Source: Cellvibrio zantedeschiae (GTDB taxonomy: Bacteria; Pseudomonadota; Gammaproteobacteria; Pseudomonadales; Cellvibrionaceae). From it: 64,000 nt of DNA. Positions 1 to 64,000 of this stretch are shown one piece after another (position 1 is the stretch's first letter; the number at the start of each line of letters is the position of its first letter). The stretch covers positions 1,550,001 to 1,614,000 of the forward strand of contig NZ_BMYZ01000001.1 of the NCBI RefSeq assembly GCF_014652535.1, in the 5' to 3' direction. Under the pieces are notes generated by a model. That model ran no database searches. It worked only from the letters and a program-made list of their open reading frames with translations, and had not been told where the DNA came from. The position numbers and the translations under genes are program-made.

Positions 1-2
1 TT

Positions 3-545
3 CAACCTGTGTGGGTAGAGCTAGGTTTATTGTTAAGCTCTGTGTTTTATTTATTTCGCTTTCAGGGGCCGTACAATGGCGGTAGTGATGCAATGGGGAT
101 ATTGGTCCTGTTTAGCCTGTTCTTATCGCATCTAGCCTCCACACATTTTTGGCAGGAAATTGCATTGGGATATCTTGCTTTCCAGTTGACCTTTTCTTAC
201 TTCCAATCCGGCTACATTAAAGTTATCAATGTCGAGTGGCGAAATGGCCGTGCGCTGCAGGATGTATTTTCGATCACCGCTTATCCTGTCAGCGATAAAA
301 TAAGACTATGGGGTAAATCGACACGGCTTATGTGCATTATGAGTTGGGTGGTGATTTTATTTGAATTAGCGTTTCCGTTTTCATTGCTAAATCAAATAAC
401 ATTTCTAATCGCATTAGTTATTGCAGGAATATTTCATTTTGCGAATGCATGGCTTTTTGGGCTTAATCGATTTTTTTGGATATGGCCTGCCGGTTTCCCC
501 ATTCTTTTTTGGTTCCAATCCCGCGTAATTTTTCCTTTCGTTTAA
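3..545 (+). CDS. HTTM-domain-like integral membrane protein, 5' truncated by window edge
   Basis: The frame is open from the first bases of the window, so the N-terminus lies outside; a GTG at 9 is only the first possible start inside it. What remains (about 180 residues) is very hydrophobic, with four or five membrane segments. It carries a YNGGSD motif early in the visible part, typical of the HTTM / vitamin-K-dependent carboxylase-like membrane family, and a conserved-looking patch around FSYFQSGYIKV. No catalytic assignment is possible from this fragment. Many bacterial HTTM proteins are of unknown function, so the family call is moderate and the role is unknown. Confidence 0.6.
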   Translation, partial: QPVWVELGLLLSSVFYLFRFQGPYNGGSDAMGILVLFSLFLSHLASTHFWQEIALGYLAFQLTFSYFQSGYIKVINVEWRNGRALQDVFSITAYPVSDKIRLWGKSTRLMCIMSWVVILFELAFPFSLLNQITFLIALVIAGIFHFANAWLFGLNRFFWIWPAGFPILFWFQSRVIFPFV

Positions 546-581
546 TTAAAAAATATACTTGATTTCTATTATTTTCTGTCC

Positions 582-610
582 TTGACACAGTCCTTGTTAC
601 TGCCTTTACT
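582..610 (+). promoter_or_regulatory. Sigma-70-type promoter for the secreted sensor-like gene
   Basis: A perfect TTGACA (-35) at 582-587 is followed after 17 nt by TTTACT (-10) at 605-610. It lies about 50 bp upstream of the ATG at 662, which has a GGAGCAGGA ribosome-binding site. It would drive the sensor-like gene and the chemotaxis gene behind it. Confidence 0.55.
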
Positions 611-661
611 TTATTAAGTTAGGCGTAGCTTTGGCACATTAATCATTTATGGGAGCAGGAA

Positions 662-1279
662 ATGAAAGCGTTTATTTATTTCGTACAATTGGGAGTGGCA
701 GGGATATTTGGCTTGTTAACAGCAACAAGTGCTATGGCTGAAGATGTTCCTCCGGCTGTTACTGCTTTGCTTCCAGTAATTAAAAAATGGGGTGAAGATC
801 CAATTTTAGTTGCCGCTGTAAAAGAACAGAATGCCAAGGCTATGACACTCGATCAAATACAAAAGCGGGATAAAGAATGGATGGCGACGACAGGTATGGA
901 TGACCAAATGAAAGCCATGATGAAAAATGCTGGTGCTCAGGAGTTGGACAAGCTCGAGGCAACCAAACCTTATTTCTTTGAAAGCATTCTTATGGATAAT
1001 CAGGGTGCGAATGTTGCAATGACTAATAAGACATCTGATTACTGGCAAGGTGATGAACCCAAATTTACCAACGCGTTTAAAGTGGGCGGCGTGGATATAG
1101 GTAAAAGTAAATTCGATGACAGCGCCAAAGCTTATTTGATTCAGGTTTCTGTCCTGTACTTGATGGCGGTAAAGCCATTGGCGCTTTGTGTGTTGGTATT
1201 AATCTGGATGAACTCGATAAAGCGAAATAATTATAGGCCCAAGCATGGATTGGTTTTACGGATTAAAAATTCGCAATAA
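662..1279 (+). CDS. Secreted PDC/Cache-like sensor protein, frameshifted near its C-terminus
   Basis: The N-terminus is a clear signal peptide with probable cleavage after SAMA (residue 26), so the product should be periplasmic. The body resembles small single-Cache/PDC-type proteins encoded next to chemotaxis receptors. As read, the frame changes character after residue 163, becomes an odd hydrophobic and basic tail, and overlaps the next gene. In the neighbouring frame from 1153 the text continues as [16 protein letters not shown], the usual end of this family, and stops at 1230, 14 bp before the receptor gene. One missing base after 1152 explains this and would restore a protein of about 189 residues. 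It may be a genuine mutation or an assembly error. The neighbour suggests a ligand-sensing partner of the receptor (inference). Confidence 0.6.
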
Positions 1280-2891
1280 AATAATGGTTCCCATTGCCAT
1301 CATAGGTTTAATGATGTTGGCAATGGGAATCCTGGTGCTTTATAAGTTTGAGCTCATTGATAACAAAGTCCGGCAGTTGGGCGAAGTGAATTTATCGGCT
1401 ACTAATTATTTGTTAGTAGCCGATGCTGATGTTCATAAAGTCCTGGTTGAAGAACGCAGTATGCTGTTTCTCAATCCAGATTCCCCTGAATTTTCTACAT
1501 CGGTTACTAATCACCAAAAAAGTCTGCAAAGTGCCCACGAAAAAATGGCTGCCTTTAATAAGTTGATGCATGAAGAGGAATTTAAGGGCGCATATAATCA
1601 ATATGAAATAGCACGTGATAAATGGGAGCAGCTAACTAAAACAGTTGTATCTGCTCGCCAGAGTAATACGCGTGAGGGCAGGACTACGGCAATTGAAATA
1701 AGCTTTAAAGATGGTAACGCCGCATTTGAAGATATGCGTGTAGCAATTTATACGCTTAAGGGAAACGTGCAGTCAAAAGCGTCAGAGGCAATGCAGCAGT
1801 CTCACGATGCTGTTAAACGTAGTTATTTCGTCATTATCGTTTTTATTGTTATCAGCATAGCGGTAGCACTGGTAATGCTCTATTTAATACCTCGCCTTAT
1901 TCTTGAACCTGTTTACAAGATGCAAAAATTCATCAAATCACTTGCGGGTGATGGTGGTGATTTAACACATAAAATCCCCATCCAGTATTACGACGAAATT
2001 GGTAACTTGGGCGAAACTATCAATGAATTTATTGAAAACTTGCGCGGCTTGCTTGCACGAGTTATAGGAATGGGCGAAGTTTTTGACAAGCAGGCTTCAA
2101 CTCTCGCTGCGCTCGCCAATAAAAATTCAACCTTGGTCCAAAAAGAAACACATGAAGTTGCCTTGGTAGCAAGTGCCATCACAGAGCTTTCAACGTCCGT
2201 TCAAGCCATGGCAGATACGGCTATTCAGGCGGCTGATCGAACTCAGCTTGCCCAGCAAGAAAGCAAGAATGGATTGGGCGTAGTCAAAAATACCATTAAA
2301 GCGATTGATCGTTTAGCGAATGAAGTACAAAAATCTGCCAGTGTTATTGTTGAACTCAACGCAGAAAGCGGAAGCATTGCCAGTGTTGTCAATGTTATTA
2401 AAAGTATCGCTGAGCAAATTAATTTGCTGGCTTTAAATGCCGCTATTGAAGCCGCGCGTGCGGGTGAGCAGGGTAGAGGTTTTGCGGTAGTGGCAGATTC
2501 AGTGCGCGAACTTGCATTTCGAACTGCGGAATCAACCCAGGAGATACAGGCAATGATCGGCCGCTTGCAAGCGAGTGCAACTTCAGCGGTAAATGCCATG
2601 CAGGCAAGCCAGTCAATTGCGCAGGAGTCTGTCACTGAGGCCAGTGCAGCGGGCGATGCCCTGCAAAAAATAGATGATGCGGTTAGTCAGGTTACCCAGT
2701 TAAATTCACAAATTGCTGCGGCGGTTGACCAGCAATCGCAAGTTGCAGGTGAAATAAGCGAGAACACAAATAATATATCGCTTTATGCCCAGGACGCAGA
2801 TGGTTTAGCGAAAAATGTCGAAGGTGCGTCGGAAGAATTGGCACAGGTAGCCAGTTCCCTGCATGAAGAACTCTATAAATTTAAAATTTAG
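1245..2891 (+). CDS. Methyl-accepting chemotaxis protein
   Basis: A 548-residue transmembrane chemoreceptor. Membrane segments lie at about 13-33 and 193-215 and enclose a periplasmic region of about 160 residues of helical type with no recognisable Cache fold. A HAMP domain (about 216-268) and a long cytoplasmic coiled-coil follow. The signalling tip is unmistakable at about 392-423, with [20 protein letters not shown] and [10 protein letters not shown], which bind CheA and CheW. No C-terminal CheR-tethering pentapeptide is seen; it ends in KFKI. It follows the secreted sensor-like gene closely, so a periplasmic binding protein feeding this receptor is plausible. The ribosome-binding site is weak. 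Confidence 0.93.
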
Positions 2892-2967
2892 CAATATTTA
2901 AGCTTAAGAATTCCGCTAAAACGTACAGCAGGGCATTTCGCTGTTAAAATGGGCGCAATTTCAGCTC

Positions 2968-4305
2968 ATGGTTCCCGCAATGGCAATTCCCAACAAAATC
3001 CCTTATGACACTTTATTTGATTTATGGCGCAACTGGCTTTCACAAAATGAATGGGGTGCGCTCGATAAATGGTTAAAAAATCAGCTCCGTAAAAATACCA
3101 ATCCTTATTCCGAGTTTGCGTCTTCAAAAAACCAAAACCGCGAACTCAGCTTATGTATGTTTTCTGCCATGCGCTATTTTCAATTGGCCTGCGCGATGGA
3201 AGAAAGCTACCAGAAGCAAGAAATTCCAAACTGGAACGAGTGGGATAAAGCCTGGGAAAAATCCAGCGCAAAAAAGATTCCTGTCGCCGCGTTTTGGTTT
3301 TGGATTGCCTTGCGTGAAAAAAATGAGAACGCAGCGCCGAAAGCGTTGCGTGACGCTACGGCACGCAAAGAATGGTTTGATAAGCTGGAAAAATATTTTA
3401 GCGTGAGCGAACAGCCAGAAGATTTGCTCTTGTGGGCGGGATTGCGCCCACAGTGGTTAAATTTGTTGGAGGAGCGAAAAGACGCATCGCAATGGACTCA
3501 TGAGCAGCTTACGGATTTTATTGAGCAGCAAAATTCAACACCGCCACTATGGTTGCGAATTCAAAAAAATATACCACTTGAGGATGTTATCAAAAAACTC
3601 CAACAAGATTCGGTTCACGTAGAGTTGGATGAAGCAGGCCGTTTATTTGCTGCAGGTGGAAAACATTTATCTGGAGCGCAAGCGCATAAAGAAGGTTGGA
3701 TTGAAATCCAGGATTTGGCTAGCCAGCAAATTGCACTGGCTGTTGATGTTAAGCCAGGCCAAAAAGTGTGGGATGCCTGTGCCGGTGCCGGTGGAAAATC
3801 GTTGGCCATTGCGGCTAGAATGAATAACAAAGGTGTTGTGATAGCCACAGATTTGCATGGCTATAAATTGGAAGAATTAAAGCGCCGCAGCAAGCGCGCA
3901 GAATTTCACAACATTCGCAGCTTTGAATGGTCTGGCGATGAGCCTTTGCGCCTACCAAAAGAAATTGCACAGCAGCAAGGTTTTGATTGGGTGCTGGTTG
4001 ATGCGCCCTGCAGTTCATCCGGAACCTGGCGACGCAACCCTGATGCACGTTGGCGTTTCAACGAAAAAGATACGCAGGAGTTGGTGGAGCTACAGCAACA
4101 AATTTTGCGTAATGTTGTTACAGCAGTACGAGCTAATGGTCATGTTGTCTATGCAACCTGTAGTTGGCAAGCGAGTGAAAATGAAACGCAAGTAGATTGG
4201 TTTTTGAAAGCTCACCCTGAGTTCGCACTGGTGTCGCAAAAAATGTTGGGTTCACCAGAACAAAATTCAGATGCAATGTTTGTTGCAGTGCTAAAAAAGA
4301 ATTAA
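2968..4305 (+). CDS. RsmB/NOP-family RNA (cytosine-5) methyltransferase
   Basis: A 445-residue SAM-dependent m5C methyltransferase of the RsmB/Nop2/Sun family. The SAM loop DACAGAGGKS is at about 268-277, the motif IV cysteine in DAPCSSSGTW at about 345-354, and the motif VI cysteine in YATCSWQ near 394. These two cysteines are the family's release and nucleophile residues. The N-terminal 220 residues are less typical and lack an obvious NusB-like part. 16S rRNA is the likely substrate by analogy, but the exact position cannot be told. The first ATG (2968) is used; a second ATG at 2980 is also possible, and neither has a strong ribosome-binding site. A TAAAAT hexamer at 2944 may be its -10. 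Confidence 0.85.
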   Translation: MVPAMAIPNKIPYDTLFDLWRNWLSQNEWGALDKWLKNQLRKNTNPYSEFASSKNQNRELSLCMFSAMRYFQLACAMEESYQKQEIPNWNEWDKAWEKSSAKKIPVAAFWFWIALREKNENAAPKALRDATARKEWFDKLEKYFSVSEQPEDLLLWAGLRPQWLNLLEERKDASQWTHEQLTDFIEQQNSTPPLWLRIQKNIPLEDVIKKLQQDSVHVELDEAGRLFAAGGKHLSGAQAHKEGWIEIQDLASQQIALAVDVKPGQKVWDACAGAGGKSLAIAARMNNKGVVIATDLHGYKLEELKRRSKRAEFHNIRSFEWSGDEPLRLPKEIAQQQGFDWVLVDAPCSSSGTWRRNPDARWRFNEKDTQELVELQQQILRNVVTAVRANGHVVYATCSWQASENETQVDWFLKAHPEFALVSQKMLGSPEQNSDAMFVAVLKKN

Positions 4306-4321
4306 ATCCCAATACAAAAAA

Positions 4322-4355
4322 TGGCGGAAGGTGATAAGCCTTCCGCCACTTTTTT
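4322..4355. terminator. Bidirectional intrinsic terminator between convergent genes
   Basis: Perfect 10-bp stem TGGCGGAAGG / CCTTCCGCCA (4322-4331 with 4339-4348) and a 7-nt loop. It is followed by a T run on the plus strand, and is flanked by a run of A on the left that gives a T run for minus transcripts. It separates the methyltransferase from the convergent arabinofuranosidase gene. Confidence 0.85.
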
Positions 4356-4377
4356 ATCTTTCGCTAAAGCTTAATCC

Positions 4378-6465
4378 TTATGCTTTTGGAAAGTGAAAGA
4401 TTTTGATGGCAGCTGGTGCAAGCTGGAAGCGGGTAGAGCGTGCATCAAAAGATGATTCCTGAATAACAACATCAGGTTTTTTTCCAACCACGTTTGTTGC
4501 CTCAAGATTTTTGCCAATCAAACTCCAGGCTTTGCCTTGAGCGCTTGCGCTAAAACCTTCGAAAAATAAATCGAGGCTCTGCGTAGTTTCTGTCGGGTTA
4601 ACAACAGCAACTGTCAGCGTTTTCCCATCTTTGGTCAATGCAGCCATTACATCCAAAGGATAGGTTGCGCTTCCGGTATTCACTTTTGGTTGATCGCCGC
4701 CTGCAGGATATTGCGGTGCAGGTTGCGGAGAGTTGCCACTTACACCAACAGGAATACTTCCAAAATGTTGGTTGTACAGCTGGAATACGCGACCTTTGGC
4801 ACTAATGGTTGAACCTGTAGGTGTAACATTAAGCCACGCGGTCGCCATGGTATAGCCGGCCATATCAATAAAGTCGGTATGCTTGAAAAATTCGTGGAAA
4901 GCGATTGCAACTGCCAAAGTGCCTTTCATGCTATCGCGGAAACTGAACGCCCATTCATCAAAAAATACTTTCACTTTCCCATCGTTTAATTCAGGGAAAG
5001 CTTTTTTGTATTCTTCCCATGCGTCAGCCATTGTCGCAACACGTTGTGCGGGCTGTCTGGCCCATTCAGTTAATGATTGCTTAACATCGAACAGCTTTCC
5101 GGTTTTTAAATCAAAGCGTTTGTTTTCTGGTGGATAAGCGTGAGTCGCTAGAGCATCAAATTTGCCTTTGGAGTTTTTGAACATCCCATAAGCCCAATCG
5201 CGCTCAGAACCAACTTTCACTTCGGGTTGCCCTTCAATGAAAATGCCTTGGCCTGTTGTCATTTCATCCACAAAACCACCAGGGGCGATGATGTAAATGG
5301 AAGGATCAGCTTTGCGCATCGCATCGGCAAACAGATTGTGCTTAATGACATATTGTTCACGAGACATGTGACCAAATTGCCAGTGTCCGTACATCTCGTT
5401 GCCGATGTTCCAATATTTAACTTTGTAAGGTTCTTTGCGACCATTTGCGGCGCGTTTTGCGCCCCAGAATGTGTCAGCGGCACCATTCACATATTCAACA
5501 ATTTCTGCACCGGAGCGAGGTTCACCGTAGCCGGTGTTAACACACCAGTAAGGTTCGCAATTGATGAGTTCGCACATTAACAAAAGCTCATCCAATCCTG
5601 CGTCGTTAGGTTGCAGTGCTTTCCAAACAGGATCAAAAACGGGTGGGCGTTTGTCCGGATCACCAATGGTGTCTTTCCAATCGTAAGCAGAAATGAAATT
5701 ACCGCCGGGCATGCGCAAAATTTTACAATCCATCTCTTTCATCAGCGCAATGGTATCGGCGCGGAAACCTTTGATATTGTCGGCAGGCATTAAGGAGACT
5801 ACGCCCACACGGAAGCTACCGGAACCAGTGGCGGTAATTTCGAATCGTGCTTCAGTGGTATTGGTTTTTGCAGTGAATTTAAAAGGAAGGGTATTCCATT
5901 CTTTGGATGCTCTTACCTTTACGGTTTGTTTGTTTTTTCCTTCCACGAGCGATATTGAAATTTCGGTGTCTTGCTCTGCACTAACAACAATTCTGCCTGT
6001 ATAAGCTTTTCCGCTGGTGAGTGCGACATGGGATTGCGCAATACCTGTTGGAGTTGAGGAAAGCTTAACAACCGGGCTGTGCTTACCTACATAAGCATTA
6101 GTTTCATCCAATGAAATATCAGATGGTGAACCTATGGCGGTCCATTTATGGATATAGGCCATTGCTGCACGGAAGTTCGCCGGATCTGGTTTTGGCTCTT
6201 CAACTTGCAAAATGCCGTAATAAAATTTGCGATCGTGTAGAACTTCTGCCCACATTGTGTGGTTGATAATATTTGCGCCGTGTTCGAGGAATCCACCGTA
6301 AATGTAGGGATTAATCGGAGGAAATTTTTGGTTGGTATCAATAACACCTTTAAGCGGTGCTGAAGTTGACGCTGCGGCAGCATAGGGTGGAACACTCAAC
6401 GCGCCTGCAAGCCCTGCAGTTCCCAAAAGCATATTTCGTCTTGTGATTGCTGATAATTTATCCAC
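4378..6465 (-). CDS. Tat-exported GH51 alpha-L-arabinofuranosidase
   Basis: A 695-residue exported glycosidase that removes arabinofuranosyl side chains from arabinan or arabinoxylan. The N-terminus has a twin-arginine signal (TRRNMLLG, then a hydrophobic stretch to about residue 31). The catalytic barrel begins at GGFLEHG. Residues of about 110-215 look like an inserted carbohydrate-binding beta domain, as in many GH51 enzymes. The acid/base is E357 in NIGNEMYG and the nucleophile E504 in VFFDEW, both well-conserved GH51 contexts. A beta domain closes the protein. It lies 322 bp downstream of a same-strand esterase gene, which suggests joint action on acetylated arabinoxylan (inference). A dyad at 6499-6524 in its leader may be regulatory. 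Confidence 0.92.
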   Translation of the reverse strand: MDKLSAITRRNMLLGTAGLAGALSVPPYAAAASTSAPLKGVIDTNQKFPPINPYIYGGFLEHGANIINHTMWAEVLHDRKFYYGILQVEEPKPDPANFRAAMAYIHKWTAIGSPSDISLDETNAYVGKHSPVVKLSSTPTGIAQSHVALTSGKAYTGRIVVSAEQDTEISISLVEGKNKQTVKVRASKEWNTLPFKFTAKTNTTEARFEITATGSGSFRVGVVSLMPADNIKGFRADTIALMKEMDCKILRMPGGNFISAYDWKDTIGDPDKRPPVFDPVWKALQPNDAGLDELLLMCELINCEPYWCVNTGYGEPRSGAEIVEYVNGAADTFWGAKRAANGRKEPYKVKYWNIGNEMYGHWQFGHMSREQYVIKHNLFADAMRKADPSIYIIAPGGFVDEMTTGQGIFIEGQPEVKVGSERDWAYGMFKNSKGKFDALATHAYPPENKRFDLKTGKLFDVKQSLTEWARQPAQRVATMADAWEEYKKAFPELNDGKVKVFFDEWAFSFRDSMKGTLAVAIAFHEFFKHTDFIDMAGYTMATAWLNVTPTGSTISAKGRVFQLYNQHFGSIPVGVSGNSPQPAPQYPAGGDQPKVNTGSATYPLDVMAALTKDGKTLTVAVVNPTETTQSLDLFFEGFSASAQGKAWSLIGKNLEATNVVGKKPDVVIQESSFDARSTRFQLAPAAIKIFHFPKA

Positions 6466-6498
6466 GATTTTTTCCTGAAAGTAATTTTTATTAAACGA

Positions 6499-6524
6499 AA
6501 ATAGATAAGTTTTGCTATCTATTT
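6499..6524. promoter_or_regulatory. Dyad symmetry upstream of the arabinofuranosidase gene
   Basis: AAATAGATA at 6499-6507 is repeated inverted as TATCTATTT at 6516-6524 with 8 bases between. It begins 34 bases upstream of the start codon. It could be an operator for a carbohydrate-responsive regulator or a leader hairpin; the sequence alone does not decide. Confidence 0.35.
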
Positions 6525-6751
6525 CTCGATCATTAACGTGAAGAGTGAAGCCTGGCCGGAGATTTTATGAGGTGCTTTTCCAAGCACTATTTATAGGGCG
6601 AATAAGTGTTGGTTATTGCCCATTTATGTTCAAATGCTAACAGCATTGTTTATACATTACTATAGTAATTCTATAAGACAAATTGGTGTGGATGTAAAGA
6701 ATTGCAGCGGAATTATTCAAATAAAAAGGAAGTTTAAAAGTGGGGTAGACA

Positions 6752-6777
6752 CGCTGAAGGCAAGGGCGCCTTCAGCG
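6752..6777 (-). terminator. Stem-loop after the esterase gene
   Basis: CGCTGAAGGC at 6752-6761 pairs with GCCTTCAGCG at 6768-6777 across a 6-base loop, 10 bases beyond the minus-strand esterase stop codon. No clear U tract follows, so it may be an RNA 3'-end stabiliser rather than an efficient terminator. Confidence 0.45.
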
Positions 6778-6787
6778 ATAATTAGGC

Positions 6788-7663
6788 TTATGGAGTGGCA
6801 ATCGGGGCAGGGATAAATTGTGAGTCAATTAGCCAATCGGCCAATCTCTGTGGCCAATCGCGAAGGCCTTTGAGGCTTGTGCGTTTGCCCATGTTGAACG
6901 CGTGATCACCCTTTGCATAAAGATGTATCTCTGCGGGGATTTTGGCGGCGTGGTACAGCTGGGCTAAATCAATAATAGGTTTTGCGCAGCAGGCATCGTC
7001 CATAGCGGCAACCATAAAGGCGGGTGGTGCCTTGTCATCAAGACTGGTTGGAACCCAAAGTGGTCCCGGATATACCAAAATCTGGAAGTTGGGTTTGCCA
7101 TTAACGCGATCAATAGGATCTTTAGCTTTGGCATCGCCATCGCCTGAACCATAGGCAACACTCGCAACAACTTCTCCACCGGCAGAGAACCCCATGATTC
7201 CAATTTTGTTGGGGTCAATACCAAATTCAGCAGCGCGGCTGCGAATGGTGCGCATTGCGCGATAGGCATCTTGTTGCGGATGTATATCAAGCGAGTAGGG
7301 TGAATTTTCTTGTCTGGCTAAACGATATTTCAATACGAATACGGTAATACCCAACTTATTCAAAAATTGCGCAGCATCGCGGCCCTCTGAATTAAATACC
7401 AGGTTTCTGTGGCCACCACCGGGTGCAACTAAAATTGCAGTGCTATTCGCAATTTCTTTTGGAGGTTTGAATACGACGATGGAAGGATTGTTGATATCCC
7501 TGACCCACCAGTCTTGCGCAGATTCTGGTTTATCTTTTAGTTTTTCGAAACCGGGAGCGCCTTTTTTCCACAAATAAATAACTTGTGGTTCGTCGGCCAT
7601 TGCAATATTGGTAAATACTAAAGCTACGGCTGTAATAATGAGATTGAAAAAAAGTTTATGCAT
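6788..7663 (-). CDS. Secreted alpha/beta-hydrolase, acetyl(xylan)-esterase-like
   Basis: A 291-residue alpha/beta-hydrolase with a signal peptide ending near AMADEP (about residue 23). The oxyanion region is VAPGGGH, the nucleophile S160 lies in GFSAG, an acidic residue occurs in AAMDDACC, and H254 lies in GDHAFNMG, which completes a plausible triad. The family contains acetyl-xylan and related carbohydrate esterases. The kinase stop codon lies only 17 bp upstream, and a GAGGA ribosome-binding site is present, so it may be co-transcribed with the kinase/phosphatase genes. The GH51 gene follows on the same strand. It is clearly related to the esterase at 63186-64000. The precise substrate is not shown. 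Confidence 0.82.
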   Translation of the reverse strand: MHKLFFNLIITAVALVFTNIAMADEPQVIYLWKKGAPGFEKLKDKPESAQDWWVRDINNPSIVVFKPPKEIANSTAILVAPGGGHRNLVFNSEGRDAAQFLNKLGITVFVLKYRLARQENSPYSLDIHPQQDAYRAMRTIRSRAAEFGIDPNKIGIMGFSAGGEVVASVAYGSGDGDAKAKDPIDRVNGKPNFQILVYPGPLWVPTSLDDKAPPAFMVAAMDDACCAKPIIDLAQLYHAAKIPAEIHLYAKGDHAFNMGKRTSLKGLRDWPQRLADWLIDSQFIPAPIATP

Positions 7664-7680
7664 ACATTTGTTCCTCGTGT

Positions 7681-10017
7681 TTAGTTCAATTCCATCACGA
7701 TTCTGAAACCCAGGGTTTCATTTAAATATCCTGAAGGAATATTATCGCGAGCACTTGTGCTCAAATGTTGCACGTTATCTTTTGTAGAGCCGCCACGAAC
7801 AACGCGACCCGTACATTGTTTTTCGTCCGTTGCTGCGCCAGTGCTGCTGGCATTTTTATAATTGTCCTGGTAACAATCCTGTACCCATTCCGAAACATTT
7901 CCAGATACATCGTAAAGCCCAAATGCGTTGGGCGTATAGTTGCCGACAGGTGCTGTTTTACTGCCGAACAAACCGGAATAATTACTGGAGCAGCCTCTAC
8001 GACAATTTGCTTTGCCTTTTGCATCCAGCTCGTTGTCGCCCCACCAGTAGGTTGTAGTGCTTCCTGCGCGCGCGGCATATTCCCATTCTGCTTCGGTAGG
8101 CAGCCTGAATTTTTTGCCGGTGGTTTTGCTCAACCATTGTGTATAAGCCACAGCATCATTCCAACTGACATGAATGACGGGCCGATCTTCACGGCCCCAA
8201 CCATTATCTCCCGGTAAAGGTTTGTTGGTTGACTGCGCGAAAAAATCATACTCTGCAAAAGTCACTTCGTATTTGCTTATCGCAAAGGCTTTGATTGCTA
8301 CTTTGTGCGCAGGTGCAGAGTGCATATTGTTATCGTTACCCATGGTAAAACTACCGGCGGGAACACGAACTAGGGCAGGCGCATTTTTGCCGCCATAAAC
8401 AATATTGGGGATGGTTGCTTTGGCCGGGTTGCTAAGATCCAATTCCGCTTCAAGCGTAAATGAAACGCTGAGAGGTTCATTTTTAATTTCAATCCATTCA
8501 GTTCTGGTTTTGTATCCGGTTTTTGAAAGCTCAATATTGTAACGACCAGATGTTAAGGCAATACCTTCTTTGTATTTCTCAGGAATATTCATTAAGCGAA
8601 TGCGCGCATCTTCCGGTGTTGTCTTAATCGTTAAAGCATAAGTCGGTAGCGCAATAGAGGATGCCTGACTGGATACTTGTTGAGATGATGCAACTGAAGA
8701 TTGTTCCGTAACCACTGCAACCGAACTTGTCGCGCTTGATTGGGTTTTAGATGAAACGGAACTGCGCGCATTATTCTGCGTTAATTTTGCAGTTACGGGT
8801 TTGGGTGAAATAAATAGGCTTGCCGTTGCTCGCGTTGCTTTATTTAAAAGCTGAGGCCCTTGCGCGATCTGCTGCGCAAAAATGGATTGCAAAATCACAC
8901 TCAATACACACCATGAAATTATCACTGCGCCTGTAATCAGCAACAATTTTCTCAAGCTGCGATTGTGGATAATTAGCGAAGGATTAATGTGGGTTTGCTG
9001 TTGGATACGCGTAGCAAAAATGGTTGGCGCAATTTCACTGCCAAACACGGAATCATTGAATGATTTGCGCGTGTGGAATCCTTCATCTTTGTTCCAGCGT
9101 AAATTCGTTAATCTGTTCCAGCGCCACTTAATCGCCTGGCTGGTAGCCGCAAAAAGTGCGCGGATCAATGCCATGACCGATAAATCTTCTGGCGCAGCAT
9201 TTGGAATGTAAGGTGTTCTTGCCGCAGCTTCCAGTTGGTCAATAGCAGTGCTAACTTCCTGGCCAGATTGGAAACGTTGGTCGGGATCTTTTGCAAGAAA
9301 CTTCTCCAACATTTTTTGATAGGCCTGGTATTGCAGTGGCAATTTTGGAATAGGTGCGCTTATATGTTTTAGCGCAATGGTAACTGTGTCTTCGCCTTGA
9401 TAAGGCAAAAAGCCTGTTAGCATTTCAAAAAATAAAACACCCAAGCTGTAGAGGTCAGAGCGCGAATCAACTGTTTGGCCACGAGTTTGTTCCGGGCTCA
9501 TATAATGTGGCGTGCCTACTACTGTGCCAACATGGGTCATGCGCGACACGCCCACAATTCCTTTGGCGACACCAAAGTCAGATAAAACGGCAGAGTTATC
9601 AGCGCGGAATAAAATATTTTCCGGTTTTATATCGCGGTGTATGTAACCTTTCTCGTGAGCATGATCCAGAGCATTGGCAATTTCTTTAGTGACACGCAGG
9701 GCTTCTTCGCCGGTCATGCCATTAATCATTTTGTCGTGCACAGAGCCGTTGGGTAAATAATCCATGGCAATGTAATTCAAATCCTCAGCGCGACCTATAT
9801 CGTAAATAGCCACAATATTCGGATGCGACAATTGTCCAACAATCGTGGCTTCACGCTGAAAACGTTCACTAAAAGCAGGATCACTGGTCAAGCTGGGATT
9901 CATTACTTTAAGTGCAACAATACGCCCCACGCTGATTTGGATCGCGAGGTAAACGGTGGACATTCCACCCTGATTTATTTTACGGATTATTCGGTAACCC
10001 GGTATTTGTAGTGCCAT
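7681..10017 (-). CDS. Membrane Ser/Thr kinase with PEGA and formylglycine-enzyme-like extracytoplasmic domains
   Basis: A 778-residue modular protein. Residues 8-265 form a Hanks-type kinase with a glycine loop (NQGGMS), K37, catalytic D129 in HRDIKPEN, D147 of DFG, and a GTPHYMSPEQ activation segment. A single membrane helix lies at about 357-378. A serine-rich linker (about 400-455) is followed by a PEGA beta domain (about 460-530). The C-terminus (548-775) is of the FGE-sulfatase/SUMF1 fold, with EVTFAEYDFF, LPTEAEWEYAARAG and GNVSEWVQD. It lacks the paired cysteines of true formylglycine-generating enzymes near GGSTKDN, so sulfatase activation is unlikely; a sensory or ligand-binding role is inferred. 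The PP2C gene lies 44 bp upstream. Confidence 0.9.
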   Translation of the reverse strand: MALQIPGYRIIRKINQGGMSTVYLAIQISVGRIVALKVMNPSLTSDPAFSERFQREATIVGQLSHPNIVAIYDIGRAEDLNYIAMDYLPNGSVHDKMINGMTGEEALRVTKEIANALDHAHEKGYIHRDIKPENILFRADNSAVLSDFGVAKGIVGVSRMTHVGTVVGTPHYMSPEQTRGQTVDSRSDLYSLGVLFFEMLTGFLPYQGEDTVTIALKHISAPIPKLPLQYQAYQKMLEKFLAKDPDQRFQSGQEVSTAIDQLEAAARTPYIPNAAPEDLSVMALIRALFAATSQAIKWRWNRLTNLRWNKDEGFHTRKSFNDSVFGSEIAPTIFATRIQQQTHINPSLIIHNRSLRKLLLITGAVIISWCVLSVILQSIFAQQIAQGPQLLNKATRATASLFISPKPVTAKLTQNNARSSVSSKTQSSATSSVAVVTEQSSVASSQQVSSQASSIALPTYALTIKTTPEDARIRLMNIPEKYKEGIALTSGRYNIELSKTGYKTRTEWIEIKNEPLSVSFTLEAELDLSNPAKATIPNIVYGGKNAPALVRVPAGSFTMGNDNNMHSAPAHKVAIKAFAISKYEVTFAEYDFFAQSTNKPLPGDNGWGREDRPVIHVSWNDAVAYTQWLSKTTGKKFRLPTEAEWEYAARAGSTTTYWWGDNELDAKGKANCRRGCSSNYSGLFGSKTAPVGNYTPNAFGLYDVSGNVSEWVQDCYQDNYKNASSTGAATDEKQCTGRVVRGGSTKDNVQHLSTSARDNIPSGYLNETLGFRIVMELN

Positions 10018-10061
10018 ATTGTGCGAGCTTTCTTCTACTTAAAATGCAAATGTTTCGTTGG

Positions 10062-10928
10062 TTACTTTAGTGTGTTGACCAGCAATCCTAGCAAGGCGGT
10101 AATGGCGCTAAAAAAAATAATAACGTCTATCGCTCTGTTGTTTGTAATTGACGGAATCCAGTTCCAAAATAGGCTGCTAAACGATTCAGCAACAATCGGG
10201 GATTCAATAATTTGTATGGTGATGTTGTCGTGCCCACCACTGGTTAGCGCTTCGTGCAGTAACTGATCCACAGCCGTTAAACTGTTTGGACTATGTTCTA
10301 AAATTTGTGCAATGGAAGAATCGCTCAGCTCATCGGTGAGGCCGTCGCTGCACAACAGAATCCACTGATTTTTTTGCCATTGTCCCTGTGCTATATCAAC
10401 TTTTACCTGGGCAAGTTCCTGCATACCCAAGCATTGGGTAATGATGTTTTTATCCGGATGGGTATCTACGTCATCTGCTGTAATTGCGCCTGATGCGTAA
10501 AGCATTTGTACATAGGAGTGATCTGTTGTCAGGCGCGTTAACTGGCCACCATATTCATCCGGTGTCCACAAATAAGCACGGCTATCGCCTACCCATGCAA
10601 CCTGGTAATGCTTTTTCTGGCTAAGCAATGCGACTACTGTAGAACCCATGCCAATGGCTCCAATACCCTTATCGGCAGAGCTTAAAATGTCTTCATGGGA
10701 TTTTTGGATAAGATCAGGAAGGGAAAAAGGGAGACCCTGTTGTACAAACTCCTCGAAGGTGTCGCGCACTATTGCGCTTGCGACTTCACCGGCCTCGTGG
10801 CCACCCATACCGTCAGCCACCACCCACAAATCGGCATTAGGCGCACTTAGAAAACAATCTTCATTGTTTTCGCGCTTAAGGCCCGGGTGGGTCGCGGCAC
10901 TGTATTCGAGTGGATGGACTAGCGTCAT
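10062..10928 (-). CDS. PP2C-family Ser/Thr protein phosphatase
   Basis: A 288-residue metal-dependent phosphatase. The motifs appear in order: RENNEDCFL, VADGMGGHEAGE (metal aspartate and glycines), GDSRAYLW, CSDGLTDELS and GGHDNITIQ. A hydrophobic helix at about 264-286 suggests membrane anchoring, which is unusual for the soluble Stp-type enzymes. It is encoded just upstream of the transmembrane kinase on the same strand and is presumably its antagonist. Such pairs often occur with type VI secretion genes, but none are seen here. Transcription probably starts in the 178-bp gap upstream, which separates it from the M16 peptidase gene. Confidence 0.93.
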   Translation of the reverse strand: MTLVHPLEYSAATHPGLKRENNEDCFLSAPNADLWVVADGMGGHEAGEVASAIVRDTFEEFVQQGLPFSLPDLIQKSHEDILSSADKGIGAIGMGSTVVALLSQKKHYQVAWVGDSRAYLWTPDEYGGQLTRLTTDHSYVQMLYASGAITADDVDTHPDKNIITQCLGMQELAQVKVDIAQGQWQKNQWILLCSDGLTDELSDSSIAQILEHSPNSLTAVDQLLHEALTSGGHDNITIQIIESPIVAESFSSLFWNWIPSITNNRAIDVIIFFSAITALLGLLVNTLK

Positions 10929-11106
10929 TGCAAGGCTCTGTTATTAAGATTATTGCGCCATAATCGCTGATTGTGTGACTTTTTGCCATTCTTCAATTCC
11001 CGCAATTTGCGAAAGCTATAAAAGCTTTGCAAAAGCGCAGAATTGATCACACTTAGGTCCTTAGGCGAAATGCTTTTCCTAATTAAAACATCAAGTATTT
11101 AAAGGT

Positions 11107-14019
11107 TTACAGCTGGTGAATGTCTAAACCAAGCGCCTGCAGTTTCTCCTGTTGCCCCGCATAGCTAACGATTCCCACGCTGGCTTTTTCACTTACCAAA
11201 TAGTGTTTAGCAACTCGCAACAGGTCATCAATAGTCACTTTCACGACACGATTGCGGAAGGTTTCGCGTTTTTCACGAGTGCGACCAAAAAGCTCTGCCT
11301 GATAGGTGGTTTTAGCTTCACCGGCAGGTGATCCTGGCTTATCAATACTGCCGATAACTCCCAAAATGGCTTCTTCCAAAGCCTGGTGGCTATGCTTTGT
11401 TTCCTGCAACCAGCTTAAGCAAGCGTCAAAGTCGGCGAGGGTTTCCGTCAAACGTGGGTCGCGGTAAGAATAGAAGCGGAACGCAGCGATAGTATTGTCC
11501 TGGCTTGCACCACCGCCATAGGCACCGCCTTGCTCGCGAATTGCACGGTGCAGATAACCGTTGCGCAAAAAACCTCCCAATACCGTAAGCGCCGCTGCAT
11601 CAGGGTGATCGGCGGGTACCGTTGGATAGGCTTTTGCGCAAAAATTAACTTGTGTGTTGGTTATCCAGGCTTGTTTGATTTGCTCACTTACCGCAGGAAT
11701 TGCAAAGCTGACAAATTTGTCGGTTGCCGATGTTGCTGGCCACAAGGTCTCCAGGGTTTTGCGATAAGTATTCAAATGCTCATCCTCACCCACAATTAAA
11801 AATTGTATGGGGGCGTTCAACATAAGTTGATGAATTTGCGTGAGGCCCTGAGCAAATTCGGTAAGCTTGTCTTTATAGTCTAATAAATTATCAAGTAGTT
11901 TTAATTCAGCAATGCCAATTAAGCCGCCTAACTCATGTGCAAGTTTTGCTGCAGGGCTCATGCCGGCACTTGCAAGAGTCATCGCCAGACTATGGCCGTG
12001 GCCCGTTACACTTTGTTCGGAGCGCGCACGCTTTTGCGCAATTAATTCACGCAATCTTTCGTGCTCATCGAAACGAACTTGCTTTAGTGTGGCTTGCATT
12101 AGTTCGCTCATGGCGACTTGATTGCGACTTAGGGCTTTTGCGGACAAGGTGACATAAGCATCAATTTTTTGTACGTCATCACCAGTGCCGCGAATGCTAC
12201 TGAAAGCGCGGATTCCACCAACGACTTCTGCTTGCCAGCGTTGCACATCCAAATAATCTTTATCACCTAAAGCAAGTTCGGTTAGGCATGAGCAATAAAA
12301 TGGCAAAAGCTTTTTCTGTGCATCAGTTATTGCAGGCATTTTGAAGGTAATTTGCTGGTACACCAAACCATTAGTGCCCGCGCTGTAACAGCGTAGCGGA
12401 TAGCCATTAAAAATTTCGTGGGTGCCGGGAGTGTAGTGCAGGTGTTCTGGAATATCTTCCAAGCCTACTTTAGGAAGAATGGTTTCATCATCTTGCTGTA
12501 ACTGACGCGCTTGTAAAGCGTGCGAGCGAGCAATGATATTTTGTTTGTCGGCAGGCGTTAACTCTGATTTTAATTTGGCCAGACGTGCCGCCTCAGCGAG
12601 TTGTACACGAGCATTTAATTGCGTATCGGGCTTCATGATTAAACGTACACGATGGTTATTCTCCAATAACCATTTCTTAACCAAGGTTTGAATAAAGTTT
12701 GGTTGATGAATTTTTTCGTGAAGGCTTTTAAGCGCAGCATCCATATCCAAAAGCGCAATAGGATCACCACGATGGGTAGCGGAGGTTAAGCCTGTTAAAA
12801 TAAGCTGTAAACCGTAGGGATAACCATCGCCGCCGACTTCGCGCTGCTGTAATTCAAGCTGGTGTAAAGCAGCTTCAATTTCAGATAAGGCTACGCCTTC
12901 TTCAGCCACTTTTTGCAAGGTTGTAAAAATTAACTCTTCAATTTTTTCAGCATTTTCAATTGCGCAACCTTCAAGCCCACACACAAAAGCCATTTCGCGC
13001 GATGAATCGTCCATTCCACACAAAGGCGAGGGTGCCTGGCCTAAATCGGTTGTTTCAAGCGCTTGCTGTAGGGGTGATGCAGAATTGTCCAACAAAATAT
13101 TGGAAAGTAATTGTGCCTCAAGGCTCTCTTCAAGATTTGTTGTTTTACCCAACAGCCATGCAATGACTAAATGGTTTTTATTTGCGATATCTTCATCATC
13201 TTCTGCAGGATAAAACTCTTCAACAGCTATAGGTGCGTGATAACGTTTTTCATCAGGTACGCTAATGATCGAGTCGAGTTTTTCAAAACGAGATAAGGCT
13301 TGGTTTTCAAATTTTTCTTGGTGTACAGATGCAGGAATATTTCCGTAGGTCATGAATATCGCATTAGTAGGGTGATAGTGTGTGCGATAAAAATTTTTCA
13401 ATTGTTCATAAGTTAAATTGGGAATGTCTTCCGGCTCGCCGCCACTATTGAAATGATAAGTCGTAGTAGGGTACAAATATTTACAGAGTGTATGCCATAA
13501 CTGTGAGGGCACCGAACTCATAGCACCTTTCATTTCATTGAAGACCACACCTTTAAAAACTAAATCAGAATTTGGGTTATCGGTTTCAGAAAATTCTATC
13601 CGGTGACCTTCTTGCGCAAAATCCAGCTCGTCAAGACGTGAAAAGAAAACCGCATCCAAATAAACATCCAACAAATTATTAAAATCTTTCTGGTTCTGGC
13701 TGGCAAAAGGATAGGCGGTCCAATCCGAACTGGTAAACGCATTCATAAACGTATTTAACGAACGGCGCACCATCATAAAAAAAGGATCGCGAACCGGATA
13801 TTTTTCGCTACCACACAATGCAGTGTGCTCAAGAATATGAGCCACTCCCGTTGAGTCATGGGGCACGGTCCGGAGGGCAACTAAAAATACATTCTCTTGA
13901 TTATCCGCAACCATATGAATGTGTTGTGCGCCTGTAACCTTGTGGCGATATTCCTCAACACTTATTTTCAAAGCATCAATTGTTTGGCTGCGAATAAATT
14001 CAAAAGCGGGATGGGTCAT
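11107..14019 (-). CDS. M16C metallopeptidase (PreP/insulinase-like)
   Basis: A 970-residue zinc peptidase of the M16C (presequence protease) type, with two duplicated halves in one chain. The inverted zinc motif HILEH is at about residue 62-66 (GVAHILEHTALCGSEKYP), followed by the family's RDPFFMMVRRSLNTFMNA patch. Near the C-terminus lies REQGGAYGGGA, the R/Y substrate-binding motif of M16 enzymes. No signal peptide is seen, so it is probably cytoplasmic and degrades short unfolded peptides. It is last in a likely operon after the GIY-YIG and DTW genes, only 10 bp behind the latter. Confidence 0.93.
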   Translation of the reverse strand: MTHPAFEFIRSQTIDALKISVEEYRHKVTGAQHIHMVADNQENVFLVALRTVPHDSTGVAHILEHTALCGSEKYPVRDPFFMMVRRSLNTFMNAFTSSDWTAYPFASQNQKDFNNLLDVYLDAVFFSRLDELDFAQEGHRIEFSETDNPNSDLVFKGVVFNEMKGAMSSVPSQLWHTLCKYLYPTTTYHFNSGGEPEDIPNLTYEQLKNFYRTHYHPTNAIFMTYGNIPASVHQEKFENQALSRFEKLDSIISVPDEKRYHAPIAVEEFYPAEDDEDIANKNHLVIAWLLGKTTNLEESLEAQLLSNILLDNSASPLQQALETTDLGQAPSPLCGMDDSSREMAFVCGLEGCAIENAEKIEELIFTTLQKVAEEGVALSEIEAALHQLELQQREVGGDGYPYGLQLILTGLTSATHRGDPIALLDMDAALKSLHEKIHQPNFIQTLVKKWLLENNHRVRLIMKPDTQLNARVQLAEAARLAKLKSELTPADKQNIIARSHALQARQLQQDDETILPKVGLEDIPEHLHYTPGTHEIFNGYPLRCYSAGTNGLVYQQITFKMPAITDAQKKLLPFYCSCLTELALGDKDYLDVQRWQAEVVGGIRAFSSIRGTGDDVQKIDAYVTLSAKALSRNQVAMSELMQATLKQVRFDEHERLRELIAQKRARSEQSVTGHGHSLAMTLASAGMSPAAKLAHELGGLIGIAELKLLDNLLDYKDKLTEFAQGLTQIHQLMLNAPIQFLIVGEDEHLNTYRKTLETLWPATSATDKFVSFAIPAVSEQIKQAWITNTQVNFCAKAYPTVPADHPDAAALTVLGGFLRNGYLHRAIREQGGAYGGGASQDNTIAAFRFYSYRDPRLTETLADFDACLSWLQETKHSHQALEEAILGVIGSIDKPGSPAGEAKTTYQAELFGRTREKRETFRNRVVKVTIDDLLRVAKHYLVSEKASVGIVSYAGQQEKLQALGLDIHQL

Positions 14020-14029
14020 AGTTGTTCCG

Positions 14030-14674
14030 TCACAAAGATGAAGGTAATTGGAATAAAGATACGAATGAGTGTTGCTCTGCTACAAAATCAGCAAAGGCTT
14101 TAAGTACCGGGGAATAGTCCACCTTGCCGGCCTCTAACTTCTGCAAAGCGTAACAACTTGCTTCCAAGCTGGAAAGTTGATTTTCACTATGCGCTTTACG
14201 AATTGTGTATAAAGAAGGAGGACAATTATCCAGACATAAGCGAGGCATTGTTTGCAAGGCCGGATTGAGATAAAGCATTTTACGACTTTTACGCCAGGTC
14301 GCATCCAGCACCCATAGGCGAAGTGATTTAAATACGTTCGGGTTTTGATCATTGTTTATGCGCCAATTTTCGACTTGGGGAGGAGTAATAATCCCCAGGG
14401 ATTTCTCTTCTGGCGTTTCCGGGTAGAGCAGCAGGTCGTAATATTGATCATTTCGTAACTGCTGGAAAAAGTCGTCCCCAAAATTTTCACCCATATGAAT
14501 TTGGCTGTTTTTTAAACACAAATGCGCAAGGCGACCACTATTTTTAACTTCGTGCACTTCTTGGGGATGCTGCAAAATCACTAATGAAACTAGATTGTTA
14601 ACGCTGCGAATGTGTTTACAGATGCAGGTTTTCAAAGGTCGTAAACACAGTTTACAGGATGGACGTTTAGTCAT
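14030..14674 (-). CDS. DTW-domain tRNA-uridine aminocarboxypropyltransferase
   Basis: A 214-residue DTW-family protein. The N-terminal cysteine cluster (CKLC, then CIC) is typical, and the signature appears as LDATWRKSRKM. The family member TapT (YfiP) of E. coli makes acp3U at tRNA position 47 from SAM; that activity is inferred here by family. Its start overlaps the end of the GIY-YIG gene by 8 bases, indicating translational coupling, and the M16 peptidase gene follows after 10 bp. The divergent side carries another tRNA-modifying enzyme, CmoM. Confidence 0.88.
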   Translation of the reverse strand: MTKRPSCKLCLRPLKTCICKHIRSVNNLVSLVILQHPQEVHEVKNSGRLAHLCLKNSQIHMGENFGDDFFQQLRNDQYYDLLLYPETPEEKSLGIITPPQVENWRINNDQNPNVFKSLRLWVLDATWRKSRKMLYLNPALQTMPRLCLDNCPPSLYTIRKAHSENQLSSLEASCYALQKLEAGKVDYSPVLKAFADFVAEQHSFVSLFQLPSSL

Positions 14675-14972
14675 TGAGTTCAGGGCTTCCCGATAGTAAA
14701 CCTAAGGTGGTGAGAAGACGACTTGTCACCAAGGCCTCTTTTGCCTGTTTCGATAACTTTTTAATTTCTGCTTCGCGCTTGCTGGCGCTGCTGCGATCAG
14801 GATGTATCTCCAGGAGCGCTATAGCATCCGGTGTACGTGCGCGAAAATAGCGTGCGCCGCCTTTGCCGCTGCTATGCTCTTGCCAGCGCCTTTGGATATC
14901 CGTGGTGATGCCGGTGTACAATTGGCTATCGGTGGTGCGAATCATATATACGAACCAATTTTTCGCATTCAT
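14667..14972 (-). CDS. GIY-YIG nuclease-family protein (YhbQ/UPF0213-like)
   Basis: A short protein with one GIY-YIG domain: the motif is spread over FVYMIRT and YTGITTDI, followed by RRWQEH and a later SKREAEIKKLSK. The ATG at 14972 is preferred over an in-frame TTG at 15002 because family members begin just before the FVYM strand; this gives 101 residues. The product resembles YhbQ-type proteins, whose cellular role is poorly defined. It is the first gene of a minus-strand set with the DTW and M16 genes and faces the MazG-like gene. Confidence 0.82.
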   Translation of the reverse strand: MNAKNWFVYMIRTTDSQLYTGITTDIQRRWQEHSSGKGGARYFRARTPDAIALLEIHPDRSSASKREAEIKKLSKQAKEALVTSRLLTTLGLLSGSPELND

Positions 14973-15005
14973 GCAAGCAGACCGGGTATCAGAGGTGATC
15001 AAAAG

Positions 15006-15332
15006 GTGCAGTCATTAAAGCCATTGGATCTTGCGGAAATTAACCGTGAATTTCGTGCAATTGCCGCTGCAAATAAATGGCAAGCATACCATACTCCCAA
15101 AAATCTCGCGTCCGCAGTTGCGGTGGAGGCGAGTGAGCTATTGGCGGAATTCCAATGGTTAACTGCGGAGGAATCGGTCGAGCTCACTGATGAAAAAAGA
15201 ACCCAGGTTGCTGATGAAATTGCCGATATAGTTATGTACCTAACAGAACTGTCGATGCAGTTAGATATAGATTTGGCGGCGGCCTTGGGTGCTAAAATTC
15301 AAAAAAATAAAATCAGATTCAAACAACCTTAA
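15006..15332 (+). CDS. MazG-like nucleotide pyrophosphohydrolase
   Basis: A 108-residue all-alpha NTP pyrophosphohydrolase of the MazG-like/dCTPase class. The acidic metal-binding signature is visible as EASELLAEFQW followed by DEIADIVMYL. The start is taken as GTG 15006, because a GAGGTGA ribosome-binding site lies 7 bases upstream and the family similarity begins there; the frame is open further upstream but antisense to the GIY-YIG gene. It probably hydrolyses non-canonical or excess (d)NTPs. cmoM follows 10 bp downstream, so the two are likely one transcript. Confidence 0.85.
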   Translation: MQSLKPLDLAEINREFRAIAAANKWQAYHTPKNLASAVAVEASELLAEFQWLTAEESVELTDEKRTQVADEIADIVMYLTELSMQLDIDLAAALGAKIQKNKIRFKQP

Positions 15333-15342
15333 GAAGTTATCA

Positions 15343-16158
15343 ATGGCGAAGCAACCCATTAATCAGGATCGAAACTTTGATGATCTTGCCAAACGTTTTC
15401 AAAAGAATATTTATGGTGGATTAAAAGGCGACATTCGCTTGGCTGTGCTCGAACGGGATTTTCGCGAGTATTTTTCAGCATTACCTTTCGGCAACGAAAA
15501 GCCTGCAAAACCCTTACGCATTTTGGATGCCGGTGGTGGACAGGGGCAATTTTCTCTTCAGTTTGCGAAAGCGGGGCATTCGGTGGTGATCTGTGATATT
15601 TCAGCCGAGATGCTAAAACTCGCAGAGCAAGAGGTAATGCAGCAAGAGCTTGAATCTCATGTACAACTAATACATTGTGCGATTCAGGATGTCTCCCAGC
15701 ATATAGGTGTGTCTGAAGACAAATTTGATGTTGTTCTTTGTCATGCGGTGATGGAATGGGTAGCAAACCCTGCTGAACTCTTAGGCTACTTGCTTGAACA
15801 ATTAAAACCTCAGGGGTATTTGTCGCTGACTTTTTATAATTTGCATTCGCTCATTTACAAAAATTTGTTGCGTACAAATTTTAAAAAAATTCAACAGCAG
15901 GATTTCGGCGGTTCTAAAGGAAGCCTTACACCCATTAATCCCTTGTACCCTGAACAAGTGTTTGAATGGCTAAACCAGTTGCCATTGCAGGTTCTTGCAA
16001 CGAGCGGCATCCGGGTTTTTCACGATTATATTTTTAACGAAGAGCATCGCGAACGTGATCCGCAAAGTGTCATAGAGCTCGAACTGGAGTTGTCTCGCAA
16101 ACAACCCTATCAATTGTTGGGGCGTTATATTCACGTGTTGGGCCAAAAACGCAGTTGA
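15343..16158 (+). CDS. cmoM: tRNA 5-carboxymethoxyuridine methyltransferase CmoM
   Basis: A 271-residue class I SAM methyltransferase. The N-terminal RNFDDLAKRFQKNIYGG and DIRLAVLERDF segments are characteristic of CmoM (formerly SmtA), as is the SAM motif LDAGGGQGQFS at about residue 61. CmoM methylates cmo5U34 of certain tRNAs to the methyl ester. The start is set at ATG 15343, since upstream in-frame sequence overlaps the MazG-like gene. It closes the short operon, with about 95 bp to the next gene. Confidence 0.9.
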   Translation: MAKQPINQDRNFDDLAKRFQKNIYGGLKGDIRLAVLERDFREYFSALPFGNEKPAKPLRILDAGGGQGQFSLQFAKAGHSVVICDISAEMLKLAEQEVMQQELESHVQLIHCAIQDVSQHIGVSEDKFDVVLCHAVMEWVANPAELLGYLLEQLKPQGYLSLTFYNLHSLIYKNLLRTNFKKIQQQDFGGSKGSLTPINPLYPEQVFEWLNQLPLQVLATSGIRVFHDYIFNEEHRERDPQSVIELELELSRKQPYQLLGRYIHVLGQKRS

Positions 16159-16252
16159 TTCAAGAGAAGTCCAGGCAAACGAGTTTGTTGGTTGTTAATG
16201 TTTTAGAGTTGAATCCACTTTACAATTATTTTGTAACTGATGAGGGTTTTTC

Positions 16253-18010
16253 ATGCAGCAAATGATGCTGAAACTTGCGTTGCAACCGGGATGCATCATG
16301 CTTATGGCGATTATGCTTCTCATTTTATCCTCCTGTGGCGGCGGAGGTGGCGGCAGTGGCAGTAACCAGCTTAATCCTGTATCACAAGCTCCGGAATCTT
16401 CTTCATCAAACTCAAGCGCATCCTTATCCTCAATCAGCTCATCCAAAATTAGCTCAACATCCAGTTCTTCATCCCAATCCTCTGACTCAAACGTTATAGA
16501 TACAGTTACATTAAGTGGAACAATCACTTACGACTTTATTCCACACAACCTAAATCACATTGGATTAAATTATTCTGCCATTGAGCAAAGGCCGGTTCGT
16601 GGGGCAGTAGTAGAGCTACTGGATGATGTGGGGCAAGTTAAATCAGTTACTAGTACCGCTAATGATGGAAGTTACTCATTCACCTTACCCAAAAATTCTT
16701 TGGTGAAAGTGCGGGCCAAAGCGCATTTGTTTAAAAGCTCCGCGCCCAGCTGGAATTTTAAAGTTACTGATAACACCTCGAATAATGCTTTGTATGTTTT
16801 AGATGGTGCGCTCGCATCAGTAGGCTCGCAAAATTCAAAGCGAAACCTGAACGCGGTATCGGGTTGGGATGGTATGAATTATTCAGCTGCGCGGGCCGCA
16901 GCACCTTTCGCAATTCTGGACAATATTTACACTGCAGCAAATCGTGTAGTCGCAGCAGGAAATACTAAAAACCTAAGTTCATTAGAGTTGCGCTGGAGTA
17001 CAAAAAATTCAGTTGCAGAGGGAGACGCATCCAGAGGTGAAATCGGAACAAGTTATTACGATGGTTCGGCAATTTATATTTTAGGCGATGCTAATAATGA
17101 TACCGACGAATATGATCCGCATGTTTTGCTGCACGAGTGGGGTCATTATTTGGAGAGGGAAATCTACCGCTCCGACAGTGTTGGTGGCTCCCATGCAGAT
17201 GGTGATTCATTGGATTTGCGCGTAGCTATGTCAGAAGGATTTGCCAACGCTTTTTCAGGCATGATGATTAATGATGTGAGTTATGCAGACGCATCCGGCG
17301 TTTCGCAAGCCTCTGGCTTTTTCTTTAGCATTGGGCGGAAAAACCGCATTAATAAAGGCTTTTTTAGTGAAGGATCAATCGGGTCAGTTTTATTCAATTA
17401 TTACAGCAGTAACGAAAACAAAACGGCTAATGATTTTTCGCCAATACACAAGGTATTAAGTAGCGCTTCCTACATAGAAAATGACGCACTGACGAGCATT
17501 TATTTGTTTTATCATCAACTTAAAAATCAATTTCCTAACCACTCAGCCCTGTTTGGCAATTTGCTTCAGGAACAAAATATATTTGGCACTGATGAGTATG
17601 GGTTGAATGAATCTAATAGCGGCGGCTCGACATATACTTTGCCTGTTTACAGAAGTTTAACCACCAATAATGTGGCGGTGAACGTTTGCAGTACCGCAGA
17701 TTTTGGCAAGCAGAACAAGCTCGGAAATTCCCAATTCTTAAAGTTGAATATCGCTCAAGCGGGTATTTATAACCTTCGCCTAAACAAATCGGGTGGGGCA
17801 GATGTTGCATCGAAACCTGAATTTATTCTCTATCACAAGGGCGCAGTGCTTTATTATCTCCGCAATAATGTGGTGGATACAAATTCGGGCAACCTGAGCT
17901 TGGCGCAAGGTAATTATATTCTTGAAGTGTATGATTCAAATAATCAGGATGCCGAAAATACCGAAGAGAATACGACTTGCTTTAACGTTCGCGCAACGGC
18001 AACTATATAG
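16253..18010 (+). CDS. Lipoprotein zinc metallopeptidase with HEWGH motif
   Basis: A 585-residue exported lipoprotein: the signal peptide ends in the lipobox LSSC (Cys about 28), followed by a glycine run and a serine-rich linker to about residue 82. A carboxypeptidase-regulatory-like beta domain (about 85-170, including RGAVVELLDD and NDGSYSFTLP) precedes the catalytic region. H294-E295-x-x-H298 (HEWGH) is a zincin motif, and E328 in MSEGFANA is a suitable third zinc ligand. The C-terminus (about 480-585) is a beta-rich, PPC-like domain. No precise peptidase family is recognised. A second lipoprotein gene follows after 11 bp, and the two likely work together at the outer membrane. Confidence 0.75.
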   Translation: MQQMMLKLALQPGCIMLMAIMLLILSSCGGGGGGSGSNQLNPVSQAPESSSSNSSASLSSISSSKISSTSSSSSQSSDSNVIDTVTLSGTITYDFIPHNLNHIGLNYSAIEQRPVRGAVVELLDDVGQVKSVTSTANDGSYSFTLPKNSLVKVRAKAHLFKSSAPSWNFKVTDNTSNNALYVLDGALASVGSQNSKRNLNAVSGWDGMNYSAARAAAPFAILDNIYTAANRVVAAGNTKNLSSLELRWSTKNSVAEGDASRGEIGTSYYDGSAIYILGDANNDTDEYDPHVLLHEWGHYLEREIYRSDSVGGSHADGDSLDLRVAMSEGFANAFSGMMINDVSYADASGVSQASGFFFSIGRKNRINKGFFSEGSIGSVLFNYYSSNENKTANDFSPIHKVLSSASYIENDALTSIYLFYHQLKNQFPNHSALFGNLLQEQNIFGTDEYGLNESNSGGSTYTLPVYRSLTTNNVAVNVCSTADFGKQNKLGNSQFLKLNIAQAGIYNLRLNKSGGADVASKPEFILYHKGAVLYYLRNNVVDTNSGNLSLAQGNYILEVYDSNNQDAENTEENTTCFNVRATATI

Positions 18011-18021
18011 GTGACTACACA

Positions 18022-18552
18022 ATGAATTTGACCTATCCAAAAATCATTTTATTGATAAGTTTACTGCTTATTGGGTTGTCAGGCTGCCATGAGCAAACCT
18101 CAGAAACAACTCCGGGAAATGCAATAAATGCAGTTAAGAAAGCCAAACCCGGAGCCGCTATCAAGCTCGCTTCCAGCCCAACTTTATTCATTAATGCTAA
18201 TGAAATTGTAAAAACTGAGTTGTTGTTTGACGTCGCCGATACAAGCGGGCAATTGCATTTGGAGTTTTTCCCGTCGAATGGACTGGATATCCTTGATACA
18301 TCTACGCGAGCCAGTGTTGATCTTCAGGGGACTAAGCCGGTAAAAATTCCGGTGGCTTTACGTGCATTGGAAAATGGACGTTATTATTTAAATATTCACG
18401 CAAGTATTGATTCCGGGGAATCGGTGTCTAGCCGCAGTTTAGCCGTAATCCTTCAGGTGGGTCCGCTCCTTGAAAAGTCGACGCAATTCAAAAAAACATC
18501 CGGTGAGCAAGTTATTTCATTGCCCGCGCAGGAAACCATTTCTAACCAATAA
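18022..18552 (+). CDS. Predicted lipoprotein, partner of the metallopeptidase
   Basis: A 176-residue lipoprotein with lipobox LSGC (Cys about 22). The mature part has alternating beta-strand character, reminiscent of an immunoglobulin-like domain (KPVKIPVALRAL, then GRYYLNIHASI). No known family is recognised. It sits 11 bp after the HEWGH lipoprotein and is almost certainly co-expressed; it may be an accessory or inhibitor-like subunit (inference). A TATAAT at 18583-18588 after it probably belongs to the next gene. Confidence 0.65.
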   Translation: MNLTYPKIILLISLLLIGLSGCHEQTSETTPGNAINAVKKAKPGAAIKLASSPTLFINANEIVKTELLFDVADTSGQLHLEFFPSNGLDILDTSTRASVDLQGTKPVKIPVALRALENGRYYLNIHASIDSGESVSSRSLAVILQVGPLLEKSTQFKKTSGEQVISLPAQETISNQ

Positions 18553-18625
18553 TTCACGTCTGCAAAGATAGCTCAGCTCCGTTATAATTAACTTATTTGC
18601 TCTCATTAGAGGTTGTAACTTAATT

Positions 18626-19666
18626 ATGACAAATCGACGCCTTCCCGCCGAATGGGAGCCGCAAGATGCCATTCTTCTCGCCTGGCCACATAAAGATACC
18701 GGATGGAGCGGACAACTTGACGAATTGACACAGCTTTACGAAGCGCTGGTTTCAGTCATCTGTGATTTTGCTGACCTGGTGATTGCAATTCCCGAAGGCG
18801 AAATTGAAGATGTTCGCGCTCGCTTGGCTGCGATGGATGTCCCGCTCGAATATGTTTATTTCTATCCGGTAGTTTCTAATGATACCTGGGCTCGCGATTT
18901 TGGTCCCGTCACTGTTCAAACAGAAGAGGGTATGAAATTAATAGACTTTGGCTTTAATGCTTGGGGTGGAAAATATCCATTCGATTTGGATAGCAAAATC
19001 ACTCAAAGACTCCGCGAGCTTGGCGCATTTCCTTCCGCACAGTATGAAGCGCTTGATTTTATTTTGGAGGGCGGTTCGATTGAAAGCGATGGCAAAGGGA
19101 CGCTGCTTACCACTACTTCATGTTTGCTAAACAAAAATCGGAATCCGGGTTTATCCAAAGAGCAAATTGAAGAGCAACTAAAAAATACCTTGGGCATCAA
19201 AAAAATAAATTGGATTAGCTCGGGCTATTTGGCTGGTGACGACACTGATGGTCATGTTGATGTGTTAGCAAGATTTTGTCCGCAAGATACTATTGTCTAT
19301 ACAGCATGTGATGATGAGCAAGACGAGCATTATGCGGCACTCAAACAAATGGAAGCAGAGTTAAAAGCCATGACAAACGCGGAAGGGCAGTCTTACCGTT
19401 TGCTTGCTTTACCTTGGCCAGGTGCCAAATTTAATGATAGTGATGAGCGCGTGCCAGCAACTTACGCTAATTTTTTAATCGTTAATGAAGCAGTTTTAGT
19501 CCCTATTTACGATTCATTAAGCGATGAAGACGCGCTGGATGTTATATCGCAAGCTTTCCCCGGTTATGAAATTTTTGGTATTCCCTGCTCGTCATTAATC
19601 GAGCGTGGCGGAAGCCTTCACTGTATTACTATGCAATTACCAGAAGGTGTGCTTTTACAGGCCTAG
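18626..19666 (+). CDS. aguA: Agmatine deiminase
   Basis: A 346-residue guanidino-modifying enzyme of the agmatine deiminase / peptidyl-arginine deiminase superfamily, expected to convert agmatine to N-carbamoylputrescine and ammonia. Conserved patches are LAWPHKDTGW, NDTWARDFGP, LEGGSIESDG, GDDTDGHVD (catalytic Asp/His) and GGSLHCITMQ with nucleophile C333. The partner N-carbamoylputrescine amidohydrolase gene usually found beside it is not in this window. A diguanylate cyclase gene starts 51 bp downstream. The symbol rests on family identity; other guanidines remain possible. Confidence 0.87.
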   Translation: MTNRRLPAEWEPQDAILLAWPHKDTGWSGQLDELTQLYEALVSVICDFADLVIAIPEGEIEDVRARLAAMDVPLEYVYFYPVVSNDTWARDFGPVTVQTEEGMKLIDFGFNAWGGKYPFDLDSKITQRLRELGAFPSAQYEALDFILEGGSIESDGKGTLLTTTSCLLNKNRNPGLSKEQIEEQLKNTLGIKKINWISSGYLAGDDTDGHVDVLARFCPQDTIVYTACDDEQDEHYAALKQMEAELKAMTNAEGQSYRLLALPWPGAKFNDSDERVPATYANFLIVNEAVLVPIYDSLSDEDALDVISQAFPGYEIFGIPCSSLIERGGSLHCITMQLPEGVLLQA

Positions 19667-19717
19667 ATTCATTTAAACGCTATACTCAATTCTTATTAAT
19701 AAACATATGGTTTTTTA

Positions 19718-20422
19718 GTGATTATGGATGCAGCTTCAGACGAGAATGGTACGCAAACTTTGGTTTGTAAACGCAGTGATGATACTTGCCAATTTTTAAG
19801 TGAAATTGTCGAGTTGCGTAAGGAAGTGAATTCATTGACCGAGCTGGTGCGAACCGATGCGCTTACCGGGTTGTATAATTTTCGTTTTTTCAATGAAACT
19901 ATCGCGCTTGAAATGGAGCGCACTCGTCGCGGTACCCAACCGCTCTCCATGATTCTGCTCGACATAGACCACTTTAAAAAGTTTAACGATACCTGGGGGC
20001 ATGAAACAGGTAATCATGCTCTGGTTCACATTGCCAACTTAATCAAAGTGGCAGTGCGTAAGCTGGATTTCCCTTGTCGTTTTGGCGGTGAAGAGTTTGT
20101 CATACTCTTACCCAACAGTGATTTGCGGCAAGCTGCAAATGTAGCGGAGCGTTTGCGCGAGATGATTGCAACAACTCCATTGCACCTAACCGGGCAAGCC
20201 CCTATAAGCATAACCGCAAGCTTGGGTGTTGATCAGTTCTCATCCACTCACAGTGAAACCAGCCAAGATTTTGTCCAGCGAGTCGATTCATGGCTTTATA
20301 AATCCAAGGATAAAGGTCGCAATCAAGTGACTTATCCTGATCTAACAACCCAGGCACGAACTGAGTCAGTAACGCAGGAAGAAAAAAATGCGTTGTTTGG
20401 TGCGGTAGGTAACGAAGATTAA
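19718..20422 (+). CDS. GGDEF diguanylate cyclase with I-site
   Basis: A 234-residue protein with a short N-terminal region that looks like a coiled coil (EIVELRKEVNSLTELVRTD) and a GGDEF domain (about 45-205). The active site is GGEEF at 123-127, a catalytically competent variant. R114-K-L-D117 five residues before it matches the inhibitory I-site, so product feedback is expected. No sensory domain or membrane segment is present. GTG 19718 is used; an ATG six bases later is equally possible. It makes c-di-GMP, for which a PilZ receptor is encoded at 62555. Confidence 0.9.
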   Translation: MIMDAASDENGTQTLVCKRSDDTCQFLSEIVELRKEVNSLTELVRTDALTGLYNFRFFNETIALEMERTRRGTQPLSMILLDIDHFKKFNDTWGHETGNHALVHIANLIKVAVRKLDFPCRFGGEEFVILLPNSDLRQAANVAERLREMIATTPLHLTGQAPISITASLGVDQFSSTHSETSQDFVQRVDSWLYKSKDKGRNQVTYPDLTTQARTESVTQEEKNALFGAVGNED

Positions 20423-20444
20423 TGCGCAACGAGGTTAGAATTTC

Positions 20445-20918
20445 ATGGCGTTCCCAAAGATAGGAAACATAGCACCTGATTTTTCACTGTTAAATCAATC
20501 TAATGAAATTATTCAGCTGAAAGATTTTAAAGGTAAAAGTAATGTTCTCGTTTATTTTTACCCCAAGGCCGCTACTCCTGGCTGCACTGTACAAGCATGC
20601 GGTATTAGGGATTACGCCGCGGAATTTAAAAAATTAAATACCCGCGTGTTCGCTATCAGCCCTGATAGTCCAGCAAAGTTGCAGAAATTTGCTACCAAGT
20701 ATGATCTGGAATTTGATTTGCTTTCAGATGAGGATCATGCAGTTGCTGACGCTTATGGAGTATGGGGTCTTAAGAAATTTATGGGGCGTGAATTCATGGG
20801 GATAATACGCACCAGTTTCATCATTGATCAAAGTGGTCGACTGGTTAAGATCCTCGAAAAGGTGAATACCAAGACCCACAATGATGATGTGATTGATTAT
20901 ATCAAAACGTTGCCCTAA
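20445..20918 (+). CDS. bcp: Thiol peroxidase, Bcp/PrxQ-type peroxiredoxin
   Basis: A 157-residue peroxiredoxin. The peroxidatic cysteine lies in TPGCTVQACG, with the resolving cysteine five residues later, the CxxxxC arrangement of atypical 2-Cys Bcp/PrxQ enzymes. The N-terminal IAPDFSLLNQ and the YFYPKAATPG strand are typical. It reduces hydrogen and organic peroxides with thioredoxin. It follows the cyclase gene by 22 bp and may share its transcript. Length matches the family. Confidence 0.92.
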   Translation: MAFPKIGNIAPDFSLLNQSNEIIQLKDFKGKSNVLVYFYPKAATPGCTVQACGIRDYAAEFKKLNTRVFAISPDSPAKLQKFATKYDLEFDLLSDEDHAVADAYGVWGLKKFMGREFMGIIRTSFIIDQSGRLVKILEKVNTKTHNDDVIDYIKTLP

Positions 20919-21110
20919 GTGCGTAATGATATATAAATCACAAAATTAGTGATTACTTGAGGTTTTTCACGCTTAATTGATGGCGCATAAAATTTATTGA
21001 CTATAATCTCACCAAGTGCGAAGGCGTGCCTTGATGATATAAGCAGTAACTTAGTTTCTAACCGAGTTTTTATTTAAACACCATGCCTGGTGGCGTAAGG
21101 AGAGGCCTGA

Positions 21111-21554
21111 ATGATTCAGCTACAGCGTAATTACCGTAATGACACCATTTCATCTGAAGGTGAATTTAGCCAATCAGATGTACGTTCTTACGAAGAGTAC
21201 TTATCTCTGGCCAGAATTCCTCACTGCGAGGGAGTATCTGCACGAGTTGTTAACGCACTGCACGCTCGTGTAGGGCACGCTGATTTGTCTATCGATAAAA
21301 TCGCAGATGATATTGGATTATCCAAACGAACCTTGCAACGTCGGCTTCAACAGCAAAACGCAAATTTTGCACAGCTGCGTGATGACGTAAGATTCCATTA
21401 TTCGATCAAATACTTAATTGATGATCATATGAGTGTTGATCTGGTTTCCAAAGCGCTGGATTTTTCTGACAGAACCAGTTTTACCAATGCATTCAAGCGT
21501 TGGACTGGCCTGTCACCCAGCGTCTTCCGCAAGCTGTTCCGCGATTACGCCTAA
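21111..21554 (+). CDS. AraC-family DNA-binding protein, single HTH domain
   Basis: A 147-residue regulator. The C-terminal 100 residues form the twin helix-turn-helix of AraC/XylS proteins (IADDIGLSKRTLQRRLQQ, then VSKALDFSDRTSFTNAFKRW and GLSPSVFRK). The N-terminal 50 residues are too short for a normal effector domain, so it may be constitutive or respond through partners. A GGAGAGG ribosome-binding site precedes the ATG, and TATAAT at 21002-21007 with TTGATG upstream may be its promoter. Target genes cannot be told. Confidence 0.85.
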   Translation: MIQLQRNYRNDTISSEGEFSQSDVRSYEEYLSLARIPHCEGVSARVVNALHARVGHADLSIDKIADDIGLSKRTLQRRLQQQNANFAQLRDDVRFHYSIKYLIDDHMSVDLVSKALDFSDRTSFTNAFKRWTGLSPSVFRKLFRDYA

Positions 21555-21579
21555 CTGCTAATTCACCTCTCTAACGATT

Positions 21580-21628
21580 AGCGCTAATTGCTTGCCCTAT
21601 GCAAAACGGGTACAGTTAGCGCTTTTTA
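21580..21628 (+). terminator. Intrinsic terminator after the AraC-type gene
   Basis: AGCGCTAATTG at 21580-21590 pairs with CAGTTAGCGCT at 21613-21623 (one G-U pair) and is followed by a TTTTT run. It lies between the AraC-type gene and yajC. Confidence 0.7.
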
Positions 21629-21645
21629 ATTGTTAGGGGTTTCCC

Positions 21646-21993
21646 ATGAGTTTTTTCGTTTCTTCCGCTGTCGCACAAACAACTGCCGCCCAAGCTAAAC
21701 CTGCTGGTTTCGATCCAGTCATGATTATCATGATGGTAGGTATGTTTGCGTTTATGTATTTCTTTATTATTCGCCCGCAACGCAAACGTCAAAAAGAACA
21801 TCAGGATTTGGTCAGCGCTTTGGCGAAAGGTGATGAAGTGGTGATGACCAGTGGCATGCTCGGCAAAGTAGTAAAGGTTGATGAAAATTATGTGGTAATT
21901 GAAACTGGTAACAATATTGAGCTCAAGTTTCAAAAAGTTGCGGTTCACGCAGTTTTACCAAAAGGCACTATCAAATCTATTGAAGCGGCTTAA
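21646..21993 (+). CDS. yajC: Preprotein translocase accessory subunit YajC
   Basis: A 115-residue small membrane protein. A single membrane helix at about 24-44 (MIIMMVGMFAFMYFFIIRPQ) with the diagnostic RPQRKRQKEHQ directly behind it, then a basic, SH3-like cytoplasmic region (KGDEVVMTSGMLGKV). YajC associates with SecDF in protein export. In most relatives it sits between tgt and secD; here no secD or secF follows and the next genes are convergent tus genes 8 bp away. A 10-bp stem at 22027-22061 inside the tusE end might stop its transcript. Either the operon is rearranged or this is a second copy. Confidence 0.92.
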   Translation: MSFFVSSAVAQTTAAQAKPAGFDPVMIIMMVGMFAFMYFFIIRPQRKRQKEHQDLVSALAKGDEVVMTSGMLGKVVKVDENYVVIETGNNIELKFQKVAVHAVLPKGTIKSIEAA

Positions 21994-22001
21994 TCAACTC
22001 A

Positions 22002-22334
22002 TCACAGGCAATTAGCCGGTTTTGGAAGCCCTGCAATTTTACTAACAAATTTTGCAGGGCTGATTGGAAATAATTGTAATAAATAAATACTTTTCCCTTT
22101 TTCTGCCCCAAGCATTTGTTCTGTTCGTTTCACCAGTGCGCGCATAGACGGTGAAATTTGAAATGTCTGATAAAAATCCCGCACCAGATAAATAATTTCC
22201 CAATGCGCATCTGTTAAATCAATGTTGTCGTTTGTTGCGAGAGCATGAGCAACAGATTCATTCCAGTCTGTCAGGTTTTTCAAAAATCCTTCTTTATCCA
22301 GCTCTATTAATTGCCCATTTACGGCGAGTTGCAT
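22002..22334 (-). CDS. tusE: Sulfurtransferase TusE (DsrC family)
   Basis: A 110-residue DsrC/TusE protein that receives sulfur from TusBCD and passes it to MnmA for 2-thiouridine at tRNA wobble positions. The C-terminal arm ends GLPKPANCL, placing the essential cysteine next to last as in the family. ATG 22334 is chosen because it follows the tusB stop codon by one base (TGA-T-ATG) and matches the family start; the frame is open further upstream inside tusB. It is the last gene of tusDCBE. Confidence 0.93.
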   Translation of the reverse strand: MQLAVNGQLIELDKEGFLKNLTDWNESVAHALATNDNIDLTDAHWEIIYLVRDFYQTFQISPSMRALVKRTEQMLGAEKGKSIYLLQLFPISPAKFVSKIAGLPKPANCL

Positions 22335-22335
22335 A

Positions 22336-22644
22336 TCAATACCAGCTTTGCACACAATTGTGTTCAATGCTCAACTGAACGAAACCATTGTAATCTGTCA
22401 GGGATATATCATCGCGCACTTTTTCTTTCAGGCCTCGCGCAATTACGTCACTCGTGAGTGCATAAACTTTAAGGCCTGAATTAATTAGTGTAGAAAGTTC
22501 TTCAGCGCAAGGTGCTGTACCTAGCGCGCCAAAAACACCGTCTTCCAACAGCAGAATACCATCTTGATTGCCGCACACCTGTAAGCAAGACGCCAGGGTT
22601 GTGTGGGAAAATGGTGATTTATTTATTGTATGTAAAGTGCTCAT
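22336..22644 (-). CDS. tusB: Sulfur relay protein TusB (DsrH)
   Basis: A 102-residue DsrH/TusB subunit of the TusBCD hexamer. Typical elements are MSTLHTINKSP, ILLLEDGVFGA and a short C-terminus in SWY. It starts one base after the tusC stop codon and is followed directly by tusE, so translation is tightly coupled. It structurally supports sulfur transfer from TusA towards TusE. Confidence 0.92.
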   Translation of the reverse strand: MSTLHTINKSPFSHTTLASCLQVCGNQDGILLLEDGVFGALGTAPCAEELSTLINSGLKVYALTSDVIARGLKEKVRDDISLTDYNGFVQLSIEHNCVQSWY

Positions 22645-22645
22645 A

Positions 22646-23020
22646 TTAAAAGCTCAGCAGCTGATCTTGCTGTGCCAGTAAACTGCAGACAGCTTTGCTA
22701 TCTATAATCTGGACACTATCTAAAACAAGTTCATTTATTGTTATTTGTCGTTTTATTAGCGATTCATAGTGTACATAAATCGAATTAATTTCATAGAGCG
22801 GCAGTACCGGCAAAATGGCCGAAAAGTTTTTTTGCCCAATTTGTTCAGTGTTTTGATTTGCCAATAGCTGGAAAACGCCATCATCCATAAACAATAAACC
22901 CAGCTGTTGCTCATAAGCTGAAGCAGCAAGAATTGCATCCAGAGCGTCCTTGGCAAGTGATGAGCCGTAGGGGGCGTGGCGACTAATAAATAATAATTTT
23001 TTTGATGGAACACCGCTCAT
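22646..23020 (-). CDS. tusC: Sulfur relay protein TusC (DsrF)
   Basis: A 124-residue DsrF/TusC subunit. The family's RHAPYGSSLAKDALDAILA and LLFMDDGVFQLL are both clear. It lies two bases after tusD and one base before tusB. It is part of the TusBCD complex for tRNA 2-thiolation. Confidence 0.93.
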   Translation of the reverse strand: MSGVPSKKLLFISRHAPYGSSLAKDALDAILAASAYEQQLGLLFMDDGVFQLLANQNTEQIGQKNFSAILPVLPLYEINSIYVHYESLIKRQITINELVLDSVQIIDSKAVCSLLAQQDQLLSF

Positions 23021-23022
23021 GA

Positions 23023-23415
23023 CTAGCTCCCAAATGTGATGAGTCGGTCAGATACAACTGCAGCATCAACCAGTTGGCCAAGGCCGCTAATCTCAAAGCC
23101 TTCTGCTAAATTTGCGGCATGCTTTTCATAGCGCGCGGCTTCTTGTTCATTTAGTAAGCCACGTTTTAAGGCTGCAGCAATACACACTACCAAATCCACA
23201 TTATATTTTTGTGCGAGCTGCTGCCAATTTTGTGTGTAGTGTGATTCATCTTGCTGTGGTGTTGCGAGTGAGGATGCAGCATGAATTGCGTCGTGATAAA
23301 AAAATACACGGTAAAGCGAGTTGCCGCTTTCCAGCAACGCTAGCGCAAACCTGTAAGCGCTATCGCTTGCCTGGGAAGAATAGGGAGCAGCGTATATGGC
23401 GATTGAAAAAATCAT
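23023..23415 (-). CDS. tusD: Sulfur relay protein TusD (DsrE)
   Basis: A 130-residue DsrE-like sulfurtransferase. The active cysteine lies in VVCIAAALKRGLL, the conserved context for the TusD persulfide cysteine. The N-terminus FSIAIYAAPYSSQASDSAYRFA matches the family. It is first in tusDCBE, with the tRNA-Ser gene about 125 bp upstream on the same strand; a terminator lies between them. Confidence 0.94.
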   Translation of the reverse strand: MIFSIAIYAAPYSSQASDSAYRFALALLESGNSLYRVFFYHDAIHAASSLATPQQDESHYTQNWQQLAQKYNVDLVVCIAAALKRGLLNEQEAARYEKHAANLAEGFEISGLGQLVDAAVVSDRLITFGS

Positions 23416-23492
23416 CGTGACTCAATGCTTATGGCAAAAGATGATTGATAACACAAGGAATGATTAAAGCAGCAGTGTAATCTGTGCGGCAC

Positions 23493-23532
23493 AAATAAAA
23501 AAGGCACCATTTTCATGGTGCCTTTTTTATTT
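23493..23532. terminator. Bidirectional terminator behind tRNA-Ser
   Basis: AAAAAGGCACCAT and its complement ATGGTGCCTTTTTT flank a 4-base loop, with A- and T-rich flanks on both sides. It directly follows the tRNA-Ser 3' end in the minus direction and separates it from tusD. Confidence 0.85.
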
Positions 23533-23539
23533 GTAAATA

Positions 23540-23630
23540 TGGCGGAAGGGCAGGGATTTGAACCCTGGGTAGGCTATAAACCTACGCCGGTTTTCAAGAC
23601 CGGTGCATTAAACCACTCTGCCACCCTTCC
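23540..23630 (-). tRNA. tRNA-Ser(UGA)
   Basis: A 91-base class II tRNA on the minus strand. The acceptor arm GGAAGGG pairs with CCCTTCC before an encoded CCA (23540-23542). The anticodon loop is CTTGAAA with anticodon TGA, there is a long variable arm, and the T loop reads GGTTCAAATCC. It therefore reads UCA and related serine codons. In Pseudomonas relatives a serine tRNA also neighbours the tus operon (recollection). Confidence 0.96.
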
Positions 23631-23724
23631 GTTGAGGCGCAAATTATACATAGGTTTTTCAGATCAGCAATACGCAATGAACAAAAAAATGCATATAACA
23701 GTAAGATTTTTTCCAAACAAAAAT

Positions 23725-23763
23725 CTCTAAAAACAAAAGCCGAACAAGATGCTCGGCTTTTGT
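23725..23763 (-). terminator. Intrinsic terminator of rne
   Basis: ACAAAAGCCGA at 23733-23743 pairs perfectly with TCGGCTTTTGT at 23753-23763. In the minus direction it is followed by a T-rich run, about 30 bases after the rne stop codon. Confidence 0.85.
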
Positions 23764-23793
23764 ACTAACGCGAATAACGAATGAGCAAAAATC

Positions 23794-26607
23794 TTATTCG
23801 TTAGTTTCTGTAGCTGACGATTGTCCTTGCTTTGCAAGGCGTGGATCATTTGCCGGACGAGCAATTGGGCGCGGGTTGTGCTCAACACTTGGCGGTAAGC
23901 TGGTGTCCAGTGCGCGCGCTTGTTGACGAACCGGGGCTTCAGTCACGATTTGAATGTTAGCAACAGGTTTTGGTGCGCGACGCGGATCATTGCTTGCGCG
24001 CTCACCTGATGCGTTAGTGTCTGTTGAAGTTGTAGTCGCCGTTGGTGCGATAGTTTGTGCGATAACAGGAGCTTGAGTCACCGGCTCATTCACACTTGCA
24101 GTCTGCGCTTCAAGTGCAGGAGCTTCCTCGGCAACCACTTTTGATTCAGGAGTCTTAACAGCAACTTCTGTTTCTACAAGAGGTTCAGCTTGTGTTGTTT
24201 TGGTTTCAGCAATCGCAGCGGCCAAATTAGATTCAAGCGCACTAAAGTCTTGACGCTCAACAGCGGGTGCAACAGCAACTTCTTCTACAACACGGGCAGG
24301 GCTCGCTTGCGCCGCTTCCTGGGAATCAATAGCATCGTTCACTTGCTTATTCAGCTCGGCAGTTTCAAGGCTGACAAATTCAATTTCAGCTTGTTGCTCT
24401 ACAGGTTGATCTGCCGGTACAAAATCATCACGACGCGAACGACGACGTTGTTGAGAGCGTGTGCGACGACCTGCTGGACGTTTTGCAGGACGATCATCAT
24501 CACCATCAAATTGTGCAGCATCTGCATCATTGACAACTGTATTATTTTCAACAATTTCTTCTGCAGGTTGGTGTGCCGGGCGACGATTGTCTCCACGAGC
24601 TTCGCGATTTTCGCGGCCTTGGCGATTGTTACGATTATTACGATTTTCGCGGCTTTCACTGTTATTTTCAGTATTGTCGCGTTGGTTATCGCGCTGATTT
24701 TCACGTTGATTATTGCGTTGTGGACGCTGTTCACGCGATTCATTTGTATCGCGCTCAGGGCGTGCATTGGTATTCGTACGCGGCTCTAAGTTATCGCTAA
24801 TTTCATTGCTATCTTTGCGCTCACGGCGACCGCGGGTATCGCGACGATTACGGTTTTGTCCGTTGCGGTTACGGCTGTGGCCACGGTTATTATCGCGTTT
24901 TACACTCTTTTCTTTCTCTTCGCTTTCTGTGCCGAAGATTGAGGAAATTGAGCTCAACAAACGTGAGAACAAACCTTTTTGTTTTGCAACTGGTTGTTCC
25001 GGTGCTGGTTGAGTGGGTGCAGTTGGTTGCACGGCCGGCTTGTTTACAACCAGAGGTTTTGCTTCTTCCTCTTCTTCTTTGGCTTCGTCAATGTGCGAAA
25101 CAATTTTGTAGCTGGTTTCGAGTGTGCCTTCATCGTCATCGCGTAAGCGTTGAACTTCAAAGTGCGGGGTCATCATGTCAGCATTTGGCACAATCACTAC
25201 GCGAGTGCTGTTGCGCATTTCAATGCTGGAAATGGTTTTGCGTTTTTCGTTCAGCAGATAAGTCGCTACAGAAATAGGGCAGATCGCACGAATTTCTACG
25301 CTGCGTTCTTTTTGTGCTTCGTCTTCAACCAAGCGCAAAATAGAAAGTGCAAGTGAACGAGTGCCACGAATAGTACCTTGGCCTTCACAACGTGGGCATA
25401 CTTTTGAATGTGTTTCACCTAGTGACGGACGCAGACGTTGGCGTGACATTTCCAGCAAGCCGAAACGAGAAATGCGACCGATTTGAACGCGGGCGCGGTC
25501 CATCAAAAGTGCATCGCGCATGCGGTTTTCAACTTCGCGTTGATTGCGTACGGGTTGCATATCAATGAAATCGATAACTACCAAGCCGCCCATATCGCGC
25601 AAGCGCAATTGACGTGCAATTTCGTCGGCAGCTTCAAGGTTGGTCTGCAGGGCAGTCTCTTCAATATCGCCGCCTTTGGTGGCGCGAGATGAGTTGATGT
25701 CGATAGCCACCATAGCTTCGGTAACGTCGATAACAATCGAGCCGCCAGAAGGCAATTTCACTTCGCGTTGGAACGCAGTTTCGATTTGGCTTTCAATTTG
25801 GTAGCGATTGAATAGCGGAATATCGTCTTGATACAGCTTCACTTTGCTGCGGTAATTCGGCATAACTTGTTGGATAAAGCCGGAAGCCAAATCAAAGGCT
25901 TCTTTGTTATCAACAAAAATTTCGCCGATGTCCTGACGCAAATAATCGCGGATCGCGCGGATGATTACGTTACTTTCCTGGAATAGGAAATTTGGTGCAG
26001 GATCTTTTTTCGCAGCAGCGTCAATCGAATCCCATAGCTGTAACAAATAGTTTAAATCCCATTGCAATTCTTCAGCGCTACGGCCAACACCGGCGGTACG
26101 AATGATTACACCCATACCTTGTGGAACTTCAATTGCGCCCAGTGCGTCTTTAAGATCTGCACGCTCATCACCTTCGATGCGACGTGAAATACCACCAGCA
26201 CGTGGGTTATTTGGCATCAACACCAGGTAGCGGCCAGCAAGGCTGATAAATGTGGTTAAGGCTGCGCCTTTGTTGCCGCGCTCTTCTTTATCAATCTGCA
26301 CAATCACTTCGGTGCCTTCTTTCAGCACGTCTTTGATTCTTATGCGACCGTCGGAATCGCCGGAGTTTTTAGTGAAGTATTCGCGAGAAATTTCTTTAAG
26401 CGGGAGGAAGCCGTGACGCTCTGCACCGTAATCGACAAACGCAGCTTCAAGGCTGGGTTCAACGCGGGTAATACGGCCTTTATAAATGTTTGATTTTTTT
26501 TGTTCGCGATTGCGATTCTCAATATCCAGGTCGTAAAGCCATTGGCCATCAACCAGTGCAACGCGCAACTCTTCAGGTTGGGTTGCATTAATGAGCATTC
26601 TTTTCAT
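23794..26607 (-). CDS. rne: Ribonuclease E
   Basis: A 937-residue endoribonuclease that initiates mRNA decay and processes rRNA and tRNA. The N-terminal catalytic half shows the S1 domain (about 38-120), the DNase I-like region with [13 protein letters not shown], and the zinc link CPRCEGQG near 405. The C-terminal half is a disordered scaffold with a membrane-targeting-like stretch, a long Arg/Asn/Glu-rich RNA-binding section (about 590-710) full of QRDNQRDN-type units, and an acidic/alanine-rich tail with NDPR repeats. ATG 26607 ([10 protein letters not shown]) is the conserved start; an in-frame ATG five codons upstream is less likely. The 866-bp upstream interval is probably an autoregulatory leader. 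Confidence 0.96.
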
Positions 26608-27473
26608 GTTGTACCTAATCACTTGTCATTAGTAATGCGCTAGCAAAACCAAGCGGTCAGGTTAATTGAAATGATTTGTGCAACCTTGTGGACTATTGCG
26701 CTACAAATATTGCTCGCAATAGCGGTTGGTGAGGCCAGTCACAGGTGAGTCGCTACACAGCGCCTGCGCCAATTGAATCAAGCGTGGCTTGGTTCAACCC
26801 CATTTAACTCGCGGAGGTAAATCGCGTTTACCTTACATCTACTTGTTGTTGGCGTAATCGCGTTGTTTTGGCTGGCATCGTGGCCAGTTAGCAAATGGCG
26901 TTCATCCATTTGCGACACAGCTTAAACAGCTGAACCAGCTTATTGCTCTGCTCCTCTAAAGGAGTGCGGCAATCTAAAGTCTGGTTAGGAGTTACGCATT
27001 TTATAGTGACTTTTTATAGTGGCTATGTAACGCATGACTCAAGTTTAAAGAATCAAAATGTCTCGGATTAATTGGGCGCTTTCACCAGGTGTTTGCGCCT
27101 CGAATCCATCATAAACAATTACGAATTAACAAATAGAAAGCGGAGTTCAACAAAACATTCAAACTAACAATAACGGCCAGATTATCAGCGCGATTGTTAA
27201 GGTGCCTAAACTACTCATAGCCAGGTCACCGAGTTGGTTTCGCTTGTAAGCCAGCGTGCCTTTTGCTCTAGGGCGTGACAATGCCGGATCACTCTACTGT
27301 CAGCGGTATTTCCTCGCGGTGCGCCTTAGCTTAAATCTGTTTGGATGCTTATTGAGCATCTGGATCTGAAGCAACTGCGCGACCCGGAAACCAGCCTGGA
27401 TCAGCCGAATGACTATAGCAGCAATCAGCAATTGCAGCAATCTCAAGTGCTTAGCTCGCTTGCTTAAGGTATT
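26608..27473. other. 866-bp non-coding interval between rne and rluC, rich in hairpins
   Basis: No supported gene lies here. For the rne (minus) transcript there are several perfect stems: AGGTAAA/TTTACCT at 26815-26833, GCAAATGG/CCATTTGC at 26891-26913 and TATTGC/GCAATA near 26710, with shorter ones at 26871-26887 and 26955-26972. Family knowledge: E. coli rne has a long structured 5' UTR through which RNase E limits its own mRNA. This interval very likely has that function. The right end carries the rluC promoter. Confidence 0.7.
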
Positions 27474-27482
27474 ATGCGCGCC

Positions 27483-28481
27483 ATGAAAACTCCTTCTGCT
27501 AGCAATAAACCATCTGCTGACCAAGGTTTGCCTACCCAGGTAACCTTTGTTTCGGTAGATGAAGATCAAGCGGGCCAGCGGCTCGATAATTTTCTTATGG
27601 CGCGCCTTAAAGGTGTACCCAAGTCCAAAATCTATAATGTAATTCGTAAAGGTGAAGTGCGGGTTAATAAGGGGCGTACCAAGCCTGATTACAAGATTAC
27701 TAAGGGCGATGAAATTCGAATTCCGCCGATCAGGATTGCCGAGCGGGAGCCGGCGGCAAAAGCCAGTAATGTGATGACCAAGCTACTGGAAAGCTCAATT
27801 CTGTTTGAGAATGAAGGGCTGTTGGTGATCAATAAGCCGCCAGGCCTTGCGGTTCACGGTGGTAGTGGTGTCAGCCTTGGTTTGATTGAAACTTTACGCC
27901 AAATGCGTCCTGATGCTCGTTATCTTGAGCTTATTCATCGGCTGGATCGCGATACGTCTGGTTGCATCATGATCGCCAAAAAGCGCAGCATGCTTCGTCA
28001 CTTGCAGGCAGCGTTGCGAGAGAAAAATACTAGTGGTATTACCAAGGTCTATCAGGCGCTCGTGATTGGTCAATGGCCAAAGACTTGTCGACGCGTCGAC
28101 GCCCCCTTGCTTAAAACCGAGGTTGCTGATGATGAGCGCGTTGTTCGTGTTCATGCGGACGGCAAGCCCAGTTTGACCGAGTTTAAGCTGCTTAATTCAT
28201 ACGCCAACTGCTCGTTGGTTGAGGCCAGGCCAATTACCGGAAGAACTCACCAAATCCGTGTTCATGCGAAACATATGGGGCACAGCCTGGTAGGGGATGA
28301 AAAATACGGTGATGATGATTTCAATAAAGAAATGCGTGCGCTAGGTGTAAAACGATTATTTTTGCATGCGGCTGAGCTTGGTTTTTATCTGCCTGAGGCT
28401 GAAGAAAAAACCATCGTAAAAGCGCCATTGGCGGCCGATTTGGCAGATGTCATTAAAAAACTGTCACCTGCTCAAGTGTAG
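27483..28481 (+). CDS. rluC: 23S rRNA pseudouridine synthase RluC
   Basis: About 332 residues: an N-terminal S4 RNA-binding domain (about 25-85, RLDNFLMARLKGVPKSKIY) and the RluA-type catalytic domain with HRLDRDTSG, whose first D is the catalytic aspartate, plus the GRTHQIRVHAKHMGH motif. RluC makes pseudouridines 955, 2504 and 2580 in E. coli 23S rRNA. It diverges from rne, as is usual in gammaproteobacteria. Two in-frame ATGs exist (27474 and 27483). A TATTAT hexamer at 27470-27475 overlaps the first, favouring 27483 with a very short or absent leader. Confidence 0.93.
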   Translation: MKTPSASNKPSADQGLPTQVTFVSVDEDQAGQRLDNFLMARLKGVPKSKIYNVIRKGEVRVNKGRTKPDYKITKGDEIRIPPIRIAEREPAAKASNVMTKLLESSILFENEGLLVINKPPGLAVHGGSGVSLGLIETLRQMRPDARYLELIHRLDRDTSGCIMIAKKRSMLRHLQAALREKNTSGITKVYQALVIGQWPKTCRRVDAPLLKTEVADDERVVRVHADGKPSLTEFKLLNSYANCSLVEARPITGRTHQIRVHAKHMGHSLVGDEKYGDDDFNKEMRALGVKRLFLHAAELGFYLPEAEEKTIVKAPLAADLADVIKKLSPAQV

Positions 28482-28525
28482 TAGCCATTAGCTCAGTGCA
28501 ATAGCCCTTATTTGGAGAAGTAGAT

Positions 28526-29170
28526 TTGCTGTTTATTTTCGATTGGGATGGCACCCTTGTAGATTCCAAAGCCATGATTACACGCTCCATGCAATTGGCG
28601 GCAACAAATATGGGCTGGGAGCCGCTGGAAGATGCGTTGATCCACAATATTATCGGCCTTGGTTTACCTGAGGCTATTTTGCGTTTGTATCCGCAGGTGA
28701 GTGATCAGGAACGCGCGCGTTTACGCGATTTTTACGCAGGCAATTTTGTTCGTCTGTACGAAGAAAAGTCTTCGGATTTTTTCCCGGTTGTTCCTGAAAC
28801 CCTGGAAGCTTTGCGCAACCAGGGACATTTGCTAACAATTGCAACGGGTAAGAGTCGTAAAGGCCTGGATCGTATTTTGGCTGATTTGGGAATGAGCACT
28901 TATTTTGATGCTACACGCTGTGCCGACGAAACTGCCTCAAAACCACATCCGCTAATGCTGGAGCAGCTGCTGGCGCATTTTGATGTTGAAGCTCGAGAGG
29001 CGGTAATGATTGGCGATACCGAATACGATATGGAAATGGCTCGCAGTATTTCCATGCCTCGAATTGCGGTGAGTTATGGAGCGCATCATATAGATCGTTT
29101 GCATCCCTATGAGCCTGAATTGTGTCTGGACCAATTTGATCAGTTGCTTGGGTGGCACAGAATCAACTAG
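28526..29170 (+). CDS. HAD-superfamily phosphatase (phosphoglycolate-phosphatase-like)
   Basis: A 214-residue HAD hydrolase. The nucleophile motif is FDWDGTLVDS, motif II is IATGKSRKG, the lysine is in SKPHPLML and the acidic motif is IGDTEYDMEMA. The helical cap is of the Gph/beta-phosphoglucomutase type. It starts at TTG 28526 with GGAG 8 bases upstream. It follows rluC by 44 bp in the same direction, an order also known in Pseudomonas. The substrate is undetermined; small phosphosugars or phosphoglycolate are candidates. Confidence 0.88.
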   Translation: MLFIFDWDGTLVDSKAMITRSMQLAATNMGWEPLEDALIHNIIGLGLPEAILRLYPQVSDQERARLRDFYAGNFVRLYEEKSSDFFPVVPETLEALRNQGHLLTIATGKSRKGLDRILADLGMSTYFDATRCADETASKPHPLMLEQLLAHFDVEAREAVMIGDTEYDMEMARSISMPRIAVSYGAHHIDRLHPYEPELCLDQFDQLLGWHRIN

Positions 29171-29765
29171 TTTGTTTGCTGGCAAAAAGCAGGGGGTCTA
29201 TACCTGCTTTAGTCAGCATATCTACCAATCGAATCAGTGGCAGCCCAATCAGTATGTTCGGGTCATTTCCTTTTAATTCTTTAAACAAAGCAATTCCCAA
29301 TCCCTCGCATTTAAAGCTGCCGGCGCAATCGTAAGGTTGTTCGTAGGTTAAGTAGTGGTGAATTTGCTCATCCTTAAGCTCGCGAAAGCAAACCTCAAAT
29401 TCCTCCACGCTAATTTGCGACTTCCCTGTTCGCGCATTTAGCAGGCACAAGCCCGTTTTAAAGATAACTTTTTTCCCGCTCGCGGCCCGGAGTTGTTCGA
29501 AAGCGCGTTCGTAGCTGTGTGGTTTGCCCGTGATTCGGTTATTTAGAACGGCAACCTGATCCGAGCCAATAATAAGATGCTGCGAATATTTCGCAGATAA
29601 GGCTTTGGCTTTAGCGATGGATAGGCGAGCTACCAATTCGTCGGGGGTTTCATTAGCTAGAGGGCTTTCATCGATGTCCGGGCTGGCGTATTCAAAAGCC
29701 AAACCTAGTCGAGCCAAGAGCTCTCTTCTATATATGGAACTGGAAGCAAGTAAAATGGGCTGCAT
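29163..29765 (-). CDS. yceF: Maf-like nucleotide pyrophosphatase (YceF type)
   Basis: A 200-residue Maf/HAM1-fold enzyme. ILLASSSIYRRELLARLG at the start, the catalytic GSDQVAVL and the PYDCAGSFKCEGLG segment are typical of the YceF branch, which hydrolyses 7-methyl-GTP in E. coli; the branch assignment is by sequence feel and position. It is convergent with the HAD gene (8-base overlap) and divergent from yceD, which matches its place next to yceD-rpmF in other gammaproteobacteria. Confidence 0.88.
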   Translation of the reverse strand: MQPILLASSSIYRRELLARLGLAFEYASPDIDESPLANETPDELVARLSIAKAKALSAKYSQHLIIGSDQVAVLNNRITGKPHSYERAFEQLRAASGKKVIFKTGLCLLNARTGKSQISVEEFEVCFRELKDEQIHHYLTYEQPYDCAGSFKCEGLGIALFKELKGNDPNILIGLPLIRLVDMLTKAGIDPLLFASKQTS

Positions 29766-29852
29766 AAGTACTCTTTATTGTCGTGAAAACCATAAATAAG
29801 GGGTCAATTCTACTCGCAAGCCACTAAATAGCGCTATTTCAAGAGTTTTTCT

Positions 29853-29881
29853 TTGACAGACGCAGGGCAGATCCCTATTAT
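29853..29881 (+). promoter_or_regulatory. Strong promoter of yceD-rpmF-plsX, just before the start codon
   Basis: TTGACA at 29853-29858, a 17-base spacer and TATTAT at 29876-29881, followed by a GC-rich discriminator (GGCGCGC). Transcription should begin at about 29888, only a few bases before the yceD ATG at 29891. Confidence 0.75.
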
Positions 29882-29890
29882 GGCGCGCTT

Positions 29891-30427
29891 ATGTTTAAGA
29901 CCCCCTCATTAAAGCCTTTGCCGAAGCAGGGCGATCCTCGAAAATTTGCCCAACAAGGCATTTCACTCGATGGATTTGTACCCGTAGCTGCTTTGCCAAG
30001 ATTGGTAAGTGCAGTTCAGGAAGCCGCCGGGAATATCCAGGTTGATCTGGCATTTGGCATTAGTGAGGAGAAGAAAAAGGTCGTTACCGGACATGCATCT
30101 GCCGAGCTTGTATTAGTTTGCCAGCGCTGCCTTGAAAACGTAACTGTACCGGTTGAAAGTAATATCTCGTTAGGTATTGCGTGGGATGAAGAAGAGGCAG
30201 AAAAACTGCCGGATTATCTTGACCCATGGATTACTGGCGAAGGTGTAGCAGATCTCTACGACATGATCGAAGAAGAAATGCTGTTGAGTTTACCTAAGGT
30301 TGCCTACCACGAAAAGCAGTGCGTTGATCGCCAATTGTTTTCTAGCGGTAAGCCAGTCGAAGTAAAGAAAACAAAGAACCCATTTCAGGTGTTGGAGCAA
30401 CTTAAGAGCTCGCCGAAAAAAGATTAA
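29891..30427 (+). CDS. yceD: YceD-family (DUF177) rRNA accumulation protein
   Basis: A 178-residue DUF177 protein. DPRKFAQQG near the N-terminus and VCQRCLENVTVPV with its CxxC pair, then a later EEEMLLSLP, match the family, which is needed for normal 23S rRNA levels and is always near rpmF. There is no Shine-Dalgarno sequence and the promoter -10 ends ten bases before the ATG, so a leaderless or nearly leaderless mRNA is predicted. rpmF follows after 60 bp. Confidence 0.9.
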   Translation: MFKTPSLKPLPKQGDPRKFAQQGISLDGFVPVAALPRLVSAVQEAAGNIQVDLAFGISEEKKKVVTGHASAELVLVCQRCLENVTVPVESNISLGIAWDEEEAEKLPDYLDPWITGEGVADLYDMIEEEMLLSLPKVAYHEKQCVDRQLFSSGKPVEVKKTKNPFQVLEQLKSSPKKD

Positions 30428-30487
30428 GCTTTGCGAAATCCAAGAGGCGCCTCGGTTCCAACGAGTAAGTAAATAGGAGTAGATCCC

Positions 30488-30670
30488 ATGGCAGTACAAC
30501 AAAACAAAAAATCTCGTTCAAAGCGCGACATGCGTCGTTCGCATGATGCATTGACTGGCCCGACTTTGTCAGTAGATGCAACTAGCGGCGAAAAGCACCG
30601 TCGTCACCACGTTACCGCTGACGGTTTTTACCGTGGTGTTAAAGTGATCGACAAAGGCAGCAACGAGTAA
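30488..30670 (+). CDS. rpmF: 50S ribosomal protein L32
   Basis: A 60-residue ribosomal protein. The N-terminus [20 protein letters not shown] and the later THHV-like [13 protein letters not shown] are characteristic. It lacks the zinc-binding cysteines of C+ paralogues, as is usual for gammaproteobacterial L32. A GTAAATAGGAG ribosome-binding region precedes the ATG. It sits between yceD and plsX in the conserved order. Confidence 0.97.
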
Positions 30671-30693
30671 GTTCTGAACAAGACGATTACATC

Positions 30694-31713
30694 TTGTCTG
30701 AAAGAATTCGAATAGCGGTAGACGCTATGAGCGGGGACTTAGGTCCCCGCGTTGCTATCTCGGCTGCGCAAAATTTTACCGCCCGTTTTACTGATGTTGA
30801 TATTGTGCTTGTCGGCAATGAACAACAACTCCTCACATTTTCTTCTGTTAAAAAACTATCTCGCCAACGCATAAGCATTCTTAATGCAACTGAAGTTGTT
30901 GCCATGGATGAAGATCCTTTGCACGCCTTGCGCCACAAAAAAAGTTCTTCCATGTGGTTAGCAATACAAACGCTCAACAATAATGATACCGATGCGTGCG
31001 TAAGTGCAGGTAATACCGGTGCGCTGCTGGCCATGGGAAAATATTTACTAAAAACGTTTCCTGGTGTTGAGCGTCCCGCTATTTGCAAAGCGATGCCGGT
31101 AGAGCAGGGGCAAACCTATTTATTGGATTTAGGTGCAAATACAAATTGCACGCCAGAGCAACTTTACCAATTTGCTTTGATGGGAAAAATTTTAGCCTCT
31201 TCGACCAATACAAATCCTCGTGTTGGATTGTTAAATATTGGTACAGAATCCACCAAAGGCACGGAGGTCATCAAAGCAGCACAAGATTTGTTGCAGGATG
31301 ATTCGCGTTTGAATTTTGCCGGTTATATAGAAGCGAATAAAATTTTTACCGGCGAAATGGATGTCATTGTATGTGACGGTTTTCACGGCAATGTTGCCTT
31401 AAAAACCTGTGAAGGCACTGCACGTTTTATCGCAAAAAAAATACAGGCGGCATTTAAACGTAACTGGTTTACCCGTATTGCAGGTGGAATCATTTGGCCG
31501 CTGTTAAAACAGTTGCGTACTGAGCTAGATCCATCCATGTATAATGGCGCCAGTTTTTTAGGTTTACAGAAAGTGCTAGTAAAAAGCCACGGCAATGCTA
31601 ATAAAAGAGCTTTTATGCAAGCACTGATTGTCGCGCGCGAACAAGTTATTCAAAACATTCCTGCGCGTATTCAGCAGGAATTATCTAACGAATCTTTTTC
31701 TTCTCAGCAATAA
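30694..31713 (+). CDS. plsX: Phosphate acyltransferase PlsX
   Basis: A 339-residue acyl-ACP:phosphate acyltransferase feeding phospholipid synthesis. IAVDAMSGDLGPRVAI near the start, SAGNTGALLAMG and CDGFHGNVALKT are diagnostic. The start is TTG 30694, 23 bp after rpmF, with no good ribosome-binding site; coupling to upstream translation is likely. The next gene is fabD after 11 bp: fabH, present here in E. coli, is absent, as in Pseudomonas. Confidence 0.95.
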   Translation: MSERIRIAVDAMSGDLGPRVAISAAQNFTARFTDVDIVLVGNEQQLLTFSSVKKLSRQRISILNATEVVAMDEDPLHALRHKKSSSMWLAIQTLNNNDTDACVSAGNTGALLAMGKYLLKTFPGVERPAICKAMPVEQGQTYLLDLGANTNCTPEQLYQFALMGKILASSTNTNPRVGLLNIGTESTKGTEVIKAAQDLLQDDSRLNFAGYIEANKIFTGEMDVIVCDGFHGNVALKTCEGTARFIAKKIQAAFKRNWFTRIAGGIIWPLLKQLRTELDPSMYNGASFLGLQKVLVKSHGNANKRAFMQALIVAREQVIQNIPARIQQELSNESFSSQQ

Positions 31714-31724
31714 AGTAACTATTT

Positions 31725-32663
31725 ATGACTCAACAAAATCTTGCATTTGTATTTCCTGGTCAAGGCTCGCAAAAAATTGGCATGTTGGCTGATTTAGCTG
31801 CAAATTATCCGGTTGTCGCTCAAACGTTTGCAGAAGCTTCGCAAGTATTGGGATACGATTTATGGGATCTCGTACAAAACGGTGCGCAAGAAGATATTAA
31901 TTTAACCGAGCGCACTCAGCCGTTATTGTTAACGGCAAGTGTTGCTGTTTGGCGCGTTTGGCAAGAGAAAAATGGTGTACAGCCTGCATTGGTTTCTGGT
32001 CACAGTTTGGGTGAGTGGTCTGCCTTGGTTTGTGCTGGTGTGGTTGCGTTTACCGATGCAGTAAAGCTTGTTCAGCAGCGCGGAAAATTTATGCAAGAAG
32101 CTGTGCCTGCCGGTCAGGGTGCAATGGCTGCAATTATTGGTTTAGATGATGCATTAATTATTGAAGCTTGTAAAAATGCCGAGCAAGGTGAAGTTGTTTC
32201 TGCAGTGAATTTCAATTCACCTGGTCAGGTTGTTATCGCAGGTACGGCGGCGGCTGTTGAGCGTGCAAGCGCACTTTGTAAAGAGGCCGGCGCAAAACGT
32301 GCATTGCCTTTACCAGTAAGCGCACCATTTCATACTTCGTTAATGAAACCTGCTGCAGATCGTTTGGCAGAACACATTAATGCTACTGAATTTAAAGCAC
32401 CGCAAATTCCTGTTGTGCATAACGTAAGTGCCCAAACAGAAACTGATCCCGCAAAAATTAAAGCGTTAATGATTGAGCAAATTTACAGCGCGGTTCGCTG
32501 GGTTGAGTGTGTAAATACAATGAGCCAAGCGGGCATTACAGCTACGATTGAGTGTGGTCCGGGCAAAGTATTATCAGGTTTAAACAAGCGCATTAATGCA
32601 GAATTAACTACGCTTTCGATTGAAAAGTCGGAAGAAGTCGATGCTGTTTTGGCTCAATTTTAA
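31725..32663 (+). CDS. fabD: Malonyl-CoA:ACP transacylase FabD
   Basis: A 312-residue transacylase. FPGQGSQKIGML opens the protein, the active serine is S94 in GHSLGEWS, and the catalytic histidine lies in APFHTSLM. It loads malonyl groups onto AcpP for chain elongation. It belongs to the plsX-fabD-fabG-acpP-fabF block, all on the plus strand. Confidence 0.97.
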   Translation: MTQQNLAFVFPGQGSQKIGMLADLAANYPVVAQTFAEASQVLGYDLWDLVQNGAQEDINLTERTQPLLLTASVAVWRVWQEKNGVQPALVSGHSLGEWSALVCAGVVAFTDAVKLVQQRGKFMQEAVPAGQGAMAAIIGLDDALIIEACKNAEQGEVVSAVNFNSPGQVVIAGTAAAVERASALCKEAGAKRALPLPVSAPFHTSLMKPAADRLAEHINATEFKAPQIPVVHNVSAQTETDPAKIKALMIEQIYSAVRWVECVNTMSQAGITATIECGPGKVLSGLNKRINAELTTLSIEKSEEVDAVLAQF

Positions 32664-32702
32664 TCCATCAATTTACTAGAAAGAATTATATGGGAATCAA
32701 CT

Positions 32703-33446
32703 ATGAGCATGAATGATAAAGTTGCTTTAGTCACTGGCGCAAGCCGTGGTATCGGCGCTGCAATTGCTGAGCAATTAGGTAAGGCTGGTGCGATTGTTGT
32801 TGGTACAGCTACCAGTGAATCGGGTGCAGAAAAAATTACTGCGCGTTTCGCTGAGCAAGGTGTTCGCGGTGTCGGTAAGGTATTAAATGTTACCGATGCA
32901 GATTCTGTTGCTGAATTATTAAAAAGTGTCACTGAAGAGTTCGGTGCGCCTTCTATTCTGGTTAACAACGCAGGTATCACTAAAGATAATTTATTGATGC
33001 GCATGAGTGACGATGAATGGTTTGATGTAATTAATACCAACCTCAGTGCGATCTATCGCTTAAGCAAAGGTGTTTTGCGCGGCATGATGAAAGCTCGTTG
33101 GGGTCGCATCATTAACATTAGTTCTGTTGTTGGTGCTATGGGTAATCCTGGGCAGTCTAACTACGCCGCAACTAAAGCTGGTGTAGCAGGTTTCGCGCGC
33201 TCATTGGCAGCTGAAGTGGGTTCGCGCAACATTACTGTTAATACCGTGGCGCCAGGGTTTATTGATACCGATATGACCAAGGTATTGCCAGAGGAACAAA
33301 AACAACAATTATTGTCACGTATTCCTCTGGGTCGCTTAGGTGCACCTGAAGAGATTGCTGCGGTTGTTGTATTTTTAGCCAGCGATGCCGGCGGTTACAT
33401 TAGCGGGGAAACTATTCACGTAAATGGCGGCATGTACATGTCTTAA
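32703..33446 (+). CDS. fabG: 3-oxoacyl-ACP reductase FabG
   Basis: A 247-residue short-chain dehydrogenase. The NADPH loop is TGASRGIGAAIA, the catalytic set includes the serine of NISSVVG, Y154 and K158 (NYAATKAG), and the end GGMYMS is typical of FabG. It reduces 3-oxoacyl-ACP. It follows fabD by 39 bp; a separate promoter for acpP lies downstream. Confidence 0.97.
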   Translation: MSMNDKVALVTGASRGIGAAIAEQLGKAGAIVVGTATSESGAEKITARFAEQGVRGVGKVLNVTDADSVAELLKSVTEEFGAPSILVNNAGITKDNLLMRMSDDEWFDVINTNLSAIYRLSKGVLRGMMKARWGRIINISSVVGAMGNPGQSNYAATKAGVAGFARSLAAEVGSRNITVNTVAPGFIDTDMTKVLPEEQKQQLLSRIPLGRLGAPEEIAAVVVFLASDAGGYISGETIHVNGGMYMS

Positions 33447-33513
33447 ATTTTGCGTGTAAGTAGCTGTTTTTTAAAGAAAAATTTGGTTTTATTAAGTTTT
33501 TTTGGTTCGATGC

Positions 33514-33542
33514 GTTACAAGTCATTTAAATAGATGTAAAAT
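33514..33542 (+). promoter_or_regulatory. Probable acpP promoter
   Basis: GTTACA at 33514-33519 (4 of 6 to TTGACA), a 17-base spacer and TAAAAT at 33537-33542, followed by GCGCG. It would give a leader of about 100 bases before acpP, allowing acpP to be expressed more strongly than fabG. Confidence 0.5.
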
Positions 33543-33647
33543 GCGCGTCGATTTTGCCGAATCATATGTCGGGCAATCAGCTTCCGGCGACTGTCGGCTC
33601 AACTAACTGACGGTTTTGTCATAAACATTTAGGAGTTACATAACATC

Positions 33648-33884
33648 ATGAGTAGCATTGAAGAACGCGTAAAAAAGATCGTTGCTGAGCAATTAGGCGT
33701 TAAAGAAGACGAAGTGAAAAACGAAGCTTCTTTCGTAGAAGATCTGGGCGCAGATTCTTTGGATACCGTAGAGTTGGTAATGGCTCTCGAAGAAGAATTC
33801 GAAACTGAAATTCCTGATGAAGAAGCAGAAAAGATTACTACTGTTCAATTGGCTATTGATTACATCAATTCAAACTTGGCGTAA
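33648..33884 (+). CDS. acpP: Acyl carrier protein
   Basis: A 78-residue acidic protein. S37 in [16 protein letters not shown] receives the phosphopantetheine arm. It lies between fabG and fabF with its own probable promoter and a terminator-like hairpin downstream. An AGGAGTT ribosome-binding site precedes the ATG. It carries growing acyl chains in fatty-acid synthesis. Confidence 0.98.
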
Positions 33885-33911
33885 TTTCCAAAGCTGATTA
33901 CTTATCTTCTC

Positions 33912-33950
33912 GAAAAGCCGTATTATTGCGAAATAGTACGGCTTTTTCTT
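33912..33950 (+). terminator. Terminator after acpP
   Basis: AAAAGCCGTA at 33913-33922 pairs with TACGGCTTTT at 33937-33946, followed by T-rich sequence. It should end most acpP transcripts before fabF. Confidence 0.8.
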
Positions 33951-34049
33951 TTGCCGCAATTTGGTTTCAATAAATTATTTTGTGGTCAAGAATTTTCCCT
34001 GCATTGAGTGTTATTCTGGCTCAAGTGTCAAACTGAGGAGTTTCAAAAC

Positions 34050-35288
34050 GTGTCACGCAGAAGAGTTGTCGTTACTGGTCTAGGTATGATCAGTTCACTG
34101 GGAAATACAGTTGCTGATACCTGGCATGGCATTGTAAATGGTAAGAGCGGTGTTTCTACCATTTCTAGTTTTGATGCTTCTGCATTCACAACTCAATTCA
34201 GTGCTTCAGTTAAAGATCTCGTTGTCGATGATTATTTTCCCGGCAAAGAAGCGCGCAAAATGGACGCGTTTATTCAGTACGGTATGGTTGCGGGTATTCA
34301 AGCTATTCGTGATTCGGGTCTTGAAGTCACCGAAGCTAATGCCGACCGTATAGGTGTTTCTATTGGTTCCGGGATTGGTGGTATTGGCACCATTACCGAG
34401 GGCGCAATTACCCTTAACGAAAAAGGCCCGCGTCGCATATCACCATTTTTTGTTCCCAGCGCAATTATTAACATGATTTCGGGAAATCTCTCGATCATGC
34501 ATAACCTGCGCGGCCCTAATATCGCTATCACCACCGCTTGCACCACCGGTACTCACAGTATTGGTTTTGGTGCCCGTATGATTCAATACGGTGATGCCGA
34601 TGTGATGGTGGTTGGTGGTGCAGAGATGGCGACTACGCCACTTGGTTTGGGCGGTTTCGCTGCTGCGCGCGCGCTTTCTACCCGCAACGATAATCCGCAA
34701 GCGGCAAGTCGCCCATGGGACAAAGACCGCGACGGTTTTGTTTTGGGCGATGGGGCGGGTGTATTAGTTCTAGAAGAATATGAACACGCGAAGGCTCGTG
34801 GTGCGCGCATTTATGCTGAGCTTGTTGGCTTTGGTATGAGTGGTGATGCTTACCACATGACTTCCCCACCAGAAAACGGCTCTGGTGCAGCGGCATCTAT
34901 GTTGAATGCAATTCGCGACGCGCAAATCGATGTGTCTGGCATTCACTACGTAAACGCTCACGGTACTTCAACGCCCGCTGGTGATAAAGCGGAGTGTCAG
35001 GCAGTTAAGTCGGTGTGGGGTTCATCTGCGAATAATGTTGCCGTGAGTTCGACTAAATCTATGATTGGCCATTTGCTTGGGGCTGCCGGTGCGGTCGAAG
35101 CAATTTTTAGTGTGTTGGCAATTCGCGATCAGGTTGCGCCGCCCACTATTAATTTGGACAATCCAGAAGACGGTTGCGATATCAATCTTGTGCCGCATAC
35201 CGCACAAGAGCGAAAAATCGATGCAGTGCTTTCCAACTCATTTGGCTTTGGTGGAACTAACGGTTCAATTATTTTTAGAAAAATTTAA
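34050..35288 (+). CDS. fabF: 3-oxoacyl-ACP synthase II FabF
   Basis: A 412-residue condensing enzyme. The start is GTG 34050, with GAGGAG 9 bases upstream and [12 protein letters not shown]-like text following; longer readings lack support. The active cysteine is C164 ([10 protein letters not shown]), with histidines in [11 protein letters not shown] and [10 protein letters not shown]. It elongates acyl-ACP and governs C16:1 to C18:1 conversion. It is separated from acpP by a terminator, and followed by its own. Confidence 0.96.
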
Positions 35289-35312
35289 TTATTTTTCTTT
35301 GAGTCAAAAACC

Positions 35313-35345
35313 AAAAACGCCGAACCACAGTTCGGCGTTTTTGTA
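35313..35345 (+). terminator. Terminator after fabF
   Basis: AAAAACGCCGAAC pairs with GTTCGGCGTTTTT across a 3-base loop, about 25 bases after the fabF stop codon. Confidence 0.85.
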
Positions 35346-35367
35346 TTAATAATATCAAGAGTGAATT

Positions 35368-36225
35368 ATGCAGCACACACTTCCTGTCATCGCTGTCAAT
35401 GGAGTTATTGACGCCCAAGTGTCTCCACTTGATCGTGGATTCGCTTATGGCGATGGTGTGTTTGAAACCTGTAAATTACAGAATGCAAAAATTCCTTTGT
35501 GGGATCTGCACAAAGATCGCTTAATCAAAAGTTGTGAAAAATTATTTATTCCTATCGCAATTGATGTGCTGGAAACCCAATTAGCAGAATTAATTTCAGG
35601 ACTTTCGATAGCAGATACGCAAAATGCTGTTGTAAAAATTACTGTGACACGCGGCCAGGGTGGTAGGGGCTACAGTGTGCCAACTCTCGTAACGCCAACA
35701 ATCGTTATAGGTATTTTTCCGGCAGTCAATTATCCGCCACATTATTTTTCTGACGGAATTACTGTCAGGTATTGTAAGCAGCGTTTAAGTGTTAACCCCG
35801 GCTTGGCAGGTTTAAAACATCTTAATCGCCTTGAACAAATATTGGCTCGCGCTGAATGGAATGATGGATCCATTGCAGAAGGTATTATGTTTGATACGAG
35901 GGAGCGTTTAATTGAAGGCGTGTTTAGCAATATATTTTTGATAAAAAATGGCGAGATATTTACTCCCGACTTGTCAGAAGCGGGTGTGTCAGGGGTAATG
36001 CGACGTTTTATCATTGAAACTATAGCGCCTAAGGCAGGTCTTAATATCCAGGTGAAATCGCTTTATGTTGATGACTTGCTTAATGCGGATGCGATTTTTC
36101 TGTGCAATAGTCTTTACGGGGTTTGGCCTGTCGCAAATTTAATCGATGAAAAAGTCTTGAGTTTCCCAATTCATAAAATAACTTGCAGCTTACAAGATTT
36201 AATAACCGAAGCCTTGGCCTCGTAA
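35368..36225 (+). CDS. pabC: Aminodeoxychorismate lyase PabC
   Basis: A 285-residue class IV PLP enzyme that releases pyruvate from 4-amino-4-deoxychorismate to give 4-aminobenzoate for folate. DRGFAYGDGVFET at the N-terminus, the PLP lysine in GLKHLNRLEQ and the EGVFSNIF patch identify the family; placement between fabF and mltG supports PabC rather than a branched-chain or D-amino-acid aminotransferase. It begins 79 bp after fabF, beyond a terminator. Confidence 0.92.
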   Translation: MQHTLPVIAVNGVIDAQVSPLDRGFAYGDGVFETCKLQNAKIPLWDLHKDRLIKSCEKLFIPIAIDVLETQLAELISGLSIADTQNAVVKITVTRGQGGRGYSVPTLVTPTIVIGIFPAVNYPPHYFSDGITVRYCKQRLSVNPGLAGLKHLNRLEQILARAEWNDGSIAEGIMFDTRERLIEGVFSNIFLIKNGEIFTPDLSEAGVSGVMRRFIIETIAPKAGLNIQVKSLYVDDLLNADAIFLCNSLYGVWPVANLIDEKVLSFPIHKITCSLQDLITEALAS

Positions 36226-36267
36226 TACCACAGCCCCATCAATGCCAGGATTAATTGTTCGAATTAA

Positions 36268-37320
36268 ATGAAATTAACATTATCCACAACTAAAGGCCGT
36301 GTCCTTTCCGGATTTCTGGCTGTTATTTTATTGGTCGCTATTGCGGTTGGCTTCCTGTGGTTTAGTTTTCAGCAGTGGCTGCAATCACCATTGAACGTAC
36401 CGCATAGCGGTTTCCATTATGATCTGGATTCCGGTAAATCCTTAAGCCATTTGTCCAATGATCTTGCCAAGCAAAAGGTATTAACCCATGCGCGCTGGCT
36501 CAATTGGTATGCACGTTATTATCAAAAGGAAAAAATACATCCGGGCGAATATTTATTGGAAGAAGGAATCACTCCTTTAGGCCTGCTGGAAAAGTTGAAT
36601 AAAGGTGACATAGTTCTGCACCAGGTCACGTTTTTGGAAGGATGGAATTTCAAGCAAGTGATGGCGGCGCTTAATCAGGAGCCCAATCTTAAGCATCTAC
36701 TTTCGGATAAATCTGATACCGAGCGTTTGCAGATTTTAAATTTACCCATCAGTCATCCGGAGGGTTGGTTTTTTCCAGACACTTATCGTTTTTCACGCGG
36801 CACCACTGATGTTGAAATATTAACGCAAGCCTACAGTGCCATGCGCAAAACCTTAAATGAGCTCTGGGCAAACAAGGCTGAAAATTTGCCTTACGGCTCG
36901 GATTATCAAGCGCTGATCATGGCGTCGATTATTGAAAAGGAAACCGGCAGCGCAAGTGAACGTAATCAAATTGCAGGTGTTTTTGTGCGCCGTTTACAGC
37001 TAGGTATGAAGTTACAGACTGACCCCACGGTAATTTATGGAATGGGCGAGGCATACAGCGGAAAAATCGGGCGTGATCATCTGACAACACCAACTTTGTA
37101 TAATACTTATGTTATCCAGGGTTTACCGCCAACACCCATCGCCATTCCCGGTAAGGCATCGCTTTACGCCGCCCTGCACCCTGATGCAAGTAAGGCGCTT
37201 TATTTTGTTGCAAAGGGTGATGGCACCAGCGTGTTTTCGGATACTCTGAGCGAACACCAACGTGCGGTAGCGCGTTATCAACTGCAGCGCAGTTCTGACT
37301 ACCGCTCAACGCCTAAATAG
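36268..37320 (+). CDS. mltG: Endolytic murein transglycosylase MltG
   Basis: A 350-residue YceG-family inner membrane protein. One membrane helix at about 13-33, a LysM-like region, and the catalytic domain with E223 in IIEKETG (equivalent to the catalytic glutamate of E. coli MltG), LQTDPTVIYG and a final YNTYVIQGLPPTPI. It cuts nascent peptidoglycan strands. In E. coli and Pseudomonas tmk and holB follow; here glnS follows instead. Confidence 0.95.
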   Translation: MKLTLSTTKGRVLSGFLAVILLVAIAVGFLWFSFQQWLQSPLNVPHSGFHYDLDSGKSLSHLSNDLAKQKVLTHARWLNWYARYYQKEKIHPGEYLLEEGITPLGLLEKLNKGDIVLHQVTFLEGWNFKQVMAALNQEPNLKHLLSDKSDTERLQILNLPISHPEGWFFPDTYRFSRGTTDVEILTQAYSAMRKTLNELWANKAENLPYGSDYQALIMASIIEKETGSASERNQIAGVFVRRLQLGMKLQTDPTVIYGMGEAYSGKIGRDHLTTPTLYNTYVIQGLPPTPIAIPGKASLYAALHPDASKALYFVAKGDGTSVFSDTLSEHQRAVARYQLQRSSDYRSTPK

Positions 37321-37409
37321 CACCTCATAGCAATGACAATCATGGGGTGCTTACACTACAATAACCCCTAATTTTCGTCACTTGTCCTTATTCTGGAATT
37401 TATAGCAGC

Positions 37410-39122
37410 ATGACTGACCACATTGTTTCTCCCGACGCAAACGCATCCCCCGAAAACAAAAAACCGCTGCATTTTTTGCAACAAATTATTCGTAAAGATT
37501 TAGAGCAGGGCACACATCAATCTATCGCGACCCGTTTTCCTCCTGAGCCTAATGGCTATCTCCATATTGGCCATGCAAAATCTATTTGCCTGAACTTTGG
37601 TTTGGCAGAGGAATTTGGCGGTACTTGCAATCTTCGCTTCGACGACACTAATCCTGAAAAAGAAAACGAAGAATTTGTTAATTCCATTAAACAAGATGTT
37701 GAGTGGTTGGGTTTTAAGTGGAATGGCAATGTACGTTACACATCCGATTATTTTGACCAATTACATGCATGGGCGATTCATTTAATTGAACAAGGCTTGG
37801 CGTTTGTATGTGATTTAAATGCAGAGCAAATGCGGGAATATCGTGGCACTTTAATTGAGGCTGGAAAAAACAGTCCATTCCGTGACCGCTCTGTTGCCGA
37901 AAACCTGGCTTTGTTTGAAAAGATGCGTGCCGGTGAATTTGAAGAAGGCGCCTGTTCATTGCGTGCAAAAATTGATATGGCATCGCCCAATATTAATTTG
38001 CGTGATCCTATTCTTTATCGCATCAAGAAGGCCCATCACCACCAAACTGGTGACAAGTGGTGCATTTATCCTTCCTACGATTTTGCACACGGCCAAAGCG
38101 ATGCAATTGAGGGCATTACGCATTCCATTTGCACCCTGGAGTTTGAAGATCACAAACCACTGTACGAATGGTTTATTCAAAATCTTCCTGTGCCTGCAGT
38201 TCCGCGTCAGTACGAATTTGCACGTTTGAATATCAATTATTCGGTAACAAGCAAGCGCAAATTAAAACAATTGGTTGATGAAAATCACGTTGATGGCTGG
38301 AACGATCCACGTATGCCAACGATTTCCGGTATGCGTCGTCGCGGTTATACTCCAGCAGCCTTGCGCGATTTCTGTGATCGTATTGGTGTTACTCGTTCAG
38401 ATGGTATCGTGGATGTTGGTGTGCTTGAATTCTGCGTGCGCGATGATCTGGATAAAAATGCTCCGCGTGCAATGTGTGTATTGCGCCCGCTAAAAGTTAC
38501 TTTGACTAACTATCCTGTTGATCAAGTTGAAACCTTAAGTGTTCATAATCACCCTAATCGTGATGATTTGGGTGATCGCGTAGTTCCATTTACACAAACT
38601 GTTTTTATTGAACAGGAAGATTTCCGCGAAGAAGCCAATAAAAAATATAAGCGTTTAGTGTTGGGTAAACGTGTACGCTTGCGCGGCGCTTATGTGATTG
38701 AAGCTGATGAAGCGGTTAAAGATGAGGCTGGAAATATCGTTGAAATACGTGCACGCATTATTGAAGGCACTTTGGGTAAAGATCCTGCTGATGGTGTAAA
38801 ACCTAAAGGCGTAATTCATTGGGTTTCTGCCACGCAAAATGTTGATTGCGAAGTGCGAATTTTTGAGCGCTTATTTACTGACGAAGCACCAGATGCTGGC
38901 GGTAAAAATTTCCTGGATTCGATTAATCCTAACAACCTGGAGATTTTAACAGGTTGTAAGGCAGAGCTGAGTTTAGGTAAAGCTAAGTTAGATGATCGCT
39001 TTCAATTTGAACGCCAAGGTTATTTCTGTTTGGATAGTAAATATTCCAGCGCTGACAAAATCGTGTTTAACCGTACCATTGGTTTAAAAGACAGTTTTGC
39101 AAAAATTGATGATCAAGAATAA
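37410..39122 (+). CDS. glnS: Glutaminyl-tRNA synthetase
   Basis: A 570-residue class I synthetase. [15 protein letters not shown] carries the HIGH signature (H52), VTSKRKL around 279 is the KMSKS equivalent, and [10 protein letters not shown] is the GlnRS/GluRS active-site strand. Two C-terminal beta-barrels follow (including [15 protein letters not shown]). The length matches E. coli GlnS. cysS follows after 33 bp, making a two-synthetase operon. Confidence 0.97.
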
Positions 39123-39155
39123 TTTTATATTTCGCTATTTGTTACGGATTAAATA

Positions 39156-40550
39156 ATGCTTCAGATATACAACACACTCACACGTCAAAAAGAAATTTTT
39201 AAACCCATGCAGCCGGGAAAAATTTCTATGTATGTCTGCGGCATCACCGTTTACGACTATTGCCATATAGGTCACGCTCGCGTATTGGTCGCGTTTGATG
39301 TAATTACGCGCTTTTTGCGTAGCCAAAGTTGGGACGTTAATTACGTTCGCAATATCACCGATATTGATGACAAAATTATCAATCGCGCCAAAGAAAATGG
39401 TGAGGAATATACTGACCTCACAAAACGCTTCATTGACTATATGCATGAAGATGAAGCTCGTTTAGGTATTGCCCGCCCGGACATTGAGCCGCGTGCGACC
39501 GGCTTTATAGACGGCATTATTGATATGAGCAAAACGCTTATTGATAAAGGCCATGCTTACGCCGCAACTAATGGCGATGTTTACTACCGTGTAACCAGCT
39601 TTAAAGATTACGGCAAACTTACCAATAAAAATGTGGATGAGTTGCTTGCGGGTGCACGTGTTGAAGTTGATGAAGTTAAAGAAGATCCGCGTGATTTTGT
39701 ACTTTGGAAAGCGGCCAAAGAAGGCGATCCATCATGGCAATCACCTTGGGGTAATGGTCGCCCAGGCTGGCATATTGAATGTTCAGCAATGAGTAAAAAA
39801 TGCTGCGGCGATACCTTTGATATCCACGGTGGAGGCCCTGATTTACCTTTCCCGCATCACGAAAATGAAATTGCACAAAGCGAAGCCGCCAACGGTTGCA
39901 AATATGTAAATTATTGGATGCACGCCGGCGCTGTGCGCGTCGATGGTGAAAAAATGTCGAAATCACTCGGCAATTTTTTCACGATACGCGATGTGCTGGA
40001 AAAATATCATCCAGAAGTTGTACGTTTTTTATTGGTAAGCAGCCATTACCGTAGCCCAATTAATTATGCAGAAGATAATTTAATTGAAGCGCGTGCGGGG
40101 CTGGAGCGTTTCTACGGTGCGTTGCGCAATTACACCAATATTGCTCCCCTGGCTTTTGCCGAGATGCAGGATAGTGTTTATTACAAAGCCTTTGTCGAGG
40201 CTATGAATGATGACTTCAATACTCGCGTGGCCTTGGCGGGCATGTATGATTTGGTGCGCGATTTAAATAATGCCAAAGACGAACCGGAAGTAGCAAAAAA
40301 CTTGGCTGCTCAATTGAAAGCTTTTGGCTTGATCTTAGGTGTATTGCAAGAGAATCCAGAAGTGTTTTTACAAGCGGGTGGTAATGATGTTATCGCTGCT
40401 GAAAAAGTCGAACAATTAATTGCTGAGCGTATACAGGCGAAAGCCGACAAAAATTACGCCCGTGCAGATGAAATCCGTAAATATCTTCTTGAGCAAAAAG
40501 TAGTGCTTGAGGATTCCAAAACCGGTGGAACTCTTTGGCGTAGAGAATAA
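39156..40550 (+). CDS. cysS: Cysteinyl-tRNA synthetase
   Basis: A 464-residue class I synthetase. C28 in YVCGITVYD and the later cysteine and HHENEIAQSE provide the zinc site; HIGH is at 37-40 and KMSKS at 266-270. The DALR-type anticodon-binding helical end is present, with AKADKNYARADEIR. The closely spaced next gene is a TPR lipoprotein 21 bp downstream. Confidence 0.97.
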   Translation: MLQIYNTLTRQKEIFKPMQPGKISMYVCGITVYDYCHIGHARVLVAFDVITRFLRSQSWDVNYVRNITDIDDKIINRAKENGEEYTDLTKRFIDYMHEDEARLGIARPDIEPRATGFIDGIIDMSKTLIDKGHAYAATNGDVYYRVTSFKDYGKLTNKNVDELLAGARVEVDEVKEDPRDFVLWKAAKEGDPSWQSPWGNGRPGWHIECSAMSKKCCGDTFDIHGGGPDLPFPHHENEIAQSEAANGCKYVNYWMHAGAVRVDGEKMSKSLGNFFTIRDVLEKYHPEVVRFLLVSSHYRSPINYAEDNLIEARAGLERFYGALRNYTNIAPLAFAEMQDSVYYKAFVEAMNDDFNTRVALAGMYDLVRDLNNAKDEPEVAKNLAAQLKAFGLILGVLQENPEVFLQAGGNDVIAAEKVEQLIAERIQAKADKNYARADEIRKYLLEQKVVLEDSKTGGTLWRRE

Positions 40551-40571
40551 CTTCATAAATAGGGATATAAA

Positions 40572-41276
40572 ATGAAAAGCATGTTTGCGTTGTTGTGTGT
40601 GTTGGGGCTGGCTGGTTGTGCAACTGGGAAACAAAATCCAGCCAGCACTATCAATGATGATGAATTGCTGAGGAAAGGCACGGCGCTGGTTGCAAATGGA
40701 TCTGCCCAACGGGCTATAAATGAATATTTCAATCCTATCATTGAACGCTGCAATACACAGAAAGCGAATTATAAGGGAAAGATTTATGCGGCGCGTAATC
40801 AGGTTGAAACCATTTTCTATCTTGGTTTAGCCGGTGCCGAAAATGTGGATGCGCAAGTCATTTCGGCAACATGCCCTGAAGCTCTTTTTATGAAAGCCTA
40901 CTCCAGTTTTGATTTGGGGCAGTTGGAAAACGCAATTAGATTTTTAAATGAAGCCTTGGAGTGGTCGCCGCTTAATGCAAATTATTTGGCTGAACTTGGA
41001 AATATTTACCAAACCCAGCGCGATTGGAATACTGCCTTAGAAAAGTATTCACTTGCTGAAGACTACGCGTTAACTTATTCGCCAGAATCCATTAGAACGA
41101 GGGAGTTAGCGCGAGCCAAACGTGGAGTTGGATTTGTGCTGATTGAGTTGGGTAGATTGGATGAGGCGGAAAAGAAGTTTAAAGAATGTCTTGAGCTGGA
41201 TAAGAATGATAAAAATGCATTGAATGAGCTTGAATACATCAAGCAACTTAAAAGCAAAGACAAAAAAGCCTCTTAA
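40572..41276 (+). CDS. TPR-repeat lipoprotein
   Basis: A 234-residue lipoprotein: lipobox LAGC (Cys about 16) and a mature part with tetratricopeptide units (AIRFLNEALEWSPLNANYLAELG and the region around LGRLDEAEKKFKECLELD). The partner and role are unknown; such proteins often scaffold envelope complexes. It sits closely behind cysS and its stop codon lies within the loop of the following terminator. Confidence 0.8.
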   Translation: MKSMFALLCVLGLAGCATGKQNPASTINDDELLRKGTALVANGSAQRAINEYFNPIIERCNTQKANYKGKIYAARNQVETIFYLGLAGAENVDAQVISATCPEALFMKAYSSFDLGQLENAIRFLNEALEWSPLNANYLAELGNIYQTQRDWNTALEKYSLAEDYALTYSPESIRTRELARAKRGVGFVLIELGRLDEAEKKFKECLELDKNDKNALNELEYIKQLKSKDKKAS

Positions 41277-41287
41277 GAGGCTTTTTT
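41262..41287. terminator. Bidirectional terminator between convergent genes
   Basis: AAAAAAGCCTC and GAGGCTTTTTT flank a TTAA loop that includes the stop codon of the TPR lipoprotein. The T/A runs on both sides serve the convergent ypjD-like gene as well. Confidence 0.85.
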
Positions 41288-42098
41288 ATACGCGTTGCAA
41301 AATAATCTCTAAGACCAATTTGCTGCCGAAATAAGCCAGCATCAAAAACAAAAAGCCTGCCAGTGTCCAGCGAATTGCGGTGTTGCCGCGCCATCCCAAT
41401 TTATATTTACCCAGCAATAAAAAGCCGTACACAATCCAGGCAGCGATTGAAAACACCGTTTTGTGTACCAAGTGTTGTGCAAAAATATTATCGAGAAAAA
41501 TAAAACCGCTCAGTATGGATAGCGTAAGTAAAATTTGCCCGACCAAAACAAACTCAAATAATAAGGCTTCCATGGTTTGTAGCGGCGGCAAGTAACGCAA
41601 ATATTGCAAGCCGGTTCTGCTTTTCAGATGACGATTTTGGTAGGAGAGGAGCATTGCTTGCAAAGTCGCAATCGTTAACAGGCTGTAGGCGATAATGGAT
41701 AAAATAACGTGGCTGGCCAAGGTGTAATTGAGTTGCAAAATAGTGCTTTCGGTATGCGAGTACAAGGTTGTAACTATGGCCAGGGCAGAGCAAGGCAGTA
41801 AAAATATAAATAGATTATGCAGCGCTTTCTTCAAGCTACTTAAAAGCACTATGGCATTGATCACCCAAAAAATTTGGGAAGATACCGTGAAAAAACTTAG
41901 TTGAACTCCCTCAGGCTTTACGCTGATTCCATAAATTCCAATGGCATGTATCGCCAGGGTCAATCCAATTCCGGCAAGAAATTTCGTCAGGTGTAAATCT
42001 TTCTGTTGGATCAATTGACGCGCCAGATAGATACCTAAAGCGGCATAAAGAACTGCGGCGGTAATGTTAGCTATGACAAACAGCATAAACAGGCTCAA
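41286..42098 (-). CDS. ypjD: CcsA/CcmC-like inner membrane protein (YpjD)
   Basis: A 270-residue protein with about eight membrane helices, belonging to the cytochrome c assembly (CcsA/CcmC) superfamily branch called YpjD/CorE. Position directly divergent from ffh is the same in many gammaproteobacteria, which supports the call. The haem-handling tryptophan-rich WWD motif of true CcmC is not evident, so a cytochrome assembly role is not assumed. It ends at the bidirectional terminator. Confidence 0.85.
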   Translation of the reverse strand: MSLFMLFVIANITAAVLYAALGIYLARQLIQQKDLHLTKFLAGIGLTLAIHAIGIYGISVKPEGVQLSFFTVSSQIFWVINAIVLLSSLKKALHNLFIFLLPCSALAIVTTLYSHTESTILQLNYTLASHVILSIIAYSLLTIATLQAMLLSYQNRHLKSRTGLQYLRYLPPLQTMEALLFEFVLVGQILLTLSILSGFIFLDNIFAQHLVHKTVFSIAAWIVYGFLLLGKYKLGWRGNTAIRWTLAGFLFLMLAYFGSKLVLEIILQRV

Positions 42099-42257
42099 TA
42101 AGAATGTAGCTATAGATTTATAGTGATGTTAAGAACGCGGCGCAATGATAAACAATCTCAATAGCGAGTTTGTCATAAGGGAAGCCTAATTGCCATGGCT
42201 GCCGATAATTCAGCAAGAATTGTCCATCAAACTCGCCTATAAACATGGGTTTAAGGT

Positions 42258-42263
42258 TATAAT
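42258..42263 (+). promoter_or_regulatory. Consensus -10 box upstream of ffh
   Basis: A perfect TATAAT followed by a GC-rich discriminator (CGCGGCC), 61 bases before the ffh ATG. No good -35 hexamer is seen at the right distance. Confidence 0.45.
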
Positions 42264-42324
42264 CGCGGCCATTTTTCGGCGGCTAGCCCGCTAATTAAGC
42301 CCACATTGAAGATCGAGACTAGCT

Positions 42325-43713
42325 ATGTTTGAGAATCTAACGGATCGCTTATCCCACACATTCCGCAGTATTACCGGCAAAGCCCGCCTGAGCGAAGATA
42401 ATATTAAAGATGCCTTGCGCGATGTACGTAAAGCCTTGCTTGAGGCAGATGTTGCGTTACCGGTAGTTAAATCTTTTATAGACACAGTTCGCAGCCGTGC
42501 ATTGGGTGCGCAAATTAGCAAGGCGCTTAATCCCGGTCAGCAATTTCTCAAAATTGTTGAGAATGAACTTATCGCTACCATGGGCCAAGCAAATGAGCGC
42601 TTGAATCTTGCCCAGCAACCTCCAGCAATTGTGTTGATGGCCGGTCTACAAGGTGCGGGTAAAACCACATCTGTTGCTAAATTAGCCAAGTTTTTGAAAG
42701 AGCGTGAAAAGAAAAAAGTTTTAGTGGTGAGTGCGGATGTTTATCGTCCAGCCGCGATCAAGCAATTGGAAACCTTGGCGGGCGAAGTAGAAGTCGATTT
42801 CTTCCCTTCCAATATTGAACAAAAACCGGTGGATATTGCACGAGCCGCTATTGATCACGCCAAGCGTCAATTCTTCGATGTGCTGTTAGTGGACACCGCT
42901 GGCCGTTTGCATGTCGATGAAGAATTGATGACCGAAATTAAAGATTTGCATGCGGCGATCAATCCCATTGAAACCTTGTTCGTGATCGACGCCATGATTG
43001 GTCAGGACGCAGTGAATACTGCCAAAGCGTTTAACGATGCCTTGCCATTGACCGGTGTAATTCTTACGAAGGCAGACGGTGATGCGCGCGGTGGTGCTGC
43101 GCTTTCTGTTCGCCATATTACTGGCAAGCCAATTAAATTTTTAGGTATGGGCGAAAAGGTTGATGCACTTGAGCCTTTCCATCCCGAGCGTGTTGCTTCG
43201 CGTATTCTTGGTATGGGCGATGTTATGTCGCTGATTGAGCAAGCTGAACGTTCAATCGACAAAGAAAAAGCAGACAAGTTAATTAAGAAAGTAACTAAAG
43301 GCCAAAAATTTGATTTGGAAGATTTGCGCGATCAATTGCAGCAAATGCAAAACATGGGCGGCCTAACATCTATGTTGGATAAGTTACCCGGTATGGGAAA
43401 TGTTGCACAGCTTGCTCAAAGTTCCAACATGAATAAACAATTTAAAACCATGGAAGCTATCATCAGTTCCATGACGCCGGAAGAGCGCCGCAATCCTGAT
43501 GACTTAAGTGGTTCACGCAAACGCCGTATTACTTTAGGTTCTGGAACACAAATCCAGGATTTGAATCGCTTGTTAAAACAACACAAACAAATGGCGAAGA
43601 TGATGGGCAAAATGAAAGGTGGTGGCATGGCCAAAATGATGCGTGGCATTGGCGGTGCAATGGGTGGTTTGGGGGGAGCAGGTGGCTTGCCCGGATTACC
43701 ACCAAAGCGATAA
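42325..43713 (+). CDS. ffh: Signal recognition particle protein Ffh
   Basis: A 462-residue SRP54 GTPase: N-domain, G-domain with the P-loop GLQGAGKTT from residue 107, DTAGR and TKADGDARGG, and the methionine-rich M-domain, ending in a Met/Gly-rich tail (MAKMMRGIGGAMGG). It binds 4.5S RNA and signal sequences. It diverges from ypjD and is followed by a terminator. No 4.5S RNA gene was recognised nearby. Confidence 0.97.
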   Translation: MFENLTDRLSHTFRSITGKARLSEDNIKDALRDVRKALLEADVALPVVKSFIDTVRSRALGAQISKALNPGQQFLKIVENELIATMGQANERLNLAQQPPAIVLMAGLQGAGKTTSVAKLAKFLKEREKKKVLVVSADVYRPAAIKQLETLAGEVEVDFFPSNIEQKPVDIARAAIDHAKRQFFDVLLVDTAGRLHVDEELMTEIKDLHAAINPIETLFVIDAMIGQDAVNTAKAFNDALPLTGVILTKADGDARGGAALSVRHITGKPIKFLGMGEKVDALEPFHPERVASRILGMGDVMSLIEQAERSIDKEKADKLIKKVTKGQKFDLEDLRDQLQQMQNMGGLTSMLDKLPGMGNVAQLAQSSNMNKQFKTMEAIISSMTPEERRNPDDLSGSRKRRITLGSGTQIQDLNRLLKQHKQMAKMMGKMKGGGMAKMMRGIGGAMGGLGGAGGLPGLPPKR

Positions 43714-43723
43714 GTTCAAGATT

Positions 43724-43754
43724 AAAAAAAGGCGCAGAAAATGCGCCTTTTTTA
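43724..43754. terminator. Terminator after ffh
   Basis: GGCGCA and TGCGCC flanked by A and T runs form a hairpin with a 5-base loop just behind ffh. The symmetric runs also suit the convergent YjbQ gene. Confidence 0.85.
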
Positions 43755-43770
43755 TTTTATACAGTGTGAA

Positions 43771-44190
43771 TTATTCGCCTTGCAAGGTAATTACAATGGA
43801 GCGGCTGCCGCCATGATTACGATGCTCACACAAATAAATTCCCTGCCAAATGCCCATGTTCAATCTGCCTTTGGTAACGGGAATATTTACGTTGGAACCC
43901 AAAATACTCGCCTTTAAATGTGCGGGCAGGTCATCGCTACCTTCATCCATATGTTTGTAATAGGGTTCGTCTTCAGGAACTGCGCGATTAAAAAAACTTT
44001 CAAAATCTTGCCGAACTGTTGGGTCTGCATTTTCGTTAATACTTAAAGATGCCGATGTGTGTTTGATAAAAACATTTAGCAATCCAATATTGATACTTCT
44101 CAGCTCTGGAATCTGTGCAAGGATTTCATCGGTTACCAAATGAAATCCGCGGTTGCGCGGCTTTAATTGAATTTCTTTTTGATGCCACAT
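43771..44190 (-). CDS. YjbQ family protein (UPF0047)
   Basis: A 139-residue UPF0047/YjbQ protein. HTSASLSINENADPTVRQD, the acidic EGSDDLPAHLKASILG stretch and GIWQGIYLCEHR are the conserved parts. Some members have weak thiamine-phosphate synthase activity; the physiological role is uncertain. It is encoded with a small Kazal-like lipoprotein gene 9 bp upstream on the same strand. Confidence 0.9.
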   Translation of the reverse strand: MWHQKEIQLKPRNRGFHLVTDEILAQIPELRSINIGLLNVFIKHTSASLSINENADPTVRQDFESFFNRAVPEDEPYYKHMDEGSDDLPAHLKASILGSNVNIPVTKGRLNMGIWQGIYLCEHRNHGGSRSIVITLQGE

Positions 44191-44199
44191 AGAAAATCC

Positions 44200-44505
44200 T
44201 TAGTTGTTTGTTTTTTTCACATCTGCCTCGCAGGCACCCGCGCGATATTCAATAACTTTTGCATCCGCACAAGCTGAGCATCCGTTGCCATAAGTTTTTT
44301 CTTCAGTTGAGGGGCAGGGTGCTGTTATGCAGCGCACTCCAGTGTCGCGAGTGGCGCATACCGGAAGATATTCCCGAGTACACATTTGCACGCGCTCTTC
44401 CGGGCATTTAGTAGCTTCCGGATTTGTTGTCGGCTTGCTAGTTGGTGCGGAGGTGCAAGATACGATTGTTAGTAAGAAGCTAGTCACCACCATTTTTCGC
44501 AACAT
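44200..44505 (-). CDS. Small lipoprotein with a Kazal-type protease-inhibitor-like domain
   Basis: A 101-residue exported protein. The N-terminus is a short signal peptide with lipobox IVSC (Cys about 17), then a threonine/proline linker. The rest is cysteine rich: CTREYLPVCATRDTG, an extra loop with two cysteines (RCITAPC), then TYGNGCSACADAKV and GAC. The YxPVC and TYxNxCxAC spacing is that of Kazal serine-protease inhibitors. The domain call is by pattern; the target protease is unknown. It precedes the YjbQ gene by 9 bp. Confidence 0.75.
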   Translation of the reverse strand: MLRKMVVTSFLLTIVSCTSAPTSKPTTNPEATKCPEERVQMCTREYLPVCATRDTGVRCITAPCPSTEEKTYGNGCSACADAKVIEYRAGACEADVKKTNN

Positions 44506-44547
44506 ATTAATGACCTCAGCTGAACCTAATGGATTATCGCGCTGGAT

Positions 44548-44895
44548 TTAATTTTTTGCAGTTAATGCTGAACCTTCAAACTTCACTCCATTCCAACCGT
44601 GGCGAATAAAGTTACGGATGTTTTGATGATCTGTTGCATCCGGGTGCTGTAAAACATCAACGCGGTAATAATCACCAAAGCAATGTAAGGTTTGCTCAAC
44701 GGATAAGTTGTGTAATTTTGCAAGCGATAAAAGCTTGCATGAGCCAGAATTTTGTCCTGCAGCATTTTCAAGATCGCCATTGCGAAAAGCGGTCGGTGTG
44801 AAGTCATAATTTGCATCGACAGTTGCGATAGTATCCGCAAAACTAATTTGCTCGGGGGCTGTCTTTAGTTGAGTTAAAAAGTCGTCAAGTTGCAT
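44548..44895 (-). CDS. HopJ-family protein
   Basis: A 115-residue protein of the family named after the Pseudomonas syringae HopJ type III effector. The opening MQLDDFLTQLKTAPEQISF, then FADTIATVDANYDFTPTAFRNG and GQNSGSCKLLSLAKL are characteristic. ATG 44895 is preferred; the frame is open 18 codons further. The family is widespread in bacteria without type III secretion, and no secretion genes are present here, so an effector role is not inferred. Confidence 0.85.
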   Translation of the reverse strand: MQLDDFLTQLKTAPEQISFADTIATVDANYDFTPTAFRNGDLENAAGQNSGSCKLLSLAKLHNLSVEQTLHCFGDYYRVDVLQHPDATDHQNIRNFIRHGWNGVKFEGSALTAKN

Positions 44896-45067
44896 GGTGT
44901 TATCCTGATAAAAGTCAGGCATTATTTTACGGCCTGCGTTTAAAAGCATCTAGCGTTTAATACCGGTTACAGCGGATGTTTTTACAAATTAATCAACAAT
45001 ATCAAGTAGCTATTCGCTTTTATGTAGACTATGTTATTACTACAGCCCACGGATTCAGGTTCATAAA

Positions 45068-46768
45068 GTGACAATCAAAAAGCGCCCCATTTATATTCCC
45101 TTTGCCGGACCAGCGTTACTTGAGGCGCCGTTGTTAAATAAAGGAAGCGCATTCAGCGAACGAGAGCGCCAACAATTTAATTTGGAAGGTTTGCTGCCTT
45201 ATCGCATTGAATCCATTGACGAGCAAAAAACTCGCGCCTATCACCAGTTGAATGCATTTCAATCAGATATCGATAAACACATATACCTTCGCAATATCCA
45301 GGACACTAACGAAACGCTTTATTTTCGCCTCTTGACTGAGCACCTGGAAGAAGTAATGCCCCTTATTTATACACCTACCGTGGGGCAGGCGTGCCAACAG
45401 TTTTCAAAAATTTATCGCCGCAAACGTGGATTATTTATTTCCTACCCCGACCGCGACCGCATGGATGACATGCTGCAAAACGCTACCAAACAAAATGTGA
45501 AAGTCATCGTAGTCACCGACGGTGAGCGTATTTTAGGTTTGGGCGACCAGGGTATTGGCGGTATGGGAATTCCTATTGGCAAGCTCGCGCTCTATACCGC
45601 CTGTGGTGGAATCAGTCCCGCTTATGTGTTGCCCGTTACGCTTGATGTTGGTTGTAACAATCCCGCAGTGATTGATGACCCTATGTACATGGGTTGGAAA
45701 AATCAGCGCATTACGGGCGACGATTATTATGCGTTTGTTGATGAGTTCATCCAGGCGGTAAAAATGCGCTGGCCCAAGGCATTGCTACAATTCGAGGATT
45801 TTGCTGGCGACCATGCCACCCCCTTGTTGAATCGCTACAGGCACGAACTCTGCTGTTTTAATGACGATATTCAGGGGACTGCAGCCGTTGCCATAGGCAC
45901 GCTTTTGGCTGCCTGTTTTGCCAAAGGGGAGCGCCTGCGCGATCAACGTATCGCTTTTGCCGGGGCAGGCTCTGCCGGATGCGGGATTGCTGAACAGCTG
46001 GTCAGGCAGATGATGATTGAAGGTTTAACGGAACAGGAAGCTCACGATCAGATTTTCCTGGTTAGTAAAGATGGGTTGCTGCAAACCAGCTCCAAAGGTT
46101 TATTTGATTTCCAAAAACACCTTTGCGTTCCGGATGCGGTTGTTAATCGATGGACGCTCACCCATGAACGCAATGAGGGTGTAGTTAACTTGCTTGACGT
46201 GGTGGTGAATGCGAAACCGACAGTTCTCATAGGTGTATCTGGTCAGCCCAATCTGTTTACCAAAAGGATTGTGGAGACTATGCAGTCTTATTGCGAGCGC
46301 CCCATTATTTTTCCTTTATCCAACCCGACATCCCAAGCCGAAGCTCAACCCGTAGATTTATTGCGCTGGACAGCAGGTAAGGCGTTAATCGCAACTGGCA
46401 GCCCTTTTGCAGCAGTAGATATGGGCAGTCGTCACTTTGAAATTGCCCAGTGCAACAACAGCTACATTTTCCCGGGGTTGGGTCTGGGTGTGATATCGGC
46501 GAAAGCCAAACGTATTACCGACAATATGATGACTGCCGCAAGCCAGGCTTTGGCCGATGCATCACCAGCGCTGAGTAGCCCGGGCGCTGCTTTATTGCCG
46601 CCGCTTAACGAAATTCGGGCGCTTAGCCAAACCATTGCGTTGGCCGTATTCAAGCAGGCGGTTGCTGATGGTGTGGCCATGCCGATTCCAGAAGACATTA
46701 TGCGGGAAAAGATCGCCGCCGAATTTTGGCAGCCAGAATACCGTGAATATAGACGCACCTCATTTTAG
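45068..46768 (+). CDS. maeA: NAD-dependent malic enzyme
   Basis: A 566-residue oxidative decarboxylase converting malate to pyruvate. [42 protein letters not shown] with the metal-binding residues, the Rossmann loop [13 protein letters not shown] and [12 protein letters not shown] are all clear and match the SfcA/MaeA (NAD) type. The start is GTG 45068. It ends about 43 bp before the UPF0149 gene. Confidence 0.94.
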
Positions 46769-46811
46769 GCGGCTATCTACTGAATTATTTTTAGCTTTAA
46801 CAGGATTGCAA

Positions 46812-47507
46812 ATGTCATTAGTTGAAGACGCACCCATAAGTTTAACGGGAGCTGAAACCATAGGAGATATGGCGGGCGACGCGGGTGCACGGAGATTTAT
46901 CGCTGCATTATTGATGTCGCCAGATTGCCCGGCTTATAGCATGAATCCAGACCAGCTTGACGGTTACTTACGTGCCGTTGCTGCCGAGCCTAAACCCACA
47001 GATATCAAAGACTGGATGCCGCTTGTATTTGGTGGCGAACTGCCCGGTTTTATTAGTGGTTACCCTATAGATATGATTACTAATGCACTGATAAGCCTCT
47101 ATAATTCTCATAGAGCTCAGGTGTTAAACAACCAATGCACCTTATCTTTTCCCTACGAGTATGCAGAAGATAGGGCGTCTCGTATCCAGGCCGAACAATG
47201 GGCCAGGGGATTCATGCAGGGGTACATATTTTGGCAGGATATTTGGAGCCAATATTTAGATGAAAACCAGACGGGTTCCAATCTAGCTGTTATACTGCCA
47301 ATATCGACAAATGATGAAATAGACGACATTCTCGCTACGATAAGTGCAGTTGCCGATGCGAACTATGCCCTGCAAACGGGTGTCACAATCCCTGATTTGA
47401 CACAAATGTTTAACCGGTTACCGCAAAAAGTAATTGAATATGGTCGAATTGCCCATATTATCCGTAGTAATAGCTATGCTGAAGCTTGTGAGAGAGCAAC
47501 ACCGTAG
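46812..47507 (+). CDS. UPF0149 (YecA/YgfB-like) family protein
   Basis: A 231-residue protein of the YgfB/YecA type: SPDCPAYSMNPDQLDGYLRAV near the start and FANAEQWARGFMQG-like text (QAEQWARGFMQGY) are the family's features. It lacks the C-terminal SEC-C zinc motif seen in some YecA proteins. The start is ATG 46812; a longer open frame overlaps the malic enzyme gene and is not credible. Function unknown. Confidence 0.8.
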   Translation: MSLVEDAPISLTGAETIGDMAGDAGARRFIAALLMSPDCPAYSMNPDQLDGYLRAVAAEPKPTDIKDWMPLVFGGELPGFISGYPIDMITNALISLYNSHRAQVLNNQCTLSFPYEYAEDRASRIQAEQWARGFMQGYIFWQDIWSQYLDENQTGSNLAVILPISTNDEIDDILATISAVADANYALQTGVTIPDLTQMFNRLPQKVIEYGRIAHIIRSNSYAEACERATP

Positions 47508-47605
47508 CCTTAGTCGTCCACAGAATCAGGTGTTGATAACACGTTTTATGCAATACAAGTACTTTCAACCGTTACCTTATCGAGATGTTTAAAAAGGACT
47601 GCATG

Positions 47606-47965
47606 ATGGATTTTTCTTCTGCGCAAAAATATCTATTAAGTAAAAACCAGGCGGTACAGACATTTCCGCAAGACCCCAATGTTGGTGTGTACAAGGTCTG
47701 CCACAAAATGTTTGCCACCCTGACTTCAGGCGTTGCTTTTGCACGCATTAATTTGAAATGTGACCCGGACTTGGCGCTGGAGTTACGTGCTCAATATGAT
47801 GCGGTTCAGCCTGGTTATCAAATGAACAAAAAGCATTGGAACACCGTAATTTTCGACGGCAGTATTTCTGACGAAGAAATTTATGAAATGATTGACCATT
47901 CTTACAATCTGATTGTGAGTAATTTGTTAGATCACGAGCGTGAACGTTTGTTGAAAAATGGCTGA
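47606..47965 (+). CDS. MmcQ/YjbR family protein
   Basis: A 119-residue MmcQ/YjbR protein. The closing half, with NLKCDPDLALELRAQYDAV, GYQMNKKHWNTVIFDG and the following MIDHSYNLI, is diagnostic. Of three in-frame ATGs (47585, 47603, 47606) the last has AAGGA at the best spacing. Members bind DNA or are uncharacterised. Its end overlaps the XRE-cupin regulator gene by 8 bases, so the two are translationally coupled. Confidence 0.87.
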   Translation: MDFSSAQKYLLSKNQAVQTFPQDPNVGVYKVCHKMFATLTSGVAFARINLKCDPDLALELRAQYDAVQPGYQMNKKHWNTVIFDGSISDEEIYEMIDHSYNLIVSNLLDHERERLLKNG

Positions 47966-48545
47966 TCTTCCGCAAGATGACACTGTTTTAAATCAACAAT
48001 CGGTGGATTTTGGCACTCGTCTAAAATATATCCGCGAGTACAATGGGTTATCCCAAAGGGAATTGGCAAAGCGGGCAGGAGTTCCGCACAGCAGCATTTC
48101 AATGATTGAGCAAGGTGTTAACAGCCCGTCAATCAACTCCCTCGCCAAAATTCTTGGCGGCATCCCTATGAGCGTTGCACAGTTTTTTAGCTGTGACTTA
48201 TCTTTGTTAAGCCAACAAATTTTTCGCGCTGAGGATTTGCGCGCAAAGCAGCGCACGGTTTCAAGTTCTATCAACTCCCAGAACATTCCACTTCAAAACG
48301 CTAGTACGCAAACCCGTTTTGAGCGACTTGCTTACGCCGTAAATTCAGATACAGGTGAAGTACCCCAATATTCCGCACAGGCAGTCAGCGGCTATATTCT
48401 GAGTGGTAGCATCGAGTTAACCCTCAACACCGAAGTCGTTATTTTGGCAAGCGGCGATGCTTTTTCCCTCGGCGCTATGCAACCATTTCGTTTTCGCAAT
48501 ATATCAACTACAGAAGAATGCTTGATTTTGACCTGCACCCTGTAA
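47958..48545 (+). CDS. XRE-cupin transcriptional regulator
   Basis: A 195-residue regulator: an XRE helix-turn-helix (about 20-75, RLKYIREYNGLSQRELAKRA and SISMIEQGVNSPSI) followed by a cupin_2 sensor domain (about 120-195, GYILSGSIELTL and GDAFSLGAMQPFRF). The architecture is that of PuuR-type regulators of polyamine, amino-acid or fatty-acid genes. It lies 157 bp upstream of fadB, which makes the fad operon a candidate target (inference from position only). Confidence 0.9.
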   Translation: MADLPQDDTVLNQQSVDFGTRLKYIREYNGLSQRELAKRAGVPHSSISMIEQGVNSPSINSLAKILGGIPMSVAQFFSCDLSLLSQQIFRAEDLRAKQRTVSSSINSQNIPLQNASTQTRFERLAYAVNSDTGEVPQYSAQAVSGYILSGSIELTLNTEVVILASGDAFSLGAMQPFRFRNISTTEECLILTCTL

Positions 48546-48702
48546 AAAGCGTGTCGCCTCTAACAACATTTGTTTGCCATAAAACCAACCATTTATCCCT
48601 CGCAATTCCACTTTTGGTGCATGCTTTTCACCTATGTGCATTTGCCTGCTACACTAAATCCAGCTTCAGCATTTTTATATCAACCTCTAAGAGAAGATGC
48701 TT

Positions 48703-50856
48703 ATGTTTCAAGGAAAAGCGCTATCCCTCACCAAACACTCCGATGGCATCGCCGAATTAATTTTTGATTTACAAGGCGAATCGGTTAATAAATTTAATTT
48801 GTTGGCCGTCTCTGAACTCGATCAAATCCTGACTCTGCTTGAGCAAGCTAAAGACATTAAAGGCTTGTTGGTTACCAGTGCGAAAGATGTATTCATAGTC
48901 GGCGCAGACATCATGGAGTTCGGCGCTGTTTTCGCTGCAGGCCCTGAGCAAATTATTGGGCACCTCGCTAACAACAACCGCAACAATTGCCGACTTGAAG
49001 ATTTACCATTCCCAACAGTGGTTGCCATTAACGGCATCGCATTGGGTGGCGGCTTGGAGTTTTGTTTGTCCTGCGATTATCGTATCGCCAGCACAGCAGC
49101 CAGTAAAATTGGTTTACCGGAAACCAAACTCGGCATTATTCCGGGGTGGGGCGGAACGGTTCGCTTACCTCGCGTTGCAGGTTTGGATACTGCTGTTGAA
49201 TGGATTGCCGCTGGCAAAGAAAATACTGCTGAACAGGCGCTCACTGCGCGCGTAGTTGATGCAGTGGTAGAGCCCGCAAAATTACGCGATGCTGCATTGC
49301 ACACCTTAAATCAAGCCATTGCGGGCAAGTTCGATTACAAAGCCCGCCGCGAACAGAAAAAAGGCCCGCTGAAGTTAAACTTTATTGAATCCATGATGGC
49401 TTTCGAAACTTCAAAAGCATTCGTGGGCGGACAAGCAGGGCGCAATTATCCCGCCCCAGTTTCTGCTATCAAGGCTATGCAAAAAGCTGCAGATAAAGGT
49501 CGCGATGAAGCGCTGCAAGCAGAAGCCGAAAATTTCGCAAAAATGGCGCAAACACCTGTTGCACAATCTCTCGTGGGCATTTTTGTTAATGAGCAATTGC
49601 TGACGAAAAAAGCCAAAAGCTGGGAGAAAAAGGCAGATAAGAAAATCGCTCGCGCTGCGGTATTAGGTGCGGGGATTATGGGGGGCGGCATCGCTTACCA
49701 ATCTGCACTTAAAGGCACTGCAATTAAAATGAAAGATATAGCGCAAGCGGGTATTGATCTTGGTCTTTCAGAAGCCAATAAATTATTGAGCAAGCGCGTT
49801 GAACGCAAAAAAATGACTGCCGCTGAAATGGGGGATGTGCTCAATCGTATTGAACCCACTTTGGTTTACGATGGCTTTGATAAAGTTGATATTGTTGTTG
49901 AAGCTGTTGTTGAAAATCCAAAAGTAAAACAAAGTGTGTTGGCCGAAGCTGAAACAAAAGTGAGCGCAGATACTGTGCTTGCCTCTAATACGTCGACAAT
50001 TTCTATCACCTATCTTGCAGAAGCTTTGCAGCGCCCCGAAAATTTTTGCGGCATGCATTTCTTTAACCCTGTGCACATGATGCCATTGGTAGAAGTTATT
50101 CGCGGTGCAAAAACATCTGATAACGCTGTCGCTCGTACAGTTGCTTACGCAAATGCCATGGGCAAAAAAGCAATTGTGGTGAAAGATTGCCCCGGCTTTT
50201 TGGTGAACCGTGTGTTGTTTCCCTATTTGGCTGGTTTTGCAATGTTGGTGCGCGATGGTGTTGATTATCAACGCATCGATAAATTAATGGAAACCTGGGG
50301 TTGGCCTATGGGCCCGGCTTATTTGTTGGATGTAGTGGGAATTGATACTGCTGTTCACGCTGAAAAGGTAATGGCCGATGGTTTTCCTGATCGCATGAAA
50401 CGCGATTTTAAATCTTGTACAGATGTAATGTTTGCAGCGGGTCGTTTAGGGCAAAAAAATTCAAAAGGTTTTTACAATTACGAACTTGATAAAAAAGGCA
50501 AACCAGCAAAAGTTGCGAGCCCAGAAGCACTCGAACTATTGAAGCCGATTGTTGCTGCAACTCCATTAGAAATTAGCGATGACGATATCATCGCGCGCAT
50601 GATGGTGCCCATGGCAACTGAGCTTGCTCGTTGCCTGGAAGAAGGTATTGTTGAGACGGCAGCTGAAGCTGATATGGCGTTGGTTTACGGAACAGGGTTT
50701 CCGCCGTTCAGAGGTGGCGTGTTCCGCTGGATTGATTTTATCGGCGCACAAACCTTTATCGATATGGCTGCAAAATTCAGTAGCCTAAGTGCGCTCTACG
50801 AACCACCTGCGAGCTTGAAAGCAAAAGCCGCTAACAACCAACGCTTTTACGGTTAG
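48703..50856 (+). CDS. fadB: Fatty acid oxidation complex alpha subunit FadB
   Basis: A 717-residue bifunctional enzyme. The N-terminal crotonase half has [19 protein letters not shown] and [15 protein letters not shown] (the two catalytic glutamates); the C-terminal half is a 3-hydroxyacyl-CoA dehydrogenase with [14 protein letters not shown] and [19 protein letters not shown] 48703 (MFQGKAL) is chosen by family start and AGAGAAG spacing. It forms the trifunctional complex with FadA, 12 bp downstream. Confidence 0.96.
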
Positions 50857-52047
<1,191 letters not shown>

Positions 52048-52120
52048 GTTTCGTTGCTTAAAAGTTATTTGAGTTAATCAGAAGCTGTCTTTAAAACAGC
52101 ATCTGTTTTAAACAGGGGGG

Positions 52121-52188
52121 CGTCATCCTCGTAGAGGATCCAGTGACTTAAAAATTTTTAAGTCACTGGATCCTCTACGAGGATGACG
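52121..52188. repeat. Perfect 68-bp palindrome (two 34-bp arms, no spacer)
   Basis: The arm 52121-52154 is exactly the reverse complement of 52155-52188. Each arm contains its own small dyad ATCCTC-GTA-GAGGAT, followed by CCAGTGACTT and a run of A at the centre. It lies 73 bp after the fadA stop codon and about 100 bp before pilU. It resembles dispersed short repeats of the GTCAT...ATCCAGTGACTT type known from several proteobacteria (recollection) in a head-to-head pair. As RNA it would form one very long hairpin. It has no T-run typical of intrinsic terminators apart from the central A/T. Confidence 0.85.
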
Positions 52189-52291
52189 ACTCCCAATAAA
52201 ATACAGTAAAGCGTTAGATATCTCTGCATGTTTTTTTCTCTCTAAATTATCTCGCCGTAACGAAACAGAATTTATAGAAGGAATTGCTTTC

Positions 52292-53458
52292 ATGCCTACA
52301 CCTATCGACCAATATCTCAATATCCTCGCCAAAAAAGATGGCTCAGATTTATACCTGAGCACAGGTGCTCCTCCTTGCGCAAAATTCCAGGGCACCTTAA
52401 AGCCTTTATCGCAAGACGTATACAAAGCAGGTGAAATTGAAGCCATTGCCAATGAAATTATGGATGAAGAACAGCGCGAGATTTTTAAGCACGAGCTGGA
52501 AATGAACCTGGCGATTTCAATTCACGGGGTTGGTAGATTTCGCATCAACATTTTCAAGCAACGTAACGAAACATCGATTGTTGCTCGTAATATTAAAACC
52601 GATATTCCACAGTTCGATAGTCTTGGCTTACCTGAAGTTTTGAAAGATGTGGTTATGAGTAAGCGTGGCTTGGTGCTTTTTGTTGGTGGGACGGGCTCAG
52701 GTAAATCCACTTCTTTGGCAGCACTAATTGATCACCGCAACAGTTCAAGCGGCGGGCACATAATTACCATTGAAGATCCTGTTGAGTTTGTTCATAAACA
52801 TAAGAAAAGCGTGATCAACCAGCGTGAAGTTGGTGTGGATACACGCAGCTATAAAGCGGCACTGAAAAATACATTACGCCAAGCGCCTGATGTTATTTTG
52901 ATTGGGGAAGTTCGCGACCGCGAAACTATGGAGCATGCACTGGAGTTTGCTGAAACGGGCCACCTGGCAATATCAACGCTTCATGCCAATAATGCGAACC
53001 AGGCATTAGAGCGCATTGTCAATATGTTTCCCGAGGAACGCCGCCCTCAATTGCTCATGGGGTTGTCACAAAATTTGCGCGCTTTTGTGTCACAACGTTT
53101 ATTGCCAACTGTTGATGGAAAACGCTGCGCCGCTATTGAAATTTTGTTGGGGTCAAAAACGATTCAAGAGTTGATTTTGAAAGGCCGCTTTACCGAAATA
53201 AAAGAAATTATGGAAAAGTCTGAAAATTTGGGAATGCAAACCTTCGATGGCGCACTTTTCAAGCTTTATATGGCCGGTAAAATCAGCCTGGATGATGCGA
53301 TTACTAATGCGGATTCACCCAATAATTTACGCCTGCGCATTAAATTGGCTGGCGATTCTACGGTCGCACCCACACCTGAAGCCGTGAAAGCCGCGAGTGC
53401 ACCCGCCAGTTTTGCCGAGTTGAGCCTCGAAAAAATAGATGACGACGAAAACACGTAG
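52292..53458 (+). CDS. pilU: Type IV pilus retraction ATPase PilU
   Basis: A 388-residue PilT/PilU-type hexameric ATPase. Walker A GGTGSGKST from residue 132, the Asp box ITIEDPVEFVH, Walker B ILIGEVRDRETM and the His box TGHLAISTLHANNA are present. The C-terminal extension (about 340-388) with EIMEKSENLGMQTFDGAL is of PilU type rather than PilT. No pilT is adjacent, although pilT and pilU are usually neighbours in Pseudomonas. Confidence 0.9.
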   Translation: MPTPIDQYLNILAKKDGSDLYLSTGAPPCAKFQGTLKPLSQDVYKAGEIEAIANEIMDEEQREIFKHELEMNLAISIHGVGRFRINIFKQRNETSIVARNIKTDIPQFDSLGLPEVLKDVVMSKRGLVLFVGGTGSGKSTSLAALIDHRNSSSGGHIITIEDPVEFVHKHKKSVINQREVGVDTRSYKAALKNTLRQAPDVILIGEVRDRETMEHALEFAETGHLAISTLHANNANQALERIVNMFPEERRPQLLMGLSQNLRAFVSQRLLPTVDGKRCAAIEILLGSKTIQELILKGRFTEIKEIMEKSENLGMQTFDGALFKLYMAGKISLDDAITNADSPNNLRLRIKLAGDSTVAPTPEAVKAASAPASFAELSLEKIDDDENT

Positions 53459-53527
53459 CTAAAAGCGATTTGAACACAGGCAATGATCTTCTGATAGAAT
53501 GCCGCCTCCTTTGTGTCTGGAGTGGTT

Positions 53528-53788
53528 ATGTCGTCCTCTTTTTACGAAATTCTTGAGCTGTCATCTGGCGAAATTGTATTAAAGCGCAGTGGCGATGAAA
53601 GCTCAGTTGAGCCTTTGGTAACGCTCAAATTTTCAGCAGAATCTATAGCATTTTTAGGTGCAGCACGCTTTGAAGTTGCCAAGGCAATGATTGAGGCAGG
53701 GATGGAAGCCGCGAGTGAATTAGCGGAACAAAGTCATGACGACATAACGGCCGATTTAAACGATATAGAACACCATATTTTGCATTAA
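53528..53788 (+). CDS. Small conserved protein of unknown function
   Basis: An 86-residue acidic, soluble protein (SFYEILELSSGEIVLKRSG, then LVTLKFSAESIAFLG and a helical C-terminus). No family with a known role is recognised. ATG 53528 is chosen, with GGAG 5 bases upstream. A TAGAAT hexamer followed by GCCGCC at 53495 may be its own promoter. It lies 69 bp after pilU on the same strand and converges on glgA; TAAACA/TGTTTA with T's at 53803-53823 may terminate it. Confidence 0.65.
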   Translation: MSSSFYEILELSSGEIVLKRSGDESSVEPLVTLKFSAESIAFLGAARFEVAKAMIEAGMEAASELAEQSHDDITADLNDIEHHILH

Positions 53789-53855
53789 CAGCTGCGTATT
53801 TTTAAACATCCCTGTTTATTTTTGGACGATGAATGATTGAAATTCACCGGCCTGT

Positions 53856-55307
53856 TTAATCAGCATTCACAATGGCTGAATAAATTTCCTCATAACGCTC
53901 CGCACTTTTCTCCCACGAAAAATCCTGGCTCATGGCATTTTGCTGCAATTTTTTCCATATCTCAGGTTGCTGATAGCATGCAAGTGCGCGTTTGATTGCC
54001 AAATGTAATTCTTCCGGCGTTGCCAAATGAAATACAAAGCCGTTGCCGTCGCTACCAATATCATCTAATGGTTTTTCGATCACCGTATCACGCAATCCGC
54101 CGACTGCATTTACAATAGGCAGTGTTCCGTAACGTAAACTGTACATTTGATTTAAACCGCAAGGTTCAAACATAGAAGGCATTAAAAAAATATCGGCGCT
54201 CGCTTCAATTTGATGCGCGAAATCTTCGTTGTAGCCCAGGGTTACAGATACTTTATGCGGGTGTTGCTGCGCAATATTTTTTAACGCTTGTTCGTAGCTG
54301 GCGAAACCACTACCCAAAATTACAAGTTGGCAATCTTGTGCCAGCAGCTGATTCATTTGATTCAAAATTAAATCAATGCCTTTTTGCTCTACAAGGCGTC
54401 CGATGAATCCGATCATTGGCACAGTCTTATCCACCGGCAAACCCAATTGCGCTTGCAAGCTTGTTTTATTTTTATGCTTTTGGCTAAGTGTACGACGATT
54501 ATAATTGTGGGCAATGAGTTTATCGGAACCGGGGTTCCATTCATCCATATCAATTCCGTTTAACACGCCGGATAAATCGTCAGCACGTGCACGCAAAACA
54601 CCATCCAAACCACAACCGAATTCCGGCGTTTGAATTTCGTTAGCATAACTTTGACTTACGGTTGTAATGGCATCTGCAAACGCGAGCCCGCCTTTAATAA
54701 ATGACATTTGCCCGTAAAACTCAAGCTTTTCATGGTGCCAATAATCACTTGGCAATCCCAACTCAGAGAAAACTTGATAAGAAAATAAACCCCGATATGC
54801 CATATTATGAATGGTAAACACTGAAGCGGGTTTTTGTTCATACTGCGCGAGTAATGCGGGAATTAAACCGGTTTGCCAGTCGTTGCAATGCACAATATCA
54901 GGCTGCCATTCCAGATTGGCCTGGTTTAATGCAATAGCTTCTGCTGCTTTTGCGAACACAAAAAAACGCCAGTGATTATCGCTCCAATCGCTGCCATCGG
55001 GGCCGCAATAGGGGTTTCCTTCGCGCTCAGAAAATTGTGGGATATCGACTAATATGACCGCCACGCGCGAGCCAGGCAAACGGGTTTGTTGCAGAAAAAT
55101 AGTTTGGCCAGAAATGTTCAGTTCTGCGACTTTTTTAACTCCAGCCTCCTTGGCTTTTTCCATCACGCTTGCATAGGCAGGTAACAAAATTTTTATATCG
55201 TGCCCGCGTTTTAAAAGTGCGCGCGGCAAGCTCGATGCTACATCTGCCAAGCCGCCGGTTTTAATTAATGGATGCGCTTCACTGGTTGCGAATAATATCT
55301 TGTGCAT
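53856..55307 (-). CDS. glgA: Glycogen synthase GlgA
   Basis: A 483-residue GT5 ADP-glucose starch/glycogen synthase. KTGGLADVASSLP near the N-terminus binds ADP-glucose; HNMAYRGLF, IGFIGRLVEQKG and the C-terminal MPSMFEPCGLNQMYSLRYG with its catalytic glutamate are all clear. It lies 11 bp downstream of glgB in the same operon and converges on the pilU side. Confidence 0.96.
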   Translation of the reverse strand: MHKILFATSEAHPLIKTGGLADVASSLPRALLKRGHDIKILLPAYASVMEKAKEAGVKKVAELNISGQTIFLQQTRLPGSRVAVILVDIPQFSEREGNPYCGPDGSDWSDNHWRFFVFAKAAEAIALNQANLEWQPDIVHCNDWQTGLIPALLAQYEQKPASVFTIHNMAYRGLFSYQVFSELGLPSDYWHHEKLEFYGQMSFIKGGLAFADAITTVSQSYANEIQTPEFGCGLDGVLRARADDLSGVLNGIDMDEWNPGSDKLIAHNYNRRTLSQKHKNKTSLQAQLGLPVDKTVPMIGFIGRLVEQKGIDLILNQMNQLLAQDCQLVILGSGFASYEQALKNIAQQHPHKVSVTLGYNEDFAHQIEASADIFLMPSMFEPCGLNQMYSLRYGTLPIVNAVGGLRDTVIEKPLDDIGSDGNGFVFHLATPEELHLAIKRALACYQQPEIWKKLQQNAMSQDFSWEKSAERYEEIYSAIVNAD

Positions 55308-55318
55308 AGCAAATCCTT

Positions 55319-57529
55319 TTAGTGATCACACTTCAACAAAATTGCACCCAATGGTGGCAAGGTAAGTTGAATTGATTGCGCGTGTCCCATCCAGCTAATG
55401 TGTTCGGTAGGTATTTCATTGGCATTGCCTTTATTGCTGCCAGCGTAATATTCAGAATCAGAATTGAAAATTTCGTGATACTTGCCTGCGACCGGAACAC
55501 CAAGACGATAATTCTCGCGCAGCGTTGGTGTGAAATTTAAAATGACCAACGTAAAACCTGTGCTGCCTTTGCGCAAATAACTCACAACGGATTGCGTTGA
55601 GTCATGGCAATCTACCCATTCAAAACCGTCATGTTGAAAGCTCCGCTCATAAAGCGATGGTAGCGTTGTATAAAGTTTATTTAAATCTTTTACCAATGTT
55701 TGCAAGCCGGAATGATAGGGGCCTTCGCCGAGCAAATGCCAGTCCAACGAACGGCCGTGAGCCCATTCACTCCACTGGCCAAACTCGCAACCCATAAATA
55801 ATAATTTCGAACCCGGATAGGTATAAAGATAGGTGTAAAGCAAACGCAAATTCGCAAATTTTTGCCAATCGTCACCGGGCATTTTCCGAATCATACTGCC
55901 TTTACCGTGCACGACTTCATCGTGGGAGAAAGGCAGTTGGAAATTTTCGGTGAAGGCGTACATCATCCCAAAGGTTAACTGATTGTGATGATACTGACGG
56001 AAGATGGGATCTTTGCTGATGTATTCGAGGGTGTCGTGCATCCAGCCCATGTTCCACTTCATAGAGAATCCCAAACCACCCACATAAGTCGGGCGAGTTA
56101 CTTGCGGCCATGCGGTGGATTCTTCAGCCACCACTATGGCGCCGGGGCATTGGCCGTGGCAGAGCACATTGAGCTGGCTGAGAAAAGCCATGGCTTCGAG
56201 GTTTTCATTGCCACCGTAAATATTGGGAATCCACTCACCATGATTACGCGAGTAATCAAGATGCAACATGGAGGCAACCGCATCCACACGCAAACCATCT
56301 ATGTGAAATTCTTTTAACCAAAAAAGCGCATTCGCTAACAAAAAGTTGCGCACTTCATTGCGGCTGTAGTTGTAAATCAAAGTGCCCCAATCGCGATGCT
56401 CGCCCAAACGAGGATCTTCATGTTCATAAAGCGCGGTGCCATCAAAGCGGGCGAGGGCGTGGGCGTCTTTTGGAAAATGCGCTGGCACCCAATCCAACAT
56501 TACGCCTATGCCATGTTGGTGAAGGTGATTTACAAAATAGCGAAACTCATCGGGCGTACCAAAGCGACTGGTCGGCGCATAGTAGCCAGTTGTTTGGTAA
56601 CCCCATGAATCATCCAGCGGATGCTCGGTTACTGGCAGGATTTCGATATGAGTGAAGCCCATGTACTTAACGTAATCGGCCAGCTGGTGGGCCAGGTCAC
56701 GATAATTGAGAAAGCTATTGCCTTCACCGCGGCGCCAGGAGCCTAAGTGGACCTCATAGATAGAAATAGGCGAGCGCTGCCAATCCCAATTGGTCCGTTG
56801 ATTCATCCAGGATTGGTCGCTCCACTGGAATTCGCTAGGCGCGGCCACTATGGATGAAGTTTTGGGTCGTTGCTCAAAAGCCTGGCCGTAAGGGTCGGCT
56901 TTTAGAAAGGTTTGGTGCGTATGGCGGTTGCGGATTTCGTATTTGTAATTGGTACCCGGTTTTACGCCAGGAATAAATACTTCCCACAAGCCACTTCCGC
57001 CACGCACTCTCATGGGGTGATGGCGACCATCCCAATCGTTGAAATCGCCCACAATGCTAATGCGTTCAGCGCCCGGTGCCCATGTTGCGAACAAAACACC
57101 CTCGATACCATCTACTGTTTTGGGATGGGCGCCTAATACTTCATAGATTCCCCAATGCTGTCCCTCGCCAAACAAATGCATATCCAGCTCGCCCAATTGT
57201 GGTGCAAAACTGTAAGGGTCATATTCTATGTGCACTTGATTATGTCGATCAGTCCATTGGACTTGATAATGTACAGGTACATCTTTAGCCAAACCGTACC
57301 ATTCAAAAAAATCTGTGCCTTCAATACGCTCTATAGAAATAGGTCCGGTGTTCAACTGCAAACTAACTGCGCTTGCGCCCGGAATAAAAATGCGAACGAG
57401 GGTATCGGCAAGGGCGGTGGGAACGCTTAAATGATGCCTTCCCAGCACCTCAAAAGGATCGTGGTGAGCGGCGTTGATGATACGCAGTAATTCATTGGGC
57501 AAACGTTGTGCTGGCTTGGCACTGAGCAT
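55319..57529 (-). CDS. glgB: Glycogen branching enzyme GlgB
   Basis: A 736-residue GH13 enzyme. A first beta-domain and CBM48 (about 120-220) precede the barrel, with [13 protein letters not shown], the nucleophile in [12 protein letters not shown], the acid/base in [10 protein letters not shown] and [13 protein letters not shown]. It introduces alpha-1,6 branches. It is divergently transcribed from glgC across a 415-bp shared region and precedes glgA. Confidence 0.97.
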
Positions 57530-57944
57530 GGAAAGTGTCCTGTTTCAAAGCGAAATTTACGGTCAAAAAATGACTAAATTTCAGGTTTTTATCTATGCCG
57601 ATAAGAATGGCGTTTAAGTTTATAGACGCAAGCAATTTATTTAGATTAACTCAGTCTGTCTTAAATACTCTTACACGAAAGCGTCACAGGTTAAGGATAA
57701 AGTGAGGCAGCGTTATGACACAACGTAGAGTAAAAAATAATTTCACACAAACGAAATATTTGCAGATTCAATGCCACTATTGAGTCTACACTTGTATTGC
57801 CTTATTGAGGCAAACTAATTCTCGCCGAGAGTTAAGTTTATAAACGGATTTTTTCTCTTGGCATTGATATTGCTCAATGTAACAAAAGAGAAATCAATTT
57901 ATTGTCAAATACCCAACTTTTGAAATAAGAAGAAAGGAGTTTTA
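57530..57944. other. 415-bp divergent regulatory region between glgB and glgC
   Basis: No gene is supported here. The region is AT rich and must hold the promoters of both glycogen operons. Small dyads include TTGCCT/AGGCAA at 57797-57813, TCTCG/CGAGA near 57820 and CATTGA/TCAATG near 57862. An AAAGGAG ribosome-binding site ends it before glgC. No known operator could be named. Confidence 0.55.
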
Positions 57945-59216
57945 ATGAGCACTAACCAGACCTCTGGTCGTTTCGTCAGCCGCCTAACGCAAAAAACTTT
58001 AGCTGTTATTCTTGCCGGAGGCCGTGGCTCGCGCCTTCATCAATTGACTAACTGGCGTGCAAAACCAGCTGTGCATTTTGGCGGAAAATTTCGCATTATC
58101 GATTTCCCTTTATCCAATTGTGTTAACTCGGGCATTCGCCGCATTAGAGTCTTAACGCAATATAAATCCCACTCATTAGATCGACACATCCAGCGCGGCT
58201 GGGGCTTCCTTGGTGGTGAATTAGGCGAGTTCGTGGAGCTGCTGCCTGCACAACAACGTTTAGATGAATCATGGTATGTAGGCACTGCTGATGCGGTCTT
58301 GCAGAACCTCGATATTATTCGTCGCCACAATCCAGAATATGTTTTGATTTTAGCGGGCGATCATATTTATAAAATGGATTACGGCACCATGATCGCGGCT
58401 CACGTTGAGCGCGGTGCAGATATCACCGTAGGTTGTATTGAAGTTCCCTTAGAAATCGCAAGCTCTTTCGGCGTAATGGATATCGATAAAGACAATCGTG
58501 TTATTCGTTTTACGGAAAAGCCAGCTAACCCGGAGCCTACGCCCGGTAAAACCGACAAAGCCCTTGCCTCAATGGGTATTTATGTATTCAGCACCAAAGT
58601 GTTGTTCAGTGAATTATTAAAAGATCAAAAAAATCCTGATTCAGAACACGACTTCGGAAAAAATATTATTCCCGCCATGATTAAAACTCATCGCGTAAAC
58701 GCCTTCCCATTCCGCGATCCTATTAGTGGCGGTGACGGTTACTGGCGCGACGTGGGAACCGTTGATGCTTTGTGGGAAGCAAACCTTGAGTTGACTGCCG
58801 TAATTCCTGAGTTGGATTTATACGATGCGGAATGGCCAATCTGGACCCATCAGGAACAAGTGGCTCCTGCAAAATTTGTATTTGATGATGAAGGTCGTCG
58901 CGGTTACGCGGTCGATTCATTAATTGCAGGCGGATGCATTGTATCTGGTTCAGTTGTTAAACATTCCCTGTTGTTTCCACGCGTGCGTGTTCACTCCTAT
59001 TGCGACATTGAAGACTCCGTGCTTTTCCCCAGTGTGGAAGTAGGGCGCAACTGCAAAATTCGCAAAGCCTTAATTGATCGTCGCTGTAAAATTCCTGAGG
59101 GCACAGTCATTGGTTACGATGAAGAAGCTGATCGTAAACGTTTCTTTGTGTCACCCAAAGGTGTGGTTTTAGTTACACCCGAAATGCTGAGCGAGGATCA
59201 TCCGCATGCCCTTTAA
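57945..59216 (+). CDS. glgC: Glucose-1-phosphate adenylyltransferase GlgC
   Basis: A 423-residue ADP-glucose pyrophosphorylase. [16 protein letters not shown] is the nucleotide-binding opening; [20 protein letters not shown] and FTEKPA follow, and [12 protein letters not shown] lies in the catalytic domain. The C-terminus is a left-handed beta helix. It commits glucose to glycogen. Its last 11 bases overlap the GH57 gene, indicating translational coupling. Confidence 0.97.
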
Positions 59217-60933
59217 TGGCAAAATGAAGGTCGTATTTCTCTGGCACATGCATCAGCCAGATTATCGAAACATAATGACCGGCGAATATTATTTTCCCTG
59301 GACTTATCTTCATGCTTTAAAAGATTACGTGGATATGGTTGCGCATTTGGAAGCGCAACCAAAGGCGCGTGCGGTATTTAACTTTGCGCCGATTTTGTTG
59401 GAGCAATTGGATGATTACGCTCAGCAAATTGGAAATTTTTTTGCCCGTCAGGAAAAAATTAAAGATGCGGTCCTGTGGTCATTGGTAGATTCAGCTCTAC
59501 CTGTCGCAGGCACCCCGGAATTTATTTCACTCGCAAAAAAATATTTGCGAGCCAATCGCCAGCGCATGATTGAACGCTTTCCCATTTACCGCGAATTGGC
59601 AGACATTGCTGAAAAACTGGATGAACATTCCACCATTGCAAAATACCTTAACGAACAATTCTTAATTGATCTTGGATTTTGGTATCACTTAAGTTGGCTG
59701 TCGGAAACTTTGCGCCGCTCGGATTACCGTGTTCAGGCTTGGCAAAATAAAGGTCGTGGATTTAGTTGGCAAGATCGTTTGGATTTAGTCAAATTAATCG
59801 GCGAGGAAATCGCCTCTATCGGGCCCCGTTATAAAGCACTTTATGATAAAGACCAAATTGAATTGTGCATGAGCCCCTATGCGCATCCCATCATTCCCTT
59901 GCTGCTTGATATAAATTCGGCACGCCAGGCATGGCCTGAAGTTACGCTTCCCATTGCAACCAATTATGCCGGTGGTGAAGAGCGTGCAAAATGGCATTTG
60001 ACCCAAGGTGTAAAAACATTTGAACATTACTTTGGTCACAAACCTAGAGGATGCTGGCCATCAGAGGGAAGTGTAAGCGACGACACATTAAAGCTTATGC
60101 AAGAGGCAGGCTTTGATTGGGTTGCAACAGGTGATTCAGTTTTACATAACAGCCTGCGCCATGTTGATAACAAAACTATTGCGGACGATCTTCACGAGCG
60201 TAAAGCCTGTTTACATCGCCCCTATAATTTTGCTGATCATAAAGTAAATTGTTTTTTCCGCGACGACGGGCTTTCAGATTTAATTGGTTTTAAATACGCC
60301 AATTGGCATTCAGACGATGCGGTAGGTGATTTAATTAACCACATGGTCAATATTGCCAACGCCTGTGACAACCCCAAAAATTCCGTAATCTCAGTCATTA
60401 TGGATGGTGAAAATGCGTGGGAATATTTCCCTGAAAATGCCTACTATTTTTTGGCGCAACTTTATCAGCGCATCGGCGAACATCCGCAATTAGAACTAAC
60501 CACCTACAGCGAATTAATCGACAAGCAAAAACCGGAACCACTCGCAATGCCACACGTAGTTGCCGGTAGTTGGGTTTATGGAAACTTTTCCACCTGGATT
60601 GGTGACAAAGATAAAAACCGTGGTTGGGATATGCTTTGCGAAGCCAAGCTTGCCACTGACCACGCACTTGCCACAAAGAAATATACCAAATCAGAACATA
60701 TCCAAATTGAAAAACAATTAGCGTTGTGTGAAGGTTCGGATTGGTTCTGGTGGTTTGGTGGTTACAACCCAGCGCAAAGCGTAAGTGATTTTGAATATTT
60801 GTATCGCCAACATTTAAAAAATTTGTATCACTTGATTCGCGTTCCCGAGCCTGAATATTTAAATACTGTAATCAGTATCGGCGGCGGCGATCCAGCAACG
60901 GGTGGCGTCATGCGTCAAGGCCATGAGCACTAG
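59206..60933 (+). CDS. GH57 alpha-glucan-active glycoside hydrolase
   Basis: A 575-residue GH57 enzyme. [12 protein letters not shown] is the region-1 signature; the nucleophile glutamate lies in [12 protein letters not shown] and the acidic residue in [16 protein letters not shown] 8 bases upstream supports ATG 59206. Members include alpha-amylases, amylopullulanases, 4-alpha-glucanotransferases and branching enzymes; the exact activity is not told by sequence. It is inside the glgC operon, so the substrate is probably glycogen or maltodextrin. No signal peptide, hence cytoplasmic. Confidence 0.9.
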
Positions 60934-60945
60934 GTCATGAACAAG

Positions 60946-60968
60946 CGTAACCTTTAACAAAGGTTACG
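60946..60968 (+). other. Stem-loop between GH57 and malQ
   Basis: CGTAACCTTT at 60946-60955 and AAAGGTTACG at 60959-60968 form a perfect 10-bp stem with a 3-base loop. No T run follows, so it may adjust RNA stability or expression inside the operon rather than terminate it. Confidence 0.6.
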
Positions 60969-60989
60969 AACAGAAAGGATAGGGCACAG

Positions 60990-62522
60990 ATGCCAAACAA
61001 TGCAGCAAATGTTTTTCCGCTCTTTCAAGCTCGACGAGCCGGAGTTTTGTTACATCCCACATCGCTTCCCAACGCTTCGTCCTTCTTTCAACATAAACCT
61101 TATCCACAAATGCATGGCACCTTGGGAAAAGATGCATATTTGTTTGTGGATTTTTTAGCGCAGTCTGGCCTCAGCGTTTGGCAAATGCTACCCACTACGC
61201 CAACCCATGCAGATCTATCTCCCTACCAATCTGTTTCTGCTCACGCGGGTAATCCAGAATTAATCAGTATTGATTGGTTAGTTCATCATGGTTGGGTTGA
61301 TGCTAATGAAGATTGGAATCATGTGGCAGCAACGAAAGAAAGCCTTCAAAAAATTCGTTCAGCCTGTGCTGATCAGTTTTATCAACGCCTTGGTCAATCG
61401 GAGCACTTGTTAGAGCGGTTGAGCAAGTTTTGCGATGAAAATCGTTATTGGCTTGATGATTTCGTTTTGTTTATGGCGCTGCGTAAACACTTTGGCAATT
61501 CCCCCTGGAGCCAGTGGCCCAATGTATTGAAGCAAAGACAAGAGGGCGCACTTAATGAGTTCCGCGAATTTTTAGCCCTGGACATTTCTCTCTACGTTTT
61601 TGAACAATTTGCATTTGCTGAACAATGGAAAGCCTTAGCTGGTTATGCAAAAGCAAAAAACATTTATTTGTTTGGCGATATGCCAATTTTTGTAGCCCAC
61701 GACAGCGCAGATGTTTGGGCAGGACAAAAATTTTTCAATTTAGACCACGATGGAAACGCGCTTACAGTTGCAGGTGTGCCGCCCGATTATTTTTCTGAAA
61801 CGGGCCAGCACTGGGGTAACCCTCATTACAACTGGCAAGAAATGGAGCAGCACCAATTTAGTTGGTGGATTTATCGCTTGCGTACCCAGCTCAACCAATT
61901 TGATTTGATTCGCATCGATCACTTTCGCGGCTTTGAAGCCTTTTGGGAAATTCCAGGTGATAGCCTTGATGCTCGCGGCGGGCGATGGGTGAAAGCGCCT
62001 GGCGAGGCTTTCTTATCGGCCTGCTTTAAGGCGTTTCCAGATCTACCTTTAGTTGCAGAAAATCTGGGATTAATTACACCTGAAGTTGAAGACTTGCGTC
62101 ATCAATTTAATTTGCCGGGCATGTTGGTTTTGCAATTTGCTTTTGATGGTAACAACAAAAATCCTCATTTACCCCATCGTCATTCAGTAAGCGATGTGAT
62201 CTACACCGGTACGCATGACAACGATACAACGGTGGGTTGGTATGAATCGCTAACCGATGAACAACAATTATTTGTACACAATTATTTATACGCCAGTAAC
62301 CAACCAATTCATTGGTTATTAATTGAATCTGCACTGGCATCCGTCGCACCATTGGCTATTATTCCTCTACAGGATTTTTTGGCCCTGGATGGGGAACACA
62401 GAATGAACATGCCAGGTACTACAGGAACCAACTGGCAATGGCAGTTTACATGGACACAGTTTCCGGATGAGTTAGGAGAACAAATTCACAGCAGGCTTTA
62501 TCGTTATGATCGTTTAAGTTAA
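60990..62522 (+). CDS. malQ: 4-alpha-glucanotransferase MalQ
   Basis: A 510-residue GH77 amylomaltase. RRAGVLLHPTSLPN opens the protein; RIDHFRGFEAFWEIP carries the nucleophile, VAENLGLITPEVEDLR the acid/base, and GTHDNDTTVGWY the third acidic residue. It transfers glucan segments between maltodextrins. It is third in the glgC-GH57-malQ-pilZ set and is preceded by an AAAGGATAGGG ribosome-binding site. Confidence 0.96.
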   Translation: MPNNAANVFPLFQARRAGVLLHPTSLPNASSFFQHKPYPQMHGTLGKDAYLFVDFLAQSGLSVWQMLPTTPTHADLSPYQSVSAHAGNPELISIDWLVHHGWVDANEDWNHVAATKESLQKIRSACADQFYQRLGQSEHLLERLSKFCDENRYWLDDFVLFMALRKHFGNSPWSQWPNVLKQRQEGALNEFREFLALDISLYVFEQFAFAEQWKALAGYAKAKNIYLFGDMPIFVAHDSADVWAGQKFFNLDHDGNALTVAGVPPDYFSETGQHWGNPHYNWQEMEQHQFSWWIYRLRTQLNQFDLIRIDHFRGFEAFWEIPGDSLDARGGRWVKAPGEAFLSACFKAFPDLPLVAENLGLITPEVEDLRHQFNLPGMLVLQFAFDGNNKNPHLPHRHSVSDVIYTGTHDNDTTVGWYESLTDEQQLFVHNYLYASNQPIHWLLIESALASVAPLAIIPLQDFLALDGEHRMNMPGTTGTNWQWQFTWTQFPDELGEQIHSRLYRYDRLS

Positions 62523-62554
62523 CTGTAAATTACCACTGAAACTAAGGAGATCCT

Positions 62555-62914
62555 ATGGAACACAGATGCACAGAAAGAATTAGCAGCGAGCTAAAGATTT
62601 TAATCTATAAACACAATCATCCTATAGCTATAGGACGGGTTAAAAATGGAAGTCGAACTGGCGTATTTGTTGAAACAGACTTTGTAGATATTGATTGCGA
62701 ACATCAATTGAAACTTGAAGTTTTACTTAACAAAAACAACGCGACAAAGTTACAACGTATTGAAATGAAAGCCATTGTAATTCACAAGACAAGTAAAGGC
62801 TTTGGTGCAGAAGTTGATTTTCAAAATACCGCACAAGCTGATGTATTTGTAGAAATGTTGCGCGGCACCCAAGTTGGTTTGGCTGAAGAACAAACCTTAG
62901 CAATGGTAGTGTGA
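62555..62914 (+). CDS. PilZ-domain protein (predicted c-di-GMP receptor)
   Basis: A 119-residue protein consisting of one PilZ domain. The RxxxR motif appears as RCTER at residues 4-8, and N-G-S-R-T-G matches the second c-di-GMP motif ([DN]xSxxG). Thus binding is expected. It lies 32 bp after malQ with an AAGGAGA ribosome-binding site, so it looks like the last gene of the glycogen operon, an unusual position for a c-di-GMP receptor. Confidence 0.87.
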   Translation: MEHRCTERISSELKILIYKHNHPIAIGRVKNGSRTGVFVETDFVDIDCEHQLKLEVLLNKNNATKLQRIEMKAIVIHKTSKGFGAEVDFQNTAQADVFVEMLRGTQVGLAEEQTLAMVV

Positions 62915-62992
62915 GATTGGCTTTACAAGAGCAAGTGTATTTAGTTTTTAGCGGGCCTTCTAATAATGTCTTGCCCGAGAATTTATGATTAT

Positions 62993-63041
62993 CAAGGCAA
63001 TTCCTAGACCTTTAGGCGTACTACGAATTGCCTTGGCAATT
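62993..63041 (+). terminator. Three-arm hairpin region after the PilZ gene
   Basis: CAAGGCAATTC at 62993-63003 is complementary to GAATTGCCTTG at 63025-63035, and AATTGCC at 63026-63032 can alternatively pair with GGCAATT at 63035-63041, which is followed by T/C-rich sequence. The latter could be a weak terminator of the glycogen operon. Confidence 0.5.
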
Positions 63042-63140
63042 TTCTCCCTTTCCCCTCTAATGATTTCTCCTTTATAAACCCCGCGTTGCCAATAGCTGCG
63101 CATAGTGCGGTTTGCAATCCGAAGACAAACACTTATGGAT

Positions 63141-63174
63141 GGCTACCGAATCCGTTTAAGCGAACCCGGTAGCC
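63141..63174 (-). terminator. Stem-loop behind the second esterase gene
   Basis: GGCTACCG at 63141-63148 pairs with CGGTAGCC at 63167-63174, with a shorter inner pairing, just beyond the minus-strand esterase stop codon. There is no clear T run, so termination strength is uncertain. Confidence 0.45.
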
Positions 63175-63185
63175 TCCTGTACAAC

Positions 63186-64000
63186 CTAAGGCTTCAAAAA
63201 TTTATTTACATCAAGCCAGTGTATAAATGCATCAAACCATTTATTGCTGGTGCGATCTGGGTTGCCCAATCCAAAACCGTGACCACCATTTTGATAAAGG
63301 TGAAATTCCACGGGAATCTTCGCATCATACCAGGACTTAATTACCCCAAAATCGCCGTGAAAAAGAAAATCGTCAGAGGCGAGGGCGAAGAACATAGGCG
63401 GTGCATTTTTAGGTACTTCAACAGGTTCGAGGCTGCCGTAAATTGGTGAAATAAAAGCTAGCTTCACTTTCTTTGATTGGAGCGCTGTTGCCATAGTTAA
63501 CCTTGCACCAGCAGAAAAGCCCATCATGCCGATTTTATTTACGTCTACATTCCATTCTTTGGCACGACTCGTAATTAACGCGTAGGCGGCCTCGGCATCT
63601 TGAAGCTGGTTTGTGAGATCGCCACTTGGTCTTCTAGGCGCTGATTTATCACCAGCCTTTGCTGCGTCGGCCATACGTTGGTTCATTTGGCCCTCAAACG
63701 CCTCAAGGGTATCTGCTGTAGGCTGAAGGCGATACTTCAATACAAAAGCATTAATGCCGCGAGCAGCAAGCGCTTCTGCAACTTCCCAGCCTTCATTTCC
63801 CATCGAAAGCCACATAAAGCCACCACCGGGGGCAACTATGATGGTGGTGCCGTTTGCTTTCTTAGGATCAGCCAGGAAGGGGGTTAAGGTCGCCGTGGTA
63901 ATGTTCCGGGCCATGGGATCGCCCCATTGACGAAACCAGGATTCTTTTGCCGGTTGGTTAGCAACACCACCCGTACCCAGTGGAATGGCACGCGGCTCTT
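63186..64000 (-). CDS. Alpha/beta-hydrolase, esterase-like, 5' truncated by window edge
   Basis: The frame is open from its stop codon at 63186 to the end of the window, with residues such as GGVANQPAKESWF before the internal Met at 63914, so the true start lies outside. VAPGGGF is the oxyanion loop, the nucleophile serine lies in GMMGFSAGARL, and the histidine in NGGHGFGLG. It resembles the esterase at 6788-7663 through most of its length (FVLKYRL, then the GFSAG region) and so probably belongs to the same carbohydrate-esterase group. A separate operon is likely. Confidence 0.8.
   Translation of the reverse strand, partial: EPRAIPLGTGGVANQPAKESWFRQWGDPMARNITTATLTPFLADPKKANGTTIIVAPGGGFMWLSMGNEGWEVAEALAARGINAFVLKYRLQPTADTLEAFEGQMNQRMADAAKAGDKSAPRRPSGDLTNQLQDAEAAYALITSRAKEWNVDVNKIGMMGFSAGARLTMATALQSKKVKLAFISPIYGSLEPVEVPKNAPPMFFALASDDFLFHGDFGVIKSWYDAKIPVEFHLYQNGGHGFGLGNPDRTSNKWFDAFIHWLDVNKFLKP

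Follow-up and report, generated by a model that had tools for sequence, protein, structure and literature searches.

Two head-to-head copies of a CGTC-tagged REP variant form a perfect 68-bp palindrome between fadA and a pilus ATPase gene of Cellvibrio zantedeschiae

CGTC-tagged REPs form a known superfamily in which head-to-head dimers predominate, and the authors who described it found no transposase (Di Nocera et al. 2013, PMC3733652). Their hallmarks, according to that account, are the CGTC tag, an AT at the base of the stem and a CCA tail. The same paper reports the absence of a transposase association in other genomes as well, and it left the spread and upkeep of these elements open, with no transposase tied to them. 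Our search of the later literature found no answer on this point; in the accessible text of PMC6006769 and PMC12306157, the term CGTC stands only in the cited title of PMC3733652. REP doublets of another kind, the REPINs, have been proposed to be mobile elements that depend on RAYTs for their movement (Bertels and Rainey 2011, PMC3116915). A separate line of work concerns template switching, which perfects imperfect inverted repeats in Escherichia coli reporters (PMC7202029), has been reported to homogenize the arms of inverted repeats in yeast (PMC8604942) and has also been reported to perfect inverted repeats in RNA genes and RNA hairpins (PMC8794818). Our literature search found no report on homogenization of inverted repeats in bacterial intergenic DNA.

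The window analyzed here is a single 64-kb stretch of the C. zantedeschiae genome, and positions 52121–52188 within it form an exact 68-bp palindrome. The 34-bp arms (52121–52154 and 52155–52188) are exact reverse complements with no spacer between them, as the initial annotation had claimed, and the secondary dyad that it had seen in each arm is also present (ATCCTC-GTA-GAGGAT at 52125–52139, mirrored at 52170–52184). Each half consists, in order, of CGTC, the 6-bp hairpin ATCCTC-GTA-GAGGAT, CCA, GTGACTT and AAAAA. An inverted-repeat search indicates that imperfect symmetry continues outside the 68 bp, with arms of 52 nt (52103–52154 and 52155–52206) that are 87% complementary. This is the longest spacerless palindrome of the window, followed by one of 26 bp (41262–41287) and one of 16 bp. 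The features of the locus are as follows.

50869..52047, plus strand: fadA (acetyl-CoA C-acyltransferase), upstream neighbor; NF006510, 647.5 bits (cut-off 519), and TIGR02445, 601.4 (cut-off 591)
52115..52120, no strand: left outer flank GGGGGG, against GGGAGT beside many family members
52121..52188, no strand: 68-bp head-to-head homodimer of a short-stem CGTC REP, from sequence
52121..52142, plus strand: left REP, with tag CGTC, stem ATCCTC/GAGGAT, loop GTA and tail CCA, from sequence; architecture as described in PMC3733652
52143..52166, no strand: inner part GTGACTTAAAAA/TTTTTAAGTCAC, wholly self-complementary; its halves are unlike in the other parsed dimers
52155..52192, no strand: stretch of 38 nt shared without mismatch with the right half of the sister dimer G000:C3:43824-43887; its last 4 nt lie outside the palindrome
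52167..52188, minus strand: right REP, mirror of the left REP, from sequence
52189..52194, no strand: right outer flank ACTCCC, which fits the outer extension GGGAGT/ACTCCC of many family members
52292..53458, plus strand: pilus ATPase of the PilT/PilU family, downstream neighbor; TIGR01420, 440.8 (cut-off 319.1)

The profile matches bear out the name fadA for the upstream gene. The name pilU for the downstream gene rests with the initial annotation, as TIGR01420 cannot separate PilU from PilT. Elsewhere in the window, the 26-bp palindrome is perfect, has runs of A and T at its ends and is probably a two-way terminator. The region 23491–23630 holds a tRNA gene on the minus strand (23543–23630) that adjoins an inverted repeat, which may be its terminator. 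At gathering score, one tRNA was the match to RNA families in the window and none was found at the palindrome.

Judged from its sequence, the palindrome consists of two CGTC-tagged REPs in head-to-head arrangement. Its arms share with the described CGTC REPs the terminal tag, the AT at the first stem positions and the CCA tail, and its family likewise often occurs as head-to-head dimers dispersed in the genome, with no cognate transposase found (PMC3733652). However, its stem of 6 bp and loop of 3 nt differ from the 8–9 bp and 4–5 nt given in Table 1 of that paper, and we therefore call it a variant rather than a plain member. It also differs from the described elements in that the two halves of its spacer are identical, rather than differing, and in being perfect.

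Copy counts in the genome support the earlier view that two facing copies of a dispersed GTCAT...CCAGTGACTT repeat make up the palindrome. The 28-mer GTCATCCTCGTAGAGGATCCAGTGACTT is found exactly at three places, namely the two palindrome arms and C3:43860, and once more with two mismatches, while a wider short-stem pattern occurs at 6 places. A long-stem relative, with a stem of 8 pairs (G-T counted) and a GNA loop as judged by eye, is more numerous: its pattern occurs at 42 places, 16 of which form 8 facing pairs 23–29 bp apart, and there are others whose partners are too degenerate for the pattern to catch. Many family members have the outer extensions GGGAGTC/GACTCCC. The dimer pattern matches 17 places in this genome, of which 16 are REP-like and one (C3:156356) apparently arose by chance. 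Four long-stem dimers of this genome (L025, L035, L105 and L108) have an additional segment resembling CCGGGCTGGC within the CCA-G tail of one of their arms. A related type of CGTC dimer, with the inner junction ATGGAT and short spacers, is seen in G001, G002 and G019.

We parsed 88 candidate dimers from the fetched stretches of five genomes, of which a hairpin-quality filter kept 70 and dropped 18; several of those dropped are real dimers, and at least one of those kept (L206) is misread. Within this set of 70, the self-complementary fraction of the spacer has a mean of 0.44 (sd 0.13), and the palindrome is the only dimer with a fully self-complementary spacer, at 1.00, the next being at 0.69. 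A looser filter, which kept 80 of the 88 and dropped 8 (real dimers among them again), left these top two unchanged. TGACTT lies on exactly one inner side in 10 of the 15 other short-stem or mixed dimers and on both sides in none of them (L206 left out); where it lies on one side, the opposite inner side is usually CGTCTT or close to it. L146 comes closest to the palindrome in symmetry, with a single difference in the first eight.

The sister dimer on C3 has 38 nt in common with the right half of the palindrome, 4 nt of which lie beyond it, and its left half has another loop and an inner part that is different throughout. Thus, one half of the palindrome is that of an unconverted relative, the paralogue G000:C3:43824-43887, and the other is the inverted copy of that half. 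The simplest reading of these sequences is that an inverted copy of the right half has taken the place of the left half. The segment 52155–52192 would then be the original half, given an identity with the sister dimer that reaches past the palindrome.

The collections used, which hold one genome per species, offer 20 other genomes from the genus, and the site was compared in three of them (G003, G005 and G017). The gene for fadA is adjacent to the ATPase gene in G003 and G005 also, and the two genes lie apart in the other congeners where both are listed. The gap between them contains a long-stem dimer in G005 and a dimer collapsed to a remnant in G003. A long-stem dimer is also located upstream of the ATPase gene in G017, where the contig ends soon after and the equivalence of the site is less sure. 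A recent insertion, as first suggested for the palindrome, is therefore not supported, and we rejected it, since the site is occupied in relatives. To judge from these comparisons, the fadA–ATPase gap has probably been occupied since before the split of these species; repeated insertion at one place is a possible alternative. By eye, no target-site duplication was seen in the flanks of the palindrome, for which there is no clean empty site to compare with.

Four points are observed directly: the family, the dimeric form, the occupation of this site in relatives, and the existence of a sister dimer that has only the right half in common. The explanation that fits them best, and that we consider rather probable, is a CGTC REP dimer at a long-occupied gap between fadA and the ATPase gene that was perfected by a template switch and that persists without SbcCD. 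In such an event, a replication fork would meet the quasi-palindromic dimer, and the new strand would fold back at the central T/A run and take the right half as its template. An inverted copy of the right half would thereby replace the left one, which would amount to quasipalindrome correction by template switching, and the perfect product would persist, given the apparent absence of the hairpin nuclease SbcCD. No transposase would be needed to make the palindrome perfect. The proposed outcome, in which one arm loses its own sequence to an inverted copy of its partner, is the same as in the described cases of quasipalindrome correction (PMC7202029, PMC8604942, PMC8794818). Unlike those systems, the locus is a natural REP dimer, and the event is deduced from a paralogue and from relatives rather than caught happening. 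Some observations weigh against a template switch. The sister dimer is a paralogue at another site, not an ancestor, and the switch itself is read from sequence comparison; the copying of a whole homodimer would also pass on identical arms; and 4 of the 12 orthologous sites, the present one among them, carry dimers of different class in different species, a pattern for which switching inside a single dimer cannot account.

Arm likeness is not confined to the palindrome. The two arms are identical in 23 of the 70 dimers. Random reassignment of arms within each genome gives an expectation of 8.44, and none of 10,000 such shuffles reaches the observed number. The excess is seen in this genome (7 of 13 dimers, expected 1.79; reached by 4 of 10,000 shuffles), G017 (10 of 32, expected 5.27; 120 of 10,000) and G005 (2 of 7, expected 0.15; 75 of 10,000), and it is weak in G020 (3 of 15, expected 1.03; 541 of 10,000).

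Twelve dimer sites, recognized by shared flanks of about 500 bp or more, are common to different species. Two of these have recognizably shared spacers and paired arm changes: at s1 (L156/L175) a matched change in both arms gives the loops A/A and T/T, and at s2 (L157/L205) one G-to-T change on the REP strand is present in both arms, each accompanied by some unmatched changes. Both arms also differ together at s7 (T/T and A/A), where the spacers are unlike and the dimer may therefore have been replaced as a whole. The change is in one arm only at s8 and s11, and the changes in the two arms of s10 do not match in position, all of which weighs against a template switch. The four sites at which the class differs, with long and short stems swapped, are the fadA–ATPase gap, s3, s5 and s6. 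Whole-dimer copying can explain some of the arm likeness, and it is inseparable here from switching in place. A wider proposal, which is tentative and which we regard as possible but doubtful, is that the CGTC REP dimers of this SbcCD-less genus are long-lived fixed sites rewritten in place, their arms homogenized repeatedly by template switching and their classes swapped by conversion from other copies, with spread that does not involve a transposase; the 68-bp palindrome would be the end state of one such rewrite.

SbcCD cleaves hairpins in vitro with a lower limit at palindromes of 20–36 bp (PMC4245961), so that a 68-bp palindrome would be a substrate where the nuclease is present. A profile search for SbcD (TIGR00619) found no match in this genome, and none of the 21 genomes of the genus exceeded the cut-off. 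Eight of the 21 gave weak matches of 20.5–23.9 bits. These candidates for a divergent SbcD were rejected as CpdA-type cyclic-AMP phosphodiesterases, all eight exceeding the cut-off of NF008359. Matches to SbcC (TIGR00618) in the genus are short, covering at most about 140 of 1043 positions, and many of them fall in frames of about 1172 residues that are probably SMC. Strong matches to both proteins were found in 6 of 57 relatives (G025, G029, G030, G042, G052 and G054). Among 14 known genomes used as controls, 13 matched the SbcD profile, 8 over the cut-off and 5 below it, with one lacking a match, and all 14 matched the SbcC profile, one of them over its cut-off. Thus, by these profiles SbcCD appears to be absent from the genus, with a very divergent pair possible in view of the control genomes that fall short of the cut-off. 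The absence of SbcD may let the palindrome persist, and active maintenance, which the initial annotation had considered, does not appear to be needed if the genus is without SbcCD. SbcD is missing throughout the genus, yet the number of dimers ranges from none to dozens among the matches listed, which indicates that abundant dimers do not follow from its absence alone.

An alternative is that the perfect homodimer arrived ready-made, as a CGTC REP pair transposed by a RAYT or another transposase. Dispersed copies of the family in the genome would suit such a history, as would the mobility proposed for REP doublets (PMC3116915), and the palindrome resembles a REPIN in consisting of two inverted REPs that form one hairpin in the predicted fold. 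The genome also has one RAYT, its single PF01797 match (NF047646, 194.4 bits, cut-off 80). However, this gene sits between GTAG repeats (GTAGGTACGATTAGCG..., with 11 exact cores in the genome), and, unlike a REPIN, the palindrome repeat does not flank it and has the tag CGTC, not GTAG. Mobilization of the palindrome by a RAYT, as initially suggested, is thus unsupported. Nor was the CGTC arm found at any of 13 Y1/RAYT loci scanned, which comprise the RAYT of this genome and 12 of 30 fetched loci. The exact pattern of paired TGACTT motifs has a single occurrence in this genome; 36 other genomes and the viral contigs searched lack it, and its one record in genome contigs, from a Comamonadaceae metagenome-assembled genome, has a 15-nt spacer and unlike arms. 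Together with the occupied site in congeners, these counts make a ready-made arrival unlikely in our view. A plasmid search with the locus matched 42 records, and all 20 of the matches listed lie in the gene parts of the query. As for the wider distribution, G001 has no PF01797 match yet at least 13 dimer-pattern matches that look REP-like to the eye, and G013 and G014 have two PF01797 matches each, with no dimer-pattern rows among the matches listed. One RAYT locus of G017 (L066) has seven hairpins of GTAG type whose sequence is different again (GTAGCCCG...CGGG).

The palindrome could also be the product of selection for a long hairpin downstream of fadA, in RNA or in DNA, that kept or made the arms complementary through ordinary paired substitutions. 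The predicted fold is strong: as RNA, 52060–52240 (181 nt) gives −88.2 kcal/mol, with z = −13.25 against 200 shuffles. The palindrome lies between two genes on the same strand, and if transcribed it would form an RNA hairpin of about 32 bp behind fadA. By analogy with the REP literature, this could perhaps serve as an mRNA 3′-end structure or have a role in stability. The hairpin is followed by no U-tract and is thus not a standard terminator; the four intrinsic terminator candidates predicted in 51900–52400 all lie off the palindrome, and no promoter was predicted in this interval. The paired arm changes in two orthologous dimers would agree with selection on pairing. However, a run of changes would have been needed in the left half, the central spacer is perfect here, with no other kept dimer exceeding 0.69 in self-complementarity, and little more than a remnant of the dimer is left at this site in G003, all of which makes selection for a hairpin an improbable origin. 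We consider it just as improbable that two identical right halves were brought together when two REP copies underwent unequal recombination or inversion. The genome offers several family copies, one of them with the same right half, but the exact 28-mer is present at only one other place, the outer flank there ceases to match 4 nt outside the palindrome, and fadA is still next to the ATPase gene, as in G003 and G005. Palindromes are generally prone to fold-back artifacts in library preparation or assembly. Such an artifact is very improbable here, since 68 bp is shorter than common sequencing reads and the palindrome lies inside a 2.43-Mb contig with ordinary flanking genes.

A template switch at an old dimer therefore remains our preferred account of the palindrome. 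Together with its orthologues, the locus suggests that part of the sequence change in CGTC REPs is made on the spot by replication, and the absence of a hairpin nuclease may set which palindromes a genome can hold.
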